Shown: positions 1 to 64,000 of the stretch, in pieces
How the letters are laid out: every line of letters begins with the position of its first letter
How positions within the stretch are numbered: position 1 is the first letter of the stretch
Source: Gammaproteobacteria bacterium
Lineage (GTDB): Bacteria; Pseudomonadota; Gammaproteobacteria; Pseudomonadales; Azotimanducaceae
NCBI GenBank assembly: GCA_026708185.1
Contig: JAPOVK010000016.1
Coordinates: 1 to 64,000, forward strand
Direction: 5' to 3'
DNA: 64,000 nucleotides
Program-made: the position numbers and the translations under genes
Notes under the pieces: generated by a model
Told to the model about the DNA's origin: nothing
Databases searched by the model: none
What the model saw: only the letters and a program-made list of their open reading frames with translations

Positions 1-762
1 GTGGTGCGCCTCGTCGAACACATAGATGGTCTCGGCGGGATCGGGGAGCACCACGCCGCCGCCAAGCCCGAGATCGGCAAGCACGAGGTCGTGGTTCGCG
101 ACGACGACATCCACGTCCGCGGCCTGCTGCCGCGCTTTGAAGAACGGACATTGGTGGTAGTAGCTGCACCGCCCCGCGCCGCAACCGGCCCGGTCGTTGG
201 TGACGCTCGCCCACGCCTCGAGGCTAACCCCTTCCGGCCAACTGTCGCGGTCGCCATCCCACGTCCCGTCGGCGAACGCCGCCTGCAGACGCCGGTACAT
301 CGACACGGCCTCGGCGTCGGGTGGCTCGAACAGGGGCGCCTCGCGACTCGAATCGAAGCCGATCCGGTCGTCGAGACGCTTCAGGCAGACGTAGCGACTC
401 CGACCTTTCGCCAAGGTGGACTTGAAATCGAGGCCGGTGTGACGCTTGAGGTCGGGCAGGTCCCGCAAGGCCACCTGTTCCTGGAGCGCGACCGTCGCCG
501 TCGCAATCACCACATGCTTGTCGAGGGCGCGCGCGAGCGGGATGGCCGCCAGGCAGTAGGCGATCGTCTTGCCCGTGCCGGTGCCGGCTTCCACGACGCA
601 AAGCCTGTCGCTCTCCGCGCTGAGCGCACGGGCGATCTCTGCGATCATCTCGCGCTGGCCACGACGCGGCTTGAAGCCGCGCGCGGCAAGCCAGTTGCGA
701 TAGGCCTCCTGGATCTCGGCCTTGACCTCGTCCGTCAGCCCGGCGTGGGACTCGTCGGCCAT
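1..762 (-). CDS. dinG: ATP-dependent helicase DinG, N-terminal part (runs off left edge)
   Basis: This is the 5' portion of an XPD/DinG-type DNA helicase; 254 codons are present and the gene continues past base 1. The start is the ATG at 762-760 (MADESHAGL). Walker A GTGTGKT lies near residues 60-66. A Cys in RYVCLKR (about residue 126) followed by a CGAGRC-type pair and a further Cys in HQCPFF fits the four-cysteine [4Fe-4S] cluster of this family. The DEAH box (VFDEAHH) occupies the last codons in the window. Known DinG proteins unwind 5'-3', including R-loops and forked DNA. It lies 28 bp downstream of the hydratase gene on the same strand. Helicase motifs III-VI are outside the window. 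Confidence 0.93.
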   Translation of the reverse strand, partial: MADESHAGLTDEVKAEIQEAYRNWLAARGFKPRRGQREMIAEIARALSAESDRLCVVEAGTGTGKTIAYCLAAIPLARALDKHVVIATATVALQEQVALRDLPDLKRHTGLDFKSTLAKGRSRYVCLKRLDDRIGFDSSREAPLFEPPDAEAVSMYRRLQAAFADGTWDGDRDSWPEGVSLEAWASVTNDRAGCGAGRCSYYHQCPFFKARQQAADVDVVVANHDLVLADLGLGGGVVLPDPAETIYVFDEAHH

Positions 763-790
763 GGCCGGGCCGTCAGGCACTTCCCGTGTG

Positions 791-1495
791 TTAGGTGACG
801 GTGAACTCGACGCTGCCGAGGTCGCCGTAGTCGGCCACGTAGTAGCCTGGTTCGGCGGGGTGGATGCCCCCGCACGCCCCGGTGATCAGGAGCATGTCGT
901 CCTCGATGGCGAGACCCCGGGTGCGCGCTTCGGCAAGCATCCAGGCCAGCGCGGCCTGCGGACCGCCCAGGGCGTCCGATGCCGGCGCCGAACAGACCGT
1001 CTCGCCGTCACGGGTCAGCGTGATCTGCACGTCGCCGTAGGAGTCGCGCAGCGGTTGCTGGTCGCCTACGATGTAGCGGTCCGCGGCGATGTTGCAGGCG
1101 GTCAGATTCGCGCCGTTGCGATCCTCGGCATCGGCGAACGCCATGCGCGGCACTTCGATGACCGGCCCGGCCGTCTTGGGCGCCCCGTGGGCGTCGACCA
1201 CGATGCCGATCTCGCACTCCAGGCTCACCCCGGGCGCGGCGGCGAACGTCGCGCCCGACGCCAAGTGGCCGGCGGTGTACAAGCTGCCGATCAGCGGGTG
1301 CGTCAAGCCGAACTGCCGCTGTCCGGCAGCGGCCGTCATGCCCGCCTTCAGGCCCGCGACGGCACCGCCGGAAACCGCCGCCACAACGTCCTTCTGAATC
1401 GCATAGGCCGCTTCGAGATCGAGGCCCGCCGGCATCTTCGGCAAGGCTTCGCCGGCGCGGATCGCCGCCGCCATGTTGTCTGCCAACTCGCTCAT
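791..1495 (-). CDS. 2-keto-4-pentenoate hydratase / decarboxylase family protein (MhpD-like)
   Basis: A 234-residue protein starting MSELADNMAAAIRAGE, of the fumarylacetoacetase-fold hydratase/decarboxylase family. The motif LECEIGIVVD carries the glutamates that bind the divalent metal in this family, and the C-terminus DYGDLGSVEF is typical of it. Family members hydrate 2-hydroxypenta-2,4-dienoate-type enols or decarboxylate 4-oxalocrotonate. The start codon is 5 bp past the stop of the acyl-CoA dehydrogenase gene, so the two are very probably cotranscribed. No aromatic ring-cleavage genes are in view, so the substrate is unknown. The family call is firm and the exact reaction is open. Confidence 0.85.
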   Translation of the reverse strand: MSELADNMAAAIRAGEALPKMPAGLDLEAAYAIQKDVVAAVSGGAVAGLKAGMTAAAGQRQFGLTHPLIGSLYTAGHLASGATFAAAPGVSLECEIGIVVDAHGAPKTAGPVIEVPRMAFADAEDRNGANLTACNIAADRYIVGDQQPLRDSYGDVQITLTRDGETVCSAPASDALGGPQAALAWMLAEARTRGLAIEDDMLLITGACGGIHPAEPGYYVADYGDLGSVEFTVT

Positions 1496-1500
1496 GCCGA

Positions 1501-2757
1501 TCAGTTCCCGAAGTCCCAGGACTCGCCGGCGTGGTAGCGCCGCAGCACGTTCTTCGCAATCAGGATCTTGTGCACCTCGTCGGGGCCGTCCGCGATGCGC
1601 AAGGTCCGTGCGCCCTCGTACATGCCCGCGAACGGGTAGTCGCCGGAGACGCCGGCCGCCCCGTAGACCTGGATTGCGCGGTCGACGACCCGATGGTAGG
1701 CGTTGGGCACGAACACCTTGATCGAGGAGATGTCGGTGCGGGAGTCGGCACCCTCCTCCATTTTCCAGGCACAGTCCACGACCATCAATCGCGAGGCTTG
1801 GATATCCATGTAGGAGTCCGCGATGAAGCCCTGCATGAACTGCTTCTCCTCGAGCTTCTCGCCACCGTGCACGGTCCGGGTCATGATCCGTTCGACCATC
1901 AGGTCGAAGCACCGCCACATCGACCCGACGGAGTTCATGCAGTGGTAGATGCGTCCGGCCCCGAGCCGGTCCTGCGCGGCCTGGTGGCCCGTGCCGGTGC
2001 TGCCGAGCTGGTTGGTCTTCGGCACGCGGACGTTGTCGTAGATGATCTCGCAGTGGCTCGAGGCCTTGCCCCAGACGGGCACGCCGCGGACGATGTTCAC
2101 CCCGGGCGTGTTCTTGGGCACGATGATCTGGGTCATCTTGTCGTTGGTGCCACCGGGATCGTCCGGATCGGCCGTGCGGCACATCACGATGTAGAAGTCG
2201 GCCGCATGGCCATTGGACGTGAACCACTTGTGGCCGTTGATCACCCATTCGTCGCCGTCGAGCACGGCCCGGGTCTGGATCGAACGCGGATCGGAGCCGG
2301 CGTTGTGCGGTTCGGTCATCGAGAAGCCCGACTGCATGCGGCCTTCGGTCAACGGCTTCAGCCAGTTCTCGTGCTGCTCGGGGGTGCCGTACTTGACGAG
2401 GATCTTCTGGTTGCCGGAGTTCGGCGCGACCACGCCGAAAAGCGATGCGGCACCGGGGCTGTAGGCGAGCACTTCGTTCATGTACGCGTGCTGGAGGAAG
2501 GACAGGCCCATGCCGCCGAACTCGGGCGGCAGGTGCGGTGCCCACAAGTTGGCCTTCTTGACCTTGTTCTGGACGCCGATGCGCAGTTCGTGCGCCTCCT
2601 CGGCCTGCTCCCTGCTCGGGCGACCGCCATCCGTGCGGTGTGCCCAGAGCTTGTTCTCGAAAGGCAGGATGTCGTCATTGACGATCTCCGCCGTTGCGAG
2701 CCGCACCTCGTTGACTTCATCATCCAACGTCGGCACGGGTTTGACGTTCATGGGCAT
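1501..2757 (-). CDS. Acyl-CoA dehydrogenase (ACAD10/11-like C-terminus)
   Basis: A 418-residue FAD-dependent acyl-CoA dehydrogenase. Residues around FSMTEPHNAGSDP form the FAD/substrate loop seen across the family, and WVINGHKWFTSNG is the usual middle-domain strand. The C-terminal stretch TLRIADGPDEVH resembles the ACAD10/ACAD11 subgroup rather than short-chain enzymes. The enzyme would introduce the alpha-beta double bond of an acyl-CoA and pass electrons to ETF. It leads a minus-strand unit with the hydratase and faces a divergent CoA-transferase/dioxygenase unit, which suggests a small catabolic cluster. The substrate cannot be read from sequence. Confidence 0.93.
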   Translation of the reverse strand: MPMNVKPVPTLDDEVNEVRLATAEIVNDDILPFENKLWAHRTDGGRPSREQAEEAHELRIGVQNKVKKANLWAPHLPPEFGGMGLSFLQHAYMNEVLAYSPGAASLFGVVAPNSGNQKILVKYGTPEQHENWLKPLTEGRMQSGFSMTEPHNAGSDPRSIQTRAVLDGDEWVINGHKWFTSNGHAADFYIVMCRTADPDDPGGTNDKMTQIIVPKNTPGVNIVRGVPVWGKASSHCEIIYDNVRVPKTNQLGSTGTGHQAAQDRLGAGRIYHCMNSVGSMWRCFDLMVERIMTRTVHGGEKLEEKQFMQGFIADSYMDIQASRLMVVDCAWKMEEGADSRTDISSIKVFVPNAYHRVVDRAIQVYGAAGVSGDYPFAGMYEGARTLRIADGPDEVHKILIAKNVLRRYHAGESWDFGN

Positions 2758-2894
2758 GGTGCCCTCTCCTCAAAGAATTGCGTGGTGGCCTTCCGCGAAG
2801 GCCGTAATGTAATCGAACTTGCCGGGTCCGTGCCACGGCGCGGCGACACTAAAGGTCGATCTTGAGGCGAGCCAATCAAGAGACGGAGGCGACG

Positions 2895-4100
2895 ATGGGA
2901 CCATTTCGGGGAATCAAGGTGCTCGACCTGACCACCATGGTGTCCGGGCCCGTCGCCGCGATGATGCTCGCCGACCAGGGTGCCGAGGTCATCAAGGTCG
3001 AGCCACCCGGCGGCGAACAGATGCGGCATTTCGGCGGAGCCCACAACGGGGTCAACGCCATGTTCTACTCCTGCAACCGGGGCAAGCGCTCCATCGCCGT
3101 GGACCTCAAGTCCGAGCGGGGCAAGACGGTACTGGCCGATCTCATTCGCGGCACCGACGTGCTGCTGCAGAACTTCCGCCCGGGTGCCATGGAGCGCATG
3201 GGCTTCGGCGAGCCGAGCGTGCGGGCACTGAACGAGAAGATCATCTACGTCTCCATCAGCGGCTTCGGCGAGCACGGGCCGTTCGCCCACAAGCGGGTCT
3301 ACGATCCCGTCATCCAGGCGCTGTCCGGGGCCACCGACATCCAGGCGAATCGGGAGACCGGCAAGCCGGCAATGTTCCGCATCATCATCGCCGACAAGGT
3401 GACCTCGCTGACGGCGGCACAAGCGGTTGCCGCGGCACTCTTCCACCGCGAGCGCGCGAACGAGGGCCAGCACATCAGGCTGTCGATGCTGGAGTCCATG
3501 CTTGCGTTCTTCTGGCCGGAAGGGATGGGCGGTCTCACGTTCGCCGAACGCGAGTTCGACGTGACCCGCGGCCAGGGCACGATGGACCTGGTGTTCGAGA
3601 CCGAAGACGGCTACATCACCGCCGGCGCGATCTCCACCAAGGAATGGGTGGGGATGTGCCGGGCGCTGGGCCGGGAAGACCTGATCGACGATGAGCGCTT
3701 CGCCACCCCGCGCGCCCGCGGCCGGAACGGCGACGAGCGCAAGCGGATCACCGCGGCGGAGATCGCCAAGTGGCCAAGGGACGAGATTCTCGCTCGCCTG
3801 GACGCAAACGACGTACCGAGCGCACCGCTCCTCACGCGCATGGAGTTGATGGATCACGAGCAAATCCGGGTCAACGAGTCCATCGAGCGGCACGATGTCG
3901 ACGGTTTCGGCGAGGTCCGCCAGGCCACGCCGGCGGCGCGTTTCAGTGTCTCGCCGAGCAGCATCCAGGGGCCGGCGCCTCGCCTCGGCGAGCACAGCGT
4001 CGAGATCCTCGCCGAACTCGGCTACGATGAAGATCGCACGTCCGCGCTCGTCGATGCTGGCGTGGTCGCACAGTGGCAGCAACCGCGGGAGGACCGATGA
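2895..4100 (+). CDS. CaiB/BaiF family (type III) CoA-transferase
   Basis: A 401-residue class III CoA-transferase. It opens with MGPFRGIKVLDLTTMVSGP, the family's first strand, followed by DQGAEVIKVEPP and later YDPVIQALSG, the region of the catalytic aspartate. The ATG at 2895 was chosen over an upstream in-frame codon at 2862 because GGAGG sits about 6 bp before it and homologous proteins begin at this point. These enzymes move CoA between organic acids through a glutamyl/aspartyl-CoA intermediate. It is divergent from the acyl-CoA dehydrogenase and overlaps the next gene by ATGA, so the pair is translationally coupled. The acid substrate is unknown. Confidence 0.92.
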   Translation: MGPFRGIKVLDLTTMVSGPVAAMMLADQGAEVIKVEPPGGEQMRHFGGAHNGVNAMFYSCNRGKRSIAVDLKSERGKTVLADLIRGTDVLLQNFRPGAMERMGFGEPSVRALNEKIIYVSISGFGEHGPFAHKRVYDPVIQALSGATDIQANRETGKPAMFRIIIADKVTSLTAAQAVAAALFHRERANEGQHIRLSMLESMLAFFWPEGMGGLTFAEREFDVTRGQGTMDLVFETEDGYITAGAISTKEWVGMCRALGREDLIDDERFATPRARGRNGDERKRITAAEIAKWPRDEILARLDANDVPSAPLLTRMELMDHEQIRVNESIERHDVDGFGEVRQATPAARFSVSPSSIQGPAPRLGEHSVEILAELGYDEDRTSALVDAGVVAQWQQPREDR

Positions 4101-4879
4101 ACGGCGACGGAGCGCGCGCATCGGCCGACATGCGGATCGACCCGCGCCGGTTCGACGAACTCAAGGTCTGGGGCTTCACGGTGATCCCCGACGTCCTCGA
4201 CCCGGCCGTCGCGCGGGCGATGCGCGACTACGTCGTCGAAAAGGCGTTCGACATCGGTGTCGAGCACGGCTACCGCGGTACCGCCAGGCACCTCGCCAAC
4301 CTGGTGGCGCTCGATCCCATGTTCCTGCCCGTCATCGACCACGCCGCCGTCCTCCCCTACATCGAGGCGATGATGGGCACGGACCTGATCCTCGGCTCGT
4401 TGAACGCCCGGGTGGTCCGGCCGGGCGAGGCCGAACAGACCCTGCACGGCGACGTGCCGTTGGCGATGCAGCGCTACGGGGACGATGCGCCGCTGATGAT
4501 GAACACGGTCTGGGCGCTCTCCGACCTCAACCCCGGCAACGGCGGCACCCGGCTGGTGCCAGGCAGCCACCAGAGCCACCTGCGCGAGCCGCCGCCGGGC
4601 TTGGACCTGCCGCACGAGGCGCAACCCGACCTACGCGCGGGCTCCGTGGTGATCTTCCATGGCCAGACCTGGCACGCGGGCGGTGCGAACCGTTCGGACG
4701 AAATGCGCACGGCCATGTTCGCCCACTACCGCCACAGCCATTGGCTGCGCTTCCAATGCGATCCGCACGACGGATTCCGCGAGGAGTGGCTCGGCGGCAT
4801 GACGACAAGGCAGAAGGAACTGTTGAGGATGACCAACGGCGTGGACCACCGCCACGGGGCGGACTTCTACGAGCGTTGA
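4097..4879 (+). CDS. Phytanoyl-CoA dioxygenase (PhyH) family protein, copy 1
   Basis: A 260-residue Fe(II)/2-oxoglutarate oxygenase of the PhyH family. The iron ligands are visible as H117-G-D119 (TLHGDVPL) and a distal His near 193 (TWHAGGANRS), with an Arg shortly after for 2-oxoglutarate. The jelly-roll segments DLNPGNGGTRLVPGSH are typical. The start ATG at 4097 overlaps the CoA-transferase stop (ATGA), so the two products probably act in one pathway, perhaps with the CoA-transferase making or releasing the acyl-CoA and this enzyme hydroxylating it; that last step is inference. It is one of three PhyH genes in the window, and its facial triad is intact. Confidence 0.88.
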   Translation: MNGDGARASADMRIDPRRFDELKVWGFTVIPDVLDPAVARAMRDYVVEKAFDIGVEHGYRGTARHLANLVALDPMFLPVIDHAAVLPYIEAMMGTDLILGSLNARVVRPGEAEQTLHGDVPLAMQRYGDDAPLMMNTVWALSDLNPGNGGTRLVPGSHQSHLREPPPGLDLPHEAQPDLRAGSVVIFHGQTWHAGGANRSDEMRTAMFAHYRHSHWLRFQCDPHDGFREEWLGGMTTRQKELLRMTNGVDHRHGADFYER

Positions 4880-4897
4880 CGTCCGCTAGTAGCCGCG

Positions 4898-8675
<3,778 letters not shown>

Positions 8676-8721
8676 CGGGACTCTCCTCGACGATTGACCT
8701 CGACGACTCCCTCGACTTCCC

Positions 8722-12222
<3,501 letters not shown>

Positions 12223-12266
12223 TGAATAACGACAGAGTCCTTTCGTCGCCTATGCTTCGCCCGTCA

Positions 12267-12502
12267 ATGGGCTCTTTCGTGCGAGGGGCACGCCCCTCGC
12301 GCTCCCCGGCTGAGGGCTCCTTCGTGCGAGGCGCACGCCCCTCGCGCTCCCCGGCTGAGGGCTCCTTCGTGCGAGGCGCACGCCCCTCGCGCTCCCCGGC
12401 TGAGGGCTCCTTCGTGCGAGGCGCACGCCCCTCGCACTCCCCGGCTGAGGGATCCTTCGTGCGAGGCGCACGCCCCTCGCGCTCCCCGGCTGAGGGCTCC
12501 AC
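12267..12502. repeat. 45-bp tandem repeat array upstream of smc (5 units)
   Basis: Five units begin at 12281, 12326, 12371, 12416 and 12461, with a partial lead-in from 12267. The first unit holds GCGAGGGGCACGCCCCTCGC; later units have one change in the left arm (GCGAGGCGCA). The second half, GCTCCCCGGCTGAGGGCTCC, matches the zipA array almost base for base. The array fills most of the 392-bp gap between ccmE and smc (12223-12614). Outside it, 12223-12266 and 12503-12614 show no gene. Confidence 0.95.
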
Positions 12503-12614
12503 CCAAAGGACCGCGCCGCCCTCCGAGCGATGGAGCCCGACTAAACCACGGCTCCAAGGTCAAGTCAACGGCATCAGCAGACCCGACAAGGAACTTCTAC
12601 AATCCGAACGATCC

Positions 12615-13052
12615 CTATTCCGTCGCCGACTGGTGACCCGCGATGCCCTCCAGTTCCGGCGGCATGTAGTTCTCGTCGTGCTTGGCGAGCACCTCCGCTG
12701 CGGCGAAGACTCGGTCGTCGTCCAGCCTTCCGGTGACGAGGATGCCTTGCCCTTCGCGGAACAGACTCGGCAGGATGCCGTTGTAGACCACGTCGAAGTC
12801 GTGGCCCGCGTAGTCCGTGAGCGTAAAACGAACGCCCAATCCCGTGTCGTCATGGACGACGCTGCCGTCCACCACCATGCCGCCCGCACGAATCACCGTC
12901 CCCAACGGCGCTTCGCCGTTGACGACCTTCGCCGGTTCGTAGAACAGGTTGATGTTCTCCTGCATGGCCGACATCACCAAGCCGGCGGTGGCACCGGCAC
13001 CCACGAGGACGAACAGGACGACCGCCAAGCGCTGCTTTCGAACGGGCTTCAC
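12615..13052 (-). CDS. ccmE: Cytochrome c-type biogenesis heme chaperone CcmE
   Basis: A 145-residue membrane-anchored heme chaperone. One N-terminal transmembrane helix ([19 protein letters not shown]) precedes an OB-fold domain. The C-terminal [11 protein letters not shown] carries the conserved His that binds heme covalently and the Tyr that coordinates it. CcmE receives heme from CcmC in the periplasm and passes it to the CcmF/H ligation complex. Its start overlaps ccmD by 4 bp. It is the last ccm gene in this block; ccmF, ccmG and ccmH do not follow. Confidence 0.97.
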
Positions 13053-13234
13053 TTGGACTCGGCCTCACCGCTGGCCACTGCGGCGCCGACCTGGCTTCGG
13101 CGCTTGAGTCCGCGCACCAGCGTCCGCATGCCGAGGAGTGGCCAGGCACCCACGGCGATCAGTGCCAAGAGGCTCAACCCGTAGGCCGTCCACACGTAGA
13201 CGCCGTGTCCGCCCATGGCCAGGAAATCACTCAC
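13049..13234 (-). CDS. ccmD: Heme exporter protein CcmD
   Basis: A 61-residue single-span protein starting at GTG 13234 (read [19 protein letters not shown]). This start overlaps the ccmC stop as GTGA and restores the usual CcmD N-terminus with its conserved GGHG.YVW motif. One transmembrane helix ([16 protein letters not shown]) is followed by a basic cytoplasmic tail. CcmD holds CcmE near the CcmABC complex. The gene overlaps ccmE by 4 bp. The start is confident because upstream in-frame extension would run through ccmC. Confidence 0.92.
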
Positions 13235-14052
13235 CCGCCTACTCGGTCCTCGTGCCCCGCTAGCCAGTCCGCCACCCACGACGTGCCCGACTCGCGTTCG
13301 ATGATCTTCATGCGCAACGCGGCGATGACGATCCCCGCTGCCAGGCAATAGTAGCCGAGGGCATTCAACGCCAGCGGCACCAGGAACACCGGCGCAATCG
13401 TCGGGCGTTCGCCGAGGGTGAGGCTCGCCGGCTGGTGCAGCGTCGTGAACCACTCGACGGAGTACTTGATGATCGGCAGGTTGACCACGCCCACCACGGC
13501 CAGCAGCGATACCGCCATCGCGGCACGGTCCGGGCGAGGGATCGCCTGGCGCAGCGCCAGCAGCCCGAAAAAGAGCAGCAGGAGTACCAGCGTCGAAATG
13601 ATGCGGGCGTCCCATACCCAGCCCGTGCCCCAAGTGGGCATGCCCCAGACCACGCCGGTCGCGAGGCCGGCAGCCGTCACCGCCATGCCGACGGGCGCCG
13701 CCGCCTCGATGACCATATCGGCCATTTTCATCCGCCAAACCAAGTAGACCAGCCCCGCGACGGCGACCGCGACGTAGATCGCCTGGGCGAGATGCACGGC
13801 CGGGACATGCACGAACAGGATGCGGAAGCTGTCGCCCTGGAACCGCTCCGGCGGGACGAACCCCAAGCCGATGGTCGATCCCACGACGATCAGCGCAATG
13901 CCCGCCGCGTACAGGCCGACCATCCACCGCCGCGAACCCAGGAAGAACCACCGGGGCGAGCCGGTCTTGTGGAAAGCCCCTTTCGCCCAATCCACCAAGC
14001 CCACGGTAAAGCGTCCTGTTCCCTTCGAGGGATGTTGTCGTGAAGTTTGCAC
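13231..14052 (-). CDS. ccmC: Heme ABC transporter permease CcmC
   Basis: A 273-residue six-helix protein of the HemeC/CcmF superfamily. The tryptophan-rich periplasmic motif is WGTGWVWDARIIS, and conserved histidines (ILFVHVPAVHLAQ and TLHQPASL) flank it as heme ligands. It loads heme onto CcmE. The first roughly 30 residues before the first helix are longer than in some homologs, so a slightly later start is possible. It overlaps ccmD by 4 bp and sits 44 bp from ccmB. Confidence 0.96.
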   Translation of the reverse strand: MQTSRQHPSKGTGRFTVGLVDWAKGAFHKTGSPRWFFLGSRRWMVGLYAAGIALIVVGSTIGLGFVPPERFQGDSFRILFVHVPAVHLAQAIYVAVAVAGLVYLVWRMKMADMVIEAAAPVGMAVTAAGLATGVVWGMPTWGTGWVWDARIISTLVLLLLFFGLLALRQAIPRPDRAAMAVSLLAVVGVVNLPIIKYSVEWFTTLHQPASLTLGERPTIAPVFLVPLALNALGYYCLAAGIVIAALRMKIIERESGTSWVADWLAGHEDRVGG

Positions 14053-14096
14053 AGCAGCGCACGCTTACGCCAGCAAGACCGCGCGGAGCCGTAAGC

Positions 14097-14765
14097 TCAG
14101 TACTCCTGGCTGATCGCCAAGGCCTTGCCCACCGCGAACGGCGCGGCCGTGATCGAGCCGGTCAAGAGGGCTCCCAAGACCAGCAGTTCGAACGCCGCGT
14201 CCCCCCCTGCGCCCGCGGCCGTGCTCGCGCCCGCGCCAAAGATCAGCACCGGCAAGTAGAACGGCATGACCAGTACCGCCAAAAGGAGGCCGCCGCGACC
14301 GGTGCCGGCGGTCAGGGCCGCGCCGATGGCGCCCAGCAGCGTCAGCGTCGGCGTGCCGAGAAGCAAGGTCAGCATGACCATGCCCGCCCCGGCGGTCGAG
14401 TGCCCGAGCACGTACACCGCAAGCGGGCTCAGCACCAGCACGGGCAAGCCGGCGCACGACCAGTTGGCCGCCAGCTTGCCGAGTACGGCGGCAAACCGCG
14501 GTCGGGCGTGAATCAGCAGTTGCTCCAGGGTGCCGTCTTCGACGTCGCGGCGGAAGACGCCTTCGACGGCCAGCAGGTTGGCGAACAAGGCGAGCACCCA
14601 CACCGCGCCTGCGGCGCTGCCGCCGAGTCCCTTCTCCGCGCTGGCGGCTCCGACGCCGAGCAGCAGCACCGCTAGCACAAAGAACACCAAGGGGTTGGCG
14701 GCGTCCGTGGGGCGGCGCAAAGCGACCAGCAGATCGCGCTGGAACAACGCCGCGAAAGCCCTCAC
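14097..14765 (-). CDS. ccmB: Heme exporter permease CcmB
   Basis: A 222-residue six-helix permease, matching the usual CcmB length when the GTG at 14765 is used (read MRAFAALFQRDLLVALRRP). The motif FRRDVEDGTLEQLL after the second helix is characteristic. It pairs with CcmA to release heme-loaded CcmE. No ATG lies upstream in frame near the expected start. The GTG overlaps a preceding TGA as GTGA; that stop belongs to a 30-codon frame between ccmA and ccmB which may be non-functional. Confidence 0.93.
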   Translation of the reverse strand: MRAFAALFQRDLLVALRRPTDAANPLVFFVLAVLLLGVGAASAEKGLGGSAAGAVWVLALFANLLAVEGVFRRDVEDGTLEQLLIHARPRFAAVLGKLAANWSCAGLPVLVLSPLAVYVLGHSTAGAGMVMLTLLLGTPTLTLLGAIGAALTAGTGRGGLLLAVLVMPFYLPVLIFGAGASTAAGAGGDAAFELLVLGALLTGSITAAPFAVGKALAISQEY

Positions 14766-14862
14766 GAACCCAGGCGCGTCGCGGACGCGGCGCGTTCGAG
14801 AAACACTGTCGTATCGCTCCCAACGGCCTTTGCGACAACCTCTCCAGTGGACATCGTCGCTC

Positions 14863-15489
14863 TTATGACCCCAGCGCCACGACCCGCGTCTGGGGCAACC
14901 GCGCGTCCCGGCCGCTGGCGTGCGCGGAACGCGGCAAGGCCAGCGACCGGTGCGTGGCGCAAACGGCCGCACCGCCGCGGGCGCGATGTTCGTCGATGAA
15001 GCCACGCGTCAAGGCGCACCCCGCGTCGTCGAGTGCGGTCAGGGGTTCATCGAGGATCCAGACGGATGCGTGGCCCGCCAGCAACCTCGCCAACGCCGCG
15101 CGACGCTGCTGGCCCGCCGAGAGCATGCCGCAGCGGTCGAAACGCGCCGCTCCGAGGCCCACGCGGTCCATGGCCTCGTCGAGCGTCGCCGGCTCGACAC
15201 GGGCCGCATCGATACCGGCGAACCAGCGCAGATTCTCGAGGGGGGTCATGTCGGCGCTCAAGCCTGCGCGGTGCCCCAGGTACGTGAAGGGCGCGCCACG
15301 CTCGACGCGTCCGGCCTCCGGGTGGTAGAGACCGGCGAGGCAGCGGAGCAACGTGCTCTTGCCGCAACCGTTGGGACCCCTGACCTCCACGAGGTCGCCG
15401 GGGTGGACAGCGAGGTCGAGCGTAGCGAACAGTCGTTGCCCCGCGACGACACAGGTCAACCCGCGGGCGTTGAGCAGTGGCCGGCTCAC
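14863..15489 (-). CDS. ccmA: Heme exporter ATP-binding protein CcmA
   Basis: A 208-residue ABC ATPase. Walker A is GPNGCGKST, the signature is LSAGQQRRAALARL (the LSxGQ form usual in CcmA), and Walker B is VWILDEPLTALDD. It drives CcmB-linked release of holo-CcmE. It leads the ccmA-B-C-D-E unit, although 97 bp separate it from ccmB where most genomes have an overlap. The hypothetical gene at 15507-16205 lies directly upstream on the same strand, 17 bp away. Confidence 0.96.
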   Translation of the reverse strand: MSRPLLNARGLTCVVAGQRLFATLDLAVHPGDLVEVRGPNGCGKSTLLRCLAGLYHPEAGRVERGAPFTYLGHRAGLSADMTPLENLRWFAGIDAARVEPATLDEAMDRVGLGAARFDRCGMLSAGQQRRAALARLLAGHASVWILDEPLTALDDAGCALTRGFIDEHRARGGAAVCATHRSLALPRSAHASGRDARLPQTRVVALGS

Positions 15490-15506
15490 TCTTACTCGGC
15501 GGTCTT

Positions 15507-16205
15507 CTAAGCCCTGCGCAGCTTCGCCACGATGTCCAGCGGCAAGGACACGCGCTTCTGGTCGTCGGCGTCGAGTGCCGCGAGGAGTCGCCCGAGCAGG
15601 TCATCCGACGATGAGCGGCCGCCGCTCGACTTGCTCGCGGCGAGAAAGGGCATCGCGTCGAGGCCATTCGCCTCGAGCCAGTCGTCCACGTTCTGCTGGA
15701 CCTCCGATGGCTCAACATCCGAGTCGATGTACTCCCACTCGATCTCCGCGTAGCTGTCGCCCTCGGGTCGATCCTCCGGGTAGGCGTCGACGAACCGGAG
15801 CGGGGGCACCAGGCTCATGTAGCGCCGCTTGTTCTCATCCAACGGGACTCGGAACGCCGCCCAGAAGGCCGGATGGAACCGTGGGGGCATCCCCACGGAC
15901 TGGCCGTGGGTGCGCTCCAGCCATGCGTCGAAATCCCCCGGTTCGCCGTCGACGTCCGCCGGCACCGCGCCAACCACGACCGGTTTCGAGCTGTGCTGGA
16001 TGACCCGGACGTCGCCGGCCAAGCGGTCGCGCAAGTAGCCCGCAAGGCTGAACGACTCCTGCTTGGCGAGACGGGCGATCTCACCGCCGTCCTGGGCACC
16101 GAGCCGGCTGAGGAGCAGCGGCACTTGGTGCTCCTCCCACGACTGCTGCACAAGGCTGATGATGCGTTGATCAAGCTCCTGAAGCGGTGATGACGAGTAG
16201 TTCAT
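15507..16205 (-). CDS. Hypothetical protein, unrecognised
   Basis: A 232-residue soluble protein starting MNYSSSPLQELDQRIISL, with no signal peptide or membrane span. It is rich in Asp/Glu and Pro, with a central segment PPRFHPAFWAAFRVPLDENKRR and a Ser/Asp-rich region before a C-terminal helix. I do not recognise a domain. It is 17 bp upstream of ccmA on the same strand and may be cotranscribed, but nothing links it to cytochrome maturation. Codon use matches its neighbours, so it is likely a real gene. Confidence 0.75.
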   Translation of the reverse strand: MNYSSSPLQELDQRIISLVQQSWEEHQVPLLLSRLGAQDGGEIARLAKQESFSLAGYLRDRLAGDVRVIQHSSKPVVVGAVPADVDGEPGDFDAWLERTHGQSVGMPPRFHPAFWAAFRVPLDENKRRYMSLVPPLRFVDAYPEDRPEGDSYAEIEWEYIDSDVEPSEVQQNVDDWLEANGLDAMPFLAASKSSGGRSSSDDLLGRLLAALDADDQKRVSLPLDIVAKLRRA

Positions 16206-16299
16206 ACCCCCTCCCTACTGCGTGAATACGCGCCACAGTCTGCCAGCGTCCCCGGCAACGCGCCACTTTGGCGCGCCAGTTGACAGAGAGGGAGGTTCG

Positions 16300-17115
16300 C
16301 TACGCCGCGGTCAGGTCCTTGACCGGCATCAGCGCGGCCGTGCGCTCAAGCGCGCCGAAATCCGTCAACGCCTGATCCGCCAAGTGGCTCGGCGTCACGT
16401 GGCGCAGTGCCCGGGCGATACTGTCCACGCGGCCCGGTCGCTCGGCATCCCATTGCACGAGCATGGCCTTGATGCGCTGGCGCTCGAGGTTCTCCTGGGA
16501 GCCGCACAAGTCGCAGGGAATGATCGGGTGCGCGCGGGCGCGCGAGAAACGCGCGATGTCGCGCTCGCGCACGTAATACAACGGCCGAATGACCACGTGC
16601 GCGCCGTCGTCGGATAGGAGCTTCGGCGGCATCGCTTTCAGCCGGCCGCCGTGGAACATGTTGAGGAACAAGGTCTCGACGGCGTCGTCCGCGTGATGGC
16701 CGAGCGCGATCTTGGTGGCGCCGATGCGCGTCGCAAAGCTGTAGAGCACGCCGCGCCGCAGTCGCGAGCAGACCGGGCAGTACGTCTTGCCCTCCGGGGT
16801 GAGGGTCTTCACGACCGCATAGGTGTCCTCCTCGACGACGTGGTACTCGATCCCCAAGCCGTCGAGGTAGCCCGGCAGCACGTCGGCGGGGAAGTTCGGC
16901 TGCTTCTGATCCAGGTTCACGGCAACGACGTCGAAGCGGATCGGCGCGCTGCGCTTCAGCGACAGCAGCATGTCGAGCAAGGTGTACGAGTCCTTGCCGC
17001 CCGAAAGGCAAACCATGATCCGGTCGCCGGCCTCGATCATGGCGTAGTCCGCAACGGCCTTGCCGGTCAGCCCGCGCAGCTTCCGGGCGAGCTTGTTGTG
17101 CTGCGCGCTGGGCAT
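16300..17115 (-). CDS. ttcA: tRNA 2-thiocytidine(32) synthetase TtcA
   Basis: A 271-residue PP-loop ATPase. [11 protein letters not shown] is the ATP-pyrophosphatase motif. Two CxxC pairs, [10 protein letters not shown] and CDLCGSQ, hold the [4Fe-4S] cluster needed for s2C32 formation, and [11 protein letters not shown] is the family signature. The start at 17115 ([13 protein letters not shown]) overlaps the upstream permease stop by one base (TGATG). An upstream in-frame ATG at 17223 would extend into that gene and was rejected. Confidence 0.95.
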
Positions 17116-19670
17116 CACACCTCGCGCAGGACGGTCGCGGGAGGCGAGTGCACGAGCTTGCGGGTGCCCAAGTACCCGACAGCGGCGATGACGAGCATGC
17201 CGAACAGCGGTCCGGCGACCCACAGTTGCGGGTGCAGATCAGTGCCCAACTCGAAAACGCGGGTGTTGAGCGCGTACACGGTGATCTCGGCGCCTACCAC
17301 CGCAACGATGCCGGCGAAGGCGCCGAGGATCGCGAACTCGCTCACCAAGGCACCGCTGATCAGCCGGCGCGTGCCGCCCAACGCGCGCAGGAGCGCGTGT
17401 TCCTTGAGCCGCAGGTCGCGGCTGGACTGGATGGACGCGATCAGGACGAGAACGCCCGCCCCGAGCACCAGGAACAGCACCAGCTCCACCGCCTGGCTGA
17501 CCCGGTCGATGATGCTCCTGACCTGGAGGATGATGTTGTCGACCTCGATGACCGTGATGGTCGGGTAGTTCGAGAGTAGCTCGTTGAGGAACGGCTTCTG
17601 TTCGGGCGTCAGGTAGAAGCTCGTCATGTAGGTCGCCGGAAAGCCCTCGAGCGCACCCGGCGACAGGATGATGAAGAAGTTCGGCTGCAGGCTATCCCAC
17701 TCCACGCGCCGCAAGTTGCTCACGGTCGCCGTGAACGGCACGCCGCCTACGTCGAACGTGAGCACATCGCCGACGGACAGGCCGCGGGATGCGGCGTAGT
17801 CGTCCTCGACCGAGACCAGCGGCTCCGTGGCGTCGTCGGTCCACCACTCACCGTCGACGACCACGTTGTTGTCGGGCAAGTCCGCCGAGAACGTCAGGTT
17901 GCGCTCGCCTCCGCCCGGACCACCGCCACCGCCTCCTCGACCGCCGTCGTCGTCATCGTCGTCGTCGCGGTCATCATCGTCGTCTCGGTAGTACTGGCGC
18001 CAGTGCTGCCGGCGCCATTCCCGGGCATCGACATCGTTCACCAGGGTGACGCGGCCGCGGATCATCGGGAACAGTTGGTCGTCGTAGTCGGTGCGGCTGG
18101 TCAACAGCTCCTGCACACCGCGCGCATCATCCGGCGAGACATTCATCAGGAAGTGGTTCGGCGTCCGCTCGGGGATCTGCGCTCGCCACTCGTCGATCAG
18201 CGCCGTGCGTACCAGCAACATGATCAGCAGCAGCATGATGGCGATGCCGAAGATCATGATCTGCGCGACGTTCTCGCGGTAGCGGCGCTGCAGGCCCGCC
18301 AACGCCAGCCGCCAGGTGCTGCCGGCCTGCATGCCGAGCACCCGGCCGCCGCGCAGGAGCAGGAGCGCAAGCGTCGCGAAGACACCGCCCGCGACAACCG
18401 CGCCGAGCAGCGCCCAGACGGTCAGGAAGAAGCTGCCGCTATACCAGATCAGCAAGCCTAAGCTGCCTGCCGCCGCGAACCCATAGGTCACCGCCGGGCC
18501 GACTCCGCCCCCGAGGTCGCGCCGGATCACCCGCATCGGCGAGATGCCGCGCAAGCCCAAGAGCGGAGGCAGGGCGAACGCCAGTAGACAGATGAAGCCG
18601 GTGATCAAGCCCACGAACACCGGTCGCGGCCCTGGCATCGGCAACTCGATGGGCAGGTAGCTTCCGATCGCCGCGATGATCCCGAGGTGCACCAGCACTC
18701 CCAGCACAAGGCCCAGCAATGCCCCGACCACGCCGACAACCAGGAGCACGCCGGTGTAGCCCCACTGGATTTCCTTGGGCGTCGCGCCCAAGGTCTTCAG
18801 AACCGCGACGTGGTCGAAGTGTCGGCGCGCGTAACGGTTGGCGCCCAGGGCCACGGCGATGCCGGCCAGCAGCACGGCCAGGAGGCCCCCGAGCAGCAGG
18901 AAGCTCTCCGCGCGTTCCAAGGCCCGGCCAATCCGCGCATTGGCGTCGCGAATGTTGCGCCAGCGGTAATTGGGCCGGAGTTCGCCTTCGATCGACCGGT
19001 AGAGCGACCCGAGCGCCGCATCATCGCCCGCGAGCTGCAACCGGTAGCTGATCCGGCTGCCCGGCTGGATGACGCGGGTCGCCGGAACGTCTTCGGCCCG
19101 CATCAGGAGCCGCGGCGCGAAGTCGAAGAAGCTGCCGCCGCGATCCGGCTCGGAGGCCAGCACGCCACTGACCGTGAACTCGGCGTAACCCACCGAGATC
19201 CGGTCGCCGATGCCAAGCCCGAGCGCCGGGAACAGCCGCGAGTCCATCCACACCTCGCCAATCGCCGGCAGGGCATCGGTGAACTGGCTGTCGCCGAACG
19301 GCTCGTCCGCGATGCGCAGAACGCCGCGCAAGGGATAGCCCGCCTCGACGGCCTTGACGCTGGCCAACTGGCTTTTCTCCGCGCTGGCGGCGGCCACCAT
19401 GGACGGGAAGCTCACGATGTCGACGGCCGCGAGTCCTTCGGCCGCCGCCAGTTCGCGGAACCGGTCCGGGATCGCCCGCGAGGAGTCGATGGTGCGGTCG
19501 GCGCCGAGGAAGGTGGTCGACTCGGCGATGAGCGCACGCTGCAGGCGGTCCACGAACAGGCTGATCGCGGACACCGCGCCCACGGCCAACAGCAACGCCG
19601 CGAGCAAGAGGCGCAACTCGCCGGCGCGCCAGTCCCGGGCTGCGAAGCGGAGGACCAGCGAGACGGTCAT
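17115..19670 (-). CDS. ybbP: YbbP-type ABC transporter permease (FtsX/MacB fold) with acidic-glycine insert
   Basis: An 851-residue integral membrane protein of the FtsX/LolC superfamily with about ten transmembrane helices: one near the N-terminus, groups in the middle, and three to four at the C-terminus. The start at 19670 ([20 protein letters not shown]) overlaps ybbA by ATGA. With YbbA it should form an exporter-like complex; in E. coli ybbAP sits beside tesA as here. Residues of roughly 560-588 form a run of Asp followed by a run of Gly in the soluble part, which is not typical of the family. The substrate is unknown. Confidence 0.9.
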
Positions 19671-20368
19671 GTGGCGGCCACGCGGCGCTCCGGCGGCGGC
19701 GCGCGCATGCGGCCCGCCTCCAGCGTGATAACATCGCCGCATCGGCTCGCCAGGGCGGCGTCGTGCGTCACCAGCACCAGCGTCGTCCCCGTTTCCCGGT
19801 TGAGGTCGAACAGCAGATCCGCCACCCGGCCGCCCGTCGCCGTGTCCAGGTTCCCGGTCGGCTCGTCGGCGAACAGCACACGGGGACGCGAGGCGAATGC
19901 GCGGGCGATGGCCACGCGCTGCTGTTCCCCGCCGGAGAGCTGGCGCGGATAATGGGTGGTCCGTTCGGCCAGCCCCACGCGGTCGAGGTAGTCGAGCGCG
20001 TCGTCCTTCGCCTGCCCGTCGCCGCGCAACTCCAAAGGCAGCATCACGTTCTCAAGGGCCGTCAAGCTGTCGATGAGCTGGAACGACTGGAAGACGAAGC
20101 CGACGCTCCGGGCACGCACCCGCGCCCGCTGCTCTTCGTCCATGGTGGTGATCTGGTCGCCATCGAGCCAGACGTCGCCGCTGGTCGGCAGATCCAGGCC
20201 CGCGAGGATGCCGAGCAACGTCGTCTTGCCGGAGCCGGATTCGCCCACCACGGCGATCTGCGCGCCGCTCGCGATGCTGAGATCAATCCCCTCAAGGATG
20301 GTCAATTCGCCCTCCGCCGTGGGTACGCGCTTGACCAGTGCGCTTGCGCGCAGTATGGATGCCGACAT
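19667..20368 (-). CDS. ybbA: ABC transporter ATP-binding protein YbbA (LolD/MacB type)
   Basis: A 233-residue ATPase. Walker A is GESGSGKTT, the Q-loop is VFQSFQL, the signature is LSGGEQQRVAIARA and Walker B is VLFADEPTGNLD, all of the LolD/MacB type. It should power the YbbP permease directly downstream (4-bp overlap). Its start codon at 20368 overlaps the start of the divergent tesA within a CATG, and no clear Shine-Dalgarno is seen for either gene there, so one of the starts may be displaced. Confidence 0.93.
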   Translation of the reverse strand: MSASILRASALVKRVPTAEGELTILEGIDLSIASGAQIAVVGESGSGKTTLLGILAGLDLPTSGDVWLDGDQITTMDEEQRARVRARSVGFVFQSFQLIDSLTALENVMLPLELRGDGQAKDDALDYLDRVGLAERTTHYPRQLSGGEQQRVAIARAFASRPRVLFADEPTGNLDTATGGRVADLLFDLNRETGTTLVLVTHDAALASRCGDVITLEAGRMRAPPPERRVAAT

Positions 20369-21065
20369 GAAACGCTACTCGAAGGGTTTGTTTTCGACCA
20401 ATACGGTCTGGTTACGCCAATCCGTCGCTGGGCGTGTGTTGCTCGGCCTGCTGCTCGCAGTGGCCATCGCGCCGCTCGGCGACGAGCCGGCCCCGGTCAA
20501 CGGCAAGACCGTTTTGATAGTCGGCGACAGTATCAGCGCGGCCTACGGACTGCAAACCGAGAACGGCGAACCGGGGTGGGTCCAACTCCTCCAGGAACGG
20601 CTCGATCCCACGCACCGCGTGATCAACGCCAGCATCAGCGGCGACACCACTGGCGGCGGCCTAGCGCGACTGCCCAAGACGCTCGAAGTGCACAGCCCGG
20701 ACATCGTCATCATCGAACTCGGCGGCAACGACGGCCTGCGCGGCTATCCGATCGAGGCCATCCGCGACAACCTGCTCGCCATGACCGACGCCGTCCTCGC
20801 CATCGGCGCCAGGCCGGTCATCGCGGGCATGCAGATGACGCCCAACCTCGGCCCGCGCTACACCGACGCATTCGCCACCCTCTTCGCCGAGGTCGCGGCC
20901 GACACCGGCGCCGCACTGGTGCCGTTCCTGCTCGAAGGGGTGGCGACGCCGGAACGCTTCGACGAGCTGATGCAGCGCGATGGCATCCACCCGAACGCCG
21001 AGGCCCAGCCGCTGCTGCTGGACAACGTGTGGCCGGTTCTGGAGCCCTTGCTCGGGGCGGACTGA
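20367..21065 (+). CDS. tesA: Acyl-CoA thioesterase I / arylesterase TesA (SGNH hydrolase)
   Basis: A 232-residue periplasmic SGNH esterase. VGDSISAAYG holds the catalytic Ser; the G and N blocks appear as NASISGDTTGGG and IIELGGNDGLRG, and DGIHPNAEAQ supplies the Asp and His. A hydrophobic stretch (VLLGLLLAVAIAP) acts as signal peptide. The enzyme hydrolyses acyl-thioesters, aryl esters and lysophospholipids. The start could be 20355, 20367 or a later GTG/TTG; 20367 is used here, but that codon overlaps the divergent ybbA start. The divergent ybbA/tesA arrangement is conserved in Gammaproteobacteria. Confidence 0.93.
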   Translation: MKRYSKGLFSTNTVWLRQSVAGRVLLGLLLAVAIAPLGDEPAPVNGKTVLIVGDSISAAYGLQTENGEPGWVQLLQERLDPTHRVINASISGDTTGGGLARLPKTLEVHSPDIVIIELGGNDGLRGYPIEAIRDNLLAMTDAVLAIGARPVIAGMQMTPNLGPRYTDAFATLFAEVAADTGAALVPFLLEGVATPERFDELMQRDGIHPNAEAQPLLLDNVWPVLEPLLGAD

Positions 21066-21279
21066 CGCCAAACCGGTTACGGACACCCAATACCCGTTGG
21101 GCTTGTACGTAGTTCCCCTTAGAATGGCCAGATACTCAGCTCACGCGGAGTCCGCCAGTGGCCCGGGAATCACAAAGCGTCAATGTCTTACACGGCGTCG
21201 GGGAGGTTGGCCATTTTCGGCCCGGAATCGCCTCCGTAGAGTGCCTCCTGCAACTTGGATTTTCGTCAACTTGAAACAC

Positions 21280-21285
21280 AGGAGG
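21280..21285 (+). promoter_or_regulatory. Strong ribosome binding site of the glycine-zipper peptide gene
   Basis: AGGAGG lies 6 bp before the ATG at 21292, a near-ideal Shine-Dalgarno. It fixes the start of the small secreted peptide and suggests high translation, in contrast to the following M48 gene, which has no clear site of its own. Confidence 0.8.
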
Positions 21286-21291
21286 AATGAC

Positions 21292-21612
21292 ATGAAAGTC
21301 AAGAAGCATCTGGTGGCGGCGACGTTGGCAGTGGGACTCGCGGGATCGGCGGGCGCGATAGCGCCGGCTGGCGAACCGTTGAACGCGCAGGCCGGATTCG
21401 CGATCGCCTACTACACTCTCAACAACAATCCGGCGGCGCAGGCATTCGGTCAAGGGTCCATGGGCACGGCGGGCGGCCTTGCGGGTGCCTACGTCGGCAA
21501 GAAGGTCGGCACACGAGCGGCCACTTGGCTGGGCGCTCGGATCGGTGCCTCGGTCGGTGCCGCATTCGGCCCGGGCGGCGCCATCCTCGGCGCCGGACTC
21601 GGCGCCCTATAG
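21292..21612 (+). CDS. Small secreted glycine-zipper peptide
   Basis: A 106-residue precursor. MKVKKHLVAATLAVGLAGSAGA is summarised as a basic start plus hydrophobic core ending AGSAGA, a clear signal peptide with cleavage near residue 22. The mature part contains AYYTLNNNPAAQAFGQG and then a Gly/Ala-rich segment (about residues 58-106) with many GxxxG steps, ending GAGLGAL. Such glycine zippers pack as membrane hairpins and occur in class II-like bacteriocins, but also in outer-membrane lipoproteins. Fifteen bp downstream is an M48 metalloprotease that could process or degrade it. I do not recognise the family; bacteriocin-like function is inference. Confidence 0.78.
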   Translation: MKVKKHLVAATLAVGLAGSAGAIAPAGEPLNAQAGFAIAYYTLNNNPAAQAFGQGSMGTAGGLAGAYVGKKVGTRAATWLGARIGASVGAAFGPGGAILGAGLGAL

Positions 21613-21627
21613 GCGCCAACCGTTGCG

Positions 21628-22752
21628 ATGGTACTCCTTGCCGCGACCCTGACCATCGGACTTTCGGCCGCCGCAGGGCTGGCCTATACCCGATGGGCTA
21701 GCCGCGGCGGGGAGGCCCCCGGCGCCTTCGCTGCTGTGACTGCGGTGGGCGCATCCCTCGGCATCAGTTTCGCGGTCCTTGGTCTCGTGTGGGCTCTGGT
21801 GAAATGGATGGCACCGCCGCCCGGCTGGTTCGAGCCAACCTATGCCGGCATGGCAGCAGCGGGTGCCCTCATGGGCGCGACCATCTTCCTTACCGTACGG
21901 GTGATCCTCGCCGAACTCGCCCCCACCCTGCTCCGCTGGTCCCTCCGGACAGCCAACGACAACGAACGAACGTGGCGCGAGGCGCTGACGACGACGTGTT
22001 TGGGTTTATTGGGCATGACCGCCACGATGACGCTGGTATTCGTGATCGGCCACGCCGTTTCACCATACGGCCTTGCGCTCTGGCTGTTCCCGTTCTTTGT
22101 GGCGTTGTTCCCGTTGTACGAAACCTTCCTGTTGCCGTGGGTCCAATACGCGCGGGCACCCACCCTAAAGACGGCGCGCTTGTCCGAACTACAAGATTGG
22201 ATCTGCGACCTCAGAGCACGGCGCAACATTCCGAAGTTCCGCATCCGTGTTCAGAACGGGCGGTTCGAGAATGCGTTCGCAATCGGTGGGCTGGGCACCC
22301 ACCTGATCGTGGTCGGCAAAGGCCTCGTCGACGGCATGTCACCAGCGCACCTGCGGGCCGTCGTGGCGCACGAAATCGCTCACGTCGCACGTCGGGACGT
22401 GCCCCGCCTGCTCCTGCCGCTCGTCGTTGTAGGCGGCACGCTACACGCGATTTCCGTGGTGAAGGTCTCTCATCCCCTATTCGCGACGCATGAAGTGTGG
22501 GGAATCGCCAGCGGCACGATCCTCGCGGGGTTGTTCGCCGGCGTGTTCATGATGTTGCTCCCGGGGTTCTTCATGCGGCGCATGGAGTTCGGCGCGGATC
22601 GGCTCGCCGCAGAGATGCTCGGGGACGGCGAACTGCTGGCGCAAGCCTTGGAGCGACTCTCGGAGATCACCGGCCAGCGTCTCGACGAATGGTCCTGGAG
22701 CCACCCGCCACTACAGGCGCGGATTGAGGCGCTCCGCTTGTCCCCCGCCTGA
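21628..22752 (+). CDS. Membrane M48-family zinc metallopeptidase
   Basis: A 374-residue polytopic protein with about four N-terminal helices, a soluble peptidase core and two helices after the active site. HEIAH at residues 248-252 gives two zinc ligands and the catalytic Glu; EFGAD at about 320 supplies the third ligand, as in HtpX/Ste24 peptidases. It begins 15 bp after the glycine-zipper peptide, with no obvious ribosome site, so translation is probably coupled. The 3' end overlaps the convergent trhO gene by 42 bp. A role in processing or clearing the peptide is suggested by context only; general membrane quality control is the alternative. Confidence 0.88.
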   Translation: MVLLAATLTIGLSAAAGLAYTRWASRGGEAPGAFAAVTAVGASLGISFAVLGLVWALVKWMAPPPGWFEPTYAGMAAAGALMGATIFLTVRVILAELAPTLLRWSLRTANDNERTWREALTTTCLGLLGMTATMTLVFVIGHAVSPYGLALWLFPFFVALFPLYETFLLPWVQYARAPTLKTARLSELQDWICDLRARRNIPKFRIRVQNGRFENAFAIGGLGTHLIVVGKGLVDGMSPAHLRAVVAHEIAHVARRDVPRLLLPLVVVGGTLHAISVVKVSHPLFATHEVWGIASGTILAGLFAGVFMMLLPGFFMRRMEFGADRLAAEMLGDGELLAQALERLSEITGQRLDEWSWSHPPLQARIEALRLSPA

Positions 22753-23538
22753 AGCTGTACAGCCGCGGCACGCAGGACACGCAACACTCCGGGGAACGTC
22801 GCTAGGAATCGCGCGCCCACAACGGTCGCACAGCGCATGGTGCCCCCGGGCCAAGCGGCCCGTCACGCTGACCCGCTGGTCGAACACGAAACACTCCCCC
22901 TCGAACGCGCTGTCGGCGCCCATTTCCGCTAGGTAGCCGAGGATTCCACCGCCCAACTGACATACATCCTCGAAACCTCGCTCGATCAAATACGCGGATG
23001 CCTTTTCGCAGCGAATCCCTCCGGTGCAGAACAGAGCTAGCCTGCGGTCCTGACCGGGATCCAGTTCGCGGGCAACGAAGTCCCTGAATTCGCCGAACGT
23101 CCCGGTGTCCGTGCACCTCGCACCCCGGAACGTGCCGATGTCCGACTCGTAGCCGTTGCGGACGTCGAGCACGGTCACGGTCGGGTCGCTGAGCAGACGG
23201 TCCCACGTCGCCGCGTCCACATGGGCACCCACACGTGTGGCCGGCGAGAGCTCAAGTCCGAAGGTGACGATCTCGGGCTTCAGCCGCACCTTGAGTCGGT
23301 CGAACACCGGATTGTCCGCGTCGGCCGTGCTCCACTTGACGTCTGCCTCCGGGAAGTACGCGGCTACCACGCGTTCGATACCCGGTCGGCGGCCTGCCAG
23401 CGCTGCGTTCACGCCCTCGCGAGCGAGCAGCACCGTGCCCTTGAGCCGCTCGGCGGCGCAGGCCTCGTCGAGGCTGTTCCGTAGGGCGTCGAGGTCGTTC
23501 AGGGGGCGGAAGACGTAGAACGAAGCGACCGCTGTCAT
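22711..23538 (-). CDS. trhO: tRNA uridine(34) hydroxylase TrhO (rhodanese family)
   Basis: A 275-residue protein of the former UPF0176/YceA family. An N-terminal ferredoxin-like domain is followed by a rhodanese domain with the active-site loop LFCTGGIRCEKAS. A Cys-rich C-terminal tail (CDRCGRAIP, CPACRGC) resembles a small zinc site. The enzyme makes 5-hydroxyuridine at tRNA position 34 under oxygen. The start at 23538 overlaps the bolA stop by one base (TGATG). The 3' end overlaps the M48 gene by 42 bp tail to tail. Confidence 0.94.
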   Translation of the reverse strand: MTAVASFYVFRPLNDLDALRNSLDEACAAERLKGTVLLAREGVNAALAGRRPGIERVVAAYFPEADVKWSTADADNPVFDRLKVRLKPEIVTFGLELSPATRVGAHVDAATWDRLLSDPTVTVLDVRNGYESDIGTFRGARCTDTGTFGEFRDFVARELDPGQDRRLALFCTGGIRCEKASAYLIERGFEDVCQLGGGILGYLAEMGADSAFEGECFVFDQRVSVTGRLARGHHALCDRCGRAIPSDVPRSVACPACRGCTASGGGQAERLNPRL

Positions 23539-23867
23539 CAGTCCGACCGTGCCGGAAGGCTCCCGTCGCCGCCCAGACACGGCGGCGACATCGGCGCGGA
23601 ACCGAACCGTTCGCGCCACTCCGCCGCCGTGTAGGTGTGCATCGCGAGCGCGTGCACGCCACCGGCGAGTTCCTCGGCCAGGGTGCTGTTGATGCGGCGA
23701 TGCCGCCTGAGCAAGCGCTCGCCTTCGAAGGCCTGGGCCACGACCACCACCTTGAAATGGGTCTCCGAGCCGTCCGCCACGTTGTGGTTGCCGCTTTCGT
23801 TGACGACCTCGAGGTGCTCGGGGTCCAAGGCTTCGGCGAGCTTGCGTTCGATGCGTTCCTGCAGCAT
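23538..23867 (-). CDS. bolA: BolA family protein
   Basis: A 109-residue BolA-type protein. MLQERIERKLAEALDPEHL leads into HFKVVVVAQAFEGERLLRRH and VHALAMHTYTAAEW, the conserved strands and helix with the His that takes part in [2Fe-2S] binding with monothiol glutaredoxins. The tail after the BolA fold (about 15 residues) is not conserved. It is coupled to trhO. Family members act in iron-sulfur trafficking and stress morphology; which subtype this is cannot be told. Confidence 0.92.
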   Translation of the reverse strand: MLQERIERKLAEALDPEHLEVVNESGNHNVADGSETHFKVVVVAQAFEGERLLRRHRRINSTLAEELAGGVHALAMHTYTAAEWRERFGSAPMSPPCLGGDGSLPARSD

Positions 23868-23886
23868 GGCTGTCCTCTTGCGCGAG

Positions 23887-24600
<714 letters not shown>

Positions 24601-24705
24601 GGCCGAAGTGTAGCTCGCGACTCCCTCCGCGCAAGCGAGCAGCGAGCGCAGGCGCGACGCGACGGCGTATGATTCCCTTCAACGGGCCAGATGTAAGGAA
24701 CGGGC

Positions 24706-25569
24706 ATGTACAAGCAGATCATCGCCGGCGTGATCGGCGTCGTCGTTCTCGGGCTCTTGTGGAGCAGTTGGGTGATCGTGGAAAGCGGCCACGTCGGCGT
24801 GGTCCGCTTCCTCGGTGCCGTCGAGCCCGTTGCGCTCGAAGAAGGCTTCCACATGAAGATCCCGTTCGCCGAGGATGTGGTGCAACTCGACGTGCGTCTG
24901 CGAAAGGCAGAGAACGATGCGACCGCGGCCTCGAAGGACTTGCAGGTGGTCAGCACGCAGGTCGCCGTCCAGTACTCGCTGACCGGCGACGTCATGCCGC
25001 TCACCTTTCAGCGCATCGGTGCGCGGGCCGTGACCGTCGAGTCGAACGTGATCTACCCGGCCATCATGGAATCGGTCAAGTCGATCACCGCGCAGTACAC
25101 GGCGGAGGAACTGGTGACCCGACGCGCCGAGGTGAAGATCCAGATCCAGGACGCGATCGCCGCCAACATCGAGACCACGCTGTCGCAGAAAGGCGCGGCC
25201 GGAGCCGTCGAACTGGCCAACGTCGCCATCACCGATTTCGAGTTCTCCGCGGAGTTCAACCGCGCCATCGAAGAGAAGGTGCGCGCCGAGCAGGAGGCGC
25301 TCAAGGCCGAGAACGAGAAGCTGCGACGGGTCACCCAGGCGGAAGCCGCAGCCGCCGAGCGGACCTTGGCCGCCGATGCGGAGGCCTACCAGATCGAGGT
25401 CGCGTCGGTCGCAAAGGCCGAGGCCATTCGCCGCGAAGCCGAGGCACTACGCGACAATCCGGACCTGATCCAGCTCCGGCTGGCCGAGAAGTGGGACGGG
25501 CAACTGCCGCAATTCACCGGCGGCGACGCCATTCCGCTGCTGAACGTCGACGCGCTCCGGGGTAACTGA
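24706..25569 (+). CDS. SPFH/prohibitin-family membrane protein
   Basis: A 287-residue protein with one N-terminal helix (IIAGVIGVVVLGLLWSSWV) and an SPFH domain (VESGHVGVVRFLGAVEP onwards), followed by a Glu/Ala-rich coiled coil (about 190-265). This is the prohibitin-like type, which forms large ring cages at the inner membrane and may control FtsH or membrane order. A ribosome site (AAGGAACGGG) precedes the ATG. Its stop overlaps the next start (TGATG), an odd partner because the next gene is a dioxygenase. Confidence 0.92.
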   Translation: MYKQIIAGVIGVVVLGLLWSSWVIVESGHVGVVRFLGAVEPVALEEGFHMKIPFAEDVVQLDVRLRKAENDATAASKDLQVVSTQVAVQYSLTGDVMPLTFQRIGARAVTVESNVIYPAIMESVKSITAQYTAEELVTRRAEVKIQIQDAIAANIETTLSQKGAAGAVELANVAITDFEFSAEFNRAIEEKVRAEQEALKAENEKLRRVTQAEAAAAERTLAADAEAYQIEVASVAKAEAIRREAEALRDNPDLIQLRLAEKWDGQLPQFTGGDAIPLLNVDALRGN

Positions 25570-26474
25570 TGGACGCCGGGGTAACGGTCAGACCCACGAC
25601 CGCGACGTTGGGCGCCGTCGTCACGGGTCCGCGACTTGGTGACTTGACGGAAAACCAGTGGCGCGCGATCGAGGCGGCGTTCCACCAACACGCCGTGCTG
25701 ATTTTCCCCGGCCAGCACCTGTCAGACGAGCAGCAGATGGCCTTCGGTGCGCGCTTCGGCGAACTGTCGATCGAGTCGTTGTCGTTCGGCAACCAGCGCG
25801 ACGACGGCACCTTGCGTGACGCCAACGATCCCCTCATGCGGCTGTTCCGCGGCAACGAGGGCTGGCATACGGACAGCTCGTTCCAGCCGATCTCCGCGAA
25901 GGCATCGATCCTGTCGGCGCGCACCGTACCGACCAAGGGAGGCGAGACCGAGTGGGCCGACATGCGTGCGGCGTTTGAGGCACTCGACGTAGCGACGCGC
26001 GACCGGATCGCCGGGCTTGCCGCCTACCACTCCCTCTATCACTCGCAGTCCGCCATAGGCGAAGGCGAAGACACGACGGCCAAGGGACTTGCGGTATTGC
26101 ACGCCGGCGACCGAACCCGATCACCGGACTCGAGCGCAGGCTATCGCCAGGCCAACTCACCGCCGCTGCGACCGCTCGTCAAGGTCCATCCCGTGACCGG
26201 GAGGCCTGCCTTGTATATCGGCCGGCATGCCTACGGAATCCCCGGCCTAGACCCCGAGGCGTCACGCCGCCTGCTTGCCGACCTCGTCGACTTCGCATGT
26301 CGGCCACCACGGGTCCACACGCACCGCTGGCAGCCGGGGGATGTCGTGATCTGGGACAACCGCTGCGTGCTGCACCGCGCCCGACCGTGGAGCCTCGACG
26401 AGCCGCGCGTGATGCATCACACGCGCGTCAACGGGAACCCGGCCACCGAGAGCGCCCTGGCCGAAGCGGCGTAG
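25569..26474 (+). CDS. TauD/TfdA-family Fe(II)/2-oxoglutarate dioxygenase
   Basis: A 301-residue enzyme. WHTDSSFQPI gives the HxD iron pair; the distal His and the 2-oxoglutarate Arg lie in WDNRCVLHRARPW and the following RVMHHTRV. TauD enzymes oxidise taurine, alkylsulfonates or 2,4-D-like ethers; the substrate here is not known. The ATG overlaps the prohibitin-like stop as TGATG. The next gene is convergent and starts its stop codon 2 bp away. Confidence 0.92.
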   Translation: MDAGVTVRPTTATLGAVVTGPRLGDLTENQWRAIEAAFHQHAVLIFPGQHLSDEQQMAFGARFGELSIESLSFGNQRDDGTLRDANDPLMRLFRGNEGWHTDSSFQPISAKASILSARTVPTKGGETEWADMRAAFEALDVATRDRIAGLAAYHSLYHSQSAIGEGEDTTAKGLAVLHAGDRTRSPDSSAGYRQANSPPLRPLVKVHPVTGRPALYIGRHAYGIPGLDPEASRRLLADLVDFACRPPRVHTHRWQPGDVVIWDNRCVLHRARPWSLDEPRVMHHTRVNGNPATESALAEAA

Positions 26475-26475
26475 G

Positions 26476-26850
26476 TCAGGTCAGGAAACGGTCGATAGCG
26501 ACCAAGGACCACGTCACCACTACGATCACGAGACTCGCGAACACGGCCGCGGAGCCCATGTCCTTGGCTCGCCCGGCGAGCTGATGGTGCTCTTCGCCGA
26601 TCCGGTCCACGACCGCCTCGACCGCTGAGTTCAAAAGCTCGGCCACCAAGACAAGGCCGGTTGCCGCGATCAGTAGCGCGGCCTGCGTATACGTCTCGGC
26701 GAGCAGGAAGGCGCAAGGCACGAGGATGATCGCCAGCAGGCACTCCTGTCGGAACGCGGACTCGTACCGCCAAGCGGAGCGAAAGCCCAGCACGGAGAAG
26801 CGGAACGCCTTGACGATCCGCGCCAACCCGGTGTGGCCCGGCTTAGGCAT
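26476..26850 (-). CDS. dgkA: Diacylglycerol kinase DgkA
   Basis: A 124-residue three-helix membrane kinase. The motif AELLNSAVEAVVDR contains the conserved catalytic Glu and metal-binding Asn/Glu of prokaryotic DgkA. It recycles diacylglycerol, formed for example from osmoregulated glucan synthesis, to phosphatidate. Its start overlaps the end of the cation efflux gene by 8 bp, so the two are cotranscribed. Confidence 0.94.
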   Translation of the reverse strand: MPKPGHTGLARIVKAFRFSVLGFRSAWRYESAFRQECLLAIILVPCAFLLAETYTQAALLIAATGLVLVAELLNSAVEAVVDRIGEEHHQLAGRAKDMGSAAVFASLVIVVVTWSLVAIDRFLT

Positions 26851-27739
26851 GCTGGTCTTCGTCCGGACAGTCGCCGTGCTCCACCTGTACGGTAGAGTGA
26901 TGAATGTCGAAGGCCGCCTTGAGGACCGCCTTGATGCGTTCGATGGTCGACTGCGTATCGGCGTTCGCCTCCACGGTGGCGTGCAACGTGAGCACCGGGC
27001 GTTCGTTGGTCAACGCCCAGGCATGCACCTGATGGACTGCCACCACGCCTGGCACCTCGGCTGTCAGCGCCGTCTGGACCTCGGCGATGTCGAATCCCCT
27101 GGGCGACGCCTCGAGCAGGATATGGCCTGCGTCCCGCAGCACGCGCCAGGCACTGCGGCCGATGATCGCTGCCACAGCCAACGCGAGCACCGGATCCGCC
27201 CAACGCCAGCCGAACGCAAGGACGGCTAGAGCCGAGGTGATCGCCGCGACCGAGCCGAGCAGGTCGCCGAGCACGTGCAGCGCGGCACTGCGCACATTCA
27301 GGTTGTCGGTTCCATGGAGCATGCGATAGGCGACGACGTTGACCACGAGGCCGACCAGCGCCACACCGAGAACCGGCAGCGGCAGGATGGCTTCCGGGGC
27401 ACGTAGCCGGCCCGCCGCTTCATAGACAATCCACGCGCACAAGGCGATCAAGGCCAACCCGTTGACGAAGGCAGCGAGCACCTGAAACCGGTGGTAGCCG
27501 TAGGTCAAGGTGTTCGTCGCAGCGCGACGCGATAGCCGCATGGCGAACCACGACAGGGCAAGTGCCGACGCGTCGAGGAACATGTGCCCCGCGTCGGCCG
27601 CCAGGGTGAGCGAATTGCCGACCACCGCGCCGACGATCTCCACGCCGGCGAAGCCCGCGATCAGCCAGAACGCGCGCCCGAGCATCCGCTCGTAACGGCG
27701 ATCGCGATCACGGTTTTGGCGGGCGTCCACGTTGCACAA
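26843..27739 (-). CDS. Cation diffusion facilitator (Zn2+/Cd2+/Co2+ efflux)
   Basis: A 298-residue six-helix transporter of the CzcD/ZitB type. The transport-site pairs are HMFLD (in AADAGHMFLDASAL) and HVLGD (in ALHVLGDLLGS). A C-terminal ferredoxin-like domain holds further His residues (VHAWALTNE, HHSTVQVEHGD). It exports divalent metal in exchange for protons. Metal choice between zinc and others cannot be fixed by eye. It is divergent from the alcohol dehydrogenase. Confidence 0.94.
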   Translation of the reverse strand: MCNVDARQNRDRDRRYERMLGRAFWLIAGFAGVEIVGAVVGNSLTLAADAGHMFLDASALALSWFAMRLSRRAATNTLTYGYHRFQVLAAFVNGLALIALCAWIVYEAAGRLRAPEAILPLPVLGVALVGLVVNVVAYRMLHGTDNLNVRSAALHVLGDLLGSVAAITSALAVLAFGWRWADPVLALAVAAIIGRSAWRVLRDAGHILLEASPRGFDIAEVQTALTAEVPGVVAVHQVHAWALTNERPVLTLHATVEANADTQSTIERIKAVLKAAFDIHHSTVQVEHGDCPDEDQHA

Positions 27740-27816
27740 CCTCGACTTGCCCAGCGCGACCGTGCATTGTACGCGCAGCCGCCTTGGACGGACGTTGGCC
27801 GCTTGGGGGAGCAGCG

Positions 27817-28836
27817 ATGAAGGCAGCCGCTTGGAACACGACGGGATCGTTGGACGTCATCGACGGTCCAGCTCCCGAGCCACCGCCCGGATGGGCGCGC
27901 CTTGCGGTCGCGGCTTGCGGCATCTGCGGGTCCGATCTGCACGGCTTCCGCCACGGCCGCGGCGGACAGGCGGGCCACCAGCCGGGCCACGAGGTCGCCG
28001 GCTTCGTCGACAAGGTCAACGCCGACGTCGATCTCACCGAAGGCGCGCTCTACGCGCTCGAACCGATCGACTCGTGCAATCACTGCGGCCACTGCAGCAC
28101 GGGTCACTACAACCGCTGCCGGAACCGCCGCTTGATCGGTGCCGGCGCCCCCGGCGGTCTGGCCGAGCAGGTGCTCGTTCCAGCGCACCGGCTGCATCCC
28201 TTGCCCGACGGCTTCGACGGCCACTTGGCAGCCTTGTCGGAGCCACTCGGCGTCTGCGTGCGCGGCGCACGACTCGGGCGGATCGGGTTCGCCGGGCGTG
28301 TCGCCATCATCGGAGCCGGCACCATCGGGCTGCTGTCCATCCCCGCCGCCCTAGCCGCGGGCGCCGGCGAGGTGCTGATCACCGCCCGCCATCCGCAACA
28401 GCGCGAACTCGCGCGGCACCTGGGCGCACACCAGGTCTTCGCCGACACCCAATCGCTGGTCGATGCCGTAGGTAACGGCTACGCGGAGACGGTGATCGAG
28501 ACGGTCGGCGGCGAGGCCGACACCTTGATCGATGCGGCAACGTTGGCCGCGCCCGGCGGCACCATCGTCAAGCTCGGCATCTTCATGGGCACGACGCCCA
28601 TCCCGAGCCTCGTATTCTTCGACAAGGAACTCACGCTCGTCGCGTCGAACTGCTACGCCTTCGACGGCGCGGTGAGCGATTTCGCGATGACGACCGCGTT
28701 GCTTCAACAGCTCGCCGACAAGCTCGAGCCGGTGATCACGCACAGGTTCAGCCTTGGCGACGTCAACCGTGCCTTCGAGACAGCGCTCGACAAGGGCACG
28801 GGTTCGATCAAGGTCCAGATCTCGCCCCTCCTGTGA
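27817..28836 (+). CDS. Zinc-dependent alcohol dehydrogenase family protein
   Basis: A 339-residue MDR enzyme. Catalytic zinc ligands lie in CGICGSDLHGF and GHEVAGFVD; the structural zinc is held by four Cys in CNHCGHCSTGHYNRC. The Rossmann motif is GAGTIG. The layout is like sorbitol/threonine dehydrogenases rather than ethanol-type ADH. Start 27817 follows GGGAGCAGCG; an in-frame upstream ATG at 27784 was rejected. Three hairpin repeats follow its stop. Confidence 0.92.
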   Translation: MKAAAWNTTGSLDVIDGPAPEPPPGWARLAVAACGICGSDLHGFRHGRGGQAGHQPGHEVAGFVDKVNADVDLTEGALYALEPIDSCNHCGHCSTGHYNRCRNRRLIGAGAPGGLAEQVLVPAHRLHPLPDGFDGHLAALSEPLGVCVRGARLGRIGFAGRVAIIGAGTIGLLSIPAALAAGAGEVLITARHPQQRELARHLGAHQVFADTQSLVDAVGNGYAETVIETVGGEADTLIDAATLAAPGGTIVKLGIFMGTTPIPSLVFFDKELTLVASNCYAFDGAVSDFAMTTALLQQLADKLEPVITHRFSLGDVNRAFETALDKGTGSIKVQISPLL

Positions 28837-28850
28837 AGTGACCGACCGAG

Positions 28851-28938
28851 GTACGCGGGCGTCCCCGCCCGCAATGGAGGCAGGCACGCGGGCGTCCTCG
28901 CCCGCAATCTAGGTACGCGGGCGTCCTCGCCCGCATGG
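28851..28938. repeat. Three hairpin repeats (GCGGGCG/CGCCCGC) after the alcohol dehydrogenase
   Basis: Copies start at 28851, 28884 and 28913, each with ACGCGGGCG, a 4-nt loop (TCCC or TCCT) and CGCCCGC, giving a 7-bp stem. Spacings of 33 and 29 bp separate them. They lie between the alcohol dehydrogenase stop and mpg and may act as a terminator or as a dispersed extragenic repeat; a related hairpin follows tatC. Confidence 0.85.
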
Positions 28939-29002
28939 AGATGAACTAGACCAAATGTGCCGACGCGGACGACCGCACACCGTTCAGCTACAGAGGTGAC
29001 AC

Positions 29003-29557
29003 TTGCTCCAGCACGCCAGTCCATTCCCACGAGACTTCTACGAGCGCGACCCGCGCGAGGTCGCGCCGGACTTGCTGGGCACCTTGCTCCTGCATGGCCC
29101 GACGGTCGGGAGGATCATCGAGACGGAGGCCTATCTCGCCGAGGACGATCCCGCCGCCCACGCCTTCAGGGGCAAGACGCCGCGCACGATCGTGCTTTTC
29201 GGACCCGCCGGCCATGCCTACGTCTACCGGACGCGGGCGCACCACTGCCTGAACGTCGCCGTCCAGGAGGAAGGCGTCCCGGGCTGCGTGCTGATCCGCG
29301 CGGTGACGCCGGTCACCGGTATCGCCACGATGCGCTGCCGTCGCGGCGACGTGCCAGAGCGGCGGCTGACTGACGGCCCCGCCAAGCTGTGTCAGGCGTT
29401 CGCCATCGACATGCGCCACTACGGCGTCGATCTCACCACGCGAGAGGGGCTAAGCATCCTCGACGACGGCACGCGATACGCCACGGTGCGGACCGGGCCG
29501 CGCGTTGGCATCTCAGTGGCCCGGACCTTGCCCTTACGCTATCGACCTGCCATGTAA
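29003..29557 (+). CDS. mpg: DNA-3-methyladenine glycosylase (AAG/MPG type)
   Basis: A 184-residue base-excision repair glycosylase. RIIETEAYLAEDDPAAHAF holds the catalytic Glu and the conserved HA; AYVYRTRAHHCLNV and GPAKLCQAF are the other family blocks. The start is a TTG at 29003 preceded by GAGGTGAC; homologs begin near this point. It removes alkylated purines. It forms the left border of the accessory island, and decayed copies of its 3' third occur at 35183-35299 and 36165-36283. Confidence 0.92.
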   Translation: MLQHASPFPRDFYERDPREVAPDLLGTLLLHGPTVGRIIETEAYLAEDDPAAHAFRGKTPRTIVLFGPAGHAYVYRTRAHHCLNVAVQEEGVPGCVLIRAVTPVTGIATMRCRRGDVPERRLTDGPAKLCQAFAIDMRHYGVDLTTREGLSILDDGTRYATVRTGPRVGISVARTLPLRYRPAM

Positions 29558-29696
29558 GCGCCGTGACCTTCCAGCCCGGCTGGGGAACGGCGCTCTTCAG
29601 ACGCATTCACGCCGGCACGCTCGGTTGCCTCGCCGGTGTCGGGGACTTGGGTGCGCCCACTATCTGCATCCAGAACGGTCTGCGACTTGGCGCCGT

Positions 29697-31277
29697 CTAG
29701 CAACCCGACGCCTGCCGGCCTCTTCGTGCCAAGCGGTTCGCCGCCACTCGTATCGTCGGTCTAAAGGGCTCCGGTGAGCCGGCACGATCCGGCGCGCGGA
29801 GCAGGGGCATCGATTGCTGCGGCGTGGATCGCCGCGATCGACCGAGTTCACGAGACGCCGCTTTGGCGCACGGAACCTCTGGCGATCCGAAAGGTCCAAG
29901 TGGAACAACGGTTTGCGATTGGGTCCGCAAATCCGCTTTAGTGGAACCTACCACGGCTTTTTCGAGCTGTGCAACCATTTTTCGGACTTTTTTCGCCTCG
30001 TTCCTTGTGAGCAATACCTCCTCCGTGATGCGCGACAGCTCTTCGGTGGCGAGGGCCGCGGTGTTGTCAACCTGCGGCTCCCGGCAACAGCAGCGGCGCG
30101 GAGTGGCACTCCCGTGACGGACACCGTCGGGCGGCTCGACGCCGTAGCGGTGCCTGGCCACCGGGCCCAACGCCGCATCCTGCGTGCGCACGTAGCGGGC
30201 CATGGTCTCGACGCGCTTCCAGCGACCCGCCTCCATCAGTTCCGTATCGTCGGTGCCCGCGCGGCGCAGCGACTGCGCCGTGCCGATCCGGAAGGAGTGC
30301 CCTGAGACGCGGCCCTCGATGCCGGCGTCGGCAGCACGGTTCTTGATGATGTCGCGCATCCTGCGGGCGCCCACCCCGGCCTCTTGCACGACGTCGGCCT
30401 TGTTCACGCGGCGGAACAGCGGACCGTCTTCGATGCCGGCGGCCTCTAGCCACTGACGGGCAAGGCCCGCAGTCGGTGGACCGGCGTACTTGACGGCCCC
30501 GGCACCTTCCTGGTCGGTCTTGCTGCGGCGGATGAAGACGCTCAGCCAGTCGTCGACGAAGGCGATGTCGGCGACCTGGAGCGCTGCGGCCTCGGCGACG
30601 CGCAGCAGACCGTCGGACATGATTCGCGTCAGCAACGCGTCGCGCAAGCCCGCGTTCGTATTGGTGTTTTCGGCCAACTCCGCCATGCGGTCCGCCTGCT
30701 CCCACATGATGCCCACGGCCTGGCCCGTGCCGCGCTCGGCACCTTCGCGGCGGAAACCCGCCAGGGTCAGTTTGGTCTGCGTTCCGATAGGCGAGGGGAC
30801 CCCTTCCCTCTCGGCGCGTTTGGCTAGCGCCGCGACCGCGATCCCCGCGGTCACCGGGGACAGTCCGCGTTTGAACAGCATGCTGAGGTAGTCCGCCACT
30901 AGGGCATCGGTAGGCGGGCGTCCGTCGCGCCAGTCGTCGAACTGCCGGGCGGCGCGGTCGTAGACCTCGCGCGTGCTCGGCGCCAGTGCCTGGTCGGAGA
31001 GCGGCGTCGAGGCGCTCGCTCCGTTGTTGGTCTTGTCGTCGGCGTCGTTCGCCTGAACGCGGTCGGCCATTTCTTCGTCTTCTCCCGAATCCGTTGCACG
31101 AAGCGGATCGTCCCGAGCCGACGCGGCGGGCGTGCCGATGGGGTGTCCACCGGAACCGCCGGCAGGTCGGTGCGGCGATCCGCGAACGCTCCGAATAGGC
31201 GTAGGCGCGTTGGGAATCAAGGGGGAGCCGCATCGGCGTTCGTCGCTGTAGCCGTGGCCTGGCACGTGCTCGGACAT
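29697..31277 (-). CDS. Tyrosine recombinase / site-specific integrase with long C-terminal tail
   Basis: A 526-residue integrase. An N-terminal SAM-like domain (about 95-190, STREVYDRAARQFDDWRDGR) is followed by the catalytic domain with R226 (LLRVAEAAAL), K253, H327 and R330 (GHSFRIGTAQSL), W353 (GRWKR) and Y362 (ARYVRTQ). Start 31277 is preceded by GGAGGAGG at good spacing; a second ATG at 31070 would remove a low-complexity leader. About 160 residues follow the active Tyr, part of which (GSTKADLR) is encoded by a 25-bp sequence found inverted upstream of the gene. The original stop may have been lost. It points toward mpg and probably drove the island's acquisition. Confidence 0.88.
   Translation of the reverse strand: MSEHVPGHGYSDERRCGSPLIPNAPTPIRSVRGSPHRPAGGSGGHPIGTPAASARDDPLRATDSGEDEEMADRVQANDADDKTNNGASASTPLSDQALAPSTREVYDRAARQFDDWRDGRPPTDALVADYLSMLFKRGLSPVTAGIAVAALAKRAEREGVPSPIGTQTKLTLAGFRREGAERGTGQAVGIMWEQADRMAELAENTNTNAGLRDALLTRIMSDGLLRVAEAAALQVADIAFVDDWLSVFIRRSKTDQEGAGAVKYAGPPTAGLARQWLEAAGIEDGPLFRRVNKADVVQEAGVGARRMRDIIKNRAADAGIEGRVSGHSFRIGTAQSLRRAGTDDTELMEAGRWKRVETMARYVRTQDAALGPVARHRYGVEPPDGVRHGSATPRRCCCREPQVDNTAALATEELSRITEEVLLTRNEAKKVRKMVAQLEKAVVGSTKADLRTQSQTVVPLGPFGSPEVPCAKAASRELGRSRRSTPQQSMPLLRAPDRAGSPEPFRPTIRVAANRLARRGRQASGC
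29924..29948 (-). repeat. 25-bp sequence, copy inside integrase 3' end
   Basis: On the minus strand this reads GGTTCCACT...TTTGCGGA and matches the plus-strand sequence at 31296-31320 in 23 of 25 positions. Both copies translate as GSTKADLR. The two copies are inverted and bracket almost the entire integrase gene. It could be a recombinase-binding or attachment-like site; that is inference. Confidence 0.8.
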
Positions 31278-31295
31278 CTCTCGCCTCCTCCGATT

Positions 31296-31320
31296 GGTTC
31301 CACAAAAGCGGACTTGCGGA
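31296..31320 (+). repeat. 25-bp sequence, copy upstream of integrase
   Basis: The plus strand reads GGTTCCACA...CTTGCGGA, 23 of 25 bases identical to the inverted copy at 29924-29948. It lies in the 177-bp region between the divergent integrase and secreted-protein genes, only 5 bp upstream of the integrase ribosome site, so it could also serve as an operator. Confidence 0.8.
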
Positions 31321-31454
31321 ATCGAGAGAGGTCGGTGGTCCTTCTGACTAACGCCTCCCGTGATTTGGCACGCGATCCGCCGAACGCCGGCAAGAGCCGG
31401 TTCAACAGGTGCCGGGCAGCCATCGCCGGGTGGCCGCGTCGGAGGAAAAGGAGA

Positions 31455-32213
31455 ATGACCTTGAAAAGCTTGATGAAGTTCTCGGGCACAGCGGCGTTCG
31501 TCGTGGTGTTCCTAATGTTCGGTACGCCAGGCGCGCCCGTCGCGCTGCTGGCGTCGCCAACAGCCGGCCATGCGTTTGCCGACGACCATCACTACGACCC
31601 GGAACTTGACAGCGACGGTGATGGTATTCGCGACATACACGATGGCTGCCCTCATCTGTCGGGTCCTAGTGACAACGATGGCTGTCCGCTGCCGAGGGAA
31701 CCCCACGAAGCACCACCCGATGTGCCGTCCGACCCGGAAGCAGTACCGTCCCCTTCCTGTGGTAATGGTTCGACCGTGGCGCACTGTACGTGCGGGCGAG
31801 GAGAGGAAAAGGTCTACTCGGAGACGCGCGGCTTCTATTGCCAAGGACCGCCGCACTGTGGAGACGGCAGTGGCAACAGCGATTGCTGGTGTGACGGCGG
31901 TGACCGTAAGGAGCTAGGCTCCGATGGACTCTATTACTGTCAGGATCCGACGGCGGATGGCCAGGTTTGTACCGCGTTGATGCCTAGCGGGACCGGCGTC
32001 CGGGCGAACCCGAGAACAGGGGTATACATCGAGGGAGCGTGCGTCATTGATCCGCCTAGTTGCGGCGAGATTGCTATCATGGTTGCCGAGATGGGCATTG
32101 CCACAAGTATTGCCGGTATCCCCGCATCTGCACTAGCCACTAAGGTGTTCGTCGGAGCAACGGGAGTCGGTGTGAGTCTTGGGGGATTGATCGCTCATAT
32201 GCATTGTTCGTGA
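31455..32213 (+). CDS. Secreted Cys-rich protein with type 3 thrombospondin-like repeat and hydrophobic C-terminus
   Basis: A 252-residue precursor. AAGGAG precedes the ATG at 31455. A signal peptide ends near AGHAFA (residue 42). DSDGDGIRDIHDGCP and SDNDGCP form a thrombospondin type 3-like calcium motif. Two diverged repeats of about 33 residues follow (from about 101 and 134), each with CG.G, CxC and YCQ. Residues 206-248 are a hydrophobic Gly/Ala-rich segment able to form two membrane helices, then MHCS. The mix of a calcium/Cys-rich exported part and a pore-like end is reminiscent of secreted toxins, but I do not recognise the family. A 61-residue membrane protein follows at 20 bp. Base composition is less GC-rich than the core genes. 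Confidence 0.72.
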   Translation: MTLKSLMKFSGTAAFVVVFLMFGTPGAPVALLASPTAGHAFADDHHYDPELDSDGDGIRDIHDGCPHLSGPSDNDGCPLPREPHEAPPDVPSDPEAVPSPSCGNGSTVAHCTCGRGEEKVYSETRGFYCQGPPHCGDGSGNSDCWCDGGDRKELGSDGLYYCQDPTADGQVCTALMPSGTGVRANPRTGVYIEGACVIDPPSCGEIAIMVAEMGIATSIAGIPASALATKVFVGATGVGVSLGGLIAHMHCS

Positions 32214-32232
32214 CCAAAGGATTGGATGTCGG

Positions 32233-32418
32233 ATGCCTTGCTACATTAACGAGAAGGGCAAGTGGTCAGCGGTCCGGGTTGTCCGTCGCTACGCTTTTTC
32301 GCTGTGTATGTTTGCGTTCACTTGTTGGATCCTGTGGCTCATGCTGAGCGACCGTGGACAAGCCCTCACGCGCGCGTTGTGCGACACAGCTCTGCTGTCC
32401 TTCATTTGCCCTCCGTGA
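32233..32418 (+). CDS. Small single-span membrane protein
   Basis: A 61-residue protein, MPCYINEKGKWSAVRVVRRY followed by a helix over about residues 21-38 and a mostly polar tail with a hydrophobic end. The positive residues before the helix predict a cytoplasmic N-terminus. It starts 19 bp after the stop of the secreted Cys-rich protein and is likely cotranscribed. An immunity or chaperone role for that protein is possible from context alone. Being short, it may be spurious, but the spacing and helix favour a real gene. Confidence 0.5.
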   Translation: MPCYINEKGKWSAVRVVRRYAFSLCMFAFTCWILWLMLSDRGQALTRALCDTALLSFICPP

Positions 32419-32480
32419 TTAGTCCAAGGCTTGATAGCGGAGTACTCCCCGAGTACAGCGCGGCAGCGCGGCAAGAAAGA

Positions 32481-32577
32481 TTGGGGACACAGGCGTGTGG
32501 CGTCCTACAGCGTCTAGGAGATCTCGGATGCGGCGCTTCCGTCCTGCCGCGCGGATATCGCGCTTCCATAGGGCGTT
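32481..32577 (+). repeat. REP-like element A1 (diverged)
   Basis: Begins TTGGGGACACAGGCG and contains TCCTACAGCGTCTAGGA, a form of the 6-bp hairpin seen in the other copies. The second half differs from the family consensus. It abuts copy A2. Confidence 0.75.
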
Positions 32578-32579
32578 AG

Positions 32580-32777
32580 TTGGGGACACGCGCGTTGGGC
32601 GTCCTACAGCGCGTAGGAGATCTCGCACGCCATCCTTCCGGTGAGCCGCGGCTACGCCGGGCCGATGTCGCACGGGAATCGGAGACATTGCCCATCGACA
32701 CGCCCTCACCAAGCACGCGCTGGCAGCGTTGTCCGCATGGCGGCGCTGGCGTCAGTGCGGGGAATCGCGGGATGTGC
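32580..32777 (+). repeat. REP-like element A2 (long form)
   Basis: Begins TTGGGGACACGCGCG, with the hairpin TCCTACAGCGCGTAGGA followed by GATCTCGCACGCC and the block GGGCCGATGTCGCACGG. It extends about 198 bp, and its distal 80 bp (from CGGAGACATTGCCCATCGAC) match copy A6 almost exactly, so these two share a recent origin. Confidence 0.85.
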
Positions 32778-32918
32778 CGCGTTGCTCCGCTGGGCAAGGG
32801 GGCTAGTTGCTCGGCGATGGCCGGCGCTGGATCGCGCGTTGACCCCGGCGACCCGGGCACACCCATACGCTGGTCCCGAGCTGACTTTTGCCCGAGTGCG
32901 GCACTCTGAGGAACAACC

Positions 32919-33437
32919 ATGTGGATGAACGTCGGAAAACTGGCGGCTGCCTTGCTGTTAACGCTTGGCAACAGCGCTTTGGCGCAACGTCTGGACGTGT
33001 GGCAGGCACAACCACTGTCGCGTCATAGTTGGCGGCTTGGGTTGAGTTCGGAGGCCGGTTTCGAGTTGCGCTTTGAGTGCCGTGCCGAACCGAGTGCGCG
33101 AGGGCTAGGCTTCACGTCGCCAGTGTTGCGTTGGACGTTCGACGCTGACGTTCGGCGCGACACCGGCGGGCGCGTATGGCAGCGATTCACGGCGACGGAG
33201 TCGAGCATGGTGTTGAGTGCGGCGCAGTCGCTGAAGCACTTCGAGGCCAATCGCCCGTACCTATCCATCGTTGTCTCGGACGAAGGGGACCTTTGGGTCT
33301 ATGCGCCCGTACCGGAGAAGCCTGGAACGCACACCATCCAACTCTACACCCCTACCGCTGGCTTTGGTGTGGCGTGGGACCAGTTTCGGGCGGGCTGTGA
33401 AGGGGTTGAACGCTGGGATTGGCCACCGCGGCACTAG
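32919..33437 (+). CDS. Secreted hypothetical protein
   Basis: A 172-residue protein with a signal peptide (NVGKLAAALLLTLGNSALA, cleavage near residue 22) and GAGGAA before the ATG. The mature part is beta-rich with two Cys (FECRAEP and FRAGCEG) that could pair. Segments such as RTFDADVRRD-like strands and VSDEGDLWVYAPVPEKPGTH look like a compact periplasmic or surface domain. I do not recognise the family. It lies between REP-like elements A2 and A3 in the island and is probably cargo. Confidence 0.65.
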   Translation: MWMNVGKLAAALLLTLGNSALAQRLDVWQAQPLSRHSWRLGLSSEAGFELRFECRAEPSARGLGFTSPVLRWTFDADVRRDTGGRVWQRFTATESSMVLSAAQSLKHFEANRPYLSIVVSDEGDLWVYAPVPEKPGTHTIQLYTPTAGFGVAWDQFRAGCEGVERWDWPPRH

Positions 33438-33479
33438 GCCAGGCCTGAGTCGATTGTGGGCGCGGAGAACGGGAAACGA

Positions 33480-33600
33480 TTGGGGACACACGCGATCCGC
33501 GTCCTACAGCGTGTAGGACATCTCGCACGCCGTGCTTCCCGAGAACCGCGGCAACGCCGGGCCGATGTCGCACGGCAATTCGGGACATTGGCCAGTGACA
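33480..33600 (+). repeat. REP-like element A3
   Basis: Begins TTGGGGACACACGCG with the hairpin TCCTACAGCGTGTAGGA, then ATCTCGCACGCCGT and the shared block GGGCCGATGTCGCACGG. It sits directly before the RAYT-like fragment at 33630, in the position a REP takes beside its transposase. Confidence 0.85.
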
Positions 33601-33629
33601 CCGCCCGGTCGGACCGCGACGATTCCGCC

Positions 33630-33805
33630 ATGACCACCCCGAGACGACTGCTCGTCGACCCCGTCAACGCCTGCGACTACCACCCCGTGTCGCGCTGCGT
33701 GCAGGGCGCCTTCCTCTGCGGCCGCGACCGCCGCACCGGCCGCGACTACTCGCACCGCAGGCAGTGGCTCGTGGAGCGCATCGACCTGCTGGGACGCGCG
33801 ATAGC
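33630..33805 (+). pseudogene. N-terminal remnant of a REP-associated (Y1/RAYT-like) transposase
   Basis: From the ATG at 33630 the frame reads MTTPRRLLVDPVNACDYH, then VSRCVQGAFLCGRDRRTGR and HRRQWLVERIDLLGRAI. This matches my recollection of the N-terminus of REP-associated tyrosine transposases (xVSRCVRRAFLCGxDxxTGRxxEHRRxW). The HUH motif and catalytic Tyr, which should follow near residue 75 and later, are missing because element A4 begins at 33806. Only about 58 codons remain. It is flanked on both sides by the repeats such enzymes mobilise. Confidence 0.7.
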
Positions 33806-33907
33806 TGGGGACACACGCGTGGTGCGTCCTACAGTGCGTAGGAAATCTCGCACGCCGTCCTTCCGGCGACCCACGGCTACGCCGGGCCGATGTCGCACGG
33901 AAATCGG
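33806..33907 (+). repeat. REP-like element A4
   Basis: Begins CTGGGGACACACGCG with hairpin TCCTACAGTGCGTAGGA and the block GGCTACGCCGGGCCGATG. It is nearly identical to the first 100 bp of A6. Its left edge coincides with the truncation point of the transposase fragment. Confidence 0.85.
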
Positions 33908-33922
33908 TGGGGCCGAGGGAGC

Positions 33923-33949
33923 TGGGGACACACGCGTTGGGCGTCCTCG
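33923..33949 (+). repeat. REP-like element A5 (head only)
   Basis: A short copy, CTGGGGACACACGCGTTGGG plus GCGTCCT, in which only the first 27 bp match the family before the sequence diverges. Confidence 0.65.
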
Positions 33950-33980
33950 GACTCGTTGCGCTACTTGCGCTAGGCGTGCG

Positions 33981-34277
33981 GTGTCACGGTTTGCCGACCA
34001 TGAAGCACCTGACGATCAAGGCTACGCGAATGCCGCGCTCGCGGTGCTCGCGTGCTATGGCACATGGGAGCTTGCGTCCGAGGCTGGGCTGGGACTAGCC
34101 GCCATCCTCGCAATCGAAGTCGTCGTGATCGCGCTGTGCCTCCTGCCGTGGCCCTACTGGCGGAGCACCTATAGGCGCGTCTCCCGCGCCTTGGAGCGCG
34201 CACGGACCCGCACCGGGAATAGCGCCGCCTTGATCGATAGCTGGGGACACACGCGTGGTGCGTCCTACAGTGCGTAG
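33981..34277 (+). CDS. Possible small membrane protein
   Basis: A 98-codon frame from GTG at 33981, with NAALAVLACYGTWELASEAG and LAAILAIEVVVIALCLLPW forming one or two membrane helices and a basic tail (RRVSRALERARTRTGN). No ribosome site is seen. The last roughly 12 codons are read from element A6, so the original end has been replaced. It may be a damaged gene. The sequence composition over the helices looks coding, but support is modest. Confidence 0.35.
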   Translation: MSRFADHEAPDDQGYANAALAVLACYGTWELASEAGLGLAAILAIEVVVIALCLLPWPYWRSTYRRVSRALERARTRTGNSAALIDSWGHTRGASYSA

Positions 34278-34438
34278 GAGATCTCGCACGCCGTCCTTCC
34301 GGCGACCCACGGCTACGCCGGGCCGATGTCGCACGGGAATCGGAGACATTGCCCATCGACACGCCCTCACCAAGCACGCGCTAGCAGCGCTGTCCGCATG
34401 GCGGCGCTGGCGTCAGTGCTGGCAATCGCGGGATGTGC
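34242..34438 (+). repeat. REP-like element A6 (long form)
   Basis: Begins CTGGGGACACACGCG. The first 100 bp match A4, and the full 197 bp match A2, including CACGCCCTCACCAAGCACGC and GCATGGCGGCGCTGGCGTCA. The distal part encodes a lipobox-like start (MAALASVLAIAGC) in one frame, which may be chance. Confidence 0.85.
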
Positions 34439-34920
34439 AAAGGGATCTGTGCCGTCTAGGCGTTCCAGGATTCGTCAGCGTCAATACGTGCAGTCTGTGT
34501 TTCGAGGTTCTGGCAGGATCGTGGCGCGGGACAGTCGGTGGTTGGGGAACGGGCTATCCTTGTGCCGCAGACGAACCACAGCCCGAGTGCATAGTGGAGC
34601 ATGACGAGACGACGGTTGGCTGCAGCGACGGTTGGACCGAAGCAACTGCGAGATTACCCACTAACGAGGAGGCCGGGCGGATGCGCGAGCAGGGTGCGAA
34701 GGACATCGAGGTAGGACGCGTTTACGTGTACTCGCTCTTGGTTCCGTTCCCTTTGGGCTTCATCGGGACGCTTCTGATCGCGCAGCCGCTTGACAGTGGT
34801 CACGGCACATTGCTTGCCTTGGGCGTGGGACTTGCCGCCCAAGTCGCTGCGATCACCATTACGCTGCGTCTGTCGTCGAAACGAAGGAAGTCCCCTGACA
34901 GGGGCAGCCTGGGCCCTTAG
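34435..34920 (+). CDS. Hypothetical membrane protein, start uncertain
   Basis: The frame from GTG 34435 gives 161 residues. Several Cys in the first half (NTCSLCFEVL, GYPCAADE, ECIVEHD, VGCSDGW) precede two membrane helices (YSLLVPFPLGFIGTLLIA and LLALGVGLAAQVAAITITL) and a basic end. In another frame an ATG at 34398 reads MAALASVLAIAGCAKGS, a lipoprotein-like signal that would join this frame after a one-base shift. So the gene may be a frameshifted lipoprotein, or an intact one with a GTG start. The lipobox part lies inside element A6. No family is recognised. Confidence 0.45.
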   Translation: MQRDLCRLGVPGFVSVNTCSLCFEVLAGSWRGTVGGWGTGYPCAADEPQPECIVEHDETTVGCSDGWTEATARLPTNEEAGRMREQGAKDIEVGRVYVYSLLVPFPLGFIGTLLIAQPLDSGHGTLLALGVGLAAQVAAITITLRLSSKRRKSPDRGSLGP

Positions 34921-35612
34921 TGCAGTGGGCCGGTGCTACAGGACCGTCTAGGTCCTAGAGAGGTTTCCTCGGCGAACGGTTGCATCCCGAGAATAGTACA
35001 CCGCCTCGGACGTCGCGAAGGGGCAAAGTGGCCGACAGATCCGCGCGTACCTAGCCCGGAGCGCGACAAGCGATGCAGCGGGGATTTCCTGTCGAATCAA
35101 AGTCGCGTAGCCGTTCCGTCATACGAACGCTTACCGCCCAATTGGCGTCGAATTGGGGACGCACGCGTTCCGCGTCTCCGGGCGGCGGCTAACCGACGGC
35201 CCGCGAAGCTGTGCCAAGCGTTCGCCATCGACATGCGGACTACGGCATCGACCGCTCTGTGGCCACGATCTTGCCGTGTGCTACCGACCTGTCATCTAAC
35301 CGAGACGTGTGTCCAAAGATGTGCACCTGAATCCGGACGTATGCTCCTGCTCCCGGGGTGCGTGGCGGGTACGGAACCCGTACCGCGTCACTCGGGCTGA
35401 AGGTGGCACGTGCTTGCCTGCATTGGTGAGCACGTTCACCGTGCAGGAACATGCCGTACGCACCACGCTCGTTCCGTACGGGCACCTCTGACCTGGGCTG
35501 CTGTTGGCGGCGGGCGAATGCGATTTCGCCCGCCACCACGACCCGCGGGACTATGGACCGCCGAGGGTGTACGAGGACGGACGTCTGACCTAAGTTAGTT
35601 GGAGATGTCGCA
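34921..35612. other. 690-bp stretch with no intact gene
   Basis: It contains mpg-fragment element M1 (35153-35316). On either side, 34921-35152 and 35317-35612 show only short overlapping frames without ribosome sites or recognisable motifs. I see no RNA gene. Confidence 0.6.
35153..35316 (+). mobile_element. Element M1: mpg 3' fragment between degenerate inverted ends
   Basis: Left end TTGGGGACGCACGCG, right end GACGTGTGTCCAAA. Bases 35183-35299 match the 3' third of a mpg gene (CGGCGGCTAACCGACGGC, GTTCGCCATCGACATGCG, and the terminal CTACCGACCTG..ATCTAA). Relative to the intact gene at 29003-29557 the fragment lacks about 26 internal codons and has a one-base deletion in the GGCCCGCGAAG region, which it shares with M2. 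It cannot encode a working glycosylase. Confidence 0.8.
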
Positions 35613-35996
35613 ATGGGGATTGGCATAGTGGAACTGACTCAGATGGTTGACGTGACAAGGCATTCGCTGGCGACGTTTGTCGGCATGGCAGTGCTGACAA
35701 CAGCGCTAGCGACCGGCGGATGCGCCACTGGTGTTGCGTACGAAGGCAAGCGAGTGGTCGAGGTCGAGTTCGCGGACGCATCGCCCTGTCTGCAACAGTG
35801 TTCGCTGTCGTTCCGAGATTGCGTGCCGCCGGTGAAAACGAGTTCGGGCCTGGGCCTGACTCCGGGTGCCTTGGTAACCGATCTCACGGCAAGGAAACAC
35901 GAGGTGAGACGCTGCCGCCGAGACAGTGAGTCGTGCAACTTGAGCTGCAACGCGACCGACGCCCGCACAATCGCGTTGGCAAGCGAGTTGCCGTGA
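35613..35996 (+). CDS. Putative lipoprotein, unrecognised
   Basis: A 127-residue protein. GGAGATG lies 8-14 bp before the ATG at 35613. The hydrophobic segment FVGMAVLTTALATGGC ends in a lipobox with Cys near residue 37, so the real start may be the internal ATG giving MVDVTRHSLATF. The mature part has paired Cys (CLQQCSLSFRDCVPP, CRRDSESCNLSCNA) in a CxxxC pattern. A function is not evident. It lies between M1 and M2 in the island. Confidence 0.6.
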   Translation: MGIGIVELTQMVDVTRHSLATFVGMAVLTTALATGGCATGVAYEGKRVVEVEFADASPCLQQCSLSFRDCVPPVKTSSGLGLTPGALVTDLTARKHEVRRCRRDSESCNLSCNATDARTIALASELP

Positions 35997-36132
35997 GCCT
36001 TGCCGTCGGCGCGCGGGTCAAGGCACCAAGGGCGCTGGCCGCCTAGCCGGCGGCTGGGGTGTTGGCGAGCTGGGGCGAGTCGCCGGAGTTGGGATAGCCC
36101 GTCTGGATCCCGTTGCATTTCTGAACGTCGGG

Positions 36133-36301
36133 TTGGGGACACACGCGTTCCGCATCTCCGCGGGCGGCGGCTTACCGACGGCCCGCGAAACTGTGCCAAG
36201 CGTTCGCCTTCGACATGCGGCACTACGGCGTCGACCCCTCCGTGGCCACGATCTTTCCGGTGTGCTATCGACCTGTCATCTAACCGAGACGTGTGTCCCC
36301 A
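36133..36301 (+). mobile_element. Element M2: mpg 3' fragment with 12-bp terminal inverted repeats
   Basis: The 169-bp element starts TTGGGGACACACGCG and ends GACGTGTGTCCCCA. The ends TGGGGACACACG (36134-36145) and CGTGTGTCCCCA (36290-36301) are perfect 12-bp inverted repeats. Bases 36165-36283 match the mpg 3' third, with the same internal gap and one-base deletion as M1. The right end abuts the truncation point of an AlbA_2-domain gene. No transposase is encoded. Confidence 0.85.
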
Positions 36302-36449
36302 GATCCGCAAGCAGGACCGTGCCGCCCACGTGGTTGAGGAACGCCGTGACCTCGCGCGCAAGATCGAAGTTCGTCACCTCGTCGCGCTTGAACTCTTGCC
36401 CGGAGGCCTCGCCCTGGCGGATCAGGCGTTGGAGTTCGTCTCGCGTCAT
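36302..36449 (-). pseudogene. 5' remnant of an AlbA_2/Schlafen-type (COG2865-like) gene
   Basis: From the ATG at 36449 the minus strand reads MTRDELQRLIRQGEASGQ, then EFKRDEVTNFDLAREVTAFL and NHVGGTVLLADL. The pattern of a Glu-Phe-Lys-x core, an Ala-Phe-x-Asn helix and a Gly-Gly-Thr strand is the start of the AlbA_2 DNA-binding domain found in Schlafen-like proteins and predicted transcription regulators. The frame is cut at about 49 codons where element M2 ends. The rest of the gene is not seen nearby, so it is a truncated relic. Confidence 0.7.
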
Positions 36450-36518
36450 CTTGGTCGCCGTCCTCGCCGCCCCGCCGATTTCGCGCCAAGCACACCAAAC
36501 CGCGTAGCGCTTGTGGCG

Positions 36519-37157
36519 ATGAGCCAGAACGCAAACCCGAATGACCCGAAAACACGGAAGATGATGAACCCGAAACTGCCTTGGCTCGTTCGATCAAGAT
36601 TCTCGCTCGCGGCGACCGTGGGCGTGTGCTTGGCGGCCTTGGTGGCCGGAAATGCGGCGGCTGCAGACGAGCTGAAGGGCGTTGAAGCTGCGCGGCTGCT
36701 TAGCGGCATCAAGGCGGCAGACCCGGCACGGTATAGGATCCTGGAAGACGGTACCTACGACACGTACACGGCGGAAGAGAAGTCTCGGTTCGCGACAGAA
36801 CTGCGAGGGCTCTTGGACGGTCGCGCATCGGACAGTGACGCCATGGTCGATCATGCGGTCCTCTCGGACGACGAGGGACTATCTCCGGCTGTGAAGCGGC
36901 GTCTTGACGAGCTGGCGGCGCGTAGCGCGATGGCTTCCATTCGGATGACTGACCTGTTGCTGAAGCGCATTCACGGTGTCAAGGACGCCGTCGATTCGGG
37001 ATCACCGTCGGCGGTCATCCGCGAGGTTCTGCGCCTCATGGATGCGCAGAAAGAGCTGGGCCAGCTTCGGGACGAGTATGGTTCCCGTGCCGCGGGGCCG
37101 GACCGCGAACCACGACGACTCGGGACGCACGCGTGCCACCCATCGCCATCTCGGTAG
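36519..37157 (+). CDS. Secreted helical hypothetical protein
   Basis: A 212-residue frame from ATG 36519. An alternative start is the ATGATG at 36561, which gives a standard signal peptide (basic start, then FSLAATVGVCLAALVAGNAAAA). The mature protein is polar and helical (KSRFATELRGLLDG, VKRRLDELAARSAMASIRM, VIREVLRLMDAQKELGQL). No domain is recognised. The C-terminal residues after about KELGQLRDEYGSR are read from sequence resembling a repeat head (GGGACGCACGCG at about 37122), so the natural end may have been altered. It is the last island gene before tatA. Confidence 0.6.
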   Translation: MSQNANPNDPKTRKMMNPKLPWLVRSRFSLAATVGVCLAALVAGNAAAADELKGVEAARLLSGIKAADPARYRILEDGTYDTYTAEEKSRFATELRGLLDGRASDSDAMVDHAVLSDDEGLSPAVKRRLDELAARSAMASIRMTDLLLKRIHGVKDAVDSGSPSAVIREVLRLMDAQKELGQLRDEYGSRAAGPDREPRRLGTHACHPSPSR

Positions 37158-37276
37158 CGCCGACCTAAGCAGTTCCGCCATTGGCTGCCCGCCCAACACC
37201 CTATTCCGCACCTTTGACCGGGCCGCTACAAAGCCTATGATGCGCAGATCAGTCGAAGGCCAGACCGGAGAATTCT

Positions 37277-37504
37277 ATGTTCGGGCCCAGGGAACTCGTC
37301 GTCGTCCTCATCGTGCTGGTGATCGTGCTCGTGGTGTTCGGGCCGAAGCGCATCAAGAGCCTCGGCTCCGAACTGGGGAATGCGATCAAGGGCTTCCGCA
37401 ACGCCGTGCGCGAAAAGGACGCCGAAGAAGATGCCGCCGGTGCCGAGGCGCTCGCGAAGGAGACCGCGGACGCAGACGCCAAGGCGGAAACCAAAGTCAA
37501 GTAG
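37277..37504 (+). CDS. tatA: Twin-arginine translocase subunit TatA
   Basis: A 75-residue protein: short periplasmic start, one helix (ELVVVLIVLVIVLVVFGPKRI, quoted to the FGPKR hinge), amphipathic helix (LGSELGNAIKGFRNAV) and a charged tail. TatA forms the oligomer that moves folded twin-arginine substrates. It leads tatABC and marks the return to core chromosome after the island. Confidence 0.95.
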   Translation: MFGPRELVVVLIVLVIVLVVFGPKRIKSLGSELGNAIKGFRNAVREKDAEEDAAGAEALAKETADADAKAETKVK

Positions 37505-37513
37505 ACACGGCTG

Positions 37514-37870
37514 ATGTTCGACATCAGCCTCTTCGAGTTCTTCATCGCGGCCGTGGTCGCGCTGCTGATACTCGGGCCGGATCGCCTGCCGGTCGCCATG
37601 CGGACGATGGGGCTCTGGCTCGGGCGCTTGCGGCGCAGCTACTTCCAGGTCAAGACCGAGATCGAACGCGAGATCGGCATGGACGAGGTGCGCCGCCAAC
37701 TGCACAACGAACAGGTCATGGAGGACGTCCGTCGCGTGGAGCGCGAGGTCCGGGGAATCGGCGACGACCTTAACGGCACCGAGTCCGAGTCCAAGCCCGC
37801 ACCACAGCCGTCGCCCGATGCTCCCCCCGCGACACCGCAGCATGTTGAACGTGGCGAAGAAAAGCCCTGA
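37514..37870 (+). CDS. tatB: Twin-arginine translocase subunit TatB
   Basis: A 118-residue protein. MFDISLFEFFIAAVVALLIL leads to the conserved GPDRLP, then an amphipathic helix and an acidic, proline-rich tail. TatB works with TatC in substrate recognition. It begins 9 bp after tatA and overlaps the start of tatC by about 29 bp. Confidence 0.95.
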   Translation: MFDISLFEFFIAAVVALLILGPDRLPVAMRTMGLWLGRLRRSYFQVKTEIEREIGMDEVRRQLHNEQVMEDVRRVEREVRGIGDDLNGTESESKPAPQPSPDAPPATPQHVERGEEKP

Positions 37871-38624
37871 CGAGAACAAGGAGCGGCAGCACGACGAGAA
37901 GGTCGACGCCAACGAGCAGCCCTTTCTCAGTCACCTGATCGAACTGCGCCAGCGCATCCTGCGCAGCCTGCTCTTCCTCGTCGTCGTCTTCGTACCGGTC
38001 ATGTACTTCGTCACCGACATCTTCGACTTTGTATCCGACCCCCTGCGCGCGCAACTCCCGGGCGAAATGATCGCGACACAGGTGGCCTCCCCGTTCCTGA
38101 CGCCGTTCAAGCTCGCGGTGTACACCACCATCTTCATCACCATCCCGTTCCTGCTGCACCAAGCCTGGGGTTTCGTGTCGCCGGGGCTTTATCTGCGCGA
38201 GAAGCGTTTCGCCGTCCCGCTGCTCGTGTCGAGCACCGTCCTGTTCTACCTCGGCATGGCGTTCGCCTACTACGCGGTGTTTCCGCTCGTGTTCCAGTTC
38301 TTCGCGAGCGTCACGCCGACCGACGTCGCGATGATGACGGACATCAACCATTACCTGGACTTCGTACTGAAGCTGTTCTTCGCCTTCGGCCTTGCCTTCG
38401 AGATCCCGGTGGCGACCGTCCTGCTGGCGCTCACGGGGCTCACGTCCTCGCGCAGCATGGCGAAAAAGCGCCCCTACGTGATCGTGGGCTGCTTCGTCAT
38501 CGGCATGCTCATCACGCCGCCGGACGTGATCAGCCAGATCCTGCTTGCCGTGCCCGCCTGGCTCCTGTTCGAGATCGGCATCCTGCTCGCGCGCATGGTG
38601 GAGAAGCCCGACATCAACGATTGA
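37842..38624 (+). CDS. tatC: Twin-arginine translocase subunit TatC
   Basis: A 260-residue six-helix protein. SHLIELRQRILRSLLFL is the N-terminal signature that binds the twin-arginine motif, and FGLAFEIPV the conserved Glu-containing helix. ATG 37842 is used; a GTG at 37851 (VAKKSPDEN) is an equally good start, since neither has a clear ribosome site and both lie inside tatB. A hairpin follows its stop. Confidence 0.95.
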   Translation: MLNVAKKSPDENKERQHDEKVDANEQPFLSHLIELRQRILRSLLFLVVVFVPVMYFVTDIFDFVSDPLRAQLPGEMIATQVASPFLTPFKLAVYTTIFITIPFLLHQAWGFVSPGLYLREKRFAVPLLVSSTVLFYLGMAFAYYAVFPLVFQFFASVTPTDVAMMTDINHYLDFVLKLFFAFGLAFEIPVATVLLALTGLTSSRSMAKKRPYVIVGCFVIGMLITPPDVISQILLAVPAWLLFEIGILLARMVEKPDIND

Positions 38625-38631
38625 CATGGAT

Positions 38632-38649
38632 GCGGACGAGGACGTCCGC
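38632..38649. terminator. Hairpin between convergent tatC and dtd
   Basis: GCGGACGAGGACGTCCGC forms a 7-bp stem with a 4-nt loop, lying 8 bp from each stop. It resembles the GCGGGCG-TCCT-CGCCCGC repeats at 28851-28938 in reverse. No T-run follows, so it may be a bidirectional attenuator or a dispersed repeat rather than a true intrinsic terminator. Confidence 0.5.
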
Positions 38650-38657
38650 GCACCACT

Positions 38658-39098
38658 TCAGGTGGCTTCGAGCAATATGGTCACGGGTCCATCATTGATC
38701 AACGCGACGCGCATCTCGGCGCCGAACGCGCCCGTCTCGACCCGCTCGCAGCCCGTGCGCAGGGCCGCCACGTAGGACTCGTAGAGCGGCCGCGCGACCT
38801 CGGGCGGGGCGGCGTGGCCGAAGCTCGGTCGGTTGCCGCGCCCCGTATCGGCGGCGAGCGTGAACTGCGACACGGCCAGGACGCCGCCGCCAACGTCGAG
38901 TACCGACCGATTCATCGGTTTGCGCTCATCAGCGAAGATGCGGGCCGCCAAGGTGCGCTCGGCCAGCCGCGTTGCGAGCCTCTCGTGATCGTCGCGGAAT
39001 ACCCCGAGGAGGACCAGCAGGCCGTGATCGATGGCCCCTATCTCGTGCCCCTCGACGGAAACCGCCGCACGGCTGACGCGTTGCAGTAAGGCGCGCAT
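38658..39098 (-). CDS. dtd: D-aminoacyl-tRNA deacylase Dtd
   Basis: A 146-residue homodimeric deacylase. SQFTLAADTGRGNRPSF and NDGPVTILLE are the two substrate-pocket motifs of DTD. It frees tRNA from D-amino acids and misattached glycine. It is convergent with tatC and 44 bp from the divergent MnmA-like gene. Confidence 0.96.
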   Translation of the reverse strand: MRALLQRVSRAAVSVEGHEIGAIDHGLLVLLGVFRDDHERLATRLAERTLAARIFADERKPMNRSVLDVGGGVLAVSQFTLAADTGRGNRPSFGHAAPPEVARPLYESYVAALRTGCERVETGAFGAEMRVALINDGPVTILLEAT

Positions 39099-39142
39099 GG
39101 AGAGCCCCGTCGTTGGCGTATCGGGGGCGTAAAATACCGGCT

Positions 39143-40213
39143 ATGGCGGGATACAGGAAAGCTCGCCGCCCGCGGGCGGCGGCACTCATCTCCGGCGGGC
39201 TCGATTCCATGCTCGCGGCCAAGGTCGTGCTCGACCAGGGCGTCGACGTGGAAGGCGTCAACTTCTTCACCGGCTTCTGCGTGGAGGGGCACACTCACGC
39301 CATCCGCAAGCGCGAGCGCTCGAAGGCCAAGCGCAACAACGCCTTGTGGACCGCCGAACAGCTCGGCATAAAGTTGCACATCGTCGACGTCATCGACGAC
39401 TACAAGGACGTCGTGCTCAACCCGAAGCACGGCTACGGGGCCAATCTCAACCCCTGCCTCGACTGCAAGACGTTCATGGTCAAGAACGCCCTGACCGAGG
39501 ACCTGGTGACCGGCGGCGAGTTCGACTTCGTCATCACTGGCGAGGTCGTCGGCCAACGGCCCATGTCGCAGCGCAGCGATACGATGCCCGTCATCGCACG
39601 GGAATCCGGTGCCGGCGATCGCCTGCTGCGCCCGTTGTCGGCGCACAACCTGCCGCCGACGCTGCCGGAGCGCGAAGGCTGGGTCGACCGCGACAAGCTC
39701 TACGGCTTCCACGGTCGCGACCGCAAACCGCAGATCGCCCTAGCCGAGCGCTATGGCTTCAACGACTACGCCCAGCCGGCCGGCGGTTGCTGCTTTCTCA
39801 CCGATCCACGCTATTCGAGCAAGCTCAAGGACCTGTGGGACGCTAAGGGCGAGCGCGACTACGAACTCGACGACATCATGCTGCTCAAGGTGGGACGCCA
39901 CCTCCGGCCCGCCCTAAACTACAAGCTGATCGTGGGCCGCGAGGAGGGCGAGAACAACTTCCTGGCCGGGTATCGACACCGGTTCCCGCACCTGCGCATG
40001 GTCAGCCACGAAGGGCCGCTGACGCTCATCGACGGCAGTCCGAACGCCGCCGACCTCACCCTGGCCGCGCGAATAGCAGCCCGCTATTCGCAGGGACGCG
40101 ATGCTGCACAAGTGTGCATCGACGCCTGCCACGTCGGCGGCGTCACCGAGCAGTTCGTCGTGGCTCCGCTCGCCCCCTGGGAAATCGACCCGCGCTGGCA
40201 CATCGGGCCGTGA
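39143..40213 (+). CDS. MnmA/ThiI-like PP-loop tRNA thiolation enzyme
   Basis: A 356-residue ATP-pyrophosphatase. SGGLDSMLAAKVV is the PP-loop, NPCLDCKTFM resembles the NPDxxCN-type active-site Cys region of MnmA, and QPAGGCCFLTD gives a second Cys cluster. The C-terminal third has an extra domain unlike canonical MnmA. It resembles the group often labelled tRNA (5-methylaminomethyl-2-thiouridylate)-methyltransferase-like. A TusA-type sulfur carrier overlaps its stop (GTGA), which strongly suggests sulfur transfer to a tRNA or similar acceptor. The modified position is unknown. Confidence 0.82.
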   Translation: MAGYRKARRPRAAALISGGLDSMLAAKVVLDQGVDVEGVNFFTGFCVEGHTHAIRKRERSKAKRNNALWTAEQLGIKLHIVDVIDDYKDVVLNPKHGYGANLNPCLDCKTFMVKNALTEDLVTGGEFDFVITGEVVGQRPMSQRSDTMPVIARESGAGDRLLRPLSAHNLPPTLPEREGWVDRDKLYGFHGRDRKPQIALAERYGFNDYAQPAGGCCFLTDPRYSSKLKDLWDAKGERDYELDDIMLLKVGRHLRPALNYKLIVGREEGENNFLAGYRHRFPHLRMVSHEGPLTLIDGSPNAADLTLAARIAARYSQGRDAAQVCIDACHVGGVTEQFVVAPLAPWEIDPRWHIGP

Positions 40214-40437
40214 GCGCCCACCGCCTCGACACCTCCGGCTTGCTCTGCCCGCTGCCCGTGATCCGCACCCAGGACCGGATCAAGACGCTGGCGTGCGGCG
40301 ATACCCTCACAGTCGTGGCGAGCGACCCGGGCACGCTGCAGGACATCCCCGCCTGGTGCCGCGTGCACGGCCATGTACTCCTCGAGTCGGTGGACCAGGG
40401 CGACAGGTTCCGGTTCCTGATCGAGGCCAGGCACTAG
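40210..40437 (+). CDS. TusA-family sulfurtransferase
   Basis: A 75-residue protein with the motif LDTSGLLCPLPVIRTQDRIK; the Cys before PLPV carries the persulfide. The GTG start at 40210 overlaps the upstream stop (GTGA). TusA proteins relay sulfur to tRNA-thiolating enzymes or to molybdopterin and sulfur oxidation pathways. Coupling to a PP-loop enzyme makes tRNA thiolation the best guess. Confidence 0.93.
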   Translation: MSAHRLDTSGLLCPLPVIRTQDRIKTLACGDTLTVVASDPGTLQDIPAWCRVHGHVLLESVDQGDRFRFLIEARH

Positions 40438-40509
40438 GCGGGTCGCCCCCGACGCGGCGAGGTGCATGCGCGCACCTTCATGCACCAGATTTGACCACTT
40501 CGTCCCCTG

Positions 40510-40526
40510 TGCACTAATTTAGTGCA
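40510..40526. promoter_or_regulatory. Candidate NtrC-binding site upstream of ntrB
   Basis: TGCACTAATTTAGTGCA is a 17-bp inverted repeat (TGCACTA, 3 bp, TAGTGCA) with the length and half-site spacing of the enterobacterial NtrC site (TGCACCA-N3-TGGTGCA). A weaker partner, TGCACCAGATTTGACCA, starts about 30 bp upstream at 40480. It lies about 80 bp before the ntrB start and could allow autoregulation. Confidence 0.6.
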
Positions 40527-40607
40527 ATGTTGGCCGGCTTCCGATGGCTGCGCACCCACAATGCCCGCCCGGGACGGCGTGGAACGTTTTTTGCTCGCAA
40601 GTCATCG

Positions 40608-41717
40608 ATGGCCACCTACCGGGACATCCTGGATCAACTCAACACAGCCGTCGCCGTGGTGGACGCGGCAACCGATGCATCGTTCCGGATCACCTACCTG
40701 AACCAGTCGGGGCAGTCCCTGTTCGGGCGCAGCGACGCCCGCGTGATCGGCCTGCCCTTGGTCAAGCTGATTCGCGACGACCACACCACCCCCGCCGTGC
40801 TGAGCAACGTCCTGGCCACCGGCCAGCCGTTCACCAAGCGCGAGGCGCCCCTCTACCTCCCCGACGGGCTAGTGCGCGTCAACTACTCCATCGCGCCGCT
40901 GTCGGCGACCGAGTTGCTCGTCGAATTCGAGCGCCTCGACCGCTTCATCCGAATCGACCGGGACGAACGCCACGTCACCTTGCAGGAAACCATGCGCAAG
41001 CTCGCCCGCGGCCTTGCCCACGAGGTCAAGAATCCCCTTGGGGGAATCCGCGGGGCCGCCCAACTGCTCGCACGCGAACTCACCCGCAACGACCAACGCG
41101 AGTACACGTCCGTCATCATGGCGGAGGCGGACCGGCTCCGTAACCTCGTCGATCGAATACTCGGCCCCAACGGGCGGCTCAAGTTCAAACAGGTGAACAT
41201 CCACCATGTCATCGAACGGGTCATCAAGGTCCTCGATGCCGAGGCGCCGTCGCGAATCCGGTTCGAACGCGCCTACGATCCGAGCCTTCCGGAAATCGAA
41301 GGGGACTTCGAAACCCTCGTGCAAGCGACCCTCAACGTGTTGCGCAACGCCGCATTGGCCCTCGAAGAGGTTGACGATCCGGTCATCCAGCTTCGCACGC
41401 GGGTCCTGCGCCAATTCACGATAGGCACGTTCCGCCACCGGCTGGTCGCGAACGTGGAGTTCCGCGACAACGGCCCGGGGGTGCCGGACGACATCGCCGA
41501 GAACATCTTCTACCCCATGATCAGCGGTCGACCCGGCGGGTCGGGGCTGGGCCTCGCCATCACCCAGACCATCCTTGCCCAGCACAACGGGCTCGTCGAG
41601 TGCGAAAGCGAGCCGGGCCGCACCGTGTTCTCGTTCTACCTGCCAATCCGCCAGCCCGATACATGCGCGAAGCCGTTCATGGCGGAGAAGGCCTCATTGG
41701 AATCAACTCGTGGCTAA
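40608..41717 (+). CDS. ntrB: Nitrogen regulation sensor histidine kinase NtrB (GlnL)
   Basis: A 369-residue cytoplasmic kinase. A PAS domain (residues about 5-110) precedes the H-box HEVKNPLGGIRGAAQLL, followed by the N-box VLRNAALALEE, G1 DNGPGVPDD and G2 GSGLGLAI. It (de)phosphorylates NtrC under control of PII. The start at 40608 (MATYRDILDQL) matches the homolog N-terminus; an upstream ATG at 40527 was rejected. It overlaps ntrC by 8 bp. glnA is not adjacent. Confidence 0.94.
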   Translation: MATYRDILDQLNTAVAVVDAATDASFRITYLNQSGQSLFGRSDARVIGLPLVKLIRDDHTTPAVLSNVLATGQPFTKREAPLYLPDGLVRVNYSIAPLSATELLVEFERLDRFIRIDRDERHVTLQETMRKLARGLAHEVKNPLGGIRGAAQLLARELTRNDQREYTSVIMAEADRLRNLVDRILGPNGRLKFKQVNIHHVIERVIKVLDAEAPSRIRFERAYDPSLPEIEGDFETLVQATLNVLRNAALALEEVDDPVIQLRTRVLRQFTIGTFRHRLVANVEFRDNGPGVPDDIAENIFYPMISGRPGGSGLGLAITQTILAQHNGLVECESEPGRTVFSFYLPIRQPDTCAKPFMAEKASLESTRG

Positions 41718-43110
41718 CGAAAACGTCTGGATCATCGACGACGACAGCTCCATCCGCTGGGTTCTGGAACGCGCCCTGGCGCAGGCCGGGTACGACACCG
41801 AGTCCTTCGGCGCCGCCGAGGATGTGCTCGAGCGCGTCGACTACGAGGCGCCGGACGCGGTCGTGTCCGACATCCGGATGCCCGGTCGGGACGGACTCGA
41901 ACTGCTGTCGATCCTCGCCAACCGCCACCCCGATCTACCCGTGATCATCATGACCGCGCACTCCGACTTGGACAGCGCCGTGGCGGCCTACCAATCCGGC
42001 GCCTTCGAGTACCTCCCCAAACCGTTCGACATCGACGACGCGGTCGCCACGGTGCAGCGCGCCGTTCTGCGTCGGCGCGAGCAGCAGCCCGACGTGGAAA
42101 CCCCGGCACCGCCGACCGATACCGAGATCATCGGCCAGGCAACCGCGATGCAGGAGGTGTTTCGGGCCATCGGTCGGCTGGCCCGATCCAACATCACCGT
42201 GATGATCGAGGGGGCGTCGGGCACGGGCAAGGAACTCGTCGCACGCGCCCTGCACCGCCACAGCCAACGCGCGGGGAACGCCCTCGTGGCGTTGAACATG
42301 GCGGCGATCCCGAGCGAACTGATCGAGTCCGAGCTCTTCGGTCACGAACGGGGCGCGTTCACCGGCGCCAAGGACCAGCGGGTTGGACGCTTCGAACAGG
42401 CCAACGGCGGCACCTTGTTCCTGGACGAGATCGGCGACATGCCGGCCGACGCGCAGACGCGGCTGCTGCGCGTGCTCGCCGAGGGAGAGTTCTTCCGGGT
42501 CGGTGGTCGCAACAGCGTGCAGGTGGATGTTCGCATCATCACCGCCACGCACCGGGACTTGCGCGCGCTGGTCGCCGAAGGGCGATTCCGCGAAGACCTC
42601 TACCACCGCTTGAACGTGATCCGCGTGCATGTGCCTACACTCGCGGAACGCCGGTCGGACATCCCCCTTCTGGCGGACTACTTTCTCAAGCAGGCCGCGA
42701 CCGAACTCGGCGGTGAACGCAAGGTGCTGCTGGCCGATACGCTATCCTACCTGCAGACGCTCGACTGGCCTGGCAACGTCCGCCAACTGGAGAACACCTG
42801 CAATTGGCTGACGGTCATGGCTCCCGGGAGGGAGGTGCACATCGCCGACCTGCCGGCGGAACTGCGCGGCGCGGGTGCCTCCATCGAGGGGGAACGCGAT
42901 TGGCAGACCACGCTGGCCGAATGGGCGCGACGCGAACTGGACGGTGGCCGGGACGCGATCTTGAGCGACGCGCTGCCCGCTTTCGAGACGACGATGATCC
43001 GCGTGGCGCTGGAGAAAACGGGCGGTCGCAAGCGCGATGCTGCCAACCTGCTAGGCTGGGGCCGCAATACGCTGACGCGCAAGCTCGCCGACCTCGGTAT
43101 CAATGCATGA
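41710..43110 (+). CDS. ntrC: Nitrogen regulation response regulator NtrC (GlnG)
   Basis: A 466-residue sigma-54 activator from GTG 41710 ([17 protein letters not shown]). The receiver has its phospho-Asp in SDIRMPG; the AAA+ domain has Walker A GASGTGKE, the sigma-54 contact GAFTGA, and Walker [13 protein letters not shown]; the C-terminal Fis-type helix-turn-helix is [20 protein letters not shown]. It activates nitrogen-starvation genes. It overlaps ntrB by 8 bp and trmL by 8 bp. Confidence 0.96.
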
Positions 43111-43603
43111 CCTCGTGATCGGGCTCTTCGAGCCTGAAATCCCGCCGAACACCGGGAGCATCATGCGCATCGCGGCCAACACCGGAGCCCGCCTCGCACT
43201 CATTGAGCCGCTCAACTTCGAAATGACCGATACCCGGTTGCGACGCGCCGGACTGGACTACCGGGACCTCGCAACCACCACCGTCTACCCGGACTTCGAC
43301 ACCTTTCAGCGGACCATCGAAGGGCGTCGGCTGCTGGCGTTCTCGACCCGGGGCACGCATCGCTACGACCACGTCGACTACCTTCCCGACGACGCCCTAC
43401 TGTTCGGTCCCGAAAGCCGTGGTCTACCGGACGACCTCCTCGACGCCGTCCCGGCAGCGCATCGCCTGCGCATTCCGATGCGCCCCGAGTCGCGGAGCCT
43501 GAACCTCGCCAACGCGGTTTCCGTGGTCGTCTACGAGGCCTGGCGGCAACTCGGCTTCGAAGGTGCCGCAAGCCGAGACGGAGCTGCGCTGGCGCGGGAT
43601 TAG
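43103..43603 (+). CDS. trmL: tRNA (cytidine/uridine-34-2'-O)-methyltransferase TrmL
   Basis: A 166-residue SPOUT methyltransferase. PEIPPNTGSIMRIAANTG, LLFGPESRGLP and LNLANAVSVVVYE are the three SPOUT motifs forming the knotted SAM site. It methylates the wobble base of tRNA-Leu isoacceptors. It starts inside ntrC and its stop overlaps the convergent secB stop by 4 bp. Confidence 0.96.
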   Translation: MHDLVIGLFEPEIPPNTGSIMRIAANTGARLALIEPLNFEMTDTRLRRAGLDYRDLATTTVYPDFDTFQRTIEGRRLLAFSTRGTHRYDHVDYLPDDALLFGPESRGLPDDLLDAVPAAHRLRIPMRPESRSLNLANAVSVVVYEAWRQLGFEGAASRDGAALARD

Positions 43604-44094
43604 TTGACGAAGCTGTCGGGTGGCCGTTCCTCGCGCTCGGCCGCGCGACGCTTCGCCTCGGCATAGAGCGCGTCGAAGTTCATCGGCGCGAGCATGAGCG
43701 GCGGGAACGTGCCCTTCGTCACAAGGGCGTCCACGGTCTCGCGCGCGTACGGGAACAGGGCGGTTGGGCAGGCCGTGGCGAGCACCTGCTCGGTGAGCAC
43801 GCCATCCATGTTCTCGAGCCGGAAGATCCCGGCCTGCTGCAGTTCCACGATCATGGCCGCTTCCCCGTCAATGCGCGCCTCGATTGTCAGCGTCAGCACG
43901 ACTTCGTGGCGCTGGGCATCGAGCGCATTGCTGCGCGTATTGATGTCCATGTGGACCTCGGGTTTCCACTCGCTCCCGAAGATGCCCGGAGACTTGGGCG
44001 ACTCGAACGACACGTCCCTGACGTAGACGCGCTCAATGGCCAGTTGCGGCGCGCGTGGAGCCGCGCCTGGGTCCGTGAAGCTCTCCTCGGCCAT
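43600..44094 (-). CDS. secB: Protein-export chaperone SecB
   Basis: A 164-residue tetrameric chaperone. QLAIERVYVRDVSFESP is the opening strand, and LFPYARETVDALVTKGTFPP the conserved client-binding region. It keeps preproteins unfolded and hands them to SecA. It is 7 bp downstream of the rhodanese gene, in the yibN-secB order usual in Gammaproteobacteria. Confidence 0.97.
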   Translation of the reverse strand: MAEESFTDPGAAPRAPQLAIERVYVRDVSFESPKSPGIFGSEWKPEVHMDINTRSNALDAQRHEVVLTLTIEARIDGEAAMIVELQQAGIFRLENMDGVLTEQVLATACPTALFPYARETVDALVTKGTFPPLMLAPMNFDALYAEAKRRAAEREERPPDSFVN

Positions 44095-44101
44095 GCTTAG
44101 A

Positions 44102-44533
44102 TCAACCCTTTGCCCGGCGGCCCTTGACTACCGGCATGTTCTGGTTGCGCCACTCGGTGACACCGCCCTTTAGGCGTGACACGTTCTCGAAGCCGGCCTT
44201 GCGCAGCACCGTGCCGGCCGCACCGGCGTGCTGACCCATCTTGCAGGCCAGCACAACGGGTTTGTCCTTGTATTTGGCCAGTTCCGAGACGCGGCCCGCG
44301 ATTGCGCCGTGGGGGACGTTGATGGCGTCGACGATGTGGCCTTGCGAGTACTCGGCCGGATCACGAACGTCGATCACGACCGCCTTGTCGTGGTTGACCA
44401 TGTTGACGAGTTCCTGTGGCGTGACGGAACGGCCGCCGCGCGCCACCTCGTTGCGCACGAACAACGCGAAGACCAGCACGAATGCGCCCACCAGGATCGG
44501 GTGGTTTCCGATGAACTCGAACAGCTGCTCCAT
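44102..44533 (-). CDS. Membrane-anchored rhodanese YibN
   Basis: A 143-residue protein with one N-terminal helix (HPILVGAFVLVFALFV) and a rhodanese domain. VVIDVRDPAEYSQGHI and the active-site loop ACKMGQHAG are intact. YibN-type proteins sit at the inner membrane beside secB; persulfide transfer or membrane-protein insertion roles are proposed. The 297 bp between this gene and gpmI contain no gene that I can see. Confidence 0.93.
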   Translation of the reverse strand: MEQLFEFIGNHPILVGAFVLVFALFVRNEVARGGRSVTPQELVNMVNHDKAVVIDVRDPAEYSQGHIVDAINVPHGAIAGRVSELAKYKDKPVVLACKMGQHAGAAGTVLRKAGFENVSRLKGGVTEWRNQNMPVVKGRRAKG

Positions 44534-44830
44534 GGCGGGGCGCGATTATAGGCTAGCGCGACGGGAGCCGGGCCGTTGCAAGACGCACATGGGTCATGTG
44601 AGTTCCGCGCCTATTCGCCAGAACGCGGGGAGCGACCCCGCGCCCCTGTGGTGGCTGTTTTATTCAGCGGGCGACCCGGCAACGCGACGCCGCACTTGCG
44701 CGCTGTTGGACAGCGCTCAAGCCAATCCTGACGCATAGCCCGCCAGCGCGCAAGTGGGTGCGCCTGCCCATGTTGGCGGGCACAATAGCCGCTGCTCAAA
44801 GCGATCCTCGCTGCAAGGCCATGCAAACCG

Positions 44831-46405
44831 ATGCGTAGACGCCCGGCTCTGCTCGTGATTCTCGACGGTTGGGGCTTGCGCGACGAAGTCGCGTACAACG
44901 CCATCGCGCAAGCTCGCACGCCCGTGTGGGATGCGCTTTGGTCCGGCACGGCAACGACCAAGCTGTCCGCGGCCGGGGTGGACGTGGGGCTGCCGCCCGG
45001 GCAGATGGGCAACTCCGAGGTCGGGCACATGAGCATCGGGGCCGGTCGCGCAATTCCGCAAGACCTCACCAGGATCGACCAGGCCATCGCCAGCGGCGCT
45101 CTCGCAAGCAACCCGGGGCTGGGCGAGATCATCCACTCGGGCGCCGCGACCCTGCATGTGCTCGGATTGCTCTCGCCCGGCGGCGTGCACAGCCACGAAG
45201 AGCACATCGCCGAGGTGCTCGAGACGGTGGGTGAACAGGCCTCGATGCGGATCAGGCTGCACGCCTTTCTCGATGGCCGCGACACGCCGCCGAAGAGCGC
45301 ACTAGCCTCTCTGGGTCGCTTCAATGAGGATTTTCCCGACGTACTCGCTTCCGTTACCGGCCGGTACTTCGCCATGGATCGCGATCAGCGCTGGGACCGT
45401 ACCGAGCGCGCCTACAACCTGCTGGTTCATGGCGAGACCCCGCACCACTACGACACCGCGGCAGCCGCGCTCGAGGCCGCCTACGAGCGCGGCGAGTCCG
45501 ACGAGTTCGTGCAACCGAGCGCCGTCCACCCGGCTTCGCAACAGCCCGCGACCATCGCCCCGGGCGATGCGGGGCTCTTCATGAACTTCCGCGCCGACCG
45601 CGCCCGGCAGTTGACGCACGCCCTGCTCCGGGACGACTTCGACGGTTTCCGGCGCGGCCTGCGCGTCCCGCTGGCCGCTTTCGCCACCCTCACCCGGTAT
45701 GCCGACGACATCGACGCACCGGCCTTGTTCGGCCCGCTGGATCTCAAGGACACGCTCGGCGAGATCCTCGCCCGACGCGGCAAGAGCCAGTTGCGCCTCG
45801 CCGAGACCGAGAAATACGCCCACGTCACCTACTTCTTCTCCGGCGGTCGAGAGCAACCTTTCGTCGGCGAGGAGCGCGCCCTGGTGCCGTCGCCCAAGGT
45901 CGCCACGTACGACCTCGCGCCCGCCATGAGCGCCCAGGCCGTCACGGACCGACTGCTCGAAGCACTCCACGGCGGCCGCCACGACTTCATCGTCTGCAAC
46001 TACGCCAACGGCGACATGGTCGGCCACAGCGGGAACTTCGATGCTGCCGTCAAGGCCGTGGAAGTCGTCGACGTTTGCCTCGGCCGGATCACGGCCGGCA
46101 TTGCGGAGGCCGGCGCGCAGTGCCTGATCACGGCCGACCACGGCAACGTCGAGCGCATGCGCGAGCCCTCGAGCGGTGACCCGCATACGGCGCACACAAC
46201 CGATGCGGTGCCGTTGGTCTATGTGGGCCCAGCGACGTTGGGTCTGCGTCCCGGAACGCTCGCGGACGTTGCCCCGACACTGCTCGAACTGATGGGGATC
46301 TCTCGCCCTGCGGCCATGACCGGGCGGTCCTTGGTCGTCGCCGACGGCACCGAAGACAGCCGACAGAATGACAGGGTTGCCATCGCCGCAAGCCACCAGC
46401 CGTGA
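44831..46405 (+). CDS. gpmI: 2,3-bisphosphoglycerate-independent phosphoglycerate mutase GpmI
   Basis: A 524-residue alkaline-phosphatase-fold enzyme. LVILDGWGLRD gives the first metal Asp, PPGQMGNSEVGHMSIGAGR the catalytic Ser, and ITADHGNVERM the C-terminal metal ligands. It interconverts 3- and 2-phosphoglycerate with two Mn2+. It is followed by envC, an order common in Gammaproteobacteria. Confidence 0.97.
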   Translation: MRRRPALLVILDGWGLRDEVAYNAIAQARTPVWDALWSGTATTKLSAAGVDVGLPPGQMGNSEVGHMSIGAGRAIPQDLTRIDQAIASGALASNPGLGEIIHSGAATLHVLGLLSPGGVHSHEEHIAEVLETVGEQASMRIRLHAFLDGRDTPPKSALASLGRFNEDFPDVLASVTGRYFAMDRDQRWDRTERAYNLLVHGETPHHYDTAAAALEAAYERGESDEFVQPSAVHPASQQPATIAPGDAGLFMNFRADRARQLTHALLRDDFDGFRRGLRVPLAAFATLTRYADDIDAPALFGPLDLKDTLGEILARRGKSQLRLAETEKYAHVTYFFSGGREQPFVGEERALVPSPKVATYDLAPAMSAQAVTDRLLEALHGGRHDFIVCNYANGDMVGHSGNFDAAVKAVEVVDVCLGRITAGIAEAGAQCLITADHGNVERMREPSSGDPHTAHTTDAVPLVYVGPATLGLRPGTLADVAPTLLELMGISRPAAMTGRSLVVADGTEDSRQNDRVAIAASHQP

Positions 46406-46415
46406 CCGGGTCCGG

Positions 46416-47594
46416 ATGATCGTGACCACGGCCGATCGGACCAGGCGGCGGGCGTGCTTGGCTGTGCTCGCCGGTATCACGGCAGCCGCCGTGCTCGGGC
46501 TCGCCGCCGAGGACAGTCGAGACGCGGAGCCCGGCCAGAACGACCTCGAAGCCGTTGTCGCGCGCCTGAACGCCATGGAGGCGTGGCTGAGCCAAGCCGA
46601 TGAGCACCTGGCCAGCCAACAGCGCGCGTTGGATGCCACCGACCTTCGGATCGCCGATCACGCCCGCCGCGTTCGGACCTTGAGAACCCAGGTCGCCGAC
46701 CTAGAGGCGGTGCAGCAGCGGAACGTCGTCGAACGCGACCGCTTGGCGGCCGAAAGCGCCCGGCTCGCAGCTCGCCTCGCCGGGCACTTGCGCATGGCGT
46801 GGCGCCTGTCCGGGCGGGACGTGGTCAAACAGGTTCTGAACCAGGAGAACCCGGCCGACGCCGAACGGCTGATGCGCTACCACGGATTGCTGGCCAAGGC
46901 ACGCGCGACCGATCTGGCCGCGCTCAAGGACTCGCAGGTCGCGCTCACCGACAGCGACGCGCGGCTCGCCGATGAACGCGAAGCGCTCAACGTTGCCCAA
47001 GCCGCCCTGGACCAGGGCCGCGGGACACTGCTTGACGAGCGGCGCGAGCAGCGACGACTCCTCGCCGGTTTCAAGTCCGAGGTGCTCGTCAAGCGGCGTG
47101 AGCGCGATACGCTTGCGGCCGACCGGAAACGCCTCGAGACCTTGCTCCGGGAGGTCGCCCGCCAAACGGCTCTCGCAACCGGCACCCGCCACGACCAGGG
47201 CAGCCTGCTGTGGCCGGTACCCGGACGCCTCGTTCACCGCTTCGGCGATTCCCGGGCGGGCGGCCGGATGCGCTGGCAGGGCGTCTACCTCAGCGCGCCG
47301 CTCGGCACGAACGTCGTCGCCGTCGCCTCGGGCACGGTGGCCTTTGCCGACTGGCTGCGAGGCTTCGGCATGCTGGCCATCGTCGACCACGGCGATGCTA
47401 CGATGTCGCTGTACGGCCACGCCGACACGCTCTACAAGACGGCCGGAGATCGCGTGGAAGGCGGCGAACCGATCGCGTCGGTCGGCCAGAGCGGCAGCGT
47501 CAACGAGGTGGGCGTTTACTTCGAGATCCGCCGCGATGGCGTGCCGGTCGATCCCCAAGCGTGGCTGCAGACGCGGCCTGGGGCCAGGCCGTAG
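46416..47594 (+). CDS. envC: Murein hydrolase activator EnvC (M23/LytM-like)
   Basis: A 392-residue periplasmic protein. A signal segment (CLAVLAGITAAAVLGLA) is followed by two long coiled coils (about 45-250) and a C-terminal LytM domain. The usual first zinc motif HxGxD is replaced by RWQGVYLSAP, as in EnvC proteins that activate amidases instead of cutting murein; MSLYGHAD and VYFEIRRDG are conserved. It activates AmiA/B at the septum through FtsEX. The start at 46416 gives the best signal peptide. It lies 10 bp after gpmI. Confidence 0.92.
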   Translation: MIVTTADRTRRRACLAVLAGITAAAVLGLAAEDSRDAEPGQNDLEAVVARLNAMEAWLSQADEHLASQQRALDATDLRIADHARRVRTLRTQVADLEAVQQRNVVERDRLAAESARLAARLAGHLRMAWRLSGRDVVKQVLNQENPADAERLMRYHGLLAKARATDLAALKDSQVALTDSDARLADEREALNVAQAALDQGRGTLLDERREQRRLLAGFKSEVLVKRRERDTLAADRKRLETLLREVARQTALATGTRHDQGSLLWPVPGRLVHRFGDSRAGGRMRWQGVYLSAPLGTNVVAVASGTVAFADWLRGFGMLAIVDHGDATMSLYGHADTLYKTAGDRVEGGEPIASVGQSGSVNEVGVYFEIRRDGVPVDPQAWLQTRPGARP

Positions 47595-47624
47595 CGAGCC
47601 GTCGGCAAAGCGAGACGAGGGCCA

Positions 47625-48311
47625 ATGCTGAGCAACCTGTTCCCAGGCATCTGCGTGTTGTGCCGACGGCGGTCCCGGCGCACGATCGATCTGTGCCCGT
47701 CGTGCGAACGGGCCTTCACGTGCAATGACCAAGCCTGCCACGTGTGCGGCGCGCCGCTGGCCGCTTCGGGAGGCGTGCGGGTGTGCGGTCGATGCGTGGC
47801 AACGCCGCCGCCTTGGATGCGCACCCTCGCCCCATACACCTATGCGCAGCCGTTGACCGGCGTCATCGAGGGCCTGAAGTCGGGCAATGGCCTGCGACAA
47901 GCGCGGATTCTCGGGGCGCTGCTGTCGGCCTCTGCCAAGGCCGAGTACGCGGCGACCGAGTTGCCCGAAGCGCTCATCCCCGTGCCGCTGACCCGTCGGC
48001 GTCTCCGCCAGCGCGGTTTCAACCAAGCGGCGCTGCTCGCCCGGTCGACCGCGCGCCGGCTCGGACTGCCGAGCCTGTCCGGCCACCTCGTCCGCATCCG
48101 CAACACGCCGCCGCAACGGTCCTTGCCGCGCAACGCGCGGCTGAGCAACGTCCGCACGGCTTTCGCGGTGAAGCGCCCCATCAACTACCGTCGCGTCGCG
48201 TTGGTCGACGACGTGTCCACCACCGGCGCAACCGCACACGCGGCGAGTACCGCGCTGCTCGCCGGCGGCGCCGAGGAGGTCCACTTGTGGGTGGCGGCCA
48301 AGGCCGTGTGA
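47625..48311 (+). CDS. comF: ComF family phosphoribosyltransferase-like protein
   Basis: A 228-residue protein. Two N-terminal CxxC pairs (CVLCRRR, CPSCERAF) plus CHVCGAPL and CGRC form zinc ribbons. The PRTase domain has RQRGFNQAALLA and the PRPP motif VALVDDVSTTGAT. ComF proteins are needed for DNA uptake in transformable species. GAGGG precedes the ATG. Its stop overlaps modA (TGATG). Confidence 0.94.
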   Translation: MLSNLFPGICVLCRRRSRRTIDLCPSCERAFTCNDQACHVCGAPLAASGGVRVCGRCVATPPPWMRTLAPYTYAQPLTGVIEGLKSGNGLRQARILGALLSASAKAEYAATELPEALIPVPLTRRRLRQRGFNQAALLARSTARRLGLPSLSGHLVRIRNTPPQRSLPRNARLSNVRTAFAVKRPINYRRVALVDDVSTTGATAHAASTALLAGGAEEVHLWVAAKAV

Positions 48312-49051
48312 TGCGGCCCACGCCGGGGCACCTCGTGGTCGCGGTCGTTGCCCTTGTCTGCGGCGCGGCCAGCAGCGCGGCGCCACTGCGGATCGCCGTC
48401 GCGTCGAACTTCCAACACGCCTTCGAGACGGTGCGGACGAGCCTCGATGCGCCCGCCGACCCCACGTACGGCTCGACCGGCCTGTTGTATGCGCAGATCA
48501 TGCAGGGCCGAACCTTCGACGCGTTCCTGTCGGCGGACCGGGAACGTCCCCTCAAGCTCGTGGCGCAGGGCCGCGCCTTCGGTCCGCAGGTCTACGCGCG
48601 CGGCAGCCTGGTGTTGCTGGTGAACGAGGACTCGCCGGGTCCGCATTGGCTGACCACGGACAGACGCGTGGCCCTGGCCAATCCCCAAACCGCGCCTTAC
48701 GGCCGTGCTGCCCGGCAGGCGCTCGATGCCCTCGGCGCAAGTCCCCGACTGATCAACGGACTCAACGTGGCGCAGGCGTTTCATTTCGCCGCCAGCGGTG
48801 CCGCCAACGGAGCGTTCGTAGCCCTCGCACAGGTTACGGCCCAAGGCATCGCCGAGAAGCGCTATTGGTTGCTTCCCGACCGTCTCCACGCACCCATCGA
48901 GCAAGTGGCCGTCGTCATGCATGGCGAGCGCGAGGCCGAGGCACAAGCGTGGCTTGCCCAGTTGCTCGGCCGCGACGCCCAATCGCTGATCGGTTCGGCC
49001 GGCTACCGCGTCTCCGGCGACGTCGCCGGCGTTGACGACAGCCGGGATTGA
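48311..49051 (+). CDS. modA: Molybdate ABC transporter substrate-binding protein ModA
   Basis: A 246-residue periplasmic binding protein with a signal peptide (LVVAVVALVCGAASSA). IAVASNFQHAFETV and YGSTGLLYAQIMQGRTFDAFLS (first 20 residues of that block) are typical of ModA, with Ser residues for oxyanion binding. The start at 48311 overlaps comF by one base. It should deliver molybdate or tungstate to ModBC. Confidence 0.92.
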   Translation: MRPTPGHLVVAVVALVCGAASSAAPLRIAVASNFQHAFETVRTSLDAPADPTYGSTGLLYAQIMQGRTFDAFLSADRERPLKLVAQGRAFGPQVYARGSLVLLVNEDSPGPHWLTTDRRVALANPQTAPYGRAARQALDALGASPRLINGLNVAQAFHFAASGAANGAFVALAQVTAQGIAEKRYWLLPDRLHAPIEQVAVVMHGEREAEAQAWLAQLLGRDAQSLIGSAGYRVSGDVAGVDDSRD

Positions 49052-49052
49052 C

Positions 49053-49718
49053 GTGTCCGTCGCCGAGGACATCCTGCTATCCGCCTGGGTGACGGGCCTG
49101 CTGGCGCTGACGACCACCGCGGTCCTGCTCCTGGTATCGCCCCCCCTGGCCTGGTGGATCGCACAGACCCGGTCCCGGTGGCGACCGCTCGTGGAGGCGT
49201 TCGTCGCCTTGCCGCTGGTCCTACCCCCCACCGTGCTCGGGTTCTACCTGTTGCTGGCGCTTGCACCGGGAGGACCGTTCGGTGCGATTGCGCAAGCACT
49301 CGGCGGTGCGCCGCTCGCATTCACGTTCACCGGCCTCGTGATCGGCTCCATCATCTACTCGCTACCATTCGTGACGGGGCCGCTCTCCGCGGCCTATCGG
49401 ACCACGGACGGGCAACTCCTGGAAGCAGCGGCGAGCCTCGGTGCATCGCCGACGACGCGCTTCCTACGCTTGGTGCTGCCTCTGCACAGGAAGGCGCTTG
49501 TCGCCGCTGGTGTCCTTGGTTTCGCGCACACCGTCGGCGAGTTCGGCATCGTGCTCATGATCGGCGGGAACATCCCGGGCGAGACGCGCGTTCTCTCCAT
49601 CGCGCTGTTCGACCGGGTCGAGATGCTCGACTATGCGGGCGCCCACGCCATCGCCGCGCTGCTGCTCGCGTTCGCGGTGATCGTGCTCACCTTCACATAC
49701 CGCTGGCTGCGCACGTGA
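49053..49718 (+). CDS. modB: Molybdate ABC transporter permease ModB
   Basis: A 221-residue permease with five helices. PLVLPPTVLGFYLLL and EAAASLGASPTTRFLRLVLP (the EAA loop) are conserved. GTG 49053 is chosen because it directly follows the modA stop; a TTG at 49032 would overlap modA by 20 bp. It ends in TGATG with modC. Confidence 0.94.
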   Translation: MSVAEDILLSAWVTGLLALTTTAVLLLVSPPLAWWIAQTRSRWRPLVEAFVALPLVLPPTVLGFYLLLALAPGGPFGAIAQALGGAPLAFTFTGLVIGSIIYSLPFVTGPLSAAYRTTDGQLLEAAASLGASPTTRFLRLVLPLHRKALVAAGVLGFAHTVGEFGIVLMIGGNIPGETRVLSIALFDRVEMLDYAGAHAIAALLLAFAVIVLTFTYRWLRT

Positions 49719-50815
49719 TGCGTCTGAAGGCCCAAGGCGAGCTGACCCGCGGTCCGGACTTCCGTCTGCTTGCCGACCTCGATGTCGACGTTGACGGGGT
49801 CGCGGCCCTGGTCGGCGCGTCCGGCGCCGGCAAGTCCAGCCTGCTGCGTCTGATCAGCGGCTTCGAGCCGCACGCCACGGTCACGGTGGAGGTCGACGGC
49901 GAGCGCTGGCAAGCCGCCGACCGAACGGGAAGCGCCGTCCCGGCACATCGCCGCGCGGTCGGAACCGTGTTCCAGGAGTCGCGCCTGTTCCCTCACTGCA
50001 CGGCTCGCGGCAACCTGGAATTCGCTGGCCGGAGCCGCCGGCCCGGCGTCAAGCTTGCGTTCGACGAAGTCGTGCACGTCCTCGACCTAGAGCCCCTCCT
50101 CGGGCAATACCCGCACGAACTGTCGGGCGGGCAGCGCCAACGGGTCGCGCTAGGCCGTACGCTGCTCGCCCCCGCCAAACTGTGGCTCTTCGACGAGCCT
50201 ATGTCCGCCCTGGATCCGGCCTCGCGGCGCGAAATCGCGCCTTACCTTTACGACCTTTGCCGACGCCACGCCGTGCCGATCGTCTACGTTTCTCACTCGC
50301 TGCCGGAAGTGCTCGCGATCGCGGACCAAGTGTGGATCGCCAGCGCCGGGTCGGTTACGGCCGTGGACTCCCTGCCCGCGTTCTCCACGGCGCTCGATCA
50401 TCCGCTCATGAGCGACGACCAGGCCGGTGCGGTCATCGCCTGCCGGTTCAAGTCGTTCGATGCGCGCTATGGCCTGTCCGAGCTCGTTTTCGCCGATGCG
50501 CCGCTGTTCGTGCCCGGTGACCTCTCGGCCGTCGGCGGGCCCATCCTGCTGCACATTCCCGCTCGCGACGTCAGCCTGTCGACAACCGCCATCGACCAGG
50601 TCAGCATCCTGAACCGCGTCGCTGGCACCGTCGACGCCATCGTTCAGGATGGAGAGGCGGCGCTGGTCCGCGTCGGATGCGGCGAACAAAGCCTGCTCGC
50701 ACGCGTCACCCGGCGCTCGGTGGACGAACTTCGCCTCGAACCCGGCACGCGGGTGCTCGCGTTGATCAAATCGGTCGCGGTGCGGACCACCGCGGAACTC
50801 GGACCGCAGCCGTGA
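49718..50815 (+). CDS. modC: Molybdate ABC transporter ATP-binding protein ModC
   Basis: A 365-residue ATPase. Walker A GASGAGKSS, signature LSGGQRQRVALGRT and Walker B LWLFDEPMSALDP are clear. Residues after about 290 form a Mop/TOBE molybdate-binding domain (SILNRVAGTVDAIV...VLALIKSVAV). The start overlaps the modB stop, and its own stop overlaps the next gene (GTGA). This is a complete modABC set. Confidence 0.95.
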   Translation: MRLKAQGELTRGPDFRLLADLDVDVDGVAALVGASGAGKSSLLRLISGFEPHATVTVEVDGERWQAADRTGSAVPAHRRAVGTVFQESRLFPHCTARGNLEFAGRSRRPGVKLAFDEVVHVLDLEPLLGQYPHELSGGQRQRVALGRTLLAPAKLWLFDEPMSALDPASRREIAPYLYDLCRRHAVPIVYVSHSLPEVLAIADQVWIASAGSVTAVDSLPAFSTALDHPLMSDDQAGAVIACRFKSFDARYGLSELVFADAPLFVPGDLSAVGGPILLHIPARDVSLSTTAIDQVSILNRVAGTVDAIVQDGEAALVRVGCGEQSLLARVTRRSVDELRLEPGTRVLALIKSVAVRTTAELGPQP

Positions 50816-51801
50816 GCGACACGCCCTACGACGACCTGTCGCCAGCCACGCTGCTCGACGCCATCGAGGCGCTCGGCCTGCGCGCCGACGGCAGCGTCAC
50901 CCCACTCAACAGCTTCGAGAACCGGGTCTACCAGTTCGGCATCGAGGAGGGAGCCCCGGTGGTCGCCAAGTTCTATCGTCCCGGGCGTTGGAGCGACGCG
51001 GCAATCGATGAGGAACATGCCTTCATGCAGGAACTTGACAGCGCCGAAGTGCCCTGCGTTGCACCCTTGAGCCACGATGGCCGCACCTTGTTTCACCACG
51101 CCGGTTTCCGTTACGCCGTTTTCCCACGCGAGGCCGGCCGAACCCCGAACGTCGAGGATCCGGCGGTGCTGCGCGTACTCGGCCACGCGCTCGGTCGCCT
51201 CCATGCCGTGGGCGCGAGCCGGGCGTTCGTACACCGGGCGCGCCTGAGCGTTGAAACGTTGGGACGCCGGTCTGTGGACTTCCTCGTCGCCAGCGGTTTC
51301 GTGGATGTCGAACTGCTCCCCGCCTACGAAGCAGTGGCCCGCCAACTCGTTGAACGGATCGAACCGACCATGATGGATGTCCCTGGCATCCGCATTCATG
51401 GCGACTGCCACCTCGGCAACCTGCTCATGCGCGACGACGCCGACGCCCCGCTCGGCGCACGGCCGAACTTCGTCGACTTCGACGACACCGTGACGGGCCC
51501 GCCGATCCAGGATCTGTGGATGCTGTTGGCTGGCGATGCGGCCGAGCGCTCCGGGCAGTTGCGCGAACTGGTGTCGGCCTACGAGGCGTTCCACGATTTC
51601 GACACGCGGGCGACCCGACTGATCGAGCCGCTGCGCACACTACGGATGCTCCACCACGCCGCGTGGATCGGCCGACGCTGGGCCGACCCCGCGTTTCCCG
51701 TTGCGTTTCCGGCATTCGGCGAGACACGCTATTGGAGCGAACACATCCTCGCCCTCAAGGAGCAGCTTGCCGCCTTGGACGACCCGCCGCTAGCCATCTA
51801 A
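50812..51801 (+). CDS. srkA: Stress response kinase SrkA (YihE/RdoA)
   Basis: A 329-residue APH-fold Ser/Thr kinase from GTG 50812. SFENRVYQFG is the nucleotide loop region, IHGDCHLGNLL the catalytic loop with Asp, and FVDFDDTVTGPPIQDLWML the metal-binding segment. SrkA protects against stress-induced death in E. coli. It is coupled to modC by GTGA, an unusual partner. Confidence 0.93.
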   Translation: MSDTPYDDLSPATLLDAIEALGLRADGSVTPLNSFENRVYQFGIEEGAPVVAKFYRPGRWSDAAIDEEHAFMQELDSAEVPCVAPLSHDGRTLFHHAGFRYAVFPREAGRTPNVEDPAVLRVLGHALGRLHAVGASRAFVHRARLSVETLGRRSVDFLVASGFVDVELLPAYEAVARQLVERIEPTMMDVPGIRIHGDCHLGNLLMRDDADAPLGARPNFVDFDDTVTGPPIQDLWMLLAGDAAERSGQLRELVSAYEAFHDFDTRATRLIEPLRTLRMLHHAAWIGRRWADPAFPVAFPAFGETRYWSEHILALKEQLAALDDPPLAI

Positions 51802-51818
51802 TGCAGTAGAGTTCGCGA

Positions 51819-52319
51819 ATGAGCAGCGAAGCCGACTACGAACTCTACGCCGCCGCCGTCGGCCGCAAGGCGGGTTTCTACCTGCCCTACTTCCGTCGCG
51901 CGGCGGACCGCGGCTACCCGCCGGTGTCATGGAACTGGGCGACGTTCTTCTTCGGCGTGTTCTGGTTTCTTTACCGTCGTCAGTACCGCTGGGCCGCAGG
52001 ACTCGCGCTCGCCGCGTTGCTCGTGGCCGTCCTGACCGGACAGGTGGCCCTGGCGGGCTACCCGGCCCTAGGGACAACGTTGCAACTGGGCTTTCTGATC
52101 GCCGTGCTCGGGGTCTATGTGCCGCTCAACGCCAACGGCTTCTACTACCGGTGGGTGACAGCCCGCGTCGAACAGGCGAAGGCCGAATTCGCTTTCGATC
52201 GCAAACGCCAGCTCGAGTTTCTGGCGCTCCGCGGCGGCCCGAACCTCGCAACTCCACTCCTCGTGTTTCTGGCCATCGTGATGGTGACCTTTCTGCGCCC
52301 GACTGGTATGTTGCAGTAG
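51819..52319 (+). CDS. DUF2628 domain membrane protein
   Basis: A 166-residue protein with about three helices. SWNWATFFFGVFWFLYRRQY is the DUF2628 hallmark, followed by two helices and a basic cytoplasmic stretch before the last one. The function of the family is unknown. It lies 17 bp after srkA. Confidence 0.85.
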   Translation: MSSEADYELYAAAVGRKAGFYLPYFRRAADRGYPPVSWNWATFFFGVFWFLYRRQYRWAAGLALAALLVAVLTGQVALAGYPALGTTLQLGFLIAVLGVYVPLNANGFYYRWVTARVEQAKAEFAFDRKRQLEFLALRGGPNLATPLLVFLAIVMVTFLRPTGMLQ

Positions 52320-52346
52320 GGTTCACCGACTCTTAAGGAGGCGCCA

Positions 52347-53111
52347 ATGCGCTGGCTTGCAGGGACCAGCGGATACAGCTACAAGGCGTGGAAAGGCAGT
52401 TTCTACCCCGAAGACATCGCGGCCGACGGCATGCTCGCTTACTACGCCTCGAAGCTACCGGCGGTCGAGATCAACAACACGTTCTACCGGATGCCGCGCG
52501 TCGAAGTGCTCGACGTCTGGCGCCAAGCCGTTCCGGACGACTTCCGCTTCGTCATCAAGGCGCCGCGACAGATCACCCACCAAGCCCGCCTGGCCAATTG
52601 CGAAGGCCCGGTGGACTACCTGGCGTCGCGGCTCGAAACCCTTGGCGACAAGCTCGGCTGCGTGCTCTTCCAATTGCCGCCCTACGTGCGCAAGAACCTG
52701 GAACGACTCGACGCCTTCCTGGAACTCTGGCCCAAGGCGTTCCCGGCCGCCGTCGAGTTCCGGCATGCCTCGTGGTTCGACATTGAGACCAATGAGTCGC
52801 TCCATGCCCACGGCACGTGCCTATGCGTTTCCGAAGACGGCAAGCTGCCGCTGCCGGACCACCTCACGACGACCGACTGGGCCTACCTCCGACTGCGCAA
52901 ACCGGGCTACGACAACGCCGCCTTGCAGAGCTGGGCGGAACGCGCGGCCGCCAGCGGAGCAAAGCAGGGCTTCGCCTTCTTCAAGCACGAGGACACCGGG
53001 GCCGGACCGGCTCTCGCGCGCCGCTTCCTGGATCTGGCCACGCCGGGTGCCCAGCACGGCCCCCAGGCGGCGCGTCGGCATGGCCCCACGCCGGCCCAGG
53101 ACATCGCTTGA
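52347..53111 (+). CDS. DUF72 (YecE-like) TIM-barrel protein
   Basis: A 254-residue DUF72 protein. LAGTSGYSYKAWKGSFYP and AVEINNTFYRMP open the barrel, and AVEFRHASWF and FAFFKHEDTG are later strands. AAGGAGG precedes the ATG. The family is widespread and of unknown function; nucleic-acid or sugar handling has been proposed. The next gene's start overlaps its stop (TTGA). Confidence 0.92.
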   Translation: MRWLAGTSGYSYKAWKGSFYPEDIAADGMLAYYASKLPAVEINNTFYRMPRVEVLDVWRQAVPDDFRFVIKAPRQITHQARLANCEGPVDYLASRLETLGDKLGCVLFQLPPYVRKNLERLDAFLELWPKAFPAAVEFRHASWFDIETNESLHAHGTCLCVSEDGKLPLPDHLTTTDWAYLRLRKPGYDNAALQSWAERAAASGAKQGFAFFKHEDTGAGPALARRFLDLATPGAQHGPQAARRHGPTPAQDIA

Positions 53112-53905
53112 CCGGACCATCGGCGGACGCGCTAACGGCGCAGGAGCGCGCGGCGTTCCGGGATGCGGGCTACATCCTGTGCCGAGACTTCATCGATGCC
53201 GAGGCCCGCGCGCGCTACGACGCCCGCTTCGTCCAACTCGCCGATGGTCGGGTGCCCCTACCCGAAGGGATGATCGCCATGCGCGACGTGATGGTCGTCA
53301 AGGGCGCGGTTGAGCCTCCCACGGCGTTGCATGGGATCAACAAGATCCTCAACTTCGAAACCGATCCTGTGCTGTTCGCCTACGCCCAGAACGCCCGCAT
53401 CCTCGACGTGGCACGGGAACTCGTCGACGCGTCGCCCGACTCCCCGCTTTACGTCATCACGACCAACGTGTTCAACAAGCCACCCGGAGTCGACGGTCGC
53501 CACCCGCTGCACCAGGATCTGCGCTACTTCCGGCTCCGCCCCGCCGACGGCATCGTCGCGTCATGGACGGCGCTTAGGCCGTGCACGCGGCAAACCGGTT
53601 GTCTCGCCGTCGTGCCGGGATCGCACTTGGGCGGACTGCGGCCGCACGGCGACCCGGATTGGGACTACGTCAACCACGCGTTTTACGGCGTCGATGGTGT
53701 CGACCAAGCACGGCGGGTGCACGTCGAGATGCAGCCGGGGGATACCCTGTTCTTCCATCCGCTCCTGATCCACGGCTCCGGACGCAACCGCAGCGCAGGC
53801 TTCAGGCGCGCGATCTCCGCCCACTTCGCGTCGCCACGCTGCACCACCGATGGCCGTGATTGGAAGACGGGGCGGCACATTCGCGCCGTCGGCGGTGCGA
53901 ACTGA
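53108..53905 (+). CDS. Phytanoyl-CoA dioxygenase (PhyH) family protein, copy 2
   Basis: A 265-residue enzyme from TTG 53108, which overlaps the DUF72 stop. H135-Q-D137 (PLHQDLRYF) and H222 (LLIHGSGRN) form an intact iron triad, with an Arg near 233 for 2-oxoglutarate. CLAVVPGSHLGG is the family strand. TTG is the only start at the expected N-terminus. The substrate is unknown. Hairpin repeats follow the stop. Confidence 0.88.
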   Translation: MTGPSADALTAQERAAFRDAGYILCRDFIDAEARARYDARFVQLADGRVPLPEGMIAMRDVMVVKGAVEPPTALHGINKILNFETDPVLFAYAQNARILDVARELVDASPDSPLYVITTNVFNKPPGVDGRHPLHQDLRYFRLRPADGIVASWTALRPCTRQTGCLAVVPGSHLGGLRPHGDPDWDYVNHAFYGVDGVDQARRVHVEMQPGDTLFFHPLLIHGSGRNRSAGFRRAISAHFASPRCTTDGRDWKTGRHIRAVGGAN

Positions 53906-53910
53906 GAACG

Positions 53911-54013
53911 GCGACCGCGAAGCGGTCGCGTCAGCGAGCCGTCTACAGCGCGGCCTGATGACGATCAGGAGAATTCGCCCAGCGAATTCTCGGGGCGACC
54001 GCGAAGCGGTCGC
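53911..54013. repeat. Hairpin cluster: two GCGACCGC hairpins around a GAGAATTCGC hairpin
   Basis: GCGACCGCGAAGCGGTCGC occurs at 53911-53929 and again at 53995-54013, each a perfect 8-bp stem with a GAA loop, followed by GTCAG in both. Between them at 53969-53991 is a perfect 10-bp stem, GAGAATTCGC, CCA loop, GCGAATTCTC. The cluster lies between convergent genes and forms the last codons of the dehydrogenase. It may act as a bidirectional terminator or an extragenic palindromic element. Confidence 0.88.
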
Positions 54014-55002
54014 GTCAGGTACTGCTCGTTGACGCAATTCTTGAGGGGCCCGCCACGCAGATAGACTGCGGCCGTTCGGGCCGAGAAGGCGCGGATGTCG
54101 CGGACGCTTTCCGGCGTGTAGAACGCCGAATGCGGCGTCACGACGAGCCGGTGCTTGATCCAATCCTCGTTGCGGTGCCAAGCCGCGACCAGCGGCGCGT
54201 TCAGGTTCGCCGGCTCATCCGGTAGCACATCCAAGCCCGCGGCGAGAACGGTGCCGTCGCGCATGGCGTCGTGGAGGGCATCGATGTCGATGATCGGCCC
54301 GCGCGCCGTGTTGATGACGATGATTCCCTTCTTCGCGGCTGCAAACGCCTGCGCGCCGATCAGGTTGCGGGTCTCATCGTTCAACGGCGTGTGGATGCTC
54401 ACGATGTCGCACTCACCCATGAGGTCCTCAAGCGTGTCGACGCGACGCACGCCAAGGGCCAGTTCCAGGCCGCTTGGCTGGTACGGGTCGTAGAAGACGC
54501 AGTCCATGTCGAAAGCCTGGGCGCGGCGCATGGCCGTGGTGCCAATGCGGCCCATGCCGACGACGCCGAACGTGCACGCGGACAAGCGTCGACCGTAGGG
54601 ATTGAGGGCCGGGCGCCAGTTGCCGATCGGGTCCGCGCGCAGCTCCTCGTCATGGAAGGCGATGCTCTTGGTCAGCGTCATCATGAGCGCGATCGCATGA
54701 TCGGCGACCTCGCGCGTGCCGTAATCCGGACAGTTGCACACCGGGATCCCGGCCTTGCCGTAGGCCTCGATGTCGGTGTCGTCGAAGCCAACCGCGGTCT
54801 TGACGACAATGCGGCACTTGTCGAGCTTCGGCAGGTACTCGACGGGGGGCGCGACACCGACGATACCGTCGCAGCTGCGCCACTGCTCCTCGGTGACCGT
54901 TTGGAATCCGCGCCCGAACTCCGTCACGATGCCCTCGCCGACCGCCTCTTCCTCCACCGAGTGATCGCGGCCGGAACGCGGCCACAGGATTCGAATGCTC
55001 AT
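53965..55002 (-). CDS. D-2-hydroxyacid dehydrogenase, CtBP-like
   Basis: A 345-residue NAD-dependent dehydrogenase. The Rossmann motif is VVGMGRIG, and the catalytic residues are Arg in INTARGPI, Glu in LDVLPDEP and His in TPHSAFYT. The start at 55002 (MSIRILWPR) follows GGAGGGG; a longer start at 55017 was rejected. The normal C-terminus ends near NCVNEQYL, but the frame continues with about 16 residues (TRPLRGRPENSLGEFS) encoded by hairpin repeats, so the original stop was lost. The substrate is an unknown 2-hydroxyacid. Confidence 0.9.
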   Translation of the reverse strand: MSIRILWPRSGRDHSVEEEAVGEGIVTEFGRGFQTVTEEQWRSCDGIVGVAPPVEYLPKLDKCRIVVKTAVGFDDTDIEAYGKAGIPVCNCPDYGTREVADHAIALMMTLTKSIAFHDEELRADPIGNWRPALNPYGRRLSACTFGVVGMGRIGTTAMRRAQAFDMDCVFYDPYQPSGLELALGVRRVDTLEDLMGECDIVSIHTPLNDETRNLIGAQAFAAAKKGIIVINTARGPIIDIDALHDAMRDGTVLAAGLDVLPDEPANLNAPLVAAWHRNEDWIKHRLVVTPHSAFYTPESVRDIRAFSARTAAVYLRGGPLKNCVNEQYLTRPLRGRPENSLGEFS

Positions 55003-55305
55003 GTCCCCTCCAAGCACGACGCCGCCAGCCGAATACTCAGTACCCGTCCAGCGGCCAAAGGCCGGGGAGTATCGGGAGGCGCTGTGTCGCGGTCAAGGCT
55101 GGCAGCATCTGACTCATGTGGCGGCATCCATGGGCCGCCAACTGAACGACCGGCGTTGTCGGCGGGAGGTGTGGCGGGCGTCCTCGCCAGCAACGGGACT
55201 GGCGCGAATCCCGGTGCGGCCAGGCGCTGTCATCACTGTCCTGCGCCACAGTTCGTTGCAGAACTGTCGTGTGTACTGAAACGCATATGTCAACCACGAC
55301 TGGCG
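55003..55305. other. 303-bp gene-free stretch
   Basis: The region between the dehydrogenase start and the end of the GST gene. No frame with a ribosome site or recognisable motif was found on either strand, and I see no repeat. It probably holds the promoter of the dehydrogenase. Confidence 0.55.
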
Positions 55306-55896
55306 CTACCCGTCCGAAGCCATGGCCGTGCGATAGGCGGGGCGCGCTGCGCAGCGCTCCGCGTAGGCCTTCAAGCGATCGGAGTCCGGCATTACGTTGA
55401 ACTCTTGCATGAAGAGCACGCTCGAGCCGACCATCACGTCGGCGGCGCTGAACTCCGGGCCAAGCAACCACGGTCCCTCGCTCAAGGCCTCATGCAATGT
55501 CTCGACCATGGCGTCGAAGTCGCCCCAGCCGCTCGAGAAGCGGTTCGGCTCGGCGCCACGGAACCGCTCCGACAGCGCCGGTTCCATGACCCCGGGCGTG
55601 AAGAGCATCCACCACAGGTACGCTCCCCGAGCCGGGTCGTCGACGGGGGGCGCCAGACCACAGGCCGGGTAGCGGTCAGCCACGTAGATGCAGATGGCCG
55701 CGGAATCCGCCATCCTGACATCGCCGTCCGCCAGGGCCGGCACCTTGCCCATAGGGCTTGCCGCTGCGAACTCCGGATCTCGCTCTGCGTCTGGTTCACG
55801 GATATCCACCAGCACGCGGTCGTAGGCCACACCCGCTTCCTCGAGCATCCACACGACGCGGGACGCCCGCGTATTCGGACACCAGAAGAGTTTCAT
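55306..55896 (-). CDS. Glutathione S-transferase family protein
   Basis: A 196-residue GST. The thioredoxin-fold start MKLFWCPNTRASRVVWMLEE has Ser/Arg in the position used for glutathione activation, and GKVPALADGDVRMADSAAIC is the conserved cis-Pro and SAIC segment. The C-terminal domain includes LGPEFSAADVMVGSSV. It is divergent from the aldo/keto reductase. The substrate is unknown. Confidence 0.92.
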   Translation of the reverse strand: MKLFWCPNTRASRVVWMLEEAGVAYDRVLVDIREPDAERDPEFAAASPMGKVPALADGDVRMADSAAICIYVADRYPACGLAPPVDDPARGAYLWWMLFTPGVMEPALSERFRGAEPNRFSSGWGDFDAMVETLHEALSEGPWLLGPEFSAADVMVGSSVLFMQEFNVMPDSDRLKAYAERCAARPAYRTAMASDG

Positions 55897-56002
55897 CCGT
55901 ACACCCTCGATCTATCGGTTTCCACAACGCACGCTTTGACCAAGCGCCAACGTTCGCAGATAGTACGCGGTTTCGTGTCGCTCACACTCGTTAGGAGCCC
56001 CA

Positions 56003-57034
56003 ATGCTCGAACCCGTCCAACTCGGCCGCTTGAGCGGTCTGCGCGTCTCGCCGCTGTGCCTCGGCACCATGAATTTCGGGGAGCCTGGACGCGGCCACCA
56101 AGGGGACTGGACGTTAGGGCCTGACGAGGCACGACCGATCTTCAAGGCGGCGCTCGACCATGGGCTCTTCTACTTCGACTGCGCGGACGTGTACGGCATC
56201 GGTGCCTGCGAGCGGGTCGTCGGCGCGCTTCTGAAGGAACTCGTCCGGCGCGACGAATACGTGCTGGCAACCAAGGTCACGATGCCGATGGGTCGCGGCG
56301 CGAACCAGGGCGGGCTGTCGCGCAAGCACATCCTGGAGGGCGTGGACGCGAGCCTCAAGCGCCTCGGTCACGACTACATCGACCAGCTCGTGATCCACCG
56401 CCATCCGCACGGCGTGCCCGGCCAGGTCCAGGCTCCGATCGAGGAGTCGATGGAGGCCCTCAACGACGTCGTCAAGGCGGGCAAAGTCCTCTACCTCGGA
56501 GCCTCGTCGATGTTCGCCTGGCAATTCGCGGAGTTGCAGATGCTCGCGCGGATGAACGGCTGGACGCGCTTCGTGTCCATGCAGAACCACTACAACCTCG
56601 TCTACCGCGAAGAGGAACGGGAAATGAACCCGTACTGCGCCAGCACGGGCGTCGCCCTGACCCCCTGGTCGCCGCTGGCGCGCGGTATCCTGGCCGGATC
56701 CTACCGAGGTGGGTTCGGCGGCGGCTCGACGGATCGTTCGCAGGGCCGGGACCGCATGCGCACCGAGGGGCTGTATCGCGGCGACGCGACGTTCGACATC
56801 GCCGAGCGCGTGGTGGAGGTGGCGGAGAAGTACGGCAGGAAACCGGCCCAGATCTCCTTGGCGTGGCTGCTAGGCAAGCCCGAGATCCACGCGCCGGTGG
56901 TGGGGGTCTCGCGGGTGGAGCAGCTCGACCAACTCGTCGAAGCGTGCGGTATCACGCTCGACGAGGCGGACATCGCCTACCTCGAGGAGCTTTACCGGCC
57001 GGTAGACAACCTGCTGTCGATCGGGACGTCGTGA
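56003..57034 (+). CDS. Aldo/keto reductase
   Basis: A 343-residue NADPH-dependent reductase. Family landmarks are LCLGTMNFGEP, FDCADVYGIGACERVVG (Asp and Tyr), LATKV (Lys), LVIHRHPH (His) and LTPWSPLARGIL. It resembles the YajO/Tas-like group. A ribosome site is weak. It is flanked by GST and Nudix genes on the opposite strand. Confidence 0.94.
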   Translation: MLEPVQLGRLSGLRVSPLCLGTMNFGEPGRGHQGDWTLGPDEARPIFKAALDHGLFYFDCADVYGIGACERVVGALLKELVRRDEYVLATKVTMPMGRGANQGGLSRKHILEGVDASLKRLGHDYIDQLVIHRHPHGVPGQVQAPIEESMEALNDVVKAGKVLYLGASSMFAWQFAELQMLARMNGWTRFVSMQNHYNLVYREEEREMNPYCASTGVALTPWSPLARGILAGSYRGGFGGGSTDRSQGRDRMRTEGLYRGDATFDIAERVVEVAEKYGRKPAQISLAWLLGKPEIHAPVVGVSRVEQLDQLVEACGITLDEADIAYLEELYRPVDNLLSIGTS

Positions 57035-57047
57035 AGGCCCGCGCCGA

Positions 57048-57794
57048 TCAATAGTCCACGGCGTCGTTCTCGAAACTGAAGCCGTCCTCCGGCATCACCA
57101 AACGGTGGCGCGGGCCGGCGAGATCGGCGTCCCAGTCCTCGTAACCCGCATCCCCGGCCCACAGCGCCACGCGAACGCCATCGCCGCGTTTCACGGCCCG
57201 GGTCTCGTAGTAGCGTGCCTCGCGGGACCCCAAGTGGGCTAGCAGCGCGTCCACCGGCTGGTAGCGTGACAGGTGGTAGAGGGTTACCCAGGTCGGCGGC
57301 ACGAGATCGATCTCGCCGTTGGTGTGCTTGGCCAACGCCCCGGCCGGCGTAATCCACTGGTGGTCCTTGATCTCGCCGTCGTCGATGGTGATGGCCTGAT
57401 CGTTGGCTCGTGCCGCGAAGAACCAGGTCGCGAACCGCACCGGCGTGGTTGGCGGGGGCGTCCAGTGCGCGAACCAGACGAAGTCCGTCGGATCGACCTC
57501 GATGCCGGCCTCCTCCGCAGCCTCCCGTGCCGCGGCATTGCGCGCCGTGGACTCGGGATTGCCGTCGCCGTCGGCGTCCTCGGGGTCGATCCGCCCGCCC
57601 GGGAAGACCCACATGCCGCCGAAGTCGATCTTGGCGTTCTTGCGCAACATCAGCACTTCGGGCCCGGCATCGCTGTCGCGCAGCAGCACGACGGTGGCCG
57701 CCGGTGTGGCGGGCTTGGCCTTCGCGGCGCGGGGATCGTCGACATCGCCGTAGATGTCGTTCTTGTGCTTGCTCTCGGCATCGGCGGAGGCCAT
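57048..57794 (-). CDS. Nudix hydrolase
   Basis: A 248-residue protein. FGGMWVFPGGRIDPED leads into a Nudix box whose final part REAAEEAGIEV is intact; the first part contains an Asp/Gly-rich insertion (DADGDGNPES) not seen in most members. It probably hydrolyses a nucleotide-linked or CoA-linked pyrophosphate. It lies downstream of the PhyH-like gene on the same strand (74-bp gap). Confidence 0.88.
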   Translation of the reverse strand: MASADAESKHKNDIYGDVDDPRAAKAKPATPAATVVLLRDSDAGPEVLMLRKNAKIDFGGMWVFPGGRIDPEDADGDGNPESTARNAAAREAAEEAGIEVDPTDFVWFAHWTPPPTTPVRFATWFFAARANDQAITIDDGEIKDHQWITPAGALAKHTNGEIDLVPPTWVTLYHLSRYQPVDALLAHLGSREARYYETRAVKRGDGVRVALWAGDAGYEDWDADLAGPRHRLVMPEDGFSFENDAVDY

Positions 57795-57868
57795 GTCGCG
57801 TCCTTACTCGGGGCAAACGTGCATGATCGTACTTTCGACCTCGCCGCTTCAACCTCGGCGGCCGGCGA

Positions 57869-59023
57869 CTAGATGCGCGGCGACCGGGTGAGCACGCTGA
57901 TGGCGTTCTTGAAATGCAGCGCGGCTTCCAGGTCGTCTGCGGCAATGGCCTCGGCCTTTCGCGCCTCGAGTCCGCGCCGCTTCTCCTCGAAGGCCGCAGG
58001 GTCCGCCGGCGCGTAAGTGGGTCCGTCGATGCCGGGGTCCATCTCGTGGCCGTGGGCGCCCGGCACGAGCACGTCGAAATCTCCCTTGAGCACCGAATCG
58101 GCCGGTGCCTGGCACTCCGCAACGTAGTTGAGCGCGCCGGCGGGTTGGCGGTAGCCGATGAGCCGCTGCATAGCGGGGTCAAGCTTGCGTGCCAAATGCG
58201 GCGGACAGGCCAGCAGTTGGTTCTCCTCCTGGGCTAGGAACGCCAGGGCGTAGTTGATGTTCATGCCGATGCGGCGCGCGTCGGAGGTGTTGGCGCCGGC
58301 CCCGTGGACCGACCAACCCGTCCAGATCAATACGCTGCCCTTGGACATGTTTGCCTGGACGGTCGGTTCGGTGTGGCTCACGTGCCCGCCGCGAGGCTGT
58401 TCCCGATGACTGCCCAGTACGATGTGGGTGGCACCGTTGTCGAGCGTGAAGTCGGAAAGAGCCCACATGCACTCCACCTGCGGGTCGATGCCCGCGTCCT
58501 GGAAGTCGTAGACCCACATGCCGTTGGCGCGATGCATCTTGAGGTGGTGCGGAAGCGCATCGGTGCCGCCGCCGGGACCGACGTCGATGATCTGGGTGAG
58601 GTGCAGTTGCCATGGGTACCGGAAGCCCTTTTCGCCCTTGCCCGATTTGCCGCCGATGCGCACGGCATCCCCGGAGAGGCGTTGTTCGGCGAGAACGGAC
58701 TGCGCCAGGCGCAGGATCGCCGGGTGCGCGATCATCTTGTGGCTGGCTTGGGAGCGTGCCACCAACGCGCCGACGCGACGCGTCCCGCCCAAGCCATGCA
58801 GCCCGTGCGGCGTGGCGTCGATGTACGGCGCCATCTCCGCCACGAGTTGATCGCAATCGTCTGTCGAGACAGCGTTTTCGATAACCACGAAGCCGTGCCG
58901 ATCCAGACTCCGCAGGACGTCGTCGTCGAGCCGCGCCAACGCGTCCGCGCCGGCTTCGGTCGCGACGCGGTAGTCGAAGCGCTTCAGTTCGTGCGTGCCG
59001 AATGCGTTGGTGACGGTTGGCAT
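57869..59023 (-). CDS. PhyH-family protein, copy 3, lacking the HxD acid
   Basis: A 384-residue protein from ATG 59023 (MPTVTNAFGTHEL), preceded by AAGGAAA. The PhyH fold is clear: LHLTQIIDVGPGG, ECMWALSDFTLDNGATH, IVLGSHREQP, and a distal His (H240) in WSVHGAGANTSDARR with Arg at 250-251. In the iron-binding loop, however, the sequence is LPHHLKMHRANGMWVYDF: neither H160-L-K162 nor H164-R-A166 keeps the Asp/Glu of HxD/E. Fe/2-oxoglutarate halogenases have HxA or HxG there; loss of activity is the alternative. The last 40 residues (FEEKRRGLEARKAEAIAADD) resemble a UVR-type helical hairpin. A divergent SDR gene lies 111 bp away. Confidence 0.82.
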   Translation of the reverse strand: MPTVTNAFGTHELKRFDYRVATEAGADALARLDDDVLRSLDRHGFVVIENAVSTDDCDQLVAEMAPYIDATPHGLHGLGGTRRVGALVARSQASHKMIAHPAILRLAQSVLAEQRLSGDAVRIGGKSGKGEKGFRYPWQLHLTQIIDVGPGGGTDALPHHLKMHRANGMWVYDFQDAGIDPQVECMWALSDFTLDNGATHIVLGSHREQPRGGHVSHTEPTVQANMSKGSVLIWTGWSVHGAGANTSDARRIGMNINYALAFLAQEENQLLACPPHLARKLDPAMQRLIGYRQPAGALNYVAECQAPADSVLKGDFDVLVPGAHGHEMDPGIDGPTYAPADPAAFEEKRRGLEARKAEAIAADDLEAALHFKNAISVLTRSPRI

Positions 59024-59134
59024 GGTTTCCTTGTCGTTCGCAGCCGAGCGGGGACTATCCTGCCACAACGGTGTCGCGCCACCAGCCGCAGGTCTGCGCG
59101 TATCCTGTTTCGATCTAGGCCAAGGAGAGACTCC

Positions 59135-60061
59135 ATGAACGATACCGCTCGCAATGCCCACCCGGACTTGAGCGTGCTCGCCGGCGGCGTGGCCGTCATC
59201 ACCGGCGGCGCGTCCGGCATCGGTTTCGCCTTGGCGGAGAAGTCCATCAGCTTGGGGCTCTACCCGGTCCTCGCCGACATCGAAGCCCCGGCAATCCGGG
59301 AGGCCGAGGCGCGCCTAGCAGCCGCGGCGCGAACGTCAAACGTCGAGGTGTTCGGCTTCACGGTCGACGTCTCGCAGGAGACGGAGGTGAACGCGCTGGC
59401 CACGGCCGTGGCGGAGCGCTTCCCGGATCGGCCGGTCAACCTATTGTGCTGCAACGCCGGTGTCGGCGGCGGCGGGCCGGTGCTGCGGGCGAGCGACACC
59501 GACTGGAACTTCGTGCTGGGCGTCAACGTCAAGGGCGTTGCCAACTGCATCCGCGCCTTCGTGCCTGAGATGCTGGGACGCGGCGTCGCCGGTTCGGTCG
59601 TGACGACATCCTCGCAGGACGGGCTGTGCGCGGCCCAAGGCGTCTACGGCGTCTCGAAACACGCCTGCGTCGCGTTGACGGAGGCGTTGTTCCAGGAGCT
59701 TCAAGGGCGCCTCACCGCGCACGTGCTGTGTCCGAACGCGGTGGCGACAAACATCATCACGTCCGAACGCAACCGGCCGGAACGCTACGGCGGACCACGC
59801 GGCGGCGGGTCGAACCCAATCGCCGAGCGCTTCAAGGCGTTCGGCATGCCACCGTCGCGTTGCGCCGAGTTCGTATTCGACGCCATCCGCACGGGCACGT
59901 TCTACATCATGGCGGAAGCCGAAGAAGACCCCGGCTACGTCTACTCGGAAGCCGAGACGCGGATGCAAGCGATCCTGGGCGGCGGGCTACCGTACCGGCC
60001 GCGGAGTGCGTTCCTCACCAAGGTATTCGATCCCAACACACCGCTGCCCGCCGCGGACTGA
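59135..60061 (+). CDS. SDR-family oxidoreductase
   Basis: A 308-residue short-chain dehydrogenase. The cofactor motif is TGGASGIGFAL, NNAG appears as CCNAGVGGGG, and the catalytic residues are Ser in VVTTSSQDGL and Tyr-Lys in YGVSKHAC. AAGGAGA precedes the ATG. It is divergent from the atypical PhyH-like gene and could act on the same compound class; that is inference. Confidence 0.94.
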   Translation: MNDTARNAHPDLSVLAGGVAVITGGASGIGFALAEKSISLGLYPVLADIEAPAIREAEARLAAAARTSNVEVFGFTVDVSQETEVNALATAVAERFPDRPVNLLCCNAGVGGGGPVLRASDTDWNFVLGVNVKGVANCIRAFVPEMLGRGVAGSVVTTSSQDGLCAAQGVYGVSKHACVALTEALFQELQGRLTAHVLCPNAVATNIITSERNRPERYGGPRGGGSNPIAERFKAFGMPPSRCAEFVFDAIRTGTFYIMAEAEEDPGYVYSEAETRMQAILGGGLPYRPRSAFLTKVFDPNTPLPAAD

Positions 60062-60146
60062 CAGGGCAAGGCCCGTTCGAGACGACGCGTGTTTGGCTGT
60101 TCGGCACTACCGGACTCCGAAAATGCCGAAGTGCCCGCAGGTACCG

Positions 60147-62024
60147 TCACCCATCGTCGTCCACCGGCTTGTCGAAGCCGAACTGTTTCTCGAGGTCGGC
60201 GATCAGTTCCGGGTCGAGGCCCTGGGTCGCCGGAGCCGTGAAACCTATCCGCTCGTCTGCGCCAGCACCTCCGATTAGCGCGGGGAAGGCGAACAGCGTG
60301 CCGCCGATGCGCACATCGTCGTAGCGACGCCCGACGCGCTCGATCCGCCCGTTACGCAACTGCGCGGCCACGGCCTCGGCGTCACCGATCGGCTGCCGTC
60401 CGCCGTATGGCGCCAGACCGAGGAGTTGCCAGCCCTGCCCTGCATTGACTATGGCGAAGGCCGCCGGGGGGTGGAATGCGAACGCCGGCTCTGCGGAGCT
60501 AGCGGGCATCTCGAATGTGCGGACGCCCGTCAGCAGATACTCGGGTTGCTCAAGATCGTCGTCGAGGTGCACACGAGCAAGCGTCGGATGGTCGATCCCT
60601 TCGAGCAGGAAAGCACCGCGGTCGATCGCCGCCCGGACGTCTTCCGGCACTTGAAACGGATCGCCACGGATAGCCACCGTATTCCAGAATGCGTCGCGGA
60701 TCTCCTGGTTCCGCCGCTCCTGCTCGCCGGTGTCGTCGCTCGCATCGCGGTGCACGATGACGGGGTTCTTGGACACCCCTTCCGCCAACGGGTCGAACCC
60801 CAAATCTTCGATCAGCCGTTGCGCCGCGAAATACCCGGGCCTGGCGAGCATCTCCTGGGCGTAGCGGAAATCGAACTCGATCGGCTGGATCTCCCCCGAC
60901 TCCACGCGCGCGATCTGGCTGCGCGTCGAGATCGCCCGGAAATCCAAGACGGGCGTGTTGATCAACAGCAGGATGCCGAGCATCACCCAGCCCATGGCGA
61001 CGTTGACGCGCGCCATCCCGTCCGGCCAGTTGCGGCGGCGGCGGACGATCGACCAGGTGTAGCCGAGCGAAAACAGCGCCAACACCGCCGCCCCCGTGAA
61101 CGCCCAGGCGCGGGCGACCGTCCAGCCGTACTGGTCGACGCGAATTCCGACGCCGAGCAAGGCGAGCGTGGAGACGATCGGCAGCAAGGCAACCGCCAAG
61201 GTGACCGGCGCCTGGACCAGCGCCGGATACGGCTGTTCCGCCTCCGGTCGGTGCGCAACGATGGCAAGCACGACCGCGATGGCGTTCAAGGCGATCAGGA
61301 TCAGGCTGCCGTTGCCGGTATCCCACAAGGCCTGGAGGCTGACGAACGGCAGCGTCAGCAGGAACACGACGATGATCGCCAGGACCATCGGCAGGAGATA
61401 CCGGGCCAGGTTCTCGAGCAACCCAACGATGCTGTCGATCAGCCCCTGCCGGGGACGGAAGACGAGGACGCCGGTACCGAACCCAACAGCGGCGGCGGGC
61501 AAGATGAACCACGGCTTCTGGAAGGTCTCGGCGAGCACGTCGACGCCGAGGGTTGCGAACAGCGCCGCCCAAAGGACGAGCAGGATCGCGCTGCCACCGA
61601 GGAGCGCCGCGGCCAGCCCGGCGACGAGAAGATTGCGCCAGGCATGGGCGAAGAGCGTCGGATACCGGATCGGTTCGCCGAGGACGATGAGCTTGAGGTA
61701 GGCGAGCGCAATGAACCCGGTGACCAGGAGCGTGATCACGTACACGGCCTGCAAAGCCTCGACATCGAATTGGCCCACGGGCATCGCCTGCCAGCCGACA
61801 TAGCCCGCAAGCCCCGCCAAGACGACGCCGGACGCACCGCCAAAGGCGATTCCGCGCCGCACATCGCCGGGTTCACTCGTGAACAGCGACACCGTCGGCC
61901 AGGCATAGGCCACGGTCAGCATGGGCATCAGCACGGCCGGGTGGCCGCTCGGCCAAAGATCCAGGTCGAGCAGTACCCCGATGCCGGCGAGAACGAGCGC
62001 CTGGATGGCGATCAGCACCCACAT
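60147..62024 (-). CDS. DUF4153 polytopic membrane protein
   Basis: A 625-residue protein with about ten to twelve helices in the first 370 residues and a soluble C-terminal part. The helix pattern with AYPTLFAHAWRN-like loops and the periplasmic tail (PVLDFRAISTRSQIARVESG) fits DUF4153. The function is unknown. It starts 13 bp after the stop of the RND permease gene and is probably cotranscribed with it. Confidence 0.8.
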   Translation of the reverse strand: MWVLIAIQALVLAGIGVLLDLDLWPSGHPAVLMPMLTVAYAWPTVSLFTSEPGDVRRGIAFGGASGVVLAGLAGYVGWQAMPVGQFDVEALQAVYVITLLVTGFIALAYLKLIVLGEPIRYPTLFAHAWRNLLVAGLAAALLGGSAILLVLWAALFATLGVDVLAETFQKPWFILPAAAVGFGTGVLVFRPRQGLIDSIVGLLENLARYLLPMVLAIIVVFLLTLPFVSLQALWDTGNGSLILIALNAIAVVLAIVAHRPEAEQPYPALVQAPVTLAVALLPIVSTLALLGVGIRVDQYGWTVARAWAFTGAAVLALFSLGYTWSIVRRRRNWPDGMARVNVAMGWVMLGILLLINTPVLDFRAISTRSQIARVESGEIQPIEFDFRYAQEMLARPGYFAAQRLIEDLGFDPLAEGVSKNPVIVHRDASDDTGEQERRNQEIRDAFWNTVAIRGDPFQVPEDVRAAIDRGAFLLEGIDHPTLARVHLDDDLEQPEYLLTGVRTFEMPASSAEPAFAFHPPAAFAIVNAGQGWQLLGLAPYGGRQPIGDAEAVAAQLRNGRIERVGRRYDDVRIGGTLFAFPALIGGAGADERIGFTAPATQGLDPELIADLEKQFGFDKPVDDDG

Positions 62025-62037
62025 GGGTTGCGTCCCG

Positions 62038-64000
62038 CTAGCGGACTTCCGCCACGTCGCCCACGCCCGGCTCCCGCGGACCGCCCATCAGCCGCTCCAG
62101 GGCCTTCGCGACGGCTTGCGGCGAGCCCGTGCGGCGTGCGAGAAGCGCATAGAAGGACGGGACGACGAAAAGCGTCAGGAAGGTTGCCAACGTGACGCCG
62201 GAGAACACCACGATGCCGAGCACCGTGCGGCTTTCCGAACCCGCTCCGGTCGCCAGGATCAGGGGGATCGAGCCCATCACCGTGGAAATCGTGGTCATGA
62301 CGACCGGACGCAGACGGATGCCGGAGGCGTCGATGATGGCGTCCTCGAAGTCGAGGCCCGCGTCGCGCCGCTGGTTGATGAACTCGACGATCAACACGCC
62401 GTTTTTCGCCGCGATGCCGATCAGCATGACGACGCCGATCTGGCTGTAGATGTTGATGGTGGACCCCGTGGCATAGAGGCCGATCAGCGCCCCCGTGATC
62501 GCCAGCGGCACGGTGACCAGGATCACGAACGGGTGGACGAAGCTCTCGAACTGGGCCGCGAGCACCAGGAATACGATCAGGAGCGCCAAGCCGAACATGA
62601 ACGCCAAGCTGCCGCTCGACTCGCGGTATTCCAGCGACTCGCCCTGGTAGTCGATCTGCGCCTGCTCGGGGAACGACTCGCGGACCACCTGTTCGAGGAA
62701 GTCGAGGGCATCGCCCAGCGCCGCGCCCGGGGCCAGGCTCGCCGACAGGGTCACCGAGCGCAGCCGGTTGTAGCGGTTCAGCGTGCCGGGCCCGGCACGT
62801 TCCTCGACGCGGATCAGGTTCGCCAGGGGCACCAGTTCGCCGGACCCTTCGGACCGCACATAGATGTTGGAGAGATCCTGTGCCGACGCGCGCTGGTCGT
62901 CCTTCGCCAGCAGGATCACGTCGTACTCCTCGCCGTCCTTGACGTACGTCGTGATGCGCTGTTCGCTCATCATCGTGGACAGCGTCCGGCCGATGTTCTG
63001 CACCGACACGCCCAGCGCCGCCGCGCGATTCTTGTCGATGCGCACGATCGCCTGCGGCTGCGTCTCCTTGAGATCGCTGTCGAGGCGCACGAGGCCAGGG
63101 AACTCGGCCGCACGGTCGAGGATCACGTCCCGCCATTCAGCGAGCGTGTCGTAGTCCGGCCCGCCAAGCACGAACTGCACCGGCTGGCCGCCGCCGCGCC
63201 GGGACAGACCGGAACGCACGAAGGCGAAGGCGCGCACGCTGGGAATGTTCTGCCAGGCGCCGGTCGCCCGGGCGGCCGCTTCCGCCGTGGTGACGTCGCG
63301 CTCCTGCCACGGCCGCATGGTCACCATGATGACCCCACTGTTGGAGGCATTGCCGCCCCATCCGGGCACGGCCATGACGACGACGTCGGCGATCCCCTCG
63401 TTGACCATCTGCATCGCCGGCATTTCGAGCTTCAGCGCCTCGCCCTTCATGCGTTCGATGCCCATGCCTTCGGCACCGGAGAACATGGCCATGAACGAAC
63501 CTTGATCCTCCTGCGGCGCGTATTCCTGGGGCACGCGCTCAAGCAGCAGGTACGCCGCGCCAAGGGTCAACAAGGCGACGATTACCGAGATCCAGCGGTG
63601 GTGGATGAGCACGCGCAGTACGCGCGCATAGCCGTTGCGCAGTGCCGCGAATCCGGCGTCGATCCACCGCGTCAGGCGGTTCTCCTTCGAAGAAGCCCGC
63701 AGCAGCTTGGAGCACATCACCGGCGTCAGCGACAGCGCCAGCACGCTTGAGAAGACGACGGCCGCGGCAATCGTCACCGCCAGTTCGCTGAAGATGACGC
63801 CGATGTTGTCGGTGAGGAACATGATCGGCGTGAACACCGCTACCAGCACAGCCGTGGTCGCGATCACCGCGAAGGCGACCTGCCGCGAGCCGTTGAAGGC
63901 GGCCACCAACGGCGCCTCGCCCTCTTCGATGCGGCGATGGATGTTCTCCAGGACGACGATGGCGTCGTCCACCACCAAGCCGATGGCGAGCACCAGGGCA
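62038..64000 (-). CDS. RND efflux permease (AcrB/MexB type), C-terminal two thirds
   Basis: The last 654 codons of an RND transporter; the N-terminal part lies beyond the right edge. VLAIGLVVDDAIVVLENIHR is TM4 with the proton-relay Asp pair. Then come the second periplasmic domain (VPQEYAPQEDQGSF) and helices TM7-TM12, including MLIGIAAKNGVLIVEFINQR with the conserved Lys. It would pump drugs or lipids with a membrane-fusion protein that is not in the window. The protein ends shortly after the last helix, as expected. Confidence 0.94.
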   Translation of the reverse strand, partial: ALVLAIGLVVDDAIVVLENIHRRIEEGEAPLVAAFNGSRQVAFAVIATTAVLVAVFTPIMFLTDNIGVIFSELAVTIAAAVVFSSVLALSLTPVMCSKLLRASSKENRLTRWIDAGFAALRNGYARVLRVLIHHRWISVIVALLTLGAAYLLLERVPQEYAPQEDQGSFMAMFSGAEGMGIERMKGEALKLEMPAMQMVNEGIADVVVMAVPGWGGNASNSGVIMVTMRPWQERDVTTAEAAARATGAWQNIPSVRAFAFVRSGLSRRGGGQPVQFVLGGPDYDTLAEWRDVILDRAAEFPGLVRLDSDLKETQPQAIVRIDKNRAAALGVSVQNIGRTLSTMMSEQRITTYVKDGEEYDVILLAKDDQRASAQDLSNIYVRSEGSGELVPLANLIRVEERAGPGTLNRYNRLRSVTLSASLAPGAALGDALDFLEQVVRESFPEQAQIDYQGESLEYRESSGSLAFMFGLALLIVFLVLAAQFESFVHPFVILVTVPLAITGALIGLYATGSTINIYSQIGVVMLIGIAAKNGVLIVEFINQRRDAGLDFEDAIIDASGIRLRPVVMTTISTVMGSIPLILATGAGSESRTVLGIVVFSGVTLATFLTLFVVPSFYALLARRTGSPQAVAKALERLMGGPREPGVGDVAEVR

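Follow-up and report, generated by a model that had tools for sequence, protein, structure and literature searches.

Two small inverted-end units carrying a host mpg fragment: candidate miniatures of a RAYT-like transposase family in a gammaproteobacterial island

An integrase island at the end of mpg

The analyzed window is a 64,000-nucleotide stretch of a gammaproteobacterial contig. It contains an intact mpg gene that matches PF02245 (E 5.2e-59, over 29033-29545) and ends in LRYRPAM and a stop codon, followed by a tyrosine recombinase gene and, 7.7 kb later, by tatA (Table 1). The tatA start is located close behind mpg in six of eight same-genus relatives (G060, G094, G105, G106, G107 and G108), and none was seen there in G078 or G102. 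The mpg gene of G106 terminates with LRYWLPAERHVAHL and a stop codon, then comes tatA, and a G106-like mpg end directly precedes tatA in the window as well. With a query of only the last 75 bases, this displaced end scores 64.5 versus at most 54.4 at 1257 other positions; a 150-base query gives a narrow result (88.1 versus at most 86.1 elsewhere, the rival position at 1101 being unrelated). Because a G106-like mpg end lies before tatA, with the recombinase between, we conclude that the island entered the end of mpg, and that the class-A copies described below are not its displaced end.

The island also contains several end motifs that abut cut genes. The window transposase fragment and two small island proteins match no Pfam family. 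The AlbA_2-type fragment at 36302 has a weak Pfam match (E 0.018), and a long intact gene of this type is present in the relatives G100 and G101. A block of ~200 bp, consisting of a class-B end and the lipoprotein-like gene start, is duplicated within the island (32581-32777 and 34242-34438, 93%), and its left edge is at the end motif.

Table 1. Features of the mpg-tatA island and their positions in the window
Feature	Coordinates	Strand	Remarks
Intact mpg (3-methyladenine DNA glycosylase)	29033..29557	+	terminus LRYRPAM-stop, resembled by the class-A filler
Tyrosine recombinase of the island, conserved part	30141..31070	-	ORF 29697-31277
Two class-B left ends (32482, 32581)	32482..32777	+	end at 32581 followed by a lipoprotein-like gene start, also behind 34242
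Transposase left end and RAYT-like transposase start (~55 codons, from 33630)	33481..33794	+	truncated ahead of the following end (33806)
Three further left ends (33806, 33923, 34242)	33806..34438	+	sequences behind the ends differ
Class-A copy 1	35154..35317	+	mpg 3' fragment between the left end and a decayed right end
Class-A copy 2	36134..36301	+	same mpg 3' fragment within perfect 12-bp inverted ends
5' part of an AlbA_2-type gene	36302..36449	-	breaks off precisely where copy 2 ends on the right
Displaced native mpg 3' end	37136..37215 (approx.)	+	adjoins tatA; right island edge

Class-A copies share one shortened mpg fragment

A preliminary description of this DNA reported both class-A copies, placing each start one base early (they begin at 35154 and 36134). 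The copies are 90% identical (E 8.6e-62) and have inverted ends of the form TGGGGACACACG...CGTGTGTCCCCA. The ends of copy 2 are perfect over 12 bp, as first described (36134-36145 and 36290-36301). Copy 1 has the left end TGGGGACGCACG with one mismatch (35154-35165) and a decayed right end with two (35306-35317). Likeness between the copies ceases within ~8 bases of the ends, and the flanks outside are unlike, with 13 of 40 bases identical per side (among them CGTCG..T at the left and GAT at the right). No direct repeat that would represent a target-site duplication is visible beside the ends of either copy, as judged by eye, and no empty site of either was found in relatives. The left flank of copy 2, also by eye, is unlike a continuation of the AlbA_2-type gene. 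As a single strand, copy 2 has a predicted fold that closes on the 12-bp terminal stem at -38.6 kcal/mol (shuffles -31.2, sd 2.95; z -2.5; 1 of 200 shuffles as good).

The filler of both copies is a shortened and frameshifted 3' part of mpg. Positions 29359-29430 of the intact gene match the copies at 88% (E 8.2e-18) and positions 29512-29560 more weakly at 76% (E 0.02). Own-genome class-A matches with E values of 0.01-0.6 were treated as chance and dropped. Both mpg-matching blocks keep the order and strand of the gene and lie inside the ends, so the earlier account is not contradicted by mpg-like sequence reaching past the inverted repeats. The ~70 bp between the blocks are missing from both copies, and the same single base of GGCCCC is deleted in both. 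The matches to the genome's own mpg thus bear out the earlier claims of a common decayed filler and a shared one-base deletion. Since the mpg 3' end is cut and frameshifted alike in both copies, one unit existed before there were two. The proposed multiplication after capture therefore stands as to the order of events, transposition being a presumed mode of copying. The filler terminus CTATCGACCTGTCATCTAA is similar to that of the window's own mpg and unlike that of G106, from which we infer that the piece was derived from this allele or a near relative.

The whole class-A unit was not detected in any other genome among the 16 of the genus. Exact paired ends occur only at copy 2 among 206 family genomes, in a search that is blind to decayed pairs, copy 1 included. 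A search for further copies, as proposed earlier, thus brought none to light in these sets, and the two known copies lie ~1 kb apart inside one island. No protein family was found for the class-A reading frames and one window frame. Both copies are decayed and probably functionless now.

End repeats and the RAYT-like transposase

The exact 13-mer GGGGACACACGCG has 27 matches in 7 of the 16 genus genomes, while its reversed control has none. Within the window, the 12-mer end with at most two mismatches has 12 matches versus 8.5 in shuffles (sd 3.1), which is no significant enrichment (12 of 100 shuffles reach 12 matches). Many GGGGACACACGCG copies run on into a palindrome of the form CCTACA...TGTAGG, and GTAG was found only inside class-B sequences. 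The end sequence GGGGACAC fits the GGGGWSAS motif.

The genome possesses one complete transposase gene of the RAYT-like kind, located on contig C11 and encoding 329 aa. Its product matches REP_Tyr_transpos (E 4.9e-10; 39.5 bits, below the curated cut-off of 80) and Y1_Tnp (E 0.0045, also below the curated cut-off), contains the HFH and YVDLNP sequences, and has no PDB match. At this locus (L038, 3600-3760 and 5240-5440), several GGGGACA ends lie upstream of the complete gene and repeated GGCGTCTGTCC motifs downstream. A decayed two-ended element on contig C44 retains transposase pieces 1-24, 54-122 and 240-329; its right end is at 12773, and its left end, near 14343, is degenerate. DNA similar to the window transposase start is present in 7 of 15 genus relatives (G060, G102, G103, G105, G106, G107, G108).

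Transposase homology was detected at 6 of the 17 end loci tested (L038, L039, L139, L141, L145 and L149), of which L038 had been chosen because of this homology, and at none of 12 mpg and AlbA_2 control loci. Outside the window, ends less than 1 kb from transposase homology are direct upstream (4 of 4) and inverted downstream (8 of 8). In the window, the one end upstream of the transposase fragment is direct; the three downstream ends are direct, not inverted, and in our reading each opens a following unit as its left end. To judge from these orientations, the arrangement around the transposase is that of TIRtrons, which are described as a RAYT-like HUH transposase gene with inverted ends sharing GGGGWSAS (PMC3733652, in the part consulted). 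On the same comparative grounds, the ends appear to serve a RAYT-like HUH transposase (TIRYT or TIRtron) as its terminal inverted repeats.

At 21 end loci no right end was present within ~330 bp. Two loci, L140 (G106:C68) and L139 (G105:C52), contain dense clusters of end motifs at 40-170 bp spacing, without clear filler. The scan of the wider RAYT group (best 80 of 417 relatives) covered 31 distant loci (L043-L073), of which 29 had a readable ORF. In two of these loci GGGGAC was matched upstream, once in a form other than the proper motif, and four (L051, L055, L070, L072) have TGTGTCCCC downstream. Given so few matches, such ends are not a general feature of this wider group.

Miniatures of the end family

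Inward-facing end pairs less than 700 bp apart, with at most one mismatch per end, were searched in 1.16 Mb of loci chosen by likeness to these sequences. Four distinct pairs were identified (class-A copy 2, L170 of G106, L039 on C44, and L056), and the reversed motif gave none. The L170 and L039 miniatures, of 244 and 252 bp, consist of a left end, the palindrome, transposase codons 1-25 and a right end. The L056 pair, from a Pseudomonadales genome further removed, spans 126 bp. Over the left 23 bases, each class-A copy matches the L170 miniature in 21 positions and then passes into mpg. The class-A right end CCGAGACGTGTGTCCCCA resembles that of L170, CCGAGGGCGTCTGTCCCCA, a likeness that is short past the 12-mer and only suggestive. 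At L039 (1274-2850), the ~250-bp miniature lies among pieces of the decayed transposase gene, as if nested.

Origin of the class-A units

We consider it fairly probable (roughly 0.6, on sequence comparison) that the class-A copies are non-autonomous miniatures of a RAYT-like, TIRYT-type HUH transposase family with host mpg as filler. The ends would have come to enclose a duplicated mpg tail, either through aberrant single-strand transposition or through recombination between ends. The single-stranded unit could then fold via its inverted ends, and the transposase, acting in trans, would have copied it ~1 kb away.

The main rival involves no transposase action: an mpg tail that by chance lay between two inverted end repeats may have been duplicated as a block, by recombination or template switching among the dispersed end repeats of a decaying island. 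It is a serious rival, since truncated or foreign sequence adjoins other ends of the island as well. Such a history would accommodate the transposase fragment before 33806 and the AlbA_2 fragment at 36302, both abutting ends, the different sequences behind the ends at 33923, 32581 and 34242, and the confinement of both copies to one island (none elsewhere in the 16 genus genomes; exact pairs, 206 family genomes). It fits less well with a duplicated block that stops a few bases from the repeats on both sides, and with the existence elsewhere of two-ended miniatures of the same end family. We regard it as a possible origin, at about one chance in four.

The preliminary description named att remnants of one island integration as a competing reading. 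An origin of the class-A copies as att remnants, left by repeated integrations of the island into the mpg 3' end, is improbable. The recombinase does adjoin mpg, the island splits mpg from tatA, the class-A terminus is like the own, island-side mpg terminus, and a similar GGGACGCACGCGT stretch (37120-37131 region) precedes the displaced mpg end. However, the displaced native end is located elsewhere, just before tatA, and the class-A fragment is not at the island edge in register with it; independently displaced ends, moreover, would not share the ~70-bp deletion, the base deletion and both inverted ends.

It is very unlikely that the end repeats serve as attC-like sites in an integron-like cassette array under the island recombinase. 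In favour of such an array, the recombinase gene in the window is oriented divergently to a series of small genes and repeats, and C44 and G107:C13 likewise have ends close to a related recombinase. Against it, the integrase model TIGR02249 scores 13 bits with a cut-off of 265 (no IntI-type integrase); of 20 neighbourhoods (the window and 19 others around recombinases), only the window and L226 have multiple short direct repeats on the 5' side; and in G105, which has six ends, no such recombinase is found at E 1e-20. A direct repeat at any position is present in 11 of the 20 neighbourhoods.

Comparison with known mobile elements

The miniature reading of the class-A copies places them beside several described systems. 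TIRtrons or TIRYT elements (TnpA_REP subclass 2.1) similarly combine a RAYT-like HUH gene with GGGGWSAS inverted ends, and their ends are also dispersed as singles, pairs and clusters; the class-A filler differs in being a host gene fragment, a kind of filler that the consulted parts of these two sources do not describe (PMC3733652, PMC6006769). REPINs, according to the portion of PMC3116915 considered, likewise have two inverted end motifs with a spacer, a predicted hairpin, and presumed RAYT mobilization in trans, and their ends are REP sequences with 71 bp between 16-mer starts in the GI type. A GTAG-type tag next to the palindrome marks the REP sequences of REPINs. The class-A ends (TGGGGACACACG) do not appear to be REPs, and they enclose a gene-derived spacer of ~144 bp. 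Bacterial MITEs and mosaic TIMEs resemble class A as small non-autonomous elements with terminal inverted repeats, and the mosaics carry foreign DNA; however, the TIMEs are Tn3-related with 5-6 bp duplications (PMC4133298), whereas class A has no visible duplication and is assigned to an HUH family.

The preliminary description drew a parallel with Pack-type elements. As in Pack-MULEs and Pack-MITEs, class A has a host gene fragment between non-autonomous ends, multiplied after capture, and the two copies have common deletions. Plant Pack-MULEs and Pack-MITEs use DDE transposases and are numerous, whereas class A comprises two copies with an HUH family. The parallel is thus largely supported in that inverted ends hold an mpg fragment, but the ends are of the RAYT-like, TIRYT type (Y1 HUH) and not those of a classical DDE MITE.

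More generally, it can be speculated that RAYT-like HUH transposases capture host gene fragments between inverted ends and multiply them, as a bacterial single-strand counterpart of Pack-type elements; we hold this only tentatively. Under such fragment capture, the truncated genes beside other ends of the island (transposase, lipoprotein, membrane protein and AlbA_2) would be further traces. Among the papers listed in literature searches, none reports gene-fragment capture by RAYT or TIRYT elements, as judged by titles and abstract openings. The RAYT-type transposases owe their reputation mainly to a presumed role in spreading short palindromes. Should their ends also carry and multiply gene pieces, bacteria would have in them a source of duplicated gene fragments and chimeras. 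The transposase-filled miniatures and the mpg-filled units provide matched substrates for testing fragment carriage.

Repeats around the island recombinase and its relatives

In the window, the two arms of a 25-bp inverted repeat (92%) lie on either side of the tyrosine recombinase's conserved part (29924-29948 and 31296-31320). Inverted repeats of 16-35 bp also bracket related recombinases in 15 of 30 loci (L184-L213), with sequences that differ by subgroup; the bracketed segments are possibly recombinase-bounded mobile units. At one further locus (L231, G062:C1:3688800-3702700), direct repeats of 932 bp (96% identity) and 53 bp flank a related recombinase and are possible island boundaries.
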